Below are positions 1 through 39,171 of a stretch of DNA of 39,171 nucleotides, piece by piece. Below the pieces are notes generated by a model. The model was not told the DNA's origin. It was given only the letters and a program-made list of their open reading frames with translations, and searched no databases. Numbering within the stretch: position 1 is the first letter of the stretch; the number at the start of each line of letters is the position of its first letter. The translations under genes were made by a program, and so were the position numbers. Origin of the DNA: an uncultured Woeseiaceae bacterium (GTDB taxonomy: Bacteria; Pseudomonadota; Gammaproteobacteria; Steroidobacterales; Woeseiaceae); NCBI GenBank assembly GCA_905480255.1, contig CAJQPR010000160.1, positions 1-39,171 of the forward strand, in the 5' to 3' direction.

Positions 1-657
1 TTGATTACGCTTGTCGCCGTGAGCAGTGTGGCACTCGCCGCAACACCCGAAATGTGGCATGAGATTTACGACAAGTACGGGACCGCGGGTGCCGGGACAT
101 TCATTCAGGGTGGTGCGCAACTCATCCAGAATGGCTGGGGAATCCCATTCACCATTACACAGACATTGCTTGCGACAATGGTGGTCCTTTTCGCTGGCAC
201 AACAATGGACTCCGGCGTTCGACTGCAGCGATACATTATCCAGGAATGGGGGGAGATCTATAACATTCCGCTGCTGAAGAAAGGTGCCCTGGCAACCTTG
301 CTTGCCGTGACCTGTTGCCTGTTGCTGGCATTCGGAGCGGGTGGTGCGTCAGGCAGCGGTGGCCTGATCATATGGCCATTGTTCGGTTCCACGAATCAGA
401 TTCTCGCGGGTCTGACATTGCTGGTTATCTCCGTCATGCTGATCAAGCTCGGGCGGCCGGCGAAGTACACGATGTTCCCGATGATTTTCGTCTTGATAAC
501 GTCATCATGGGCGGCGCTGATCAAACTGGTTGAATTCTACGAAGCGAAGAACTGGTTGCTTCTGACGATTGATGTTGTGGTCGTAATTACGACCTTCCTC
601 GTCATCCTGGAAGCTGCGTCAGTAATTTCGAAATTCAGGCGCGAAAGTCAGAACTGA
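1..657 (+). CDS. cstA: Carbon starvation protein CstA, C-terminal part (cut by window edge)
   Basis: The frame is open from base 1, so this is the 3' end of a longer gene; about 218 codons remain of a family that is usually near 700 residues. CstA proteins are inner-membrane transporters for peptides or pyruvate, induced on carbon limitation. The remaining part shows several hydrophobic helices and the family-typical stretch IIWPLFGSTNQILAGLTLLV near residues 123-142, plus the preceding AGTTMDSGVRLQRYIIQEWG stretch. It ends in a short basic cytoplasmic tail. The stop overlaps by 10 bp the stop of the convergent TonB-dependent receptor. The family call is firm; the substrate is not determinable from the fragment. 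Confidence 0.9.
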   Translation: MITLVAVSSVALAATPEMWHEIYDKYGTAGAGTFIQGGAQLIQNGWGIPFTITQTLLATMVVLFAGTTMDSGVRLQRYIIQEWGEIYNIPLLKKGALATLLAVTCCLLLAFGAGGASGSGGLIIWPLFGSTNQILAGLTLLVISVMLIKLGRPAKYTMFPMIFVLITSSWAALIKLVEFYEAKNWLLLTIDVVVVITTFLVILEAASVISKFRRESQN

Positions 658-2822
658 CCTCGCAGGCCGATAATAAACGAGCTTCGTTTCCACTGGTCGC
701 GGACTTCGGTTCGCAGCAGGATGTCATCGCTGATGTTGCCAAGGTATCGCTCGCGGAAGCGTTTCGTCTGATCGTCCAGAATATAGCGGGCATCCGCCCA
801 GAGCATCAGCGAGTCGGTTAATCGATATTGCGCGGACGCATTCAGGCGCGGCGTCAGGGACTTGTTCTTATCGCGATAGGTGATGTCAGAGCGGAAACGT
901 TCGCTGAACCACTCGAGATCCACGGTGTAGTTCAGCTTCCATGCAGTTACGTCATGGCGAAACTTGAGCAGAATCCGATGTTGCGGTTTCCATTTCATCG
1001 GTCGCTTGTCGCCGGTGAAAGGATCGGTCGTTTCGGAGTCCTGAAATCGATACTCGGCATCGATGACAGCACCTTGAATGCCGATTGGCGCAAGCCGCCA
1101 GCTTCCTTTCAGGTTTGCGCCGTACAAGTCTGCATCGCCGATGTTGCCGGGCGCCGAAATTATTTCCGTCGCCGCAACTCTGTCGATGTGGTCTTCGATC
1201 TGGTTATAGAAGACCTGACCTTCAAGAACACCGTTATCATTACTCAGCCGTCTCTCGTACGTCAGCTTCCATTCCCATGCCTGCTCCGGCTCCAGGTCCG
1301 GGTTGCCCGCGTTTACCTGGTCGTCATCGCTGTTGAAGTTTGCAACGAAGTCTCCGAAATCCAGCTGGCTGACGGTTCGTTCAACTGAAGCTCGCAGCTG
1401 GTTCGCCTCGTCAAGATCCCAGCGCAGGTCGAACCTGGGTTTGACGTAGGTAAATGATCGGGCATTGTCGACGTCCGCACCGAACTGCTCGATCTTGGAG
1501 TACTCCACGTTCAGACCGCTTTCGAGCGCAATGTTATCGCGCAGCTGAAAGAAGTGTGTGCTGAAAAATTCGTAGCGGTTCTCTTCGACATCCGAATCAG
1601 AATTGAAAACGTCAATTGGATCCAGCGTGCCATCGGGAAGGATCTCGAAAAGCAGCACGTCTTTTTCGAGCGTATTGATGGCCCCTTCGAGTCCTAACTC
1701 CAGGTTTTGTGAACTGGTTAATGGCCAGCTGTATGAACTGCGCAGAATCGCCTCAGTCGCCAGTGCGTCGCTTAAGACCAGTGACTCCGATGGGACGTTC
1801 CCTGGCACAGAGGATGATAACGACACCGTTTCGGATTCATCTTCAGTTTTACTGGTGTAAATCGCACGGGTTTTCAAAGTACCATTGGCGCCGAGCCTGT
1901 TCTCGATGTCACCGCCCAGCTCCCAGTCCAGGCTGTCTTCCAGTGAGATGTTTTCAAGAACGTTTGTGTCCGGATTGCCGGTTTGGGTTACCAGGGTGGT
2001 TTCAAACTGCTCGCGGGCGCCGTCTTCAATGCGCGCATTGAGATTGAGAACATCGCCATTAGCAAGTTCGCGGCTACCCGACACGTTCAAAACCAGTTCT
2101 TCCTGAAGTTCCGGCCTGCTGATATCGCGGTGCTCGAAAGGCTGGTCCGAGGCGGGGTCAAACAGCTCCTCGACCCGGTCCTCGTCCTGACCGCGGTTAT
2201 AGGGACCATACTCGGCGCTCACAAGGTAGTTGAAGCCGGCGGCCGTATTACTATAGGAAACCAGGCCGTCGTATTCGGCCGAGTCTCCGTAGAATCCGGA
2301 ATGCAACTGCCAGGACCCCGAGCCGCCCGATATGTCTTCGGCGAGGACGATATTGATCAAGGTGCCTTCACTCCTTACGTCCAGTCCTGCGCTGGTGCCG
2401 CGAATTACCTCTATTCGGGTGACAACGTCAGCCTGGATCCTCTGCATGGCAGAGCTGATATCGTTCGATTTGCCTGAGATTCGTTTGCCGTTGATAAGGA
2501 TCTGATCGCCGCCGGATCCGAAGCCCCGCTTGTCCTGTTGCTGGCCGCCACCCCGATTGTCGTCAGGCAAAAGAGCGGCGCCGCCCGGCACCCAGCGCAA
2601 CATATCTGCAGCGTTAACTGATTGATAAGGCTCGAAAAAAGCAGCTTCGTAGGTAACCGTTCCACCGTCTGATGAACTCCAGACTCCATTGGCTATCGCG
2701 TTGCCGCCAACGCTCGCAGAACCCAGATTGCCCGCTTCCGGCGCTGCCGCCAGGCACAGGCACGGCAAAGATCCTGTGCCAATGGCCAGGACGAGCAGGA
2801 TCTTGCGGGCGTTCTCTCTCAC
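648..2822 (-). CDS. TonB-dependent outer-membrane receptor
   Basis: About 724 residues. The reading frame extends upstream to 2948, but I place the start at the GTG at 2820-2822: an AAAGGA Shine-Dalgarno lies ten bases before it, and translation then opens with a basic stretch, a hydrophobic core and LCLAAAP, a typical signal peptide. The plug domain follows, with the ILINGKRISGKS and RIEVIRGTSAGLDVRSEGTLINIVL motifs (written here in parts: RIEVIRGTSAG, then TLINIVL). A long beta-barrel rich in alternating aromatic and charged strands ends in RGQF, with the terminal Phe expected of barrel proteins. It would import an unknown ligand across the outer membrane with TonB energy. It is divergent from a second receptor and convergent with cstA. 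The substrate is unknown. Confidence 0.87.
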   Translation of the reverse strand: MRENARKILLVLAIGTGSLPCLCLAAAPEAGNLGSASVGGNAIANGVWSSSDGGTVTYEAAFFEPYQSVNAADMLRWVPGGAALLPDDNRGGGQQQDKRGFGSGGDQILINGKRISGKSNDISSAMQRIQADVVTRIEVIRGTSAGLDVRSEGTLINIVLAEDISGGSGSWQLHSGFYGDSAEYDGLVSYSNTAAGFNYLVSAEYGPYNRGQDEDRVEELFDPASDQPFEHRDISRPELQEELVLNVSGSRELANGDVLNLNARIEDGAREQFETTLVTQTGNPDTNVLENISLEDSLDWELGGDIENRLGANGTLKTRAIYTSKTEDESETVSLSSSVPGNVPSESLVLSDALATEAILRSSYSWPLTSSQNLELGLEGAINTLEKDVLLFEILPDGTLDPIDVFNSDSDVEENRYEFFSTHFFQLRDNIALESGLNVEYSKIEQFGADVDNARSFTYVKPRFDLRWDLDEANQLRASVERTVSQLDFGDFVANFNSDDDQVNAGNPDLEPEQAWEWKLTYERRLSNDNGVLEGQVFYNQIEDHIDRVAATEIISAPGNIGDADLYGANLKGSWRLAPIGIQGAVIDAEYRFQDSETTDPFTGDKRPMKWKPQHRILLKFRHDVTAWKLNYTVDLEWFSERFRSDITYRDKNKSLTPRLNASAQYRLTDSLMLWADARYILDDQTKRFRERYLGNISDDILLRTEVRDQWKRSSFIIGLRGQF

Positions 2823-3139
2823 AAGTACGCGTTCCTTTTGACTATTCGGGGCCGGAACAGCAGGTCGCCGCGCAGGCGTCGCTAAATTCGGGCCGATATA
2901 ATGCCAGATTGACAGCGCGGTCGAAGGCACTGTTTCAATATGTTGCAAAAATTATCACGCTTGTCGTAACAGGCTTTTAGGTTTCCAGGCCAGCGATTTT
3001 CGCGGCCGGAATCCGGGCGCGTTTCGGGCGCCAATTCAGGCAGAAATTTCTTGTTGCTAGAGCGCCACTGGGTTTCAGGCTGATCCGGGAGGATCGGCAA
3101 TCATCGTTAAATACCAAGGATTTAGAGAAAATTCTTAAT

Positions 3140-3159
3140 TTGTTGTCAATTCGCAACAA
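3140..3159. promoter_or_regulatory. Inverted repeat, possible operator
   Basis: TTGTTG and CAACAA form perfect 6-bp arms separated by 8 bp with AATT at the centre. The site lies about 150 bp before the receptor start at 3313. A closely similar site, GTTGTT-N8-AACAAC with the same AATT centre, lies upstream of another TonB-dependent receptor at 30036-30055. Two such sites before two receptors suggest a shared regulator; this is inference from pattern only. Confidence 0.35.
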
Positions 3160-3287
3160 TCGATTCCGACTGAAACAAAAAAAAGGCTCTTGCAAAGCTT
3201 TATTTTCGGTTCGAGGAGTGTTTCAATCTGCAATTGGAGCCCAGCCGTGAGCTGTTGTTTAAGTGCTGGGCGGAAGATTCTTTAACA

Positions 3288-3306
3288 CCAATTTTTATTG
3301 GGGAGA
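3288..3306 (+). promoter_or_regulatory. Small hairpin overlapping the Shine-Dalgarno of the receptor at 3313
   Basis: CCAAT (3288-3292) pairs with ATTGG (3297-3301) around a TTTT loop. The right arm runs into the GGGGAGA Shine-Dalgarno (3300-3306), so the hairpin could partly mask ribosome binding. The stem is only 5 bp, so the effect would be weak. Confidence 0.3.
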
Positions 3307-3312
3307 CGCAAA

Positions 3313-6111
3313 ATGCGAAAACTACCTAAGATCTTTAGGTTGATCTTGCCGATCTCTGCGATTGCTCTTGCACTACCTGGACTGACTTCGGTTGCCCAGG
3401 CGCAGCAAGGCGCAGACGAAGAGATTGAAGAAATCATTACCACAGGAACCCGGCGCGCGGCGCGGTCAGCGTCTGACGCTTCGGTGCCGATCGATGTTAT
3501 CAGTGGCCAGGAGATGGAAAATCAGGGCTTACCTGATATGGACGACATGCTGCGCAACACGATCCCTTCGTACAACGTACAGCGAATTGCTATTGGCGAT
3601 GCCGCGACGTTGGTACGTCCGGCGACAATGCGTGGCCTGCCACCTGATAACAACCTGGTACTCGTCAACGGTAAACGACGTCATCGTTCCGGCGTAATTT
3701 CGGAATCAGGTGCTCTCGTGCTTGGCGCACAGGGTCCTGACCTTGCCGCAATTCCGGGTTTGGCCGTCAAGCAGGTAGAAGTGCTGCGCGATGGAGCTTC
3801 GGCACAATATGGTTCTGACGCCATTGCCGGCGTAATTAACTTTGTGCTGCGCGACGACGCTGAAGGATTTACTGTCGAAGCCAGAACAGGCGAATTCATG
3901 GAAGGCGATGGCACACTGACACAGATTGCTGCGAACGCAGGCTTTCCGCTGGGCGACGACGGCTTTGCCAACGTCACCGTACAATGGCGCGAACAGGATG
4001 CAACCAGCCGCTCAACGAGCCGAACAGATGAAATCAATCTGCGCGAAAATGGTAACCCTGAACAGCAGACGAACGTCCGCAACCCAGCACAGATCTGGGG
4101 CGCGCCCGAGCTTATCGACGACATCAATGTTTTCCTGAACGCCGGTATTCAGTTGAGCGACTCGCAGGAACTCTACTTCTTCGGTAACTACGGCTCGCGC
4201 GAAAATCTGGGTGGCTTTTACTTTCGCAACCCGAATAATCGCGGCGGCACGTACACCGAAGGTGACTATCGTATCGTTGCAGACAGAGACCTGATCCCGG
4301 GCGTTGGTGGCCAGACTTCAACCTGTCCCGCATTGCTCTCGCCAGGTAGCGGTGGCAGTGGCGTACCGCTGGACCCGGTAGCAGTTGCTGCTGATTACGC
4401 TGCAATGCAGAACATGCCCCCCAACTGCTGGGTCATGAACTTCGAAGCACCAGGCGGCTATACACCGAATTTCGGTGGCGTCTTGACTGATGCTTCTGCT
4501 GCGATGGGTATTCGCGGTGAAATGGACAACGGTTTGTTGTACGACTTCAGTGCGAACATCGGTCGCAACGAGGTTGAGTTCTTTATTAAGAACACCTGGA
4601 ACCCGTCCAACGGCCCTGATGGCACAATTAATGGTGAGCTGCAGCGAGAGTTCGAGCTGGGTTCATACACTGAGACCGACTCCAACCTCAACGCCGACTT
4701 CGTGTTGCCGATTGCAGTTGATGCATTCGCCTCGGATCTGAACTTTGCTTTTGGTGCTGAATGGCGCAACGAGCAGTTCCAGACTCGTATTGGCGAAGAA
4801 GCGTCATGGAACGCTGGCGACTATGCGTTCCAGAATTCCGATCCGGCTAATCCTAACTTTTACAGTGACGGCGTAACTCCGATGGGTAATCTGAGTATCG
4901 GCGCGCACGGCTTCGCCGGCTTCAGCCCGCCGCAGGCCGGTCGTTGGGATCGTGCCAACTACGCAGCCTACGTTGATCTGGAAGCGGACATCACTGAGAG
5001 ATTAACGCTTGGTGCTGCCGTTCGCTTCGAGGATTTCGAAGACTTCGGCACGACGACCAATTATAAGGTTAGTGGCCGTTTCGCGATTACCGATGCTCTG
5101 GCAGTTCGTGGCTCATACAGCACCGGTTTCCGGGCGCCGACACCGGGTCAGAACAATGTGACCAAGGTATCGACACTGACGATCGACGGCGAGCTGGTTC
5201 AGAATGGCCAGATTCCGCCAAGCAACCCGATTGCCGTATCTTTGGGTGCATCGGAACTCCGACCCGAAGATGCGACCAACTTTACTGTAGGCGCAGTCTG
5301 GGATGTGACCGATACGTTGAGCTTGACGTTGGACTACTACAACATCGAGCTTAAGGATCGAATCGCGCAGACCGGCAGTATCGACATTACTCAGGAACCG
5401 GCGCTTACGGATGGCAGCTGCCCGAACATTGCAGCGGGAGGCGGCAGCCTGTCGCAGTGTCTTGAGGAAGCTGGTGTTCCGGGTGCTTCTGACCTGACCA
5501 GTGTGCGTTTCTTCACCAACGACTTTGAGTCAACCACTTCAGGCGTAGACCTGGTGGCAACCTGGTCGACGGATTGGGGTAGCGCTGGCACAGGTATGCT
5601 GACCGCCGCGTACAACTACACGGAAACGACCATTGATCGTGTTGGCGAAGAAGTCAGTCGTAACCGGGTCCATGACCTGGAAAACGAACTTCCTCAGCAC
5701 CGCGGTATTTTCACCTATAACCACTTTATCGGTAATTTCCGATTGATGGGACGGGCGAGTTATTACGGCGATTGGGCTGATGGTGGCTTCAGCGGCGACC
5801 CGAGCTGGACCGGTGCTGGTGTACCGAACTACACGCAGGACTGCGCCGGTACTGATCTTGGTGGTGGCCTGACGGACTATAACGATCTGTGCTACGACGG
5901 CCAGTGGATATTTGACGTCGAAGCGTCTTATACCTTTGCTGAGAAGTACTCGGTTATGGTCGGTGTGCAAAATCTGGCTGACGAAAATGGACCGCTCAAC
6001 AAGTCGAATGCCGATGGCACCGTCGGTGATGGCGCTACCTACGATGGCACCATCCCCTGGGGTTACGACGGTGGTTTCTGGTATCTCCGTCTGAGAGCTG
6101 ATTTCGATTAA
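3313..6111 (+). CDS. TonB-dependent outer-membrane receptor
   Basis: 932 residues from the ATG at 3313, chosen because GGGGAGA sits six bases upstream; an in-frame TTG at 3298 has no such support. The protein opens with a signal peptide ending AQAQQ, then EEIIT-type TonB box sequence, a plug domain with LVNGKRRHRSG and QVEVLRDGASAQYGSDAIAG, and a large barrel with many glycine- and asparagine-rich loops. This belongs to the wide receptor class common in marine gammaproteobacteria that import siderophores, glycans or other large molecules; the ligand is not evident. A strong rho-independent terminator follows 43 bp after the stop, so it is probably monocistronic. Confidence 0.9.
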   Translation: MRKLPKIFRLILPISAIALALPGLTSVAQAQQGADEEIEEIITTGTRRAARSASDASVPIDVISGQEMENQGLPDMDDMLRNTIPSYNVQRIAIGDAATLVRPATMRGLPPDNNLVLVNGKRRHRSGVISESGALVLGAQGPDLAAIPGLAVKQVEVLRDGASAQYGSDAIAGVINFVLRDDAEGFTVEARTGEFMEGDGTLTQIAANAGFPLGDDGFANVTVQWREQDATSRSTSRTDEINLRENGNPEQQTNVRNPAQIWGAPELIDDINVFLNAGIQLSDSQELYFFGNYGSRENLGGFYFRNPNNRGGTYTEGDYRIVADRDLIPGVGGQTSTCPALLSPGSGGSGVPLDPVAVAADYAAMQNMPPNCWVMNFEAPGGYTPNFGGVLTDASAAMGIRGEMDNGLLYDFSANIGRNEVEFFIKNTWNPSNGPDGTINGELQREFELGSYTETDSNLNADFVLPIAVDAFASDLNFAFGAEWRNEQFQTRIGEEASWNAGDYAFQNSDPANPNFYSDGVTPMGNLSIGAHGFAGFSPPQAGRWDRANYAAYVDLEADITERLTLGAAVRFEDFEDFGTTTNYKVSGRFAITDALAVRGSYSTGFRAPTPGQNNVTKVSTLTIDGELVQNGQIPPSNPIAVSLGASELRPEDATNFTVGAVWDVTDTLSLTLDYYNIELKDRIAQTGSIDITQEPALTDGSCPNIAAGGGSLSQCLEEAGVPGASDLTSVRFFTNDFESTTSGVDLVATWSTDWGSAGTGMLTAAYNYTETTIDRVGEEVSRNRVHDLENELPQHRGIFTYNHFIGNFRLMGRASYYGDWADGGFSGDPSWTGAGVPNYTQDCAGTDLGGGLTDYNDLCYDGQWIFDVEASYTFAEKYSVMVGVQNLADENGPLNKSNADGTVGDGATYDGTIPWGYDGGFWYLRLRADFD

Positions 6112-6154
6112 GTCAAAGCAAAATCAATCCAGCCGCAAGGTTGGTTTAAGAGAA

Positions 6155-6180
6155 GGGGCGCACAAGCGCCCCTTTTTTTT
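6155..6180 (+). terminator. Rho-independent terminator of the receptor at 3313-6111
   Basis: GGGGCGC (6155-6161), loop ACAA, GCGCCCC (6166-6172), then eight T residues. The stem is perfect and the position, just after the receptor stop, is right. Confidence 0.92.
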
Positions 6181-6240
6181 GTCAATTTTTTCGTGAATCG
6201 ACCTCAGCGGATGGTGCTGACGTAGCCAGGATGACGTGCG

Positions 6241-6326
6241 TAAATCGGGGTCGAACCGAGGTTTTCATAAATCGGGGTCGAACCGAGGTTTTCATAATAT
6301 GAAAACCTCGGTTCGACCCCGGTTTA
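6241..6326. repeat. Two direct and one inverted copy of a 27-bp repeat forming a long hairpin
   Basis: A 27-bp unit beginning TAAATCGGGGTCGAACCGAG occurs at 6241-6267 and again, with no gap, at 6268-6294. A reverse-complement copy with one mismatch lies at 6300-6326. The second copy and the inverted copy pair as an almost perfect hairpin with 29-bp arms around a single central A (6297). It lies between the convergent ends of the receptor and the hydrolase. The GGGGTCGAACC...GGTTCGACCCC palindrome resembles a REP or small MITE-like element rather than an ordinary terminator, because no T run follows. Confidence 0.85.
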
Positions 6327-6358
6327 GGATCGAGCCACAAAAGCTGGCAAACGAAAGC

Positions 6359-7279
6359 TCACAAACGTGATTCGATCCAGCTAATGATGTCGGCGGTGAC
6401 CGCATCGCGATTCGTTTCATTCAACATCTCGTGTCGACCACCCGCATAAATTTGCAGCGTGATGTCAGCGTGCTCTGTTTGTCGATAGACGTCGGAGAGT
6501 TTGGTCAGACCCTTTTCGCCGCCGACCGGATCGTCCTGACCGCCCATGATCAGAATTGGTATTTCAGGGGGAATGGAGGCAACCGCATTGGCAGAAGTAA
6601 TTTCCAGCAGGCCGCCGGTCAGATCCCGCCAGAGTTGATTCGTGAACAGGCCACCGCAAAGTGGATCGGCCAGGTAGCGGTCGACCTCGGCCTCATCGCG
6701 ACTCAACCAGTCAAGATCCGTCCGCGCTGGTTCGAAGGGTTTATTAAAGGCGTTGAAACCGGTGTTGTTCAGGAACGCGCTTTTTGTCTGCTTGCCGAAC
6801 AATGCGAGTATCGAGGATAGTGTTTTTGCGGCGCGCAGCTCTAACCTGTTTGCAAACGTGGATGCAGACAGGATCAACATCGATGTGGCAGCCGGGTGAC
6901 GCATAACAAAGCTCTGTGCAATATAAGAACCCATGCTGTGGCCAAGGAGGACAATCGGCACTCCCGGAAACTGCTTGGTTACTTGCTGGTTGACCAGTAA
7001 TGCGTCGGCAACAATCTTGTCCCAGCCAGCATGATCCGCATAGTGCCCTGCAGGGTTGGCAGCGGCACCGTGGCCGCGGTGATCATGAGCAACGACTGCG
7101 AATCCGCTGTTGTTGCAGACCTTCGCAAATCTCTCATAGCGGGCTGCATGTTCGCCCAGCCCATGAAAGATCTGAATTACCGCCCTCGGCGCTTCGCCGG
7201 ACTCCGGTAGCCAGTGGTTAACTGAAATGACGCGTCCATCATCTGCACATATGTCAGCTTGCAAGTCGTTTGATTCCAC
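6359..7279 (-). CDS. Alpha/beta hydrolase, monoacylglycerol lipase / lysophospholipase type
   Basis: 306 residues, a normal length for the Hydrolase_4 (monoglyceride lipase-like) family. The oxyanion motif HGLGEHAARY is at residues 39-48, a DHRGHG turn at 66-71, and the nucleophile elbow GHSMGS has Ser115. The acid Asp is probably in GGQDDPVG and the catalytic His in GGRHEMLNE near the C-terminus. No signal peptide is seen, so it probably acts in the cytoplasm or on the inner face of the membrane on lysolipids or monoacylglycerols. It is the last of three leftward genes, and its start overlaps the end of the TPR gene by 26 bp, which implies co-translation. Exact substrate uncertain. Confidence 0.85.
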   Translation of the reverse strand: MESNDLQADICADDGRVISVNHWLPESGEAPRAVIQIFHGLGEHAARYERFAKVCNNSGFAVVAHDHRGHGAAANPAGHYADHAGWDKIVADALLVNQQVTKQFPGVPIVLLGHSMGSYIAQSFVMRHPAATSMLILSASTFANRLELRAAKTLSSILALFGKQTKSAFLNNTGFNAFNKPFEPARTDLDWLSRDEAEVDRYLADPLCGGLFTNQLWRDLTGGLLEITSANAVASIPPEIPILIMGGQDDPVGGEKGLTKLSDVYRQTEHADITLQIYAGGRHEMLNETNRDAVTADIISWIESRL

Positions 7280-7994
7280 CCGTGGCCTCCGCTATCCATT
7301 TCCGTTGCACCTTGCGGTAGTGTCGTGGTGCCAGTTCGGCAGCAGTCAGAATATCTCTGAACTGTTCCAATGCGCCTTTCAAATCGCCGTGCTTTTCAAG
7401 GAACAGGCCGTAGCGCAGCGGAGCCTCTGCGCCGGCAAAGTAGGCAGCAACCGCAGCATATTCCTCAAGGGCTCTATCGTCATCACCGCAGGCCTCGGTC
7501 GCTCGCGCATATATGAGGTGACCATCGGCAGACTTGAAGTTTGGATTGTGCTCGATCAGCCGGTCGAGCGTCAGGCGTGCATCTTCGAATTGGTCATTGC
7601 CGAATTGGGCCGTGGCAAGGCCTAACAGAAGATCCGGATCATTTTCATAAAGGCCGGTAAGGGCCTCTTGGTAGTGGACGATTGCATGCTCGTACTGCCC
7701 GTTCTCAATGAGTTCACCTGCCAGGTGTCGCGTTGCATCGACGCTGCCTGACAGCTGATGTTCGCGTTCGCGCTGGCGAAGCTCACCCATTGGGTTCAGT
7801 GTCTTCTTTACGCCGCGGATGGCCCGTTTGCCCTGCGATGAATCCATAAAACCCGGCAGCAGTTCCGCGATGATGTAGGCCAGTGCCCCAATTCCGGGAA
7901 TCAGGATAACGAACACCCAGTACCAGGGCCGGCCGGTGCGCAGAACGTGGACGATCAGCGCTACCTGGATGACGACTGACAGGATAACCGGCAT
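7254..7994 (-). CDS. TPR-repeat protein with two N-terminal membrane helices
   Basis: 246 residues. Residues 1-45 form two membrane helices (VILSVVIQVALIVHVL, then YWVFVILIPGIGALAYII) with the RPWYW...PGIGALAYI pattern found in the PLDc_N-like membrane hairpin. The remainder is helical tetratricopeptide repeats, for example ATRHLAGELIENGQYEHAIV and LLLGLATAQFGNDQFEDA. Such proteins are usually anchored scaffolds; no enzyme motif is visible. Its start codon shares one base with the stop of the upstream membrane-protein gene (TGATG junction). Function unknown. Confidence 0.7.
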   Translation of the reverse strand: MPVILSVVIQVALIVHVLRTGRPWYWVFVILIPGIGALAYIIAELLPGFMDSSQGKRAIRGVKKTLNPMGELRQREREHQLSGSVDATRHLAGELIENGQYEHAIVHYQEALTGLYENDPDLLLGLATAQFGNDQFEDARLTLDRLIEHNPNFKSADGHLIYARATEACGDDDRALEEYAAVAAYFAGAEAPLRYGLFLEKHGDLKGALEQFRDILTAAELAPRHYRKVQRKWIAEATGGIKRLAS

Positions 7995-8470
7995 CAGCGG
8001 GTCTGGTGCCTGCCGTCAGTCAGGAGATTCATCGAGCGATAACCCATGTAGAAAAGCAGGCCAAGCTTAGTCAGCTCCATGATGGAGTAGGCGCCGTGCG
8101 CAATCGACGGTTCGGGCTCTATACCGGCAATAATCAGGTCGGTTCTGGCGGCGAGTTCCGGCAGCAGCCAAGTGCCCTGGGCTATAAGGATCGCGGCAAG
8201 TACAAAAGCCATGGCCCACAATTTGCGCGCCCGGTCCGAGAAGCGGATCAATACCAGTAAAATTATCAACGCCACAAACTCTGCCTTGTTCAGCCCGGCG
8301 AAGACGACCCGGCCGACGTCCAGCGCGATGGATCGTGTGATGGTTTCGGCACTGAAACGCAATGGAGTTGCCAGCATGGAGACGCCCGCCGTCATGCCGA
8401 ACCAGGTAAAGCACACCCACGCCGGGTTGCCGAATATTGTCTTTAAACGTGTTTTAAGATCTGGATTCAC
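7994..8470 (-). CDS. Small integral membrane protein of unknown function
   Basis: 158 residues starting at a GTG (8468-8470) with a weak AGCAGG motif upstream. Four hydrophobic helices are apparent, around residues 17-35, 60-80, 84-105 and 127-147. The WFGMTAGVSMLATPLRF segment resembles the start of DUF4149/TMEM205-like proteins, but I do not assign it. It is the first gene of the leftward three-gene unit with the TPR protein and the hydrolase, and it diverges from ctlX. Confidence 0.65.
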   Translation of the reverse strand: MNPDLKTRLKTIFGNPAWVCFTWFGMTAGVSMLATPLRFSAETITRSIALDVGRVVFAGLNKAEFVALIILLVLIRFSDRARKLWAMAFVLAAILIAQGTWLLPELAARTDLIIAGIEPEPSIAHGAYSIMELTKLGLLFYMGYRSMNLLTDGRHQTR

Positions 8471-8553
8471 GGCATAATTACCTGCTTGTATTCCTTGCGT
8501 CGTGGCGGCAAGCTTCGCTGCCCGCGCCCTCAGAGCGAATCAGACCCAACGAT

Positions 8554-9501
8554 ATGACTCCAGCCAGGGAATCACAACTCGCAACAGCCGTCATGATGAT
8601 CATGCCCGTGCGCTTCGAGAGTAATCCACACACTGCGGAATCCAATAGATTCCAGGGCAGGAACCCGGATTCGCCGGAACAGCAGCAAGCGGCGGCCGCC
8701 AGGGAATTCGCCGGCCTTTGCGATGCACTGGAGTCCAGTGGTATCCAGGTTGTGCAGTTCGATGATACAGCGGAGCCGCACACACCCGACGCAATTTTTC
8801 CCAACAACTGGGTCAGTTTTCATGCCGATGGCCGGGTGGTTCTCTATCCAATGGAGGCACCGAATCGCCGGACCGAACGGCGTCAGGATATTATCGACGC
8901 GTTATCCGATACCTATCGTTTTCAGGTTAGTGAAATCGTGGACCTGTCGGAACATGAAGAGAATGGCCACTACCTGGAAGGCACCGGCAGCCTGGTCCTG
9001 GATCGCGCCAACCGGATTGCCTACGCCTGCCTGTCGTCACGAACGCACCTCGATGCGTTGGGCGACTTTGCACAGCGTATGGATTACACAGTTGTCGCCT
9101 TCGATGCAGTAGATCGTGATGGTGCACCGATTTACCACACTAATGTTTTGATGAACGTGGGAGAGAAACTCGCGGTCATTTGTGACGAGGCAATTCGGGG
9201 CGATGAGCAGCGACACGCCGTCCTGCGGAGTCTCGAAGAAACAGGTCATGAGGTAGTTTCGATAAACTACGATCAAATGGACTCGTTCGCCGGCAACATG
9301 CTTGAGCTTCGTAACTCATCCGGAAATCGAGTTATCGCGATGTCGGCGCAAGCCCTTCGATCGCTCGACGAGCCCCAGGTTGCGGCAATTGAAGCTAATG
9401 CTACAGTTGTCAGCGCCCCAATCGACGGAATCGAAAGCTCCTCCGGCGGCAGTGTTCGTTGCATGCTGGCTGAAATTCATCTTCCAAAACAAGACAAATA
9501 A
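8554..9501 (+). CDS. ctlX: Citrulline hydrolase CtlX (arginine deiminase / amidinotransferase fold)
   Basis: 315 residues. CtlX proteins hydrolyse citrulline to ornithine and belong to the guanidino-group-modifying superfamily. The family-typical opening VMMIMPVRFESNPHTAESN is at 13-31, the substrate and catalytic segment PDAIFPNNWVSFH near 78-90, EGTGSLVLDR near 142, the YHTNVLM His region near 190, and the nucleophile in GGSVRC, with Cys303. All expected regions are present. The ATG at 8554 has no clear Shine-Dalgarno, but N-terminal length fits relatives. It is followed 15 bp later by a short paralogue remnant and then by an M61 peptidase. Its product ornithine is also the product of the arginase at 15820. 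Confidence 0.85.
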   Translation: MTPARESQLATAVMMIMPVRFESNPHTAESNRFQGRNPDSPEQQQAAAAREFAGLCDALESSGIQVVQFDDTAEPHTPDAIFPNNWVSFHADGRVVLYPMEAPNRRTERRQDIIDALSDTYRFQVSEIVDLSEHEENGHYLEGTGSLVLDRANRIAYACLSSRTHLDALGDFAQRMDYTVVAFDAVDRDGAPIYHTNVLMNVGEKLAVICDEAIRGDEQRHAVLRSLEETGHEVVSINYDQMDSFAGNMLELRNSSGNRVIAMSAQALRSLDEPQVAAIEANATVVSAPIDGIESSSGGSVRCMLAEIHLPKQDK

Positions 9502-9516
9502 TGCGGAGTGTCACGA

Positions 9517-9783
9517 ATGGGGAATTCCCGCGAAAAGATCTTGATGTGTCCACCGGACTACTTCACGGTCGACTATGTCGATACCGCGGACGCCGGAAAT
9601 TTCGCCTGCAACGCCGTTAACGTTGGCGACATGGTCTTCCTCAACAAAGCTTCCGATCCTTTGAGGGCGCGACTCATGCTTGCGGGATTCAAAGTATGCG
9701 AAGTCGGCCTGTCTGAATTTCTAAAGGCGGGCGGATCGGCGCAATGTCTTACGCTGAAACTAACTGAGCCACTACTGGCCTAG
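9517..9783 (+). CDS. Internally deleted arginine-deiminase/dimethylargininase-like protein (88 aa)
   Basis: The start is the ATG at 9517, eight bases after GGAG; an in-frame GTG at 9508 is not needed. Residues 10-20 (ILMCPPDYFTVDY) match the N-terminus of DDAH/arginine-deiminase-like enzymes. The next residues, from NFACNAVNVGDMVFLN to LSEFLKAGGSAQCLTLKL, match the C-terminal part with the catalytic Cys motif GGSxxC. The roughly 170-200 residues that normally lie between, including the His and acidic catalytic residues, are absent from the DNA rather than frameshifted. The reading frame and ribosome binding site are intact. It should not be catalytic alone; it may be a decaying gene or a small subunit-like remnant next to the full-length relative ctlX. 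Confidence 0.75.
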   Translation: MGNSREKILMCPPDYFTVDYVDTADAGNFACNAVNVGDMVFLNKASDPLRARLMLAGFKVCEVGLSEFLKAGGSAQCLTLKLTEPLLA

Positions 9784-9795
9784 AGCAGGCGAATC

Positions 9796-11598
9796 ATGGC
9801 CGCACATCGCTATCACATCATTGCAAAGGATCCTGCGGCTCACCTGTTTGAGGTTTCGGTCACTGTCGAGAATCCGAATCCAACGGGTCAGGCGATCAGC
9901 ATACCGGCATGGATCCCGGGCAGTTATATGATCCGGGATCTTGCGCGCCATGTCGTCGCCATCCGCGCTGAAAGCGAAGGCGAAGAGGTTGGCCTCACCA
10001 AAACGGACAAGAGTACGTGGCAGGCAGACCCCCGTGAATCCGCGCTGACCTTCGTCGCAGAAATTTATGCCTACGATCCAGGCGTTCGGGGTGCACACCT
10101 GGACCATACACACGGATTTTTTGACGGAGCGTGTGTGTTTCCTGAAGTCATCGGCCAGGCGGACCAGGAGTGCCAACTTGAAATTGTACCGCCGCCAACA
10201 GGTGGAGAGTGGAGGGTTGCCACTTCGATGCGTGCGATTGATGCGGCCCCTTACGAATTCGGTACCTATGTTGCAGACGACTATGCCGAACTGATCGATC
10301 ACCCTGTCGAGATGGGCAATATTCTGATCGGCGAATTCGAGGTTTGCGGAATTCCACATGCCATCGCCGTGCGTGGCCACGAACACTTCGATATGGCCAG
10401 GATTTGTCACGATCTCGCAAAGCTTTGCGAATACCAGATCGGCTTTCTGGGGAAGCCGGCGAATCTCGATCGCTATCTCTTTCTGCTGACTGTCAAAGAA
10501 GGCGGCTACGGCGGTCTTGAACACCGGTGGTCGTCCAGCTTGTTGTGCAGTCGCAAAGATCTGCCAAGGCGGGGAGCCACCAAGGTGACGGAAGACTACC
10601 GCAAGTTCCTCGGGCTTTGCAGTCACGAATACTTCCATCTATGGAACGTAAAGCGAATGAAGCCTGAACGTTTCACGCCATATGACCTGAGGTCCGAATC
10701 ACACACGGGCCTCTTGTGGGTTTTCGAAGGAATTACGTCGTACTACGATGACCTGTTCCTCGTGCGCGCTGGCCTGATCTCGACCGAGAGCTATCTGGAA
10801 TTGCTGGCGAAGACGATCACGCGCGTGCAGAGAACGCGGGGGCGCCTTCGGCAAAATGTGGAACAGTCCAGTTTCGATGCCTGGACACATCTCTATCAAC
10901 AGAATGCGAATTCATCCAACACGATGATCAGCTACTACTCAAAAGGCTCACTGATTGCACTTGCGCTGGATCTGACCATTCGCAAAGAGTCTGCCGGCAA
11001 ACATTCGCTTGATGACGTAATGATTGAATGCTGGAACCGTTTCGGTGAGAGCGGCAAGGGTATGCCGGAGCGCGGGCTGGAATCTGTGGCTCGTTCGGTC
11101 ACCGGTCTTGAGCTTGAGGACTTTTTTGATCGTTTTGTCCGGGGCACTACCGAGCTGCCGCTGACGGGTCTGCTCAAGGCTGTCGGTATCAATGCCTGGT
11201 TTCGCCAGGCGGCCAGCAGCAAAGATGCTGGCGGCAAATCGCTAATGGACGATTTCTCGCCGCCACCGTGGTTGGGGGCCGCGTTGATTGAGAGTGGAGG
11301 TACAAGTCGTTTTGGCGTTGTGCATTCCGGAAGCCCAGCCGAGCAGGCTGGCATCGCTCCCGGAGATGAGGCGGTAGCAATCGACGGGCTGCGCCTGACT
11401 GCTGCAAATCTGGACAGTCGCCTGCGGGATCATCATGAGGGTGACGCGGTCACTCTCACGGTCTTTCGCGATCACGGCCTGATGCGCCACCGGGTGACGC
11501 TGGGCAAAGCGCCTGAAGATACCTGCTACCTGGAAGCGGACCCGGATACCGGCGGCGCAACGCAGAAAGAGCAGGCCGCCTGGCTCGGTTCCGACTGA
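9796..11598 (+). CDS. M61 family metallopeptidase (glycyl aminopeptidase type) with PDZ domain
   Basis: 600 residues from the ATG at 9796, with AGCAGG upstream. The zinc motif HEYFH is at residues 277-281, followed by the family-defining LWNVKRMKPERF stretch and, downstream, GLLWVFEGITSYYDDL containing the third ligand Glu. The N-terminal half is the beta-rich domain of M61 (SIPAWIPGSYMIRDLARHV near 35-53). A PDZ domain occupies roughly residues 490-575 (FGVVHSGSPAEQAGIAPGDE). M61 enzymes release N-terminal amino acids, with preference for Gly or Ala. No signal peptide is seen. It lies 12 bp after the 88-codon gene, so the three genes ctlX, remnant and peptidase are likely one transcript. Confidence 0.9.
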   Translation: MAAHRYHIIAKDPAAHLFEVSVTVENPNPTGQAISIPAWIPGSYMIRDLARHVVAIRAESEGEEVGLTKTDKSTWQADPRESALTFVAEIYAYDPGVRGAHLDHTHGFFDGACVFPEVIGQADQECQLEIVPPPTGGEWRVATSMRAIDAAPYEFGTYVADDYAELIDHPVEMGNILIGEFEVCGIPHAIAVRGHEHFDMARICHDLAKLCEYQIGFLGKPANLDRYLFLLTVKEGGYGGLEHRWSSSLLCSRKDLPRRGATKVTEDYRKFLGLCSHEYFHLWNVKRMKPERFTPYDLRSESHTGLLWVFEGITSYYDDLFLVRAGLISTESYLELLAKTITRVQRTRGRLRQNVEQSSFDAWTHLYQQNANSSNTMISYYSKGSLIALALDLTIRKESAGKHSLDDVMIECWNRFGESGKGMPERGLESVARSVTGLELEDFFDRFVRGTTELPLTGLLKAVGINAWFRQAASSKDAGGKSLMDDFSPPPWLGAALIESGGTSRFGVVHSGSPAEQAGIAPGDEAVAIDGLRLTAANLDSRLRDHHEGDAVTLTVFRDHGLMRHRVTLGKAPEDTCYLEADPDTGGATQKEQAAWLGSD

Positions 11599-11599
11599 C

Positions 11600-12499
11600 T
11601 CAAAGTAGCGCCAAAGCGTCCGGCATTATTTGAATCCGGAAATCTGTCTGCAACGGCTGGGTTTCGCCGTCAATATGCGACGGTACCGGCGCGTCAGCGT
11701 GCAACTCGAATTCGGTGATTCTCTCGCAACTTATATCCGCTTCCTCTGTATGGGTTCCGCGAATGAGTTTCGGTAGCAGCGCGAGCACGCGTGATCGGGA
11801 AACAGGCGCTGCAACGATGAGGTCGAGATGACCGTCATCATTTTCGGCCATCGGGGCAATGTAGAACATCCCGCCTACCCAGGATCCGTTACTGATGTTT
11901 GCGAGCGTGATGCGTCCTTCGTATTCACTATCGCCATAACGCATTTTCACAGATGGCGTAATGACGCCGTCCCATAGTCCTTCCAGGACTGCGATAAGGT
12001 AAACGAAGTCACCGATCGGCCAGCTGTACTTTTCTGCAATACGATTGATCTTGGCGTCAAACCCGATGCCGACGCCGTTGGCAAAGAATCGTTCGTTCAT
12101 TTTTCCGGCATCGATGTACCTGGTAGGGACCGATTCGCTGATTCGATCAGCCAGCAGACTGGCGGCCATTTCCCAGTCGAGCGGGATCGAGCATGCTTTT
12201 GCGAAATCATTGCCTGTACCGATAGGGATGACCCCCATCGGTGTCCTTGTTCCGGCGGTCAGGATGCCGTTCACTGTTTCGTGAACACTGCCGTCACCGC
12301 CGGCAACGATAAGCAGACCACCATCAGACTTCGCATGGTCGAATACGCGCTGTTCAAGGTCGCCAACCGCGCTGCTCTCAATCAGCTCGACAGGAACATT
12401 CCTGGCCGCAAAACTGTCCCTGATCGCCGTAGCATGCCTTCCGGCGCGGCCCCGGCCGGCAACAGGGTTGAGGAACAGGGGGATAGGTGGATTCGTCAT
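11600..12499 (-). CDS. Lipid kinase of the YegS/BmrU/diacylglycerol kinase family
   Basis: 299 residues. The nucleotide-binding and catalytic motifs are GGDGSVHETVNGIL (near 66-79) and PIGTGNDFAKA (near 91-101), after an N-terminal LFLNPVAGRGRAG. The C-terminal beta domain ends with SHIDGETQPLQTDFRIQIMP, as in YegS and DgkB relatives. These cytoplasmic, membrane-associated enzymes phosphorylate diacylglycerol, sphingosine-like lipids or phosphatidylglycerol. The stop is one base from that of the convergent peptidase; the start faces plsY across about 80 bp, so two phospholipid genes share that promoter region. The lipid substrate is not determinable. Confidence 0.87.
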   Translation of the reverse strand: MTNPPIPLFLNPVAGRGRAGRHATAIRDSFAARNVPVELIESSAVGDLEQRVFDHAKSDGGLLIVAGGDGSVHETVNGILTAGTRTPMGVIPIGTGNDFAKACSIPLDWEMAASLLADRISESVPTRYIDAGKMNERFFANGVGIGFDAKINRIAEKYSWPIGDFVYLIAVLEGLWDGVITPSVKMRYGDSEYEGRITLANISNGSWVGGMFYIAPMAENDDGHLDLIVAAPVSRSRVLALLPKLIRGTHTEEADISCERITEFELHADAPVPSHIDGETQPLQTDFRIQIMPDALALL

Positions 12500-12577
12500 G
12501 GCATTTTTGCCGGTCGAACAGTGTGGCCCTGATGCTACAATGCCGTCCGACTCCAGACAAAGGGCTTCACCTTCCCA

Positions 12578-13228
12578 ATGCTCGAACTCGGCACCAAGTT
12601 TCTGCTCAGCTATTTCATCGGCTCCATTATGGGTTCGCTGGTGATGGGGCGGATTCGGGGCGGCGTTGACATTCGAACGATGGGCAGTGGCAATGCGGGT
12701 GGCACCAATGCTTTGCGGACTCAGGGATGGATGTTTGCGCTCGGCGTCGTGATTATTGATGTTGGCAAAGGCGTTATTGGAACCGGTCTGGTACCTGGTC
12801 TCGAATTGCCCTTTATTGGTGTTGATCCGAATATTTCACGGGTCTGGCTGACGTTGTCCTGCGCGGCGGCATCCGTAATTGGTCATGTCTGGCCTATGTG
12901 GCACCAGTTTCGTGGTGGCAAGGGCGCGGCGACACTCGTGGGGACTTTGATCGTTCTCGCCCCTTCAATCATTGCACCAGTACTGGCGGTTTGGGCACTG
13001 GTATTCATCTTTTCCGGATATGTCGGCCTGGCCACCATGACGGCCGGGGTCGCCGCACCAGTTGTACTTGCTGTGACGAGACTGCCCGAGGATCAGCCAG
13101 CTTTCATCTTCTGTGTTGCGATGTCGATGTACATCATCTTCAGCCATCGTTCCAATATCCAGCGAATGAAAGATGGCACTGAGAACAGGGTGGAACGCGC
13201 AATGTTGCTTCGCAGGCGCAAAGCGTGA
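12578..13228 (+). CDS. plsY: Glycerol-3-phosphate acyltransferase PlsY
   Basis: 216 residues, slightly longer than usual. PlsY is an inner-membrane enzyme that transfers acyl groups from acyl-phosphate to glycerol-3-phosphate, the first step of phospholipid synthesis. Signature loops are present: GSGNAGGTNALRTQG near 37-51, IGHVWPMWHQFRGGKGAAT near 100-118, and FSHRSNIQRMKDGTENR near 188-204. About five membrane helices lie between them. The ATG at 12578 has only a weak ribosome site. The stop overlaps the start of birA by one base, making it the first gene of a plsY-birA-coaX-SPOR operon. Confidence 0.93.
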   Translation: MLELGTKFLLSYFIGSIMGSLVMGRIRGGVDIRTMGSGNAGGTNALRTQGWMFALGVVIIDVGKGVIGTGLVPGLELPFIGVDPNISRVWLTLSCAAASVIGHVWPMWHQFRGGKGAATLVGTLIVLAPSIIAPVLAVWALVFIFSGYVGLATMTAGVAAPVVLAVTRLPEDQPAFIFCVAMSMYIIFSHRSNIQRMKDGTENRVERAMLLRRRKA

Positions 13229-14046
13229 TGAACAAACTCAATGCCGAGCAAATCCGCCAGCCGATTTCGGACACGCCATGTTCGCGCCTTGACTATCTTG
13301 AAGTTTTTTCGGAAATCGAATCAACAAACAGCTACTTGCTTGAAAAGCCCGCGCCCCTGCCGGGACGGTTTCGTGTCGCGATAGCTGATCATCAGACGGC
13401 CGGTCGCGGTCGAATGGACAGGCAATGGTACTCACCACCGTTGTCGGGTCTTTGCATGTCTATGTCTTATACTTTTGAAAATGCGCCGAAATTTCTCCCG
13501 GCCGCAACTCTTGCGATTGGTGTTGGCGTAGCGGAGCTGCTGGAACAGCTGGGCATTCGCGGCGTCGGTCTCAAATGGCCCAACGACCTGATCGTTCGAA
13601 ACGGGAAGCTGGGCGGAATCCTGACTGAGGTTCATTCCGGTGATGGCCCGGAAATGACCGTTGTCGTGGGCATCGGAATCAACGTCGACCTGGGACAGTC
13701 AGCCGACACCGGAGGAATAAAGACCCGTATCGGGTATGCAAGCGATCTTGCAAGCTGCACGGATCAGTTGCTGTCACGAAGTGCGCTGTCTGCGGCGCTC
13801 GTTGAGACACTTTTTAATACGCTGGCAGAATTCGAGAAGGATGGTTTCGAGCGTTTTTTCAGCGCCTGGGAACGATACGACTGGTTGCGCGGGCAGCGTA
13901 TCAGTGTCGAGCTCCCGAATCGACGGCCGCACGGTGTTTGCCAGGGAATCGACAGCGATGGCGCGCTGATGCTCCGCACGGAATCTGGCACCGAACGCAT
14001 CATGTCAGGCAGCATTCACCTCCGCGGGCGGCAGGGCGACAGCTGA
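13228..14046 (+). CDS. birA: Biotin-[acetyl-CoA-carboxylase] ligase (BirA type, no DNA-binding domain)
   Basis: 272 residues from the ATG at 13228, which overlaps the plsY stop in TGATG; a GTG one codon earlier is the alternative. The enzyme activates biotin to biotinyl-AMP and attaches it to the biotin carrier protein. Motifs are EIESTNSYLL near 30, QTAGRGRMDRQW near 56-67 (the biotinyl-AMP loop), GLKWPNDLIVRNGKLGGIL near 117-135, and VVGIGINV near 152. A C-terminal SH3-like cap follows. Unlike E. coli BirA it lacks the N-terminal winged helix, so it is a ligase without repressor function. It overlaps coaX by one base. Confidence 0.9.
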   Translation: MNKLNAEQIRQPISDTPCSRLDYLEVFSEIESTNSYLLEKPAPLPGRFRVAIADHQTAGRGRMDRQWYSPPLSGLCMSMSYTFENAPKFLPAATLAIGVGVAELLEQLGIRGVGLKWPNDLIVRNGKLGGILTEVHSGDGPEMTVVVGIGINVDLGQSADTGGIKTRIGYASDLASCTDQLLSRSALSAALVETLFNTLAEFEKDGFERFFSAWERYDWLRGQRISVELPNRRPHGVCQGIDSDGALMLRTESGTERIMSGSIHLRGRQGDS

Positions 14047-14813
14047 TGGCTGACAGGGCGTTGCTGTTCGACGTCGGCAACACCAGGTTGAAATGGGGCG
14101 TCTTCGTCGACGGCCAGATTTCCCGTACCGGCAGCATCAGGCATGAGCAACTCAGGGAATCCGGTTTTTCATCGCTCACCACGCGAATACCACGAAACGT
14201 CGACCACGTCTTGGTCAGCAATGTTGCGGGACCGGGGTTTGGTGCGCGCCTGGTAAGCTTCATCGGCATCCACTGCGGCGCGGACGTTCATTTTGCGAAG
14301 CCGCAAAAGAACGGGTTCGGCCTGAAAAACGCCTATCGTCAGCCGCGGCGGCTCGGCGTCGATCGCTGGGCCGCAATGATTGGTGCGCGGGCTGAGTCAA
14401 AATCGTCGCTATGCGTCGTCGATGCAGGTACGGCACTGACCATTGACGCCATTGATGGCGAAGGCCTGCATCTCGGTGGCCAGATCATTCCCGGACTACA
14501 ATTGATGGCGCGCGCGCTTGCGTCAGAAACCAGCGATATTGGCGCACCGCCGCGAACTAAAAAAGATGTCGGCCCCGGGATGGGGATGTTTCAAAACACC
14601 ACGCGGCAAGCTGTTCAATCCGGCGCCATGAACGCCATCTGCGGTGCCATCGAGCGCGCTGGCAGGACGATGCGGGCCGCGGGTTTGCGTCCGAGAATCA
14701 TCTTGACCGGGGGTGACGCGTCGCGCATCCTAACGCAGCTTGATGGCAAAGTACTGCACCGCCCACACCTTGTACTGCAGGGCCTGGCATTCATGTTGCA
14801 AAGTGATTCGTGA
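14046..14813 (+). CDS. coaX: Type III pantothenate kinase CoaX
   Basis: 255 residues from the ATG at 14046, overlapping the birA stop in TGATG; longer upstream frames run through birA and are not used. CoaX phosphorylates pantothenate, the first step of coenzyme A synthesis. The ATP-binding motif LLFDVGNTRLKWG is at the N-terminus, GVDRWAAMIGA near 103-113 holds the catalytic Asp, and VVDAGTALTIDAID near 125-138 is the second phosphate motif, followed by GGQIIPGLQLM. The arrangement birA-coaX-SPOR is common in gammaproteobacteria and supports the call. Confidence 0.93.
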   Translation: MADRALLFDVGNTRLKWGVFVDGQISRTGSIRHEQLRESGFSSLTTRIPRNVDHVLVSNVAGPGFGARLVSFIGIHCGADVHFAKPQKNGFGLKNAYRQPRRLGVDRWAAMIGARAESKSSLCVVDAGTALTIDAIDGEGLHLGGQIIPGLQLMARALASETSDIGAPPRTKKDVGPGMGMFQNTTRQAVQSGAMNAICGAIERAGRTMRAAGLRPRIILTGGDASRILTQLDGKVLHRPHLVLQGLAFMLQSDS

Positions 14814-14823
14814 ATAGCTCTTT

Positions 14824-15504
14824 ATGAAAAACCTTCTAATGCTTTTGGTGGTTGCGAATATCCTCTACTACATGTGGGGACGATTCGTCGATGAGCCGGA
14901 GCCAACAGGTGTCGTGGTCGTCGATGAATCGGATCTCGGGCCGCCGCTGAATGTCTCGGATGTCGCACTGGCGGCGACCAGCGTTGACGCAGCGCTGGGA
15001 ACGGGCAAGCCTTCTGACCTGGCGGCTTTGTCCGGTCGCTCGTGTGTCACGCTTGGGCCATTCAAGACCAACGAAGATGCGGAGGGCGCGCTGGCCGAAT
15101 ATGAAGGCCAGGGGATGCGGGCCAGCTTACGGACCACCCAGGGCCAGGTATTTGTTGGTCATTGGGTGCAAATCAGGAATATTCCGGACAGGGACACGGG
15201 CAACGCCATCCTCGCCCAGCTTCGCGAAGGAGGTCTTGGTGATGCCTACCTGGTGCCGACCGACGAAGAGGGCCTGAAAATCTCCCTGGGACTGTTTGGC
15301 GAAAAGAGTCGGGCGGAACGTATTGAATTGCAGGCCAAGTCCCTGGATCTTCAGCCGGACATCACACCGAGGATGCGTGACGCGACCGTCTTTTTCGTCG
15401 ATATCGGCCTGCCGCCGGGCAAGGGTGCTGGAGCCATGATCGAGAAATACGGTGAAGAAAATGTCCTGTTACGTGACCAGGCGACCTGCCCACGATCCAA
15501 TTAA
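14824..15504 (+). CDS. SPOR-domain membrane-anchored protein
   Basis: 226 residues. An N-terminal membrane anchor (LLMLLVVANILYYMWG) is followed by an acidic linker and, from about residue 75, repeats with the SPOR pattern: CVTLGPFKTNEDAEGALAEY, then VQIRNIPDRDTGNAILAQL and ISLGLFGEKSRAERIELQA. SPOR domains bind denuded septal peptidoglycan. The gene starts 10 bp after coaX and is the last of the operon; two promoter-like bases groups for the next tRNA region begin directly after its stop. The precise role is unknown. Confidence 0.8.
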   Translation: MKNLLMLLVVANILYYMWGRFVDEPEPTGVVVVDESDLGPPLNVSDVALAATSVDAALGTGKPSDLAALSGRSCVTLGPFKTNEDAEGALAEYEGQGMRASLRTTQGQVFVGHWVQIRNIPDRDTGNAILAQLREGGLGDAYLVPTDEEGLKISLGLFGEKSRAERIELQAKSLDLQPDITPRMRDATVFFVDIGLPPGKGAGAMIEKYGEENVLLRDQATCPRSN

Positions 15505-15506
15505 GT

Positions 15507-15520
15507 GGTTATAATCCGCG
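15507..15520 (+). promoter_or_regulatory. -10 region for the tRNA-Thr stub and tRNA-Thr copy 1
   Basis: GGTTATAATCCGCG contains a perfect TATAAT (15510-15515). The same 14 bases occur at 16872-16885 before tRNA-Thr copy 2. In both places the distance from TATAAT to the first base of the tRNA or tRNA stub is 18 bases. CCGCG resembles a GC-rich discriminator, typical of stringently controlled tRNA promoters. The -35 is poor here. Confidence 0.7.
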
Positions 15521-15533
15521 CCTTAGAAATTCA

Positions 15534-15672
15534 GCCGGCATAGCTCAGCTGGGTGAGCCGGGAGAGCCGAAGCATCGCTTCGGCACGGCGAACGCCACGC
15601 CAGGACGGCGTGGCAGGTGTTTGAGAGTACGTAGATGCTAAGCCATGGATGGCAGGCACGCTTATAATATTG
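15534..15672 (+). repeat. tRNA-Thr 5' stub plus GGA-loop hairpin leader (element copy A)
   Basis: The first 19 bases copy the 5' end of the tRNA-Thr that follows 139 bp downstream, with one change (GCCGGCATAGCTCAG then C for T). After this come GGGTGAG; a hairpin CCGAAGC-ATC-GCTTCGG; the block CGAACGCCACG; a hairpin CCACGCC-AGGAC-GGCGTGG with AGGAC in the loop; GGTGTTTGAGAG; and a hairpin GCC-ATGGAT-GGC. A homologous element with the same order and nearly the same length (141 bp) precedes tRNA-Gly at 38652-38792. The leader would be transcribed with the tRNA from the promoter at 15507. GGA in hairpin loops is the recognition feature of CsrA/RsmA; whether it binds is unknown. Confidence 0.7.
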
Positions 15673-15748
15673 GCCGGCATAGCTCAGTTGGTAGAGCAAC
15701 TGATTTGTAATCAGTAGGTCCCGAGTTCGACTCTTGGTGCCGGCACCA
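15673..15748 (+). tRNA. tRNA-Thr(UGU), copy 1
   Basis: 76 nt with encoded CCA. The acceptor arms GCCGGCA and TGCCGGC pair fully, the anticodon loop is TTTGTAA (anticodon TGT), and the T loop is GTTCGACTC. It reads ACA and, with cmo5U34, other Thr codons. A TATAAT at 15663-15668 lies only four bases before the gene, too close to be its own promoter, so transcription probably comes from 15507 through the leader element. A GC-rich hairpin without a T run (15755-15773) follows. Confidence 0.97.
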
Positions 15749-15819
15749 GACTTCAGGGCCCTGCAGGGGCCCTCGCGCGGCCTGAGAAACAGAATACAGC
15801 CAGGTACCGGAATCAGACA

Positions 15820-16740
15820 GTGTCCAATGTAAACAGAAAAGTACATATCCTGAACGTACCGCTCGACCTCGGCGCCTCCAGACGAGGCACGGACGGCGGT
15901 CCCTCGGCTTTTCGCATCGCCGGCTTGAAAGATGCCGTCGAGGTGCTGGGTCACACGGTCGTCAGGGAGACGGACATCGAGGTGCCGAACATGGAATCGC
16001 GGTCCCCCGCTGATCCCTCGGCCCGCTTCAAGGAAGAGATTCTCGAGGTTTGCGAAAAGCTCGCTGAAGCGACACTGGCCGTCCTTGAAGACGGGATGAC
16101 ACCGCTTGTTATCGGTGGTGATCATTCGATCGCGATGGGGACCGTCTCGGGGGCGTCCGCGTTTTTCGCCAAGCAGGAGAAGCAGCTCGGCCTGCTGTGG
16201 TTTGACGCGCACGGCGATATGAACCTGCCCGGCACGTCGCCCAGCGGCAATATTCACGGTATGCCGCTCGCGCATTTGCTCGGCAAGGGCGATAGCGACC
16301 TGTCGAACATCCTCGGGGCGCATCCGGCCGTGGCGCCAGAGAACGTCGCATTGATCGGTATTCGGGATATCGACGACATCGAGCGAGACATGATTAATGA
16401 GGCGGGTATTTCGGCATTCACGATGCACGATATCGACAAGCTCGGCATGGGCGAGGTTGCCCGGCGTGCGCTCGAGGTCGTAAATGACGGTACCGCGGGA
16501 TTTCACATAAGTTTCGATCTCGACGGCTGCGACCCGGAGGTCATCCCCGGCTCCGGCACCCTGGTCCCCGGCGGGGTCAGCTTCAGGGAGGCGCATTTCC
16601 TGCTCGAGGAATGCGCGAACGACGGTCGCATGGAGTCGATGGAAATCGTCGAGCTGAATCCGTTTCTCGACCATGCCAATATTTCCGCGGAGCGGGCGGT
16701 CACACTGGTCCAGAGTGCGTTCGGGCGGAGTATCCTGTAG
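15820..16740 (+). CDS. rocF: Arginase
   Basis: 306 residues from a GTG at 15820; a weak CCGGAA lies upstream. The enzyme hydrolyses arginine to ornithine and urea with a dinuclear manganese centre. All metal ligands are visible: His102 in GGDHS, Asp129, His131 and Asp133 in WFDAHGD, and Asp233 and Asp235 in FDLDGCDPE. The N-terminal LDLGASRRGTDGGPSAFR segment is also typical of arginase rather than agmatinase or formiminoglutamase. The gene stands alone between two intact tRNA-Thr(UGU) copies. Together with CtlX at 8554 it would feed ornithine formation. An alternative member of the ureohydrolase family is unlikely. Confidence 0.93.
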   Translation: MSNVNRKVHILNVPLDLGASRRGTDGGPSAFRIAGLKDAVEVLGHTVVRETDIEVPNMESRSPADPSARFKEEILEVCEKLAEATLAVLEDGMTPLVIGGDHSIAMGTVSGASAFFAKQEKQLGLLWFDAHGDMNLPGTSPSGNIHGMPLAHLLGKGDSDLSNILGAHPAVAPENVALIGIRDIDDIERDMINEAGISAFTMHDIDKLGMGEVARRALEVVNDGTAGFHISFDLDGCDPEVIPGSGTLVPGGVSFREAHFLLEECANDGRMESMEIVELNPFLDHANISAERAVTLVQSAFGRSIL

Positions 16741-16852
16741 CGCCCGAATCGGTCGGAAAATCTCTCTCCGGGGCAGCGTCCGTGCCCGACAGGCCTCACG
16801 CCTTGATGCGCTGGGCTTTGAATTTGATCCACATTCCGCAAAGTGCTGTTGC

Positions 16853-16885
16853 GTGACCGGGCGAACTGACCGGTTATAATCCGCG
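16853..16885 (+). promoter_or_regulatory. Promoter of tRNA-Thr copy 2
   Basis: GTGACC (16853-16858), a 16-bp spacer and TATAAT (16875-16880), followed by a GC-rich discriminator CCGCG. The 14-bp block around the -10 is identical to the one at 15507-15520. Confidence 0.7.
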
Positions 16886-16898
16886 ACCCGACAGACAA

Positions 16899-16974
16899 GC
16901 CGGTATAGCTCAGTTGGTAGAGCAACTGATTTGTAATCAGTAGGTCCCGAGTTCGACTCTTGGTGCCGGCACCA
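16899..16974 (+). tRNA. tRNA-Thr(UGU), copy 2
   Basis: 76 nt with encoded CCA, identical to copy 1 except that base 6 is T rather than C, giving a G-U pair in the acceptor stem (GCCGGTA with TGCCGGC). The anticodon is TGT. It has its own promoter and is followed by a hairpin terminator at 16991-17025. It also forms the left border of the Fic-containing cassette. Confidence 0.97.
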
Positions 16975-16990
16975 TTCTTTCTAAGAAATT

Positions 16991-17025
16991 AAGGGGGTCA
17001 GAGCAAACAGGCTCTGACCCCTTTT
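16991..17025 (+). terminator. Terminator-like palindrome after tRNA-Thr copy 2 (REP-like)
   Basis: GGGGTCAGAGC (16994-17004) pairs with GCTCTGACCCC (17011-17021) around AAACAG, and a run of five T follows. Its position suits termination of the tRNA transcript. The GGGGTCAGAGC motif also recurs widely in other bacterial genomes as a REP-like palindrome associated with RAYT transposases, so it may have arrived as a mobile repeat and been used as a terminator. Confidence 0.75.
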
Positions 17026-17082
17026 TCATGTCCGCGTGTACGAGGTTCTCGCGACAGCGGACTTCGATTCGACCGAAGCACG

Positions 17083-17202
17083 GTATATTCGGGAATCGGT
17101 CAATTCGGGCTGTTATCTTCGGGAATCCGGACAAAGATCATCTTATATTCAAAAAACCGGCCAAATAGTTCCTTATATTCAGAAAAAAGGACATAATACC
17201 GT
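17083..17202. repeat. Four tandem 30-bp repeats before the Fic/AbiEi-like gene
   Basis: Units start at 17083, 17113, 17143 and 17173, an exact 30-bp period. Each begins with (G/T)TAT(A/C)TTC, continues with a purine-rich AA-containing block and GG(T/A/C)CA, and then has a variable third. Examples of unit starts are TTATCTTCGGGAATCCGGAC and TTATATTCAAAAAACCGGCC. The array ends 16 bp before the ATG at 17219, the place expected for an operator or iteron array. Because 30 is a multiple of three, the same stretch stays open in the gene's frame as a decapeptide repeat (YIRES, YLRES, YIQKT, YIQKK), but I consider this a by-product. Confidence 0.8.
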
Positions 17203-17218
17203 CTCCTCAAGCAGTCGG

Positions 17219-18691
17219 ATGCTGGCCATGGCGCTCTACATCAGGAATCGTGACGGTTCGGCGGATACCCTCAGAAAGAAGGCCGCGCGCCAGGGGTGGC
17301 AATCCCTTGGCCATGGTATCTATTGCGAGCCGGATGACGATCCGGCCACCCTGACGTTTTCCCACTGGTCCGACATCGTGCAATGGACCTTTCCGGATGC
17401 CATCGTCTCGCACCGCACGGCGATCAGCCTGCGGCCCGAGAAAGGCACGGTTTTCCTGACGAGACCTGTCAGCGCCTACCGCAACTACAAGATCGGTCCG
17501 CTGACCATCAGCGTGACTCCGGGCGATGTGAAGATCGCCACTCGACCGATCGGCAAGGAACTCCATGCCTCCGATGATGCCCGTGCATGGCTCGAGAATC
17601 TGAGTGCGAGTCGCCGGCGAGGCAGAATCTCCCGCGCCCTCGGCCAGGAAGCCCTGGAGACGGAACTGGAAAAGATCATGACCCGCAAGGGGGAAAGCTA
17701 CCTGAAGGAGGTTCGGCGCAAAGCGAACGGCATCGCTCCACAACTGGGTTTGGAAGAGCAAGCGGCGCGGCTCGATGCAGTTATCGGTGCCCTTTGCGCC
17801 ACCCGGCCGCATGCTGGCATCCTGAAGTCGGAACGCGCCATCGCCCGTGCTAATCGGGAGCCGTTCGATCCCCATGTTGTAAGCTGTTTTGATGCGCTCG
17901 TGCGCGCGCTTGGCGATTCTGAATTGCCGGCAATCGAAGTCACACTCGATCGGCATTCCTGGCGGCATCAGGCGTTTATTGAGTCGTTTTTTTCGAACTA
18001 CATCGAAGGTACGCGGTTCCCGTTGAGCGAAGCCGAGGAGATCGTTTTCGAACGTCGAGTAGACGAATCGAGGCACGCTGACAGCCACGATATTCTGGCG
18101 GTGTACGATATCGCGGTCGACGCCGATGAGATGGTAAATACGCCGTCGACGCCCGGCGAGTTCCGGCAGCTGCTGACGCGGAGGCATGCCTTTCTAATGC
18201 ACAATCGCCAGGACAAGCGGCCGGGACAATGGAAAGAAAAGCCTAATCAGGCTGGAAACGTCATCTTCGCCGCGCCTGAGACGGTGAACGGCACGTTGAC
18301 GCAGGGGTTCGAACGTTATCTGGACCTTCCCCGTGGATTCGCCCGCGCGGTGTTCATGCACTTCGTCATCACCCAGGTGCATCCGTTCGATGACGGCAAC
18401 GGTCGGCTGGCCAGGCTATTTCTCTCCGCCGAGCTCGTTAGTGCCGACGAGAGCAAGATCATCATTCCGAACGTCAAGCGCGACGATTACATCAACGGAC
18501 TGCGCCTGGCGAATAGGGAAGAGGATTTTCGGACCATGTTAAAGGTGATTACACAGCTCTACCGATACACGGCGGCGTTGCCGTGGCGGGATTACAATGA
18601 GCTCGTCGATACCTTGAAAGAGCATCATGCGTTTGACGACCCGGACGATGGTTTGATCAGATTCTCGCGCGCATTGAGAGCTATGACGTAA
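17219..18691 (+). CDS. Fic-domain protein with apparent AbiEi-like N-terminal domain
   Basis: 490 residues from the ATG at 17219 (ATG at 17228 is an alternative; neither has a clear Shine-Dalgarno). The frame is open 61 codons further up, but that part is the 30-bp repeat array. Residues 1-140 resemble AbiEi antitoxins: TLRKKAARQGWQSLGHGIYC as a wing-like segment, then IVSHRTAISLRPEKGTVFLT. The C-terminal half is a Fic domain with the full catalytic motif HPFDDGNGRLAR (His388). An inhibitory motif SNYIEG (Ser259-Gly264, Glu263) precedes it, as in class II Fic proteins. Fic enzymes usually AMPylate target proteins. The layout suggests a toxin and its DNA-binding regulator in one chain. The Fic call is certain; the AbiEi call is tentative. 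Confidence 0.82.
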   Translation: MLAMALYIRNRDGSADTLRKKAARQGWQSLGHGIYCEPDDDPATLTFSHWSDIVQWTFPDAIVSHRTAISLRPEKGTVFLTRPVSAYRNYKIGPLTISVTPGDVKIATRPIGKELHASDDARAWLENLSASRRRGRISRALGQEALETELEKIMTRKGESYLKEVRRKANGIAPQLGLEEQAARLDAVIGALCATRPHAGILKSERAIARANREPFDPHVVSCFDALVRALGDSELPAIEVTLDRHSWRHQAFIESFFSNYIEGTRFPLSEAEEIVFERRVDESRHADSHDILAVYDIAVDADEMVNTPSTPGEFRQLLTRRHAFLMHNRQDKRPGQWKEKPNQAGNVIFAAPETVNGTLTQGFERYLDLPRGFARAVFMHFVITQVHPFDDGNGRLARLFLSAELVSADESKIIIPNVKRDDYINGLRLANREEDFRTMLKVITQLYRYTAALPWRDYNELVDTLKEHHAFDDPDDGLIRFSRALRAMT

Positions 18692-19027
18692 AGTGCGTCG
18701 CAATTGCCACAACAAAGGGAACACTTATTTCGGAAGCGGGACCTGGCGAATTTGTGCCAGATGTTCTTCTAAGAAAACACTTTTGTACAGTGTGCGTACG
18801 AGCCCTAGACGCATCAAATTTCTAAAGGAATCGAGCTGGAGACCGCTTTACTGCTTGATTGTAGAATTGATTTGTAATCAGCAGGTCCCGAGTTCGACTC
18901 TTGTTAAACATTCGATTTTCCCGAAAGTGGATGATCAGATTCCTGGAGTCGGCGGTTCTTGAGGGCCTGATTTCGGCCAAAAGCGGCCGGCCTTTGCTTT
19001 TTTTTGCCGGTTGCCAATACCTCGCCG
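18692..19027. other. Gene-free stretch with tRNA-Thr remnant
   Basis: This 336-bp stretch separates the Fic gene from the convergent methyltransferase gene. It holds the tRNA-Thr remnant (18861-18903) and, near its right end, a T-rich run after GC-rich sequence (around 18974-19010) that may act in termination. An 89-codon open frame crosses it, but it runs through the tRNA remnant and shows no coding character. Confidence 0.6.
18861..18903 (+). pseudogene. tRNA-Thr remnant (3' half without acceptor end)
   Basis: GTAGA, then TTGATTTGTAATCAG, C, AGGTCCCGAGTTCGACTCTTG: this matches tRNA-Thr(UGU) from the D-arm end through the anticodon arm and T arm, with one mismatch in the variable loop and a 3-base gap before the anticodon stem. 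The acceptor 3' strand and CCA are missing. It lies in the same orientation as the intact copies, about 1.96 kb after the start of copy 2. Confidence 0.85.
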
Positions 19028-19819
19028 TTAGCCGGATACTGCCCTGACGATGAATGCGTTCAGCGGAAACCTGATTGGACCGTCAATGTTGGCAAAATCT
19101 GAATACTTCCTGCGCAGCTTCGCAGCGATCTCTTTAATTTGAGCCGCACTGACACTGTCCGCTAGCAGCCACGCCTGAATCTCGACCCCAACCAGGTCCT
19201 CAACTGATGGAAATTCGGCATAACCGTCATGTGGTGTTACGGAAATGTCAGACAGTCCATCAACATTGAAGATGTCTTCAAGCTTTCCAATATCACCCAT
19301 CGTGAACGGCCACGCCATTGAATCTGCGGACTGGTCGTCAACCACTTCTCGAGTCGACTCCACCAAGGCATCATAGACAGGGTTGTTGTCCAGTCCTTGC
19401 CAGATACCCGCAACCACACGCCCTCCGGGACGCAGCACCCGCTGCATCTGCCCTACCGCTTGTTTCGGGTCTGGAACGAACATCAGCATGAACGCACTGA
19501 CAACCGCATCAAAACTCGAATTATCAAACGGCAACTCCGCCACGTTGCCTTGCTGAAAAGTTACCGTTGGGCATGCCTGCCTTGCTACGCCGAGCATGCT
19601 CTCACTCAGATCAAATCCTGTCGCGCTACCAGCGCACTTAACGACCTCACGAGTCAACGCTCCGGTTCCACACCCGACATCCAGAACATCATCGTTTTCC
19701 ATTATCGCGGCAGCAGAAATTATTTTTGCTGGCCACTGGTGGAAAATAGCTGGCACAAAGAATTGCTCATAACCGAGCGCTGCGTCGGGCGTTAGCCCCA
19801 TTTCGTCAGGTGTCGACAT
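19028..19819 (-). CDS. SAM-dependent class I methyltransferase
   Basis: 263 residues from the ATG at 19817-19819, which follows GGGAG by eight bases; the frame extends to 19873 but has no ribosome site there. Motif I VLDVGCGTGALTREV sits near residues 46-60, a GFDLSESML acidic turn near 68, and the post-motif FDAVVSAFMLMFVPD near 108, as in Methyltransf_11/UbiE-like enzymes. The substrate, small molecule or lipid-like, cannot be read from sequence. It stands alone and converges on the Fic cassette. Confidence 0.82.
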   Translation of the reverse strand: MSTPDEMGLTPDAALGYEQFFVPAIFHQWPAKIISAAAIMENDDVLDVGCGTGALTREVVKCAGSATGFDLSESMLGVARQACPTVTFQQGNVAELPFDNSSFDAVVSAFMLMFVPDPKQAVGQMQRVLRPGGRVVAGIWQGLDNNPVYDALVESTREVVDDQSADSMAWPFTMGDIGKLEDIFNVDGLSDISVTPHDGYAEFPSVEDLVGVEIQAWLLADSVSAAQIKEIAAKLRRKYSDFANIDGPIRFPLNAFIVRAVSG

Positions 19820-20114
19820 AGAAATGCTCCCGATATTTTGGACTGAATCAATAACGTCTGCATTGGGTGACAAGCAGACACCTATCAGTTTAGCAGTCCA
19901 GCTGCGGCTTATAGCCCAGGGCCGGCCTCAATTCGCGAACCGCCGGTGAGCAACCAAAAGATGCCGTTCAAATGGTAGGATTCGGAAAATGAAGACCGAT
20001 CGATTGTGATCCAACGTGGTCGCCCTGTTTACGAGTGCTCGATGTAAGTGGCAGTTGTTGTCTGGGGTAGGTATGCCCAGACTTACGGCGCGTCATTTGT
20101 TAAGGATTTTTTCA

Positions 20115-20705
20115 ATGCCTATTAGACTTTTGCTGTGTTGCCTCTTTGCCCTTCCTACGGTCGTAGTCGCGGATGCCAATGAAGGGCAGTTTATGGGCTA
20201 TGAGCTCGGTACAGAATATCCAGCACTGCCTCGTGATGTTGAGGTTACAACGGTAGGAAATCTGCTTATTGAGGCTGAGAATCCGACCAAGCCGGCCGAT
20301 ATTGCCCGGGTAAGCCTGGTCGCGACACCTGAAACGCGAACCATTGGCTACATCATTGCGGCCAGCTGGTATGCAACCGAAGGCGAGGCGCGTGAAGTCG
20401 GTCGCCGCTACGTAGAACTGCTCCGCGCCAAATACCCGGACTGGGATTTTGGCCGGGAGATGATGGATGCCAGTTTGCGTATTGTCGAAGTAAATTTCGA
20501 CCGAGCACCATACAACTTGCAGCTGCGCCTCGTGCGTGACGAGCATAACGGCCGCAGCATGTGGCGGATTTCAATGGGTCTTGGTTGGCAAAGAGAGTCC
20601 GGGGAATTGCACGCATGGCAAAATAAAGCGGTTACCGAGCAGGCCGTTGCAAAGGCGACGGAGTACGAACAGCTTATGAAAGAATCGGATGTTCGCGGGC
20701 TGTAG
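20115..20705 (+). CDS. Exported protein of unknown function
   Basis: 196 residues from the ATG at 20115, chosen for the TAAGGA ribosome site eight bases upstream and the signal peptide that follows (RLLLCCLFALPTVVVADA). The frame is open for 33 more codons upstream without support. The mature part has no recognised motif; it contains mixed alpha/beta sequence with conserved-looking ARVSLVATPETRTIGYIIA and a WYATEGEAREVGRRYVELL helix. It would be periplasmic. About 145 bp separate it from the propeller gene, which may or may not be co-transcribed. Confidence 0.65.
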   Translation: MPIRLLLCCLFALPTVVVADANEGQFMGYELGTEYPALPRDVEVTTVGNLLIEAENPTKPADIARVSLVATPETRTIGYIIAASWYATEGEAREVGRRYVELLRAKYPDWDFGREMMDASLRIVEVNFDRAPYNLQLRLVRDEHNGRSMWRISMGLGWQRESGELHAWQNKAVTEQAVAKATEYEQLMKESDVRGL

Positions 20706-20850
20706 TTTGGGCATGTTTAAGCTTTGCAGTAGTGCGAACGTTCGCTTTCGGGAAAAGCGGGCATAGGCTGTCCCTCATGAGTAATTCCCCCGGCTTATCT
20801 GTTGGCCACGGCCATGTTAGTTTATGCAGGTTCGCACCGGAGGAAACCAA

Positions 20851-23800
20851 ATGATAAACGGACTTCGTCTCGCACTAGCTGTTCTGCTCGCTTCGCTAAC
20901 TCTTTCAGTCCCAGCGGCCGCTCAGGATACGATTAACCCTGACCTTTTCGATGGGCTCAAATGGCGGGATATCGGTCCCTGGCGCGGTGGCCGCGTTACC
21001 GCGGTAGCGGGTGTGCCGGGCAATGACCGGCTCTACTACATGGGCGCTACCGGCGGCGGTGTCTGGAAGACGCAGAACGCAGGCATCTCCTGGGAGAATA
21101 TCTCCGACGATTATTTCAACGTCGGCACAATTGGCGCCATTGCCGTTGCTGAATCCGATATCAACGTTATCTACGTCGGGACTGGCGAGGCTCCGATTCG
21201 CGGCGTGACGACCAGCCATGGCGACGGTATGTATAAGTCGACCGATGCAGGCAAAACCTGGTCACACATCGGGCTGCCCGAAGCTGGCCAGATTGCCCGC
21301 ATCATCGTGCATCCAGAGGACCCCGATCTCGTCTATGTAGGCGTGCAGGGGCAGATCTGGGGGCCGAGCGAGGAGCGAGGCGTATACCGGAGCAAGGACG
21401 GTGGTGCGACCTGGGAAGCGGTGCTGCAGGTCGACAACGAGACCGGTGCGACCGATCTCACCATGGATCCAACCAACCCGAGAATCATCTATGCCGCCAT
21501 GTGGGAGCATGGTCGCAAGCCCTGGTATATCAAATCGGGTGGCACGGCTGGTGGTATTTTCAAGACCGTCAATGGGGGAGACACCTGGGAGAAGATGTCG
21601 GGTGGCTTACCTGAAATGATCGGCAAAATCGGCGTCGATGTTTCGGCAAGCAAGCCCAACCGCGTTTATGCCATCGTCGAGGCGGAACTTGATAAAGGCG
21701 GTCTTTACCGCAGCGATGATTTTGGTGAAACCTGGTCATTGATCAACGGGGATCGAATCCTCTGGTCACGTGCCTGGTATTACATTCATATAAAGGCGGA
21801 CCCGGTGGATGAGAACACCGTATATGTCCTCAATGCGCCGTTCATGAAGTCGATAGATGGCGGCGTGACGTTCGAGAAAAAGTCAACGCCACACGGCGAC
21901 CACCATGACCACTGGATAAACCCGCAAGATAACCAAAACATGATCAATGCTAACGACGGCGGCGCGACGGTGACCTTCGACGGTGGTGAATCATGGTCAA
22001 GCATCATGAATCAGCCAACGGCACAGTTTTACCGGGTGATTACGGACAACCTGAGTCCATACAGAATTTATGCGGGTCAACAGGACAACTCTACGGTCGC
22101 CATTGCGAGCCGTACATTCCGTGGCGGCATCGGACACGATGATTACTTTGCGGTCGGCGGCGGGGAAAGCGCGCACATCGCATTCGATGAGAATAATCCC
22201 CGACTGATTTATGCAACCACCATAAATGGCACGCTGACCGAATACGATCATCAGACAAAACTTACGCGACCGATTAAACCGTATCCGGAGTACGTTTTCG
22301 GCCAGCAGTCCAAGGACCTGAAATACAGGACCAACTGGAATGCGCCGGTTGCATCGTCGCCGCAGGACCCGACGGTGCTGTACTACGGCACGCAAAAATT
22401 ATTGCGCAGCGCCGATCGGGGCGTGACCTGGGCGGAGATCAGTCCGGACCTGACCAAGAACGATGTCGAAAAACAGGGTCTGAATGGCGGTCCGCTCACA
22501 CCCGAAAATGTCGGTGCGGAGTTCTACGGCACGATTTTTTACATCACAGAATCGCCGCATGAGCCCGGCACGATATGGGTCGGAACTGACGACGGTTTGC
22601 TGCAACTAACCCGCGACAATGGCCGTAGCTGGGATGACGTGACGCCCGAGGATTTGAGTGGTGCGCAGGTCAACGCGATTGAGGTTAGCCCGCATGACGC
22701 CGGCACGGCCTATATCGCCGTGGCAGGCTACAAAATGAATGACTTCCGGCCCCATATTTACAAGTTGACCGACTACGGGCGACGCTGGAGCAAGATCGAC
22801 GGCGGTCTTCCCGATAACGCCTTTGCGCGAGTCGTCCGTGAAGATCCTGACAGGCAGGGCCTTCTGTATGCGGGCACGGAGCGGGGCATGTTTGTATCGT
22901 TTGATGACGGAGACAACTGGCAGAGACTCGAACTGAATATGCCGCCGGTCCCGGTCACGGACCTGACGATTCGGCAAGGCAATCTCATTGCTGCGACGCA
23001 GGGACGCGGTTTCTGGATACTCGACGACTTGTCCGTTGTTCGCCAGGCGAACGACGAACTTGCTGACAAGGCAGTTCATCTTTTTGAGCCGGTGCCTACC
23101 CCAATGGTCAGGGGAGGCGGTTCCGGGGGAGCTAACGAAGGAGCCAATCCGCCGCGTGGTGCGGTTTTGTCTTACTACATCGCTGAAGAGCATGACGGCC
23201 CGTTAACGATTGAGATTACCGATAGTGCAGGCAACCTGGTTCGGGATTTCTCGAGTGAAGAGAGGGATTTTGAACGCTGCATTATCGGCAACATGGATCA
23301 ACGTATTCCATTTGAAGTGGACTATCCGACGGCCAAACCGGGTCTGAATCAATGGCCTTGGGACATGCGTTTCAATGGCCTCAATTGTATTGACGACGTG
23401 AAATTGTTTGCAGGTTTCGGTGGCGCAACTGTCACGCCCGGAACGTATCAGGTACGTGTTTCGGTCGGAGACGAAGAAAGCCGCGCCGAGCTGACCCTTC
23501 TCGCTGATCCTCGTGTAGAGGCAACGGAGGACGACTACCGGTTCCTTGCTGGCAAGCGCCGCGAAGTAACGGTTCTGCTGAATGAATTGCTGGACAATCT
23601 CGCCGCGGCTCGAAAAGCACGAAGTCAGATTAAACTCTTGCTCACCGATTTTCCGGAAGACGAAGAATTGCAGGAGATCGGTGAGCTCGCCGTCGAGCGC
23701 CTGACAGCTTGGGAAAACATGGTGACACAGACGCAGTACGGTACTTACGAAGACGAAGACAGCATGCCGCCCATGTTGGACGTCCATATCCGCCACGTTC

Positions 23801-23988
23801 TCGACGTGATAGATCGCGCCGGTGCGCCGGTATCGGCCGGATCACTGCAGCGACTGACCGATCTTGAATATCAATGGGATGACCGGAAGGCCGAGATCAG
23901 GGCGATTGGCAACTCAGAACTGGCCGCGATCAATGATTGGGCGCAGACCAACGGCGTTATGCATGTCGCACAGCCGGGTGAGTTATAG
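20851..23988 (+). CDS. Secreted Asp-box (BNR/sortilin-like) beta-propeller protein
   Basis: 1045 residues from the ATG at 20851, behind a strong GGAGGA; a frame start at 20824 is ignored. A signal peptide ends at PAAAQ. About eleven Asp-box motifs are visible, for example GVWKTQNAGISW, GMYKSTDAGKTW, GVYRSKDGGATW, GIFKTVNGGDTW, GLYRSDDFGETW, FDGGESW, LRSADRGVTW, LTRDNGRSW and FVSFDDGDNW. These build one or two seven- to ten-bladed propellers like VPS10/sortilin or xyloglucanase GH74 modules. A C-terminal part of about 300 residues is beta-rich then helical (DNLAAARKARSQIK). Such proteins are often annotated as glycosyl hydrolases, but I see no catalytic residues that would prove it. Confidence 0.8.
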   Translation: MINGLRLALAVLLASLTLSVPAAAQDTINPDLFDGLKWRDIGPWRGGRVTAVAGVPGNDRLYYMGATGGGVWKTQNAGISWENISDDYFNVGTIGAIAVAESDINVIYVGTGEAPIRGVTTSHGDGMYKSTDAGKTWSHIGLPEAGQIARIIVHPEDPDLVYVGVQGQIWGPSEERGVYRSKDGGATWEAVLQVDNETGATDLTMDPTNPRIIYAAMWEHGRKPWYIKSGGTAGGIFKTVNGGDTWEKMSGGLPEMIGKIGVDVSASKPNRVYAIVEAELDKGGLYRSDDFGETWSLINGDRILWSRAWYYIHIKADPVDENTVYVLNAPFMKSIDGGVTFEKKSTPHGDHHDHWINPQDNQNMINANDGGATVTFDGGESWSSIMNQPTAQFYRVITDNLSPYRIYAGQQDNSTVAIASRTFRGGIGHDDYFAVGGGESAHIAFDENNPRLIYATTINGTLTEYDHQTKLTRPIKPYPEYVFGQQSKDLKYRTNWNAPVASSPQDPTVLYYGTQKLLRSADRGVTWAEISPDLTKNDVEKQGLNGGPLTPENVGAEFYGTIFYITESPHEPGTIWVGTDDGLLQLTRDNGRSWDDVTPEDLSGAQVNAIEVSPHDAGTAYIAVAGYKMNDFRPHIYKLTDYGRRWSKIDGGLPDNAFARVVREDPDRQGLLYAGTERGMFVSFDDGDNWQRLELNMPPVPVTDLTIRQGNLIAATQGRGFWILDDLSVVRQANDELADKAVHLFEPVPTPMVRGGGSGGANEGANPPRGAVLSYYIAEEHDGPLTIEITDSAGNLVRDFSSEERDFERCIIGNMDQRIPFEVDYPTAKPGLNQWPWDMRFNGLNCIDDVKLFAGFGGATVTPGTYQVRVSVGDEESRAELTLLADPRVEATEDDYRFLAGKRREVTVLLNELLDNLAAARKARSQIKLLLTDFPEDEELQEIGELAVERLTAWENMVTQTQYGTYEDEDSMPPMLDVHIRHVLDVIDRAGAPVSAGSLQRLTDLEYQWDDRKAEIRAIGNSELAAINDWAQTNGVMHVAQPGEL

Positions 23989-23999
23989 AGTAGTCAGGT

Positions 24000-24251
24000 T
24001 CAGGCTGGCCCTGCGGAGCCGACGCTGGCCGAATTCTGACGGTACGCCTGGCGCTTGGCGAGAATTACGGCGCCATAGACAATGCTGATGAGCCCGCAAG
24101 CGATATAGAGCGTTGCGCCGGGAGCGGTCAGACCGATATAAAGCGTTCCTGAAATAAACAAAACACCACCGATGATGTAGAGATAGGGCAGGGCCTCATA
24201 AATCGGTGTCGGTATCCACATCGCGGTGCTCTTTTTGTCCAGGTAATTCAT
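24000..24251 (-). CDS. Small membrane protein (83 aa)
   Basis: Two hydrophobic helices, LPYLYIIGGVLFISGTLYIG and GATLYIACGLISIVYGAVIL, are separated by a short TAP turn, and a basic tail KRQAYRQN follows. The start at 24251 lacks a clear ribosome site; the ATG at 24221 is an alternative. It converges on the propeller gene with an 11-bp gap and follows oxyR on the same strand after 110 bp. Function unknown. Confidence 0.6.
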   Translation of the reverse strand: MNYLDKKSTAMWIPTPIYEALPYLYIIGGVLFISGTLYIGLTAPGATLYIACGLISIVYGAVILAKRQAYRQNSASVGSAGPA

Positions 24252-24361
24252 GGGACCGAGTTTCGCGGATCGTGACTGATTTTGCGGCGTCTCGTTTCAC
24301 AGCTTGCGGGCACGGGGGCTGGCCTGGCTGGCGATTTGTGATGCGGATCACAATCGACACC

Positions 24362-25261
24362 TTATGTTGCGTTGCGATGTTGCCGAACGAATTCACCGAA
24401 GATCTCAAACTCATCGTTTCGAGCGCTGCCTTTTCTCCAGGCAAGACCGATCGTCCGGTGGCTGCGTTCGTCCAGCGGATACATTTTGACTCGAGTGTTC
24501 TTCAGCAGTGCGCTGTCGCGAGCCATCTCTGGCAGAAAACTTATCCCCAGGTCCGCGTCGACCATTTCGACAAGCGTCAGGAGGCTGCTTGCCGAAAATC
24601 GGCTGACCTTTTCAGTATTTCTTATCTTGCAGGCGGCGAGGGCGTGATCTCTCAGGCAGTGACCGTCCTCGAGTAGCAGGATGCTGTCGGCTTGTAGCCG
24701 GTTGAAGCGGTAATTCTCCGGATCAACTGCAGTCGAGCCCTTGCGCACAGCAAGGCAAAAGCGGTCGTTAAACAAAGGCATTGTTGCGACGCTGCGAAGG
24801 TCATAGGGCAGTGCCAGCAGCAGAAGGTCGAGCTCACCGGCCAGGAGTCGCTCATGAATACGTTCGGTCTGGTCCTCGATCAGGAATAATTTCAGGTCGG
24901 GGAATTCGCGACGAAGCTGCGGCAGAAGTGCGGGCAGCAGGAATGGTGCAATGGTCGGAATGACGCCGAGGCGAAGTGGCCCCGCAAGCGGTTCGCGCCG
25001 CTGGCCGGCGATTTCGACAAGACTTTCAATATCGCGCAGGCAGAGGCGGGCCTGCGTGGCTACCTCCTGACCAAGGGCGGTAATCGTGACCTGCCGCTTT
25101 GTCCGGTCCACGAGCTGCGCCTCGAGCAACGATTCGAGGTCCTGAATTGCGGTGCTGAATGCCGACTGGGAAATAAACGACCGGGCCGCCGCCCGGCCGA
25201 AATGCCCTTCTTCGCAAAGTGCAACGAAGTATCCAAGTTGCTTGATGGTTGGAATATTCAT
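24362..25261 (-). CDS. oxyR: OxyR, peroxide-sensing LysR-type regulator
   Basis: 299 residues from the ATG at 25259-25261; an upstream TTG is unlikely. The N-terminal helix-turn-helix holds HFGRAAARSFISQSAFSTAI near 20-39. The redox motif EDGHCLRDHALAAC places Cys202 and Cys211 nine residues apart, as Cys199 and Cys208 in E. coli OxyR, which form a disulfide on hydrogen peroxide exposure. It is divergent from the peroxiredoxin-glutaredoxin gene across 105 bp with several palindromes, the usual arrangement for OxyR and its target. Confident. Confidence 0.93.
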   Translation of the reverse strand: MNIPTIKQLGYFVALCEEGHFGRAAARSFISQSAFSTAIQDLESLLEAQLVDRTKRQVTITALGQEVATQARLCLRDIESLVEIAGQRREPLAGPLRLGVIPTIAPFLLPALLPQLRREFPDLKLFLIEDQTERIHERLLAGELDLLLLALPYDLRSVATMPLFNDRFCLAVRKGSTAVDPENYRFNRLQADSILLLEDGHCLRDHALAACKIRNTEKVSRFSASSLLTLVEMVDADLGISFLPEMARDSALLKNTRVKMYPLDERSHRTIGLAWRKGSARNDEFEIFGEFVRQHRNAT

Positions 25262-25274
25262 AATCGGCAAAACC

Positions 25275-25319
25275 GATTAATATTATATAAATAATCTGAT
25301 TTATAAATCAATATTGATT
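25275..25319. promoter_or_regulatory. Probable OxyR operator region
   Basis: GATT/AATC half-sites alternate at 25275, 25293, 25298, 25306 and 25316. TGATTTATAAATCA (25297-25310) and AATCAATATTGATT (25306-25319) are both perfect 14-bp palindromes that share the middle AATC. OxyR binds extended tandem half-sites on one face of the helix; the tandem layout fits, although the half-sites are not the E. coli ATAG type. It lies between oxyR and its presumed target. Confidence 0.6.
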
Positions 25320-25366
25320 ACTTAGTATGTTGCCCAGACATACAGAACTGATACCGGAGATTGATC

Positions 25367-26116
25367 ATGTTTGACAATAAAGAAGGGCATCGCGTCCCAA
25401 ACGCGACTTTCAGAACCCGTACGGATAACGATTGGCAAGACCTCTCCAGCAACGACTTGTTTGCAGGAAAGACTGTCATCGTGTTTTCGCTTCCAGGGGC
25501 ATTCACGCCGACCTGTTCTTCGTCCCATGTGCCCCGATTCAATCAGCTTGCGCCTGCATTCAAAGCGCAGGGCGTTGACGAGATTGTCTGCATGTCCGTC
25601 AATGACGCATTCGTCATGAATGAGTGGAAGGAAACGCAGAACGCCGAGAACATTACGTTCATTCCTGATGGGAACGGTGAATTCACCGATGGCATGGGAC
25701 TCCTGGTTGCGAAGGAAGACCTTGGATTTGGCAATCGCTCGTGGCGATATTCGATGCTGGTTCGAGACGGAGTCATTGAGAAGATGTTCATCGAGCCGGA
25801 AAAGCCGGGCGACCCGTTTGAAGTTTCCGACGCGGACACGATGTTTTCATACCTCGCGCCCAGCGAATTGAAGCCGCTGGACGTCACTGTGTTCGCTCGC
25901 CCTGGCTGTCCGCATTGCGCTCGTGCCAAGGCAGCGCTTCGCGACGCGGGAATCGATTTTGAGGCTCTCGAGCTGAACCGCGACTATTCGGATCGCAGTC
26001 TGCGAGCTGTCAGCGGTTCAACCACCGTGCCGCAGGTTTTTGTCAACGGCAAGCTGATTGGCGGTGCCGATGATCTCGACAAGTGGCTCAACACAGACCA
26101 GTCAAAGGCGGCCTGA
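25367..26116 (+). CDS. Peroxiredoxin-glutaredoxin hybrid (glutathione peroxidase activity)
   Basis: 249 residues from the ATG at 25367, seven bases after GGAG; the TTG at 25361 is rejected. The N-terminal peroxiredoxin-5 domain has the peroxidatic Cys50 in [14 protein letters not shown]. The C-terminal glutaredoxin domain (from about residue 172) has the CPHC active site at 181-184 and TVPQVFVNG as cis-Pro motif. The fused enzyme, known as hyPrx5 in Haemophilus, reduces hydrogen peroxide and alkyl hydroperoxides with glutathione. Divergence from oxyR shows its control. A rho-independent terminator follows 18 bp after the stop. Confidence 0.94.
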
Positions 26117-26134
26117 TCCCCCCTCAGCTGCCGG

Positions 26135-26163
26135 GCCCCGACTCCACAGTCGGGGCTTTTTTT
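26135..26163 (+). terminator. Rho-independent terminator of the prx-grx gene
   Basis: GCCCCGACT (26135-26143), loop CCAC, AGTCGGGGC (26148-26156), then seven T residues. The 9-bp stem is perfect. Confidence 0.93.
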
Positions 26164-26260
26164 GTTGTCTGTCAGATCAGATTTTCTGCCGGATTGATGC
26201 GGGGGCCCTTAGCCGATATGCTCGGTCGCCCTGCGGGCACCAGCGACTTCTGGAGAAGAT

Positions 26261-27718
26261 ATGAAGATCTCGGACAATACGCTTCTAAAAACTCAGGCCT
26301 ACATTGACGGCAACTGGGTCGACAGCGACGACGGCAATACATTTGTTGTAACCAACCCGGCGAATGGTGAATCGATAGCCAACGTCGCCTCCTGTGGTGC
26401 GGACGAAACCAGGCGCGCCATTAAGGCTGCGGAGAAGGCGCAGTCCGAATGGCGCAGTCGCGGCCCTAAAGATCGGGCAGCCATTCTTCGCAAGTGGTTC
26501 AACCTGATGATGGAAGCGCAGGAAGATCTTGCTGAGATCCTCACGGCCGAGCAGGGCAAGCCGCTCGCCGAAGCGCGTGCAGAAATTGCCTATGGTGCAA
26601 GTTATATCGAGTGGTTTGCAGAGGAAGCCAAACGAATCTACGGCGATACCATACCTGCTCCATCAGACGACAAACGAATTGTCGTTATCAAACAGCCCGT
26701 CGGCGTGGTCGCTTGCATCACGCCCTGGAACTTCCCGAATGCAATGCTGACGCGAAAAATTGCTCCGGCACTGGCTGCGGGCTGTGCGGTTGTCTGTAAG
26801 CCGGCCAATGCGACGCCGCTGTCCGCACTGGCTTTTGTCGAACTGTCCGAACGTGCTGGCGTGCCCCCGGGCGTCATTAACGTCGTCGCAGGACGGACTT
26901 CTGAAATCGGTAACGAATTGACGTCGAACCCGATCGTACGCAAGTTGACATTCACGGGGTCAACGCCGGTTGGCAAGAAACTGATGGCGGCCTGTTCTGA
27001 AACCGTCAAACGTACGTCAATGGAGTTGGGTGGAAATGCACCGTTTATTGTCTTCGATGATGCCGATCTCGATGAAGCGGTAAAAGGCGCAATGATCTGC
27101 AAATATCGCAACGCTGGTCAGACCTGCGTGTGCGCAAACAGAATTCTCGTTCAGGAAGGTGTTTACGATGAGTTCGCCAAAAAGTTTGCGGCGATCGCCG
27201 CGAAACTACAGATTGGTAATGGTAGCGAGGATGGCGTCACGATCGGTCCATTGATCAACGAGGGGGCAGCCAATGACGTTATGGAGTTTATCGAAGACGC
27301 AGTCGCCAAGGGTGCCAGTGTCGAGCTCGGTGGGTCGCGTTCAGATCTGGGCAGCTGCTTCATTGAGCCGACAATCCTGACGAATGTCAGCGAGGATATG
27401 CGGGTCTTCAGTGAAGAGATTTTCGGCCCGGTTGCACCCATCTTTAAGTTCAGTACGGAAGAAGAAGCAATTTCGATGGCGAACGACACTGAGTTCGGCC
27501 TGGCCTGCTATTTTTATTCTCGTGATGTAGGGCGCATCTGGCGCGTCGGCGAAGCGCTTGAATATGGAATTGTAGGAATCAATGAAGGCATCATTTCCAA
27601 TGAGATGGCGCCATTCGGCGGCGTGAAGGAATCAGGTCAGGGCCGTGAGGGTTCGAAGTACGGACTCGATGACTATCTTGAGATGAAGTACATGTGCATG
27701 GGCGGCATCGACAAGTAG
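26261..27718 (+). CDS. gabD: Succinate-semialdehyde dehydrogenase, GabD type
   Basis: 485 residues, the usual GabD length; ATG 26261 follows GGAG by six bases. It oxidises succinate semialdehyde to succinate with NAD(P). Signature parts are TPWNFPNAMLTRKIAPALAA near 151-170, SMELGGNAPFIVFDDADLD with the general-base Glu near 256, and RNAGQTCVCANR with catalytic Cys289 and Cys291, the Cys pair that in GabD can form a redox switch. The protein ends in ESGQGREGSKYGLDDYLE, again GabD-like. No aminotransferase (gabT) neighbour is present, so a related aldehyde such as glutarate semialdehyde is possible. Its placement after the peroxide-defence gene is notable. Confidence 0.88.
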   Translation: MKISDNTLLKTQAYIDGNWVDSDDGNTFVVTNPANGESIANVASCGADETRRAIKAAEKAQSEWRSRGPKDRAAILRKWFNLMMEAQEDLAEILTAEQGKPLAEARAEIAYGASYIEWFAEEAKRIYGDTIPAPSDDKRIVVIKQPVGVVACITPWNFPNAMLTRKIAPALAAGCAVVCKPANATPLSALAFVELSERAGVPPGVINVVAGRTSEIGNELTSNPIVRKLTFTGSTPVGKKLMAACSETVKRTSMELGGNAPFIVFDDADLDEAVKGAMICKYRNAGQTCVCANRILVQEGVYDEFAKKFAAIAAKLQIGNGSEDGVTIGPLINEGAANDVMEFIEDAVAKGASVELGGSRSDLGSCFIEPTILTNVSEDMRVFSEEIFGPVAPIFKFSTEEEAISMANDTEFGLACYFYSRDVGRIWRVGEALEYGIVGINEGIISNEMAPFGGVKESGQGREGSKYGLDDYLEMKYMCMGGIDK

Positions 27719-27889
27719 ACGACTGAATTCAACCGTATTTCTTCTTCGAGATAACAAAATCGGACCTGAGTTTTGCTTGAGAGCTTTGGTTGTCACCTGA
27801 GTTTTCCGCATTATTCTTATGGGTCCGATTCTGGCTAGTTTCGTTAGCGTAGCGGCGTATACTGATCTCCTTCATCCAGAGATCAGGTC

Positions 27890-29359
27890 ATGTTGCAGAC
27901 CGAAGTTTACGAACGAGCCAGGCTTTCGCGGGACGCGCGCTTCGATGGGCAATTCTATGTCGGCGTAAAAACGACCGGCATATATTGCCGACCCATCTGT
28001 CCGGCTAATTCTCCAAAAACCGAAAACGTACAGTTTTTCCCGAGTGCTGCCTCTGCTGGTGAGGCCGGGTTCCGGCCGTGCCTGCGTTGTCGACCCGAGT
28101 GTGCGCCAGGTACCCCGGCATGGAGTGGTACATCCACGACGGTACGGCGTGGCCTGAGATTGATATCGGGCGGCGCGCTGGATGATGGCAACGTCGAAAC
28201 ACTGGCCGGACGTCTCGGCGTAACAAGCCGACATTTACGTCGATTGTTCACGACTCACCTCGGTGCTTCTCCCCTGGCCGTTGCACATACCCAGCGATTG
28301 CATTTCGCCAAGCGCCTGATTGATGAGACGAGCCTGCCAATGAGTCACATAGCCACCGCGGCAGGCTATGGCAGCATTCGACGATTCAACGATGCATTTC
28401 AGAAGACCTATGGACGTCCACCACGCGAACTCAGGAAAGCGGGCGATTACTCCGAGCTTTCCGGGCGCACCGCGACTCTGACTGTGCGTCTCCCGTACCG
28501 CCCACCGTTTGACTGGACGCGTTTGCTGGCATTCTTTGCCGGCCGGGCCACTCCTGGCGTGGAGAGCGTCACTGGCGATACCTATTCGAGGACGCTTTCC
28601 TTTGGTGGCGCCCATGGTGTGGTCGAGATCAGGCCCGACCGGCGCGATGGCTATTTGTCATTGACACTTCGGCAGGTCAACACCAACAGCCTTTTTGAAG
28701 CGGTGCAGACCGCTCGTGAAGTTTTTGACCTTGACGCCCCCATATCTGAGATTACTAATGTGCTTGGTCGCGACAAGACGCTGAAGAAGTTTCTGCGCAA
28801 GAATCCGGGGGTAAGAGTTCCGGGGGCATGGGACGGATATGAACTCACCATTCGCGCAATTCTCGGGCAGCAAATTTCCGTCAAGGCGGCCACGACGATT
28901 GCCGGACGTGTCGCTGCACGTTACGGCGAGGTTTTCACGATCGGTGCCGACGTCGATGATTCGCAACTGAACAGGTTGTTTCCGACTCCGGAGCGGTTGT
29001 CACGCGCTCGGTTCAACGATATCGGAATTGTTCAAAGTCGCGCCGCTACTCTTCGGCGCGTATCAGTGGCCGTCGCTCGTGGTGATGTCAGTTTTGATGC
29101 TGCCCAGGATCCGGACGAATTTTGTGAGTCTTTGAAAGCCATCAAAGGAATCGGCGAGTGGACCGCACAGTACGTTGCGATGCGGGCGCTTAAAAGTCCC
29201 GACGCGTTTCCCGGTTCTGATCTGGGTTTGATTAGCGCTATTGCCTACCCGGATCGCGTGACGCCCAAAGAATTATTAACCCGGGCCGAAGTTTGGCGGC
29301 CCTGGCGAGCTTATGCCGCCATGCTTTTGTGGGGCTCGTTGCCGGGCTCCGGAGGATAG
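27890..29359 (+). CDS. Ada-AlkA fusion: methyl-sensing AraC regulator and 3-methyladenine glycosylase
   Basis: 489 residues with three parts. The Ada zinc domain (1-75) has Cys33, Cys37, Cys64 and Cys67; Cys33 in TTGIYCRP would accept methyl from phosphotriesters. An AraC-type helix-turn-helix covers about 95-180 (MSHIATAAGYGSIRRFNDAF). The AlkA part follows: an N-terminal domain (about 195-270), then a HhH-GPD glycosylase with ILGQQISVKAAT, KGIGEWTAQY and catalytic Asp444 in FPGSDLGL. One protein would thus sense alkylation, activate transcription and excise alkylated bases. It is followed 4 bp later by ogt. It lacks the C-terminal methyltransferase of classical Ada, which is supplied by ogt. 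Confidence 0.92.
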   Translation: MLQTEVYERARLSRDARFDGQFYVGVKTTGIYCRPICPANSPKTENVQFFPSAASAGEAGFRPCLRCRPECAPGTPAWSGTSTTVRRGLRLISGGALDDGNVETLAGRLGVTSRHLRRLFTTHLGASPLAVAHTQRLHFAKRLIDETSLPMSHIATAAGYGSIRRFNDAFQKTYGRPPRELRKAGDYSELSGRTATLTVRLPYRPPFDWTRLLAFFAGRATPGVESVTGDTYSRTLSFGGAHGVVEIRPDRRDGYLSLTLRQVNTNSLFEAVQTAREVFDLDAPISEITNVLGRDKTLKKFLRKNPGVRVPGAWDGYELTIRAILGQQISVKAATTIAGRVAARYGEVFTIGADVDDSQLNRLFPTPERLSRARFNDIGIVQSRAATLRRVSVAVARGDVSFDAAQDPDEFCESLKAIKGIGEWTAQYVAMRALKSPDAFPGSDLGLISAIAYPDRVTPKELLTRAEVWRPWRAYAAMLLWGSLPGSGG

Positions 29360-29363
29360 ATTG

Positions 29364-29855
29364 ATGTATTACTGTTACCTGGAAACCACTATTGGCGATC
29401 TTCTGCTTGCGGGAGATGAAGATGGCCTTTCACTAATAGGCTTTCCCGAAGGCGCAATGCGACACGAGCCGGAAACCGACTGGATATTCAATGAGAAGCC
29501 CTTCGCCCGCGCCCGGGAGCAGCTCACCGCGTACTTCGCCGGCAAGTTGAAAGCGTTTGACCTTGACCTGAAACCGACCGGAACTGAATTTCAGCTGGAG
29601 GTTCTGGAGGAGCTGCAGAAAATCCCCTATGGCACGACTGTGTCCTACAAAGACATCGCAGATCGAATCGGACGGCCAAAAGCGGTTCGGGCGGTAGGTG
29701 CGGCGAACGGACGGAACCCGATTCCGATTGTCATTCCATGCCATCGAGTGATTGGCGCAAGCGGCGATTTGACAGGATTTGGTGGAGGCTTGCCAACGAA
29801 GGAAGCGCTACTCCGGCTGGAGCTGGAAAACAGCCAGTTTCAGCCTAATTCGTGA
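29364..29855 (+). CDS. ogt: Methylated-DNA--protein-cysteine methyltransferase (Ogt)
   Basis: 163 residues from the ATG at 29364, behind GGAGG inside the last codons of the fusion gene; longer frames are not used. The acceptor motif IPIVIPCHRVIG holds Cys126, preceded by the helix-turn-helix part PYGTTVSYKDIADRIGRPKAVR and the Asn-hinge AANGRNP. It removes O6-methyl from guanine in a single-turnover reaction. It is translationally linked to the Ada-AlkA fusion, so the pair makes a complete adaptive-response unit. Confidence 0.95.
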   Translation: MYYCYLETTIGDLLLAGDEDGLSLIGFPEGAMRHEPETDWIFNEKPFARAREQLTAYFAGKLKAFDLDLKPTGTEFQLEVLEELQKIPYGTTVSYKDIADRIGRPKAVRAVGAANGRNPIPIVIPCHRVIGASGDLTGFGGGLPTKEALLRLELENSQFQPNS

Positions 29856-30035
29856 TAAATCGTCAGGATCCGGACGTTTTTCGTTAATAGTGTATTTTTT
29901 TCGCAACAAACTGCGGTTTCTGGCGCCGTGCCGCGGTATTGCTGAGGCGAGTGTCCATATCGCTTATTGATAGATTTCAGTAGTATACGAAGCATGTATT
30001 GCGCTGTCGTGTAATTTCGGGGTTTATCTCCCGAT

Positions 30036-30055
30036 GTTGTTATAATTACAACAAC
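30036..30055. promoter_or_regulatory. Inverted repeat overlapping a TATAAT, before a TonB-dependent receptor
   Basis: GTTGTT and AACAAC form arms 8 bp apart around an AATT centre; the whole 20 bp is a palindrome with one mismatched pair. A TATAAT (30041-30046) lies inside it, so a bound protein could block the promoter. The receptor ATG is 41 bp downstream. A similar site with AATT centre is at 3140-3159. Confidence 0.45.
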
Positions 30056-30095
30056 GATAGTGCAATCGTTATGAACTATTACGGGGATTAAAGTC

Positions 30096-32300
30096 ATGCA
30101 GACTCTATCAACGATCAGACGTATCGCCTTGTCAGCCATTGCATTCGCCGGCTTAGTGGTCAGCGGCATCGGTCAGACGCAGGATCTGGGCGATACGCTC
30201 CTTGAAGAAATCATAGTTACGGCGACGAAACGTGTCGGCGGAGTTGAAGCGCAGCAAGCGGCGGTGGCAATAACCGCATTCAGCGCAAACCAGCTCGATG
30301 CCATGCACCTGCGCAACCTGCAGGCTATAGGCTACAGCGCTCCCAGCGTTCAGCTCGAAGATATCGGGACAACGCGCGGCACCGCCAACTTTTCGATTCG
30401 CGGCCTGGGTATTAACAGCTCGATCCCGTCAATCGATCCGACCGTCGGTGTGTTTATTGACGGCATGTATTACGGGCTCAATTCTGGCGTTGTACTCGAT
30501 GTGTTCGACCTGGAAAGCGTCGAAGTCCTTCGCGGTCCGCAAGGCCTTCTTTTCGGTCGCAACGTGACCGGTGGTGCCGTCGTGATGAATACGACACGCC
30601 CAACCGAGGAATTTACGTTCAATGGCCGTGTTGCCGCTGAGACAGGCGATAACTACTATGCGTCCGCTGTCGCCGCAGGCCCAATAGGCGATTCAATCGG
30701 CTGGAAGCTTGCTGCCTACAATAACTCTGACGGCGGCTGGCACACCAACCTGGCCAACGGCAATGACAATTTTGGCAAAGCCGATACCACCATGGTTCGG
30801 GGTGCGCTTCAGTTCGATATCACAGATTCGTTTGAGCTCCTTTTGCGGGCGGAATTCGGCCAGTCGGACGGCGACGGACCAGCCGGGCACAACGGCGGCT
30901 GTGTCGATTTTGCATTCCCCGGCGTCTGTGCAGGCCAATATGAAGAGCAAGGATTTGATTTCGCGATCGACGAAGAAGGCTTCTACGATAACGAATGGAC
31001 AAACCTGATCGCAGAAATCAATTGGGATGTTTCGTTCGGTGATGGCAGGATCACGAACATACTTGGATACCGTGAGTACGATTCCTCTACCAACGGTGAT
31101 ATCGATTCAACACCGCTTTTCCTTTTTCACGCCCCAAGTTTAATAGATCAGGAACAGCTTTCGAACGAGCTTCGTTATTCCGGAGGGTGGGGTAACGTTT
31201 TCCTGACAACCGGCCTTTATTACTTCACCCAGGAATTTACCTACCTGGAGAATAGGATCATCCCGCCGGTCGGCCTTGTGCCGCCGGGTATGACGGGCGG
31301 TGGCAACCAGGACCAGACAACGATGGGTTTATTTGCGCAGGTTGACTGGCAGGTAAGCGAATCCGTCACATTCAACTTCGGTGGACGATTCACCAAGGAA
31401 GAGAAAGACGCACAGATTGCTACGATTTCACCATTCAGCGGATGCACCTATCCGGAAGGGTGTGCTGCATATGATTTCGTAGATTCACGCGACTGGGATA
31501 ACTTCACACCGAAAATCGGTATCCAGGTCATGCCCGACGAAGATACGCAGTTCTACGCGTTCTGGACCAAGGGATTCAGAAGTGGTGGTTACAACATGCG
31601 TCATACCAATCCGCTCATTCCAAATGAGGCGTTTGACGAAGAAGAGCAACGGTCTATGGAGATGGGCTATAAGAAAGACTTTGCCGGCGGCAAATTCCGC
31701 ATGAATCTCGCGGGCTATTTAAACCGGATCGATAACATGCAGCGCGAGATCAACCTTTCCGATCCGAATGCGGGTGTCGTTCAGCTTATCCGGAATACAG
31801 CGGACGCGACGATCAAAGGCGTTGATGCCGAGGTGACGGCAGTCTTTACTGAAAATCTCGTGGTCAAGGCAAATCTCGGATACGTCGACGGCAGATATGA
31901 CGAGGTTCGCTACGATCTCAATGGCGACGGGGTCGTTGACGACGCCGACGCCCAACTCAAAATTCCCCGCATTGCACCATGGTCCTACGGTGCCGAAATC
32001 ATTTATTCCCGCGACACCAATTGGGGTAGTTTCACTGCGCAGGTGAGCGGTTATCGGCGGGATGCGGCCTATTACACAGACAACAATCTCGGTAAGCTCT
32101 GGGAAGCCGACATGTTCAATGCCCGGGTTGGAATTGGCTTCTGGGACGATCGTCTGATGTTTTCGGTGTTCGGCAAGAACCTGAAGGATGAGGCGACGAT
32201 CGGTGGCGACACGCAGTTGCCATTCTTCCCGGGCAATACGTTCTCGCCGCTAAACAAAGGCAGAGTCTACGGTGCTGAAATCCAGTTCGTTATGAACTAG
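30096..32300 (+). CDS. TonB-dependent outer-membrane receptor
   Basis: 734 residues; the ATG at 30096 follows GGGGA by eight bases. A signal peptide ends near GIGQTQ. The TonB box region LLEEIIVTATKR is at about 29-40, and the plug contains FSIRGLGINSS and ESVEVLRGPQGLLFGRNVTG. The barrel carries FTPKIGIQVMPDEDTQFYAF and AFWTKGFRSGGYN, patterns found in the large receptor class of sphingomonads and marine gammaproteobacteria. Residue stretches such as LNGDGVVDDADA resemble a calcium-binding loop in a late strand turn. The ligand is unknown. A strong terminator follows. Confidence 0.9.
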   Translation: MQTLSTIRRIALSAIAFAGLVVSGIGQTQDLGDTLLEEIIVTATKRVGGVEAQQAAVAITAFSANQLDAMHLRNLQAIGYSAPSVQLEDIGTTRGTANFSIRGLGINSSIPSIDPTVGVFIDGMYYGLNSGVVLDVFDLESVEVLRGPQGLLFGRNVTGGAVVMNTTRPTEEFTFNGRVAAETGDNYYASAVAAGPIGDSIGWKLAAYNNSDGGWHTNLANGNDNFGKADTTMVRGALQFDITDSFELLLRAEFGQSDGDGPAGHNGGCVDFAFPGVCAGQYEEQGFDFAIDEEGFYDNEWTNLIAEINWDVSFGDGRITNILGYREYDSSTNGDIDSTPLFLFHAPSLIDQEQLSNELRYSGGWGNVFLTTGLYYFTQEFTYLENRIIPPVGLVPPGMTGGGNQDQTTMGLFAQVDWQVSESVTFNFGGRFTKEEKDAQIATISPFSGCTYPEGCAAYDFVDSRDWDNFTPKIGIQVMPDEDTQFYAFWTKGFRSGGYNMRHTNPLIPNEAFDEEEQRSMEMGYKKDFAGGKFRMNLAGYLNRIDNMQREINLSDPNAGVVQLIRNTADATIKGVDAEVTAVFTENLVVKANLGYVDGRYDEVRYDLNGDGVVDDADAQLKIPRIAPWSYGAEIIYSRDTNWGSFTAQVSGYRRDAAYYTDNNLGKLWEADMFNARVGIGFWDDRLMFSVFGKNLKDEATIGGDTQLPFFPGNTFSPLNKGRVYGAEIQFVMN

Positions 32301-32321
32301 GCTGCAAAGATGCGAACAAGA

Positions 32322-32348
32322 GCCCCGGTATTTCCGGGGCTTTTTTTT
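32322..32348 (+). terminator. Rho-independent terminator after the third receptor
   Basis: GCCCCGG (32322-32328), loop TATTT, CCGGGGC (32334-32340), then eight T residues. It ends only 13 bp before the next start codon. Confidence 0.93.
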
Positions 32349-32361
32349 GTAATATCAAACC

Positions 32362-33024
32362 ATGCGAATTAATGCAGACTTTGACCAGCATGCGCTGGTA
32401 ATACCGCGGGATGATGATTGGGTGTGTTCTCCTGAATCCGGCGTCGATCGACTGATGCTGGATCGGATTGGCACGGAAGTCGCGCGAGCAACAAGTATCG
32501 TTCGATATGCAGCGGGGAGCTCCTTTTCCAGCCATTTACATGCAAAGGGCGAGGAATTCCTGGTGCTGGATGGCGTGTTTTCTGATGAGAACGGTGACTA
32601 TCCTCCAGGCACCTACGTCAGGAATCCGCCTGGCAGCAGGCACGCGCCGCACAGCGATGATGGTTGCCGAATCCTGGTAAAGCTACGACAATTTGACCGC
32701 GACGACCTCATGCCCGTGGTGATTGACACCAACGACGGCTCTCTTTGGCAAGACGCGGGAGACGCAACACTGCGGCTGGCGCTTCACAACTTTGGGACCG
32801 AACAGGTTGAGATGCGACGAGTAAGCGCTGGAAAAGAATTCGTTCTCGACGGAGAGGCAGGTGGAGCGGAATTGCTCGTTGTCAGTGGCACGCTATGGTT
32901 CGGGCCAACGAGACTGCGCGACGAATGCTGGCTTAGGTTGCCGCAGGGCGGTAGCGAGGCATTGCTCGCCGAGCAGGATACGATCGCCTGGATCAAGACC
33001 GGCCATCTGCCGCCCGATCTATAA
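32362..33024 (+). CDS. ChrR-type cupin domain protein
   Basis: 220 residues. The first cupin holds HLHAKGEEFLVLDGVF and YPPGTYVRNPPGSRHAPHS, the metal-binding motifs of the anti-sigma ChrR cupin family. A second, degenerate cupin follows (RRVSAGKEFVLDG, then GAELLVVSGTLWFG). No zinc-binding anti-sigma N-terminus is present, so it is not a complete ChrR. The start has no Shine-Dalgarno: TAATAT (32351-32356) lies just before the ATG, so the messenger may be leaderless. Its last six bases overlap the stop of the convergent PPOX-like gene. Enzymatic role unknown. Confidence 0.78.
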   Translation: MRINADFDQHALVIPRDDDWVCSPESGVDRLMLDRIGTEVARATSIVRYAAGSSFSSHLHAKGEEFLVLDGVFSDENGDYPPGTYVRNPPGSRHAPHSDDGCRILVKLRQFDRDDLMPVVIDTNDGSLWQDAGDATLRLALHNFGTEQVEMRRVSAGKEFVLDGEAGGAELLVVSGTLWFGPTRLRDECWLRLPQGGSEALLAEQDTIAWIKTGHLPPDL

Positions 33025-33681
33025 CGTCCGGTTTTGCATCGACCTGACAGATTCAGATGCTTCAACATCGGGCAGCAGTCGTTCATCATCGATTATTTCG
33101 CCAACGTTTGTTGTCACCGGTAGTACGCCAGCCCAGATTGGAATATCGTAATCTTCATCCTCATCATCCGGCAATCCCGAGGATATCTTTGCCGACGCTG
33201 AGTCGATGGTCAGGCTGATAACGCCCGTCATCTTGATCTCTGATTCATGAGAGTCCCGAACTTCGTCCCAACGGCCAGGCATTGATTGCTCGCTGATGTA
33301 TCTCATTGCAGCCAGTTTGTCCGCACTGCCTTCGATCAGAGACGGTTCGCCGAACACAGTGACGGACCGATAGTTCATTGACGAATTGAAAACGGATCGG
33401 GCGTAAACAATACCATCGAGAAGCGTGACGTTAAGGCACGCGCGTTCGGTTTGTTCCAGCAGGCGAATAACACGGGCTTTGCGGGCGCCGTGCAGAAAAA
33501 TGGTGTTGCCTTTCCTGCCGTAAATCATAGGTACTACAACCGGCTCACCATCCTGTACGAATGCGACATGCGCGACGATGCCGGCGTCGAGGATATTGTG
33601 CACGGTCTCTGCGTCGTATTTCGCATTGTCTTTCAGTTGGCGAACTTTGTTTTTCTTTGTAATCGGAAAGCTTTCGGACAT
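33019..33681 (-). CDS. Pyridoxamine 5'-phosphate oxidase-like flavin-binding protein
   Basis: 220 residues from the ATG at 33679-33681; the frame runs on to 33840 through sequence without coding character. The split-barrel pattern GIVAHVAFVQDGEPVVVPMI, then TIFLHGARKARVIRLLEQT and ACLNVTLLDGIVYARSVFNS, is that of the PPOX/NimA-like family of FMN- or heme-binding proteins. The C-terminus carries an acidic stretch (GLPDDEDEDYDIPIWAGVLP) seen in this subfamily. Substrate unknown; such proteins often act in cofactor recycling or stress resistance. Confidence 0.8.
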   Translation of the reverse strand: MSESFPITKKNKVRQLKDNAKYDAETVHNILDAGIVAHVAFVQDGEPVVVPMIYGRKGNTIFLHGARKARVIRLLEQTERACLNVTLLDGIVYARSVFNSSMNYRSVTVFGEPSLIEGSADKLAAMRYISEQSMPGRWDEVRDSHESEIKMTGVISLTIDSASAKISSGLPDDEDEDYDIPIWAGVLPVTTNVGEIIDDERLLPDVEASESVRSMQNRTL

Positions 33682-34156
33682 CGTCTTAACTCGTTTTCGG
33701 AATCGGCAGCAGAATACCTTTTTTCTTTGCGCGCGGTCCGCAAAATATGAAATTTCGTTCGTAATCGAACACGAACAACCACATCTTGGGCAAATCTCGC
33801 GTTCCCGCACAAGATGTAGTAGCATTTGCGCGTACCACATCGGTACGCACGGAGATGAGGTGTTATCTCAGGCGATGCCGGCGTGACAGCCATGCAGGAA
33901 GCGTTGGTTCGGTAGTGAGCAATGCGTGTACCTCTCATCACGCGCTCACGTTGATAGGTCCCCGTTCGCCTGGACAGCGCGGGAGACAATCAGCCGGACA
34001 GCTTTTCGCTGGTGATAACGATTAAGCCAGGGGAGTTCGAAAGAACAACGAGGTTTTGAGGCTTCCTGAAACGCTTGATCGGCGCCTGATACACCTTCTG
34101 CTTGATATGCCGCCCAGATTCTGGGCGGCTTTTTTCTTTGGGGTACTAGTCGGTCA
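33682..34156. other. 475-bp stretch without a recognisable gene
   Basis: It holds the upstream region of the PPOX-like gene on the left and an orphan rightward terminator (34109-34135) on the right. Between them I find small inverted repeats (for example GAGAT / ATCTC around 33851-33868) but no open frame with a ribosome site and coding character, and no known RNA family (tmRNA, 6S, SRP, RNase P motifs not seen). A non-coding RNA ending at the terminator is possible. Confidence 0.5.
34109..34135 (+). terminator. Orphan rho-independent terminator
   Basis: GCCGCCCAG (34109-34117), loop ATT, CTGGGCGGC (34121-34129), then TTTTTT. The stem is perfect and points rightward, yet no rightward gene lies in the 430 bp before it; the gene to the left is on the other strand. 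Confidence 0.92.
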
Positions 34157-34477
34157 ATGATTCGCCCGATCCTGCACATGTTGCTCCACTTCGCGGCGCC
34201 TGCGGCCATTGCCGGTGTCGCCTACAGAACGCAATTTGTGAAGGCATGGTTGATCATGATTGCGACCATGCTGATTGATCTGGATCATCTGCTCGCTGAT
34301 CCGATTTATGACCCCGGGCGTTGCAGTATCGGATTTCATCCGCTGCACCAGTACCCGCTTGTTACGATATATGCGCTTGCCGCGATTTGGCCGAAGACTC
34401 GACTGATTGGTATCGGTTTGCTGGTTCACATGTTTCTCGATGGTGCTGACTGTATCTGGATGCAATATGAAAATTAA
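34157..34477 (+). CDS. DUF6122 family membrane protein
   Basis: 106 residues. The family pattern is complete: HMLLHFAAPAAIAGVAY, then MLIDLDHLLADPIYDPGRCS, IGFHPLHQYPL and GIGLLVHMFLDGADCIW. Three to four membrane helices carry conserved His and Asp residues, which suggests a metal site within the membrane, reminiscent of metal-dependent membrane hydrolases (YdjM/LexA-regulated type), but function is unknown. Its last 11 bp overlap the next gene's start, so the two are translated together. Confidence 0.82.
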   Translation: MIRPILHMLLHFAAPAAIAGVAYRTQFVKAWLIMIATMLIDLDHLLADPIYDPGRCSIGFHPLHQYPLVTIYALAAIWPKTRLIGIGLLVHMFLDGADCIWMQYEN

Positions 34478-35288
34478 ACTCAATTCGGCCGCAATTTGGT
34501 TCCTCGCACTTTTGATCTTTGCGGGATGTTCATCCAGGCCACTGCCACCTCCTTATCCTGCGTATATAGCTGTTGGTGATCTGCCCGATGCCTATATCGC
34601 GGGTCTGCCGGGAGTGCGGGCAAAACATCTTTCCGGCGATCCGCGAACGCAACGTGCGAGTTATCAAATACAGGTCCCATCAGACTGGTCATTTACGACC
34701 GGCGCATCGCCTGGTCAAAGCGTCGAAATCTATGTTCTCGCGGGCGAAATTCAGCTCGGCGAATTTACGATGACAGAGGGCGGCTATGCTTTTCTTCCGC
34801 CGGGCATGTCCGGGCTGCAAATGAAAAGTGTCGGTGGGGCTCTCATGCTTTATTTCCTGGACGATGCAGACGACGCTGCCGTCATCCAGACGCCACTTAT
34901 TACCAGCAGCAACTTGCTGAACTGGCAACCACTGGACATCGGGATTTCCGTTAAGGAGCTACGCAAGGACCCGGGCAGTGGCGCGCGCACATGGTTGCTC
35001 AATATTTCCGCAGATGCCATCTTGCCCTGGCAAAGATCGTCGCAAATGGTCGAGGGCTATCTCGTTACAGGAAAGATTTCCTACAGTGAATGTAGTGGCG
35101 ACGAATTCGGCACCGAGGAGTATTCAACGGGCGGTTATTTTCATCGTCCGCCAGGAGCGATTCATGCCGGTCCGGAGACGCAGACGGTGAGTGGCGCGAC
35201 CTGGTTTCTCCGCACGCTCGGCGAAGAAGAAGTCGAAATTGTAGAAGGGTGTGCGAGCGCTGGTGGCGCGGAGCTGCCTATTTCTTAA
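34467..35288 (+). CDS. Lipoprotein with two cupin-like halves
   Basis: 273 residues from the ATG at 34467, inside the end of the DUF6122 gene. The signal peptide ends in a lipobox, LLIFAGCSS, so the mature protein is a lipoprotein. Two similar halves follow: the first has SPGQSVEIYVLAGEIQLGEF and GGYAFLPPGMSG, the second MVEGYLVTGKISYSE and GGYFHRPPGAIHAGP. These are bicupin-type turns (DUF4437-like), with His residues only in the second half as possible metal ligands. The stop overlaps the convergent regulator gene by 11 bp. Function unknown. Confidence 0.72.
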   Translation: MKIKLNSAAIWFLALLIFAGCSSRPLPPPYPAYIAVGDLPDAYIAGLPGVRAKHLSGDPRTQRASYQIQVPSDWSFTTGASPGQSVEIYVLAGEIQLGEFTMTEGGYAFLPPGMSGLQMKSVGGALMLYFLDDADDAAVIQTPLITSSNLLNWQPLDIGISVKELRKDPGSGARTWLLNISADAILPWQRSSQMVEGYLVTGKISYSECSGDEFGTEEYSTGGYFHRPPGAIHAGPETQTVSGATWFLRTLGEEEVEIVEGCASAGGAELPIS

Positions 35289-35802
35289 GCGCCTTGGTGA
35301 TGCCGGTGCCGAGCTTCATCAGTTTTTGCAACGTCGGTGTTGGCACTGCCTGAATATTTTCATACCAGTCGCTGGTGGTTTCGACAAACTGCAGCATGTT
35401 CTGAATTCTTTCCTTGGTCACGGGATCGGTTTGATCTTCACTATCTACCTCGACTGCAACGTCCTTCAGCATTAGCAGAGTAGGATTGAGCTCGCGCTGT
35501 TTGCGTTGTTCGAGTATGACGCGAAACAATTCCCAGACATCGCTCATACATTCAAAGTAGTCACGGCGGTCACCCAGCATGTGAGTCATCTTTACGAGCC
35601 CAAAACTTTGCAGTTCACGGATACTGGTGCTGACATTCGATCTGGCGACCGACAGAAGATCGACGATCTCATCGGCACGAAGCGGTCTGGGGGACAGGTA
35701 CAGCAGGGCCTGGATCTGCGCAACTGTCCGATTGGTACCCCACCGGGTTCCCATTTCTCCCCAGTGGAGGACGTACTTTTCTACAGCAGGTGACAGGTTC
35801 AT
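35278..35802 (-). CDS. GbsR/MarR-family transcriptional regulator
   Basis: 174 residues. The GbsR-type opening WGEMGTRWGTNRTVAQIQAL is at 14-33, followed by the winged helix ADEIVDLLSVARSNVSTSIR and wing LGDRRDYFECMSD. The C-terminal helices would dimerise. An inverted repeat lies 11 bp upstream of the start (35814-35833), which suggests autoregulation. Relatives control osmolyte synthesis or membrane functions; the target here is unknown, though the convergent lipoprotein and DUF6122 genes are neighbours. Confidence 0.85.
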   Translation of the reverse strand: MNLSPAVEKYVLHWGEMGTRWGTNRTVAQIQALLYLSPRPLRADEIVDLLSVARSNVSTSIRELQSFGLVKMTHMLGDRRDYFECMSDVWELFRVILEQRKQRELNPTLLMLKDVAVEVDSEDQTDPVTKERIQNMLQFVETTSDWYENIQAVPTPTLQKLMKLGTGITKALKK

Positions 35803-35813
35803 TTCTTTCTCTT

Positions 35814-35833
35814 ATTTCTGTTCTGACAGAAAT
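35814..35833. promoter_or_regulatory. Inverted repeat, probable operator of the GbsR-type regulator
   Basis: ATTTCTGT (35814-35821), TCTG, ACAGAAAT (35826-35833): perfect 8-bp arms directly upstream of the regulator start. MarR/GbsR-type proteins typically bind such palindromes at their own promoter. Confidence 0.65.
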
Positions 35834-35876
35834 TTAGAAAGGCAGAGGCGATGTGTCAAGTCGGATGATCGCCAGG

Positions 35877-36797
35877 TCACGGGGATGTTGCGACGAAAAT
35901 GGCCCGGGTTGGCGCTGGCAGCCCCTCGACGGTCAATTTCGGATTATTCGGATCAAGCGCTTCAGCGAGCGATTCGAAGGGCATCCATTCTGTCGTGCGC
36001 TGTTCTTCCGTCGATGTTGTCGACACATCCACAAGTCTTGCGCCAGTAAAACCAGCGTCCGCAATCCAGTTGCTCAGTGCGGTTGTTGTTGGCAAATGCC
36101 AGACATTTCGCATTCGGGCATACCGATTTTCGGGTTCCAGTACAGTCGCTTCGTTACCGGGCAAAACCAATGTTTCCAGAACAAGCTCACCCCCGGGTCG
36201 AAGCGTCTCCAGTAATTCGCGCAGGTGCTCTAACGGCTTCCGCCTGTGATAAAGCACGCCCATTGAGAAGGTCGTGTCGAATGCCCGTGATTTGCGCGGC
36301 AACTCCTCGAGCCGGAGAGGAAGGACGTAAGCTGAACTGACGGCTGCCAATTTTTTAATCGCTTCAAACTGGCACACAAAAAGAATTCCCGGATCAATCC
36401 CGACGACGCATTTCGCGCCAGCCTCAAGCATGCGCAGCGCGTAGTATCCGTTGCCACAGCCGACATCGAGAATGTTCCGGCCGGCAAGCGGCGTAATGTT
36501 GTTCTTGAGCCGGTCCCACTTCATGTCAGATCGCCATTCTGAGTCGATGTCGATCCCTTGAATGTGGAAGGGCCCCTTTCGCCAGGGCGCAAGCTGCTTC
36601 AGTAAGGTGCGGGCCTGGGTTCGATCCTGCTCAGTCAGGATAGTCGCGCTCAGAGAGGCGATGACTTCGCGCCATTGTGCAAGGTGGCCATGGGCGCCGT
36701 CAGCGAGGCGTTCGCGAATCAAAGATGACAGCGGTAGTCGCCAGGATTCGAGACCGATCCTGTCCAGTTCCCCGAAAAGAGAATCGACGTCCAGCAC
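35877..36797 (-). CDS. cmoB: tRNA U34 carboxymethyltransferase CmoB
   Basis: 306 residues starting at a GTG two bases after the cmoA stop. CmoB transfers a carboxymethyl group from carboxy-SAM to 5-hydroxyuridine 34 of tRNA, giving cmo5U. Typical segments are WRKGPFHIQGIDIDSEWRSD near 72-91, DVGCGNGYYALRML near 111-124, and FSMGVLYHRRKPLEHL near 178-193. Length is a little below the E. coli enzyme. It acts with CmoA, the adjacent upstream gene. Substrates include tRNA-Thr(UGU), of which two copies are in this window. Confidence 0.95.
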   Translation of the reverse strand: MLDVDSLFGELDRIGLESWRLPLSSLIRERLADGAHGHLAQWREVIASLSATILTEQDRTQARTLLKQLAPWRKGPFHIQGIDIDSEWRSDMKWDRLKNNITPLAGRNILDVGCGNGYYALRMLEAGAKCVVGIDPGILFVCQFEAIKKLAAVSSAYVLPLRLEELPRKSRAFDTTFSMGVLYHRRKPLEHLRELLETLRPGGELVLETLVLPGNEATVLEPENRYARMRNVWHLPTTTALSNWIADAGFTGARLVDVSTTSTEEQRTTEWMPFESLAEALDPNNPKLTVEGLPAPTRAIFVATSP

Positions 36798-36799
36798 AA

Positions 36800-37525
36800 C
36801 TAGCGAATCGCGACGATGGAGACAAAATTGAAATGCTTCAGCCAGACGCCGCTGTGAGCGAATCCCGCCTCGGAAAGTCTCTCAAGATGTGTCGCAATGG
36901 TCTCCGGAATCAGTACGTTCTCCAGAGCCGTTCGTTTTCGGCTTATCTCAAGATCGGTGTAGGCATTCGAACGTTTGAATTCATGGTGTAAATCAATCAG
37001 TAGCGCTTCGACGGCAGGATCTTCGTCAGCGACTTTCTCCGACAGTACAAACACGCCGCCCTCGGTCATGCCCTCCCTGATCCTGCTGATGATCGAAACG
37101 CGCTCGGCGACCGGCAGAAACTGCAGCGTGTAGTTCATCACCACCATGGACGCGTGGTTAATGTCGATATCGCGAATATCAGCCAGGGAAACCGAAACCG
37201 GTGTTGTGCCCTCGAGTTTCTCGACCTCACTGCGGCAGCGTTGAACCATCGCTGGTGCGAGATCGACTGCGTGAATTTCGCAATCGGGTACGGAGATATT
37301 TCGACGCATCGCGATTGTTGCTGCCCCAAGTGAGCAGCCAAGGTCGTAACAACGGGTGCCTGGCTGAACGTATCGCGCCGCCAGCGCGCCGATGGCGTCG
37401 ATCGACGCGTCGTAGCCGGGAATCGAACGGCGCAGCATGTCTGGAAACACATCGGCCACAGTTTTGTTGAATTCGAACGAGCCAGCTTCGGCGTCGGTGT
37501 CTTTAAATATCTCGTCTTTCGACAT
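36800..37525 (-). CDS. cmoA: Carboxy-S-adenosyl-L-methionine synthase CmoA
   Basis: 242 residues from the ATG at 37523-37525; ATG 37546 is an alternative, and a still longer frame begins at 37618. CmoA makes carboxy-SAM from SAM and prephenate. The N-terminal FEFNKTVADVFPDMLRRSIP, the YDLGCSLGAATIAMRRNI motif and VVMNYTLQFLPVAER are the family signature. It is directly upstream of cmoB with a 2-bp gap, so the pair is one operon. Its start faces the VanY-like gene, with which it shares a short promoter region. Confidence 0.95.
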   Translation of the reverse strand: MSKDEIFKDTDAEAGSFEFNKTVADVFPDMLRRSIPGYDASIDAIGALAARYVQPGTRCYDLGCSLGAATIAMRRNISVPDCEIHAVDLAPAMVQRCRSEVEKLEGTTPVSVSLADIRDIDINHASMVVMNYTLQFLPVAERVSIISRIREGMTEGGVFVLSEKVADEDPAVEALLIDLHHEFKRSNAYTDLEISRKRTALENVLIPETIATHLERLSEAGFAHSGVWLKHFNFVSIVAIR

Positions 37526-37652
37526 CTTCTGATCGTTTCGGGACATTTGTCCGCGGGTTCGGCGATTTTTCCGGATTTTCGCTAATGCTTCTGGATCTTT
37601 TGGATGGTTGTGGGACAATCGCGATCATTACTGCGGTCGTCCGGCCGCGATT

Positions 37653-38207
37653 ATGGCAGCAAAAACCATGCTGAACGAAGAAAACCGGAAATTGCACGAG
37701 GAACTCGGGATTCCAGCCGGATACGGCAAGGATGGTCATCCTCCTTACTATAAGGAGGCAAGCGATCTCGTCGATATCGGACCCAACCTGGTTGGGCGGA
37801 TGCAACAGCTCACACCCGCCGCCGCCGCCGCCTGGCAGCAGATGACTGAAGCAGCCAGCGCCGACGGTATCCGTTTGCTGATTGTGTCGGGATTTCGTGA
37901 TTACGAATATCAGGCCGGATTAATCCGGCGCAAACTCGATTCCGGCGAGGAAATTGGCGAAATTCTGACGGTCAACGCGGCGCCCGGTTTCAGCCAGCAC
38001 CATACGGGCTGTGCAATCGATATCGCAACGCCGGGCAGTCGCCCGCTGACTGAAGAATTCGAGGAATCCGGAGCTTTCGCCTGGTTGAGCGACAATGCCG
38101 GAAATTTCGGTTTTTCGCTGACCTACCCGCGAGATAATGCCCGGGGGTTTATCTATGAACCCTGGCATTGGGCGTTGAATGGCGTGATTGAGGCCGAAAC
38201 CGGCTGA
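37653..38207 (+). CDS. VanY-like D-alanyl-D-alanine carboxypeptidase
   Basis: 184 residues from the ATG at 37653; a TTG at 37608 and an ATG at 37668 are other options, none with a clear ribosome site. The M15B zinc motif SQHHTGCAID gives His116 and Asp123, and EPWHW gives His172, so all three ligands are present. SGFRDYEYQAGLIRRKL precedes, as in VanY and LdcB. No signal peptide is visible, unlike most secreted members, so it may act in the cytoplasm on recycled muropeptides. It lies just before the tRNA-tuf cluster. Confidence 0.85.
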   Translation: MAAKTMLNEENRKLHEELGIPAGYGKDGHPPYYKEASDLVDIGPNLVGRMQQLTPAAAAAWQQMTEAASADGIRLLIVSGFRDYEYQAGLIRRKLDSGEEIGEILTVNAAPGFSQHHTGCAIDIATPGSRPLTEEFEESGAFAWLSDNAGNFGFSLTYPRDNARGFIYEPWHWALNGVIEAETG

Positions 38208-38269
38208 GAATAAGGGTTTCGGCTGAATCTCGGGCAAATCGCCGCCATGAAAAAACAATCGTTTATGTG

Positions 38270-38298
38270 TTGACAGTCAGATAAGACGATTAGACAAT
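38270..38298 (+). promoter_or_regulatory. Promoter of the tRNA-Tyr-Gly-Thr-tuf cluster
   Basis: TTGACA (38270-38275), a 17-bp spacer and GACAAT (38293-38298), with the tRNA-Tyr gene 17 bp further on. The -35 is perfect and the spacing ideal. Confidence 0.8.
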
Positions 38299-38315
38299 AC
38301 CCGGCTTGCGTCCGC

Positions 38316-38400
38316 GGAGGGGTACTCAAGCGGTCAACGAGGGCAGACTGTAAATCTGCTGGCTATGCCTACGTAGGTTCGAATCCTACCCCCTCCACCA
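38316..38400 (+). tRNA. tRNA-Tyr(GUA)
   Basis: 85 nt with a long class II variable arm and encoded CCA. The acceptor GGAGGGG pairs with CCCCTCC, and the anticodon loop CTGTAAA gives GTA. First gene of the conserved Tyr-Gly-Thr-tuf cluster. Confidence 0.97.
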
Positions 38401-38651
38401 GATTTTGCTACAGACGGTGGAAGGAGTTGGTTTCTTCGGACCAGCATAGCAGTCAGCCTGCAGGCAGATTTGCGTTTGGCATTGGCGGTTTGAAAACTGT
38501 GTGACGCGGTCTGGCTTGCTGGAGAGAAACTTTAAGAAAGTTTTTCTTTTGGGAAGACAAACATTAGAGAATTTGAAATTCGGACGGTTTGATTAATTTA
38601 GAACTGTCAGAATTTTTGCGCGCCTCGAGAAGGGCATCAGTGCCGAAAACG
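38401..38651. other. Spacer between tRNA-Tyr and the tRNA-Gly leader element
   Basis: 251 bp with no gene. It holds a weak AT-rich hairpin followed by T residues (AAACTTT-AAG-AAAGTTT, 38527-38543, then TTC and TTTT) that could attenuate transcription between tRNA-Tyr and tRNA-Gly. The stem is too weak to be sure. Confidence 0.5.
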
Positions 38652-38792
38652 GCGGGTGTAGTTTAGCGGGCGAGTTGCGACGGATCTGCAATAGCAGATC
38701 GCAGCGCAGCGAATGCACGGTCAGGACGACCGGGCCGGTGGTTAAAGAACGGTGAGTGCCGGGCAGGATGCCGACAAGGTCGTACAAACAAG
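38652..38792 (+). repeat. tRNA-Gly 5' stub plus GGA-loop hairpin leader (element copy B)
   Basis: The first 18 bases copy the 5' end of the tRNA-Gly that follows 141 bp later, with two changes (GCGGGTGTAGTTTAGCGG against GCGGGTGTAGTTCAACGG). After this come GGCGAG; a hairpin GATCTGC-AATA-GCAGATC; the block CGAATGCACG; a hairpin CGGTC-AGGAC-GACCG; GGTGGTTAAAGA; and a hairpin GGC-AGGAT-GCC. Order, lengths and the AGGAC loop match copy A at 15534-15672 before tRNA-Thr, although the stub sequence follows the local tRNA in each case. Confidence 0.7.
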
Positions 38793-38866
38793 GCGGGTGT
38801 AGTTCAACGGTAGAACCTCAGCCTTCCAAGCTGATGATGTGGGTTCGATTCCCATCACCCGCTCCA
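38793..38866 (+). tRNA. tRNA-Gly(UCC)
   Basis: 74 nt with encoded CCA. The acceptor GCGGGTG pairs with CACCCGC, and the anticodon loop CTTCCAA gives TCC. It reads GGA and GGG. It is preceded by leader element copy B. Confidence 0.97.
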
Positions 38867-38904
38867 ACAACAGGAAGGTTGTGCTTTAAAACTGAATGGC
38901 TATT

Positions 38905-38979
38905 GCCCACATAGCTCAGGGGCAGAGCACTTCCTTGGTAAGGAAGAGGTCCCCGGTTCAAATCCGGGTGTGGGCTCCA
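38905..38979 (+). tRNA. tRNA-Thr(GGU)
   Basis: 75 nt with encoded CCA. The acceptor GCCCACA pairs with TGTGGGC, and the anticodon loop TTGGTAA gives GGT. It reads ACC and ACU, complementing the two UGU copies at 15673 and 16899. Confidence 0.97.
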
Positions 38980-39032
38980 GGTCAGGAGCTATTCGAAATA
39001 CTGGTTTAGACAAGAGTTACGAGAGTAAGAAC

Positions 39033-39171
39033 ATGTCCAAAGAGAAATTTGAAAGAAACAAGCCCCACGTAAACGTTGGCACGATTGGTCACGTAGATCA
39101 TGGTAAGACGACGTTAACAGCTGCGCTGACGAAGGTAATGGCGGAGGCGCATGGTGGCGAGGTTAAGGATT
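39033..39171 (+). CDS. tuf: Elongation factor Tu, N-terminal part (cut by window edge)
   Basis: 46 codons to the window end. The protein opens [20 protein letters not shown] and continues with [15 protein letters not shown], the P-loop GHVDHGKT of EF-Tu. EF-Tu delivers aminoacyl-tRNA to the ribosome. It starts 53 bp after tRNA-Thr(GGU), the classical tRNA-tufB arrangement of gammaproteobacteria, and is probably co-transcribed with the tRNAs. Confidence 0.97.

Follow-up and report, generated by a model that had tools for sequence, protein, structure and literature searches.

Why should an intact tRNA gene be preceded, about 140 bp upstream, by the beginning of its own sequence? The question arises twice in the 39,171-nt stretch analysed here (hereafter the window), a contig of the 2.8-Mb, 78% complete draft genome G000 of an uncultured Woeseiaceae bacterium. 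Copy B lies in the tRNA-Tyr, Gly, Thr, tuf cluster of the window, a gene order similar to that of the tufB cluster of E. coli. It begins with a stub, GCGGGTGTAGTTTAGCGG (38652-38669, + strand, as for all features below), that comprises 18 nt of tRNA-Gly up to the D-loop GG and matches nt 1-18 of this tRNA at 16 of 18 positions. It continues as a structured insert (38668-38792), whose first two G are shared with the stub, and ends at the intact tRNA-Gly(TCC), GCGGGTGTAGTTCAACGG (38793-38866), detected by ARAGORN and Rfam. Copy A repeats this arrangement with 19 nt of tRNA-Thr (15534-15552; 18/19 identical), an insert at 15551-15672 with its P3 and P4 loops (described below) at 15602-15606 and 15645-15650, and an intact tRNA-Thr(TGT) at 15673-15748, again found by both programs. 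The initial annotation had proposed two copies with the same order of parts, each stub following its own neighbour, and the window sequence agrees on both counts, the starts of stub and tRNA being 141 bp apart in copy B and 139 bp in copy A. A separate origin of the two leaders from unrelated sequence would have refuted it; the inserts are instead homologous and fall into one covariance-model family (92.8 bits for copy B, 99.7 bits for copy A).

We consider copy B very probably to stem from one insertion event, in which a small mobile element that is non-autonomous and has no obvious gene of its own duplicated its target. The stub would then be the upstream copy of the target-site duplication, and the first 18 nt of tRNA-Gly its downstream copy. 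Elsewhere in the neighbourhood, a hairpin with a T-run (GACGGTT...AACTGTC, 38583-38617), possibly a terminator or processing signal, lies between tRNA-Tyr and copy B and is conserved there across genus and family. At 15673-16974, two near-identical tRNA-Thr(TGT) genes surround a putative arginase/agmatinase-like frame (named from sequence), with an element at the first gene only.

The conserved fold of the element

The element folds into a helix P1 with tandem G.A, an optional P2, and two hairpins, P3 and P4, with pairing far beyond chance. In copy B this begins at 38674-38710, where P1 (38674-38678 with 38706-38710) encloses hairpin P2 (38683-38689 with 38694-38700); outside P1, the conserved blocks GGGCGA (38668-38673) and GAATG (38711-38715) stand opposed with tandem G.A. 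P3, CGGTC-AGGAC-GACCG (38718-38732), carries the loop AGGAC, and P4, GGC-AGGAT-GCC (38762-38772), the loop AGGAT, an A(N)GGA(N) form being present at these positions in 98/107 and 102/107 copies, respectively. Both loops read C-A(N)GGAN-G, closed by a C-G pair on stems of varying sequence, and their median spacing is 44 nt.

That differing stems still pair had been taken as the pattern of a conserved RNA structure, and the wider collection confirms it. Among 18 copies, 15 of the 21 pairs had changed on both sides, with a covariation of 0.447 against 0.120 in shuffled alignments. The larger set (113 copies, 107 of them distinct), in which P1 and P2 covary as well, raised the double changes to 19/21 pairs and the covariation to 0.480, against 0.107 shuffled and at most 0.050 in slid controls, with standard pairs making up 94.2% of pair cells; the copies were collected with a structure model, and the two-sided changes and slid controls guard against the bias toward the fold that remains. 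The GG(G/C)GAG and CGAAYGC blocks proved to form a single helix together, containing two tandem G.A mismatches. GGGYGA faces GARCG in the order G-C, a covarying Y-R pair (U-A in 80 copies, C-G in 20), G.A (98/107) and A.G (105/107), followed by P1, and RNAalifold recovered the G-C and Y-R pairs unprompted.

Stubs as duplicated target sites

A stub that follows its local tRNA could arise by duplication of about 18-20 bp of the target on insertion or by evolution toward the neighbouring tRNA, and the initial annotation had left the choice between them. We extended its comparison of stub and neighbour to many genomes: the full 18-19 nt match the own tRNA in 40 of 53 distinct pairs (10 isotypes, 16 anticodons), and the summed match of 819 compares with a mean of 348 and a maximum of 476 in 2000 permutations; the pattern scan for copies at tRNAs demanded a D-arm match, which favours well-preserved stubs. 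A survey blind to tRNAs detected flank duplications of at least 12 nt in 58/102 copies and in none of 510 shuffled controls. The duplication ended at element base 2 (GG) in 45 of these 58 and measured 12-92 bp, with a mode of 19, the longest values being inflated by tandem copies.

The second comparison, with element-free relatives, concerned the empty site. From a conserved anchor to the tRNA-Gly start, five congeners lacking the element measure 51, 52, 60, 62 and 81 nt, and the window has its stub start at 51 nt from the same anchor. Likewise, 18 nt separate a TATAAT from the copy A stub and a TATAAT from the element-free tRNA-Thr at 16899-16974, which serves as an empty paralogous site within the window. 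By these distances the stub stands where the tRNA begins at an empty site, be it the orthologous one of a relative or the paralogous one of the window. At the tRNA-Gly site, complete copies or remnants are also present in other genera of the family; copy B may therefore have been inserted long ago, and present activity in the window genome need not follow.

Duplications of the same type were found well beyond tRNA 5' ends. They include 79 bp at the start of an RNase E/G gene, the starts of a response-regulator gene and a GH57 gene, a hairpin resembling an intrinsic terminator (L231), 53 bp of tRNA-Gly with its anticodon arm (L116), and the 3' ends of tRNAs that carry antisense copies (L144, L146, L153), and at six tRNA loci the duplication runs upstream past the tRNA 5' end (L055, L104, L173, L174, L177, L184). 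These data support the stub as a target-site duplication, apparently the footprint of an insertion that leaves the tRNA itself intact, and the option of a duplicated target thus stands. Many protein-gene copies, above all those right after stop codons, had no detectable duplication, so duplication is perhaps optional, or its traces may have been lost through decay. The stub is eroded or missing in A, B, L059, L079, L101, L124 and L228.

The opposite option, a T-box-like or attenuator-like switch in a regulatory leader that evolves toward its tRNA, stub and tRNA 5' half being rivals for pairing, would account for stubs that track the local tRNA and for copies placed between a promoter or upstream tRNA and the tRNA. 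We regard it as very unlikely: protein-gene starts, terminators and, in antisense, tRNA 3' ends are duplicated in the same manner, many stubs decay, duplications often extend past the tRNA, and most congeners lack the element at the window's tRNA-Gly site, so that mimicry is not needed to explain the stubs. T-box-like codon reading by the GGA loop was rejected because the loop is identical before Thr, Arg, His, Val and Lys tRNAs, independent of the codon. Direct repeats of a tRNA end around an insert would also be expected of an attachment-site remnant, left by a tyrosine-integrase element with the tRNA 5' end as its integration site, yet the many different tRNA and non-tRNA targets, the variable repeat length, and inserts that never depart from about 105-135 bp, share the conserved fold and show no coding capacity make such an origin highly improbable. 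Phages and plasmids gave no blastn match, and in viral contigs a strict pattern found nothing and a loose one led to a single moderate model hit among eight contigs. Unequal recombination of tRNA arrays, leaving a pseudo-tRNA fragment with an incidental structure, would agree with the tandem units of G051, G413 and G703. It is contradicted already by the homology of the inserts, which extends over tRNA and protein sites unrelated to each other and over different families of the class, single units occur without any outer element, and we give it hardly any credence.

The initial annotation had spoken of a tRNA leader. This describes copies A and B, which do precede tRNAs, but is too narrow for the family: in four genomes, 12 of 41 loci are tRNA-adjacent and most copies lie away from tRNAs. 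The 12 loci nevertheless compare with 0.22 expected (P about 4e-18), and in these genomes all copies at tRNA genes are directed into an intact tRNA, in sense at the 5' end and in antisense at the 3' end. Selection would account for this most simply, an insertion being tolerated only if the duplication passes the nearer tRNA end; a true target preference is a conceivable alternative. Under selection, the tRNA would survive only with a duplication of about 19 nt for an insertion at the D-loop GG, or of 16 nt for an antisense insertion at the T-arm GG, and the copies seen at tRNA genes would be the survivors of insertions near either end whose duplication passed that end, which would explain the 19-nt mode.

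The copies at protein genes seem to follow a similar logic. Outside tRNA sites, about 17 of 22 copies with a GGGTGA head follow a frame that is open for at least 40 codons and ends in the element's TGA, against 3 and 5 for the other frames, in a count of our own in which tandem copies are not independent. One such frame is rpmJ, the element lying between this gene and rpsM. One and the same protein C-terminus, ...CxxCGxSKCG-stop, precedes the element in members of two different families (L100 in G477, L240 in G806); the protein is perhaps a B12-dependent ribonucleotide reductase, and this coincidence would reflect either an old shared insertion or a repeated target.

Range of the family and its relation to known repeats

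Copies A and B are thus members of a dispersed, non-coding family of about 105-135 bp. We searched with two covariance models, R1 built from six copies and R2 from eighteen, and excluded R1 matches below about 50 bits, mostly from GC-rich genomes, unless R2 or a tRNA context backed them. Strong copies occur throughout the order, and the element was present in 52 of 369 genomes sampled across Gammaproteobacteria, with up to 27 copies in one genome; eight element-rich genomes held 6 to 27 copies each (E up to 0.01). A phylum-wide sample of 398 genomes gave eight positives, all of them Gammaproteobacteria and none outside the class. A DNA pattern matched, among other named genomes, Alcanivorax, Marinobacter mangrovi, a Coxiella sp. 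MAG, Salinisphaerales and Natronospirales, and one matching MAG is labelled Acidobacteria.

Rfam 15 has no family for the element at gathering threshold: on the window it reported five tRNAs only, with no match on either element copy, and a permissive scan of L041, L042, L043 and L045 gave no credible family on their elements. The literature searched, with incomplete coverage of subscription journals, held no description of it, and an earlier description is possible. Small non-autonomous repeats are known as a kind; the class-wide family described here is apparently uncatalogued, and its duplication rule is unusual. In the broad, MITE-like sense the element is a non-autonomous mobile repeat, with dispersed non-coding copies at unrelated loci and target-site duplications. 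It falls outside the strict definition of a MITE, as the single unit has no visible terminal inverted repeat and its duplication length ranges from 12 to 92.

Among described systems, the rtT repeats of the E. coli tyrT operon (RttR) come close in form, being short tRNA-operon repeats in tandem, each unit having as its stub about 19 bp from the 3' end of the local tRNA. However, rtT is known from one operon and the element from many loci and lineages, and the best model match in the rtT region (4.5 bits) led us to reject homology by the model. ERIC, the 127-bp enterobacterial MITE, shares the size class, intergenic and gene-3'-end sites, non-coding nature and palindromic folding. Its core in one E. 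coli copy (L251:199-282) fits the scheme GTGA-P1-P2-P1'-GAGCG, in which GA faces GA just as in the element, and this fold module alone gave a weak local match (7.0 bits, E 0.023 in 486 bases). ERIC lacks P3 and P4 with their GGA loops, and BLAST of copy B against 5426 E. coli genomes, nearly all of which contain ERIC, found no match. Homology over the whole element finds no support in these matches, and a distant link is possible. REP/REPIN and the Coxiella repeats QMITE1 and QMITE2 are likewise small, non-autonomous and structured. QMITE1 measures 300-400 bp with 2-3-nt repeats and QMITE2 150-190 bp with 7-11-nt repeats and a GTAG REP, and QMITEs give rise to small RNAs (PMC5896051), whereas the element has duplications of 12-92 nt and no GTAG hairpin head.

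Several copies form part of larger arrangements. In a G476 subfamily (L142, L143, L145, L147-L149), ACAGGATTAAGCA precedes the element, and two elements in inverted orientation have spread as one unit. G461 (L119, L196, L202, L214-L224) holds at least 14 near-identical copies within a larger repeat with ends (CCCCGAGAGGCGGGAAGGCC...) that resemble inverted repeats; here the element is captured by another repeat. In G413 (L141:683-2110), seven tandem units with 5' tRNA stubs stand before tRNA-Met and at least two inverted units with 3' stubs after it, the insertion point of the later units being the anticodon-stem GGGG and not the D-loop. At L062:1501-1720 (G103), a perfect Gly stub and an element are followed by a damaged tRNA-Gly-like sequence that ARAGORN did not call.

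Mobilisation and possible function

Comparison of the copies shows a fixed 5' GG junction, a variable duplication, a conserved fold and arrays. The fixed 5' end of the element, GGGYGA, is joined to a GG in the target, in copy B the D-loop GG of tRNA-Gly. The target upstream of this GG is duplicated over a variable length, leaving one copy as the stub and the other to restore the gene past the element. A fixed 5' junction with a variable return point would suit target-primed copying or template switching better than a fixed-stagger transposase, and a putative helper may act on the folded element as RNA or single-stranded DNA. Arrays would lengthen when direct repeats exchange unequally or when further copies insert. 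Copy B would be cut from the tRNA precursor by RNase P.

RNA-mediated, SINE-like transposition, in which a nicked GG receives a DNA copy of a structured transcript, with duplications of variable length as the result, would fit the fixed junction, the variable duplication and the covarying fold. Template switching on DNA, however, predicts the same junctions, and we hold RNA-mediated transposition to be rather improbable. The RVT_1 domain was detected in G476, G703 and G461 and not in the other five of the eight element-rich genomes, and a resident reverse transcriptase would thus not be required as helper in those five. In its fullest form the idea would make the family a class-wide bacterial counterpart of SINEs, in which folded GGA-loop transcripts from tRNA or mRNA units would enter GG sites through target-primed copying or template switching and duplicate the end of the gene they enter; we consider this a long shot.

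Function is a separate matter, and one reading of it is compatible with mobility. The element contains, as in CsrB/RsmZ-type RNAs, hairpins with GGA loops of the form C-A(N)GGAN-G, and its two agree with the sequence criterion of two or more for a CsrA-binding RNA; it may be, or may have been domesticated as, a candidate CsrA/RsmA-binding RNA with two such hairpins about 44 nt apart, freed from tRNA precursors by RNase P. The constancy of the C-G-closed loops on varying stems favours this, as does csrA in all eight element-rich genomes tested and in 46 of 60 relatives, though csrA is common in the group and its presence discriminates little. The antisense copies at tRNA 3' ends argue against such a role, and searches for csrA came up empty in G000 and in two drafts with copies, G039 and G051, although drafts can miss genes. 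Unlike CsrB and RsmZ, the element has two sites only, both predicted, and is mobile and present at many loci. A binding role is, in our estimate, possible but somewhat unlikely, and the GGA loops may serve mobility instead. The three genomes without a detected csrA speak against a CsrA sponge as the sole explanation; yet the draft G000 is incomplete and its congeners have csrA.

The tRNA stubs of the window thus appear as insertion footprints of a widespread and apparently uncatalogued structured element. For a small bacterial repeat, duplications this long and variable, joined to a fixed GG, are out of the ordinary, and they hint at a novel mobilisation route. The tolerance at tRNA genes, where copies in the genomes tested always point into an intact tRNA, provides a clean comparative test. 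The family would also warn annotators of false partial tRNAs, and its near-invariant C-A(N)GGAN-G loops offer a testable connection to the CsrA network. If it were a counterpart of SINEs, it would be one that colonises tRNA genes without harm.
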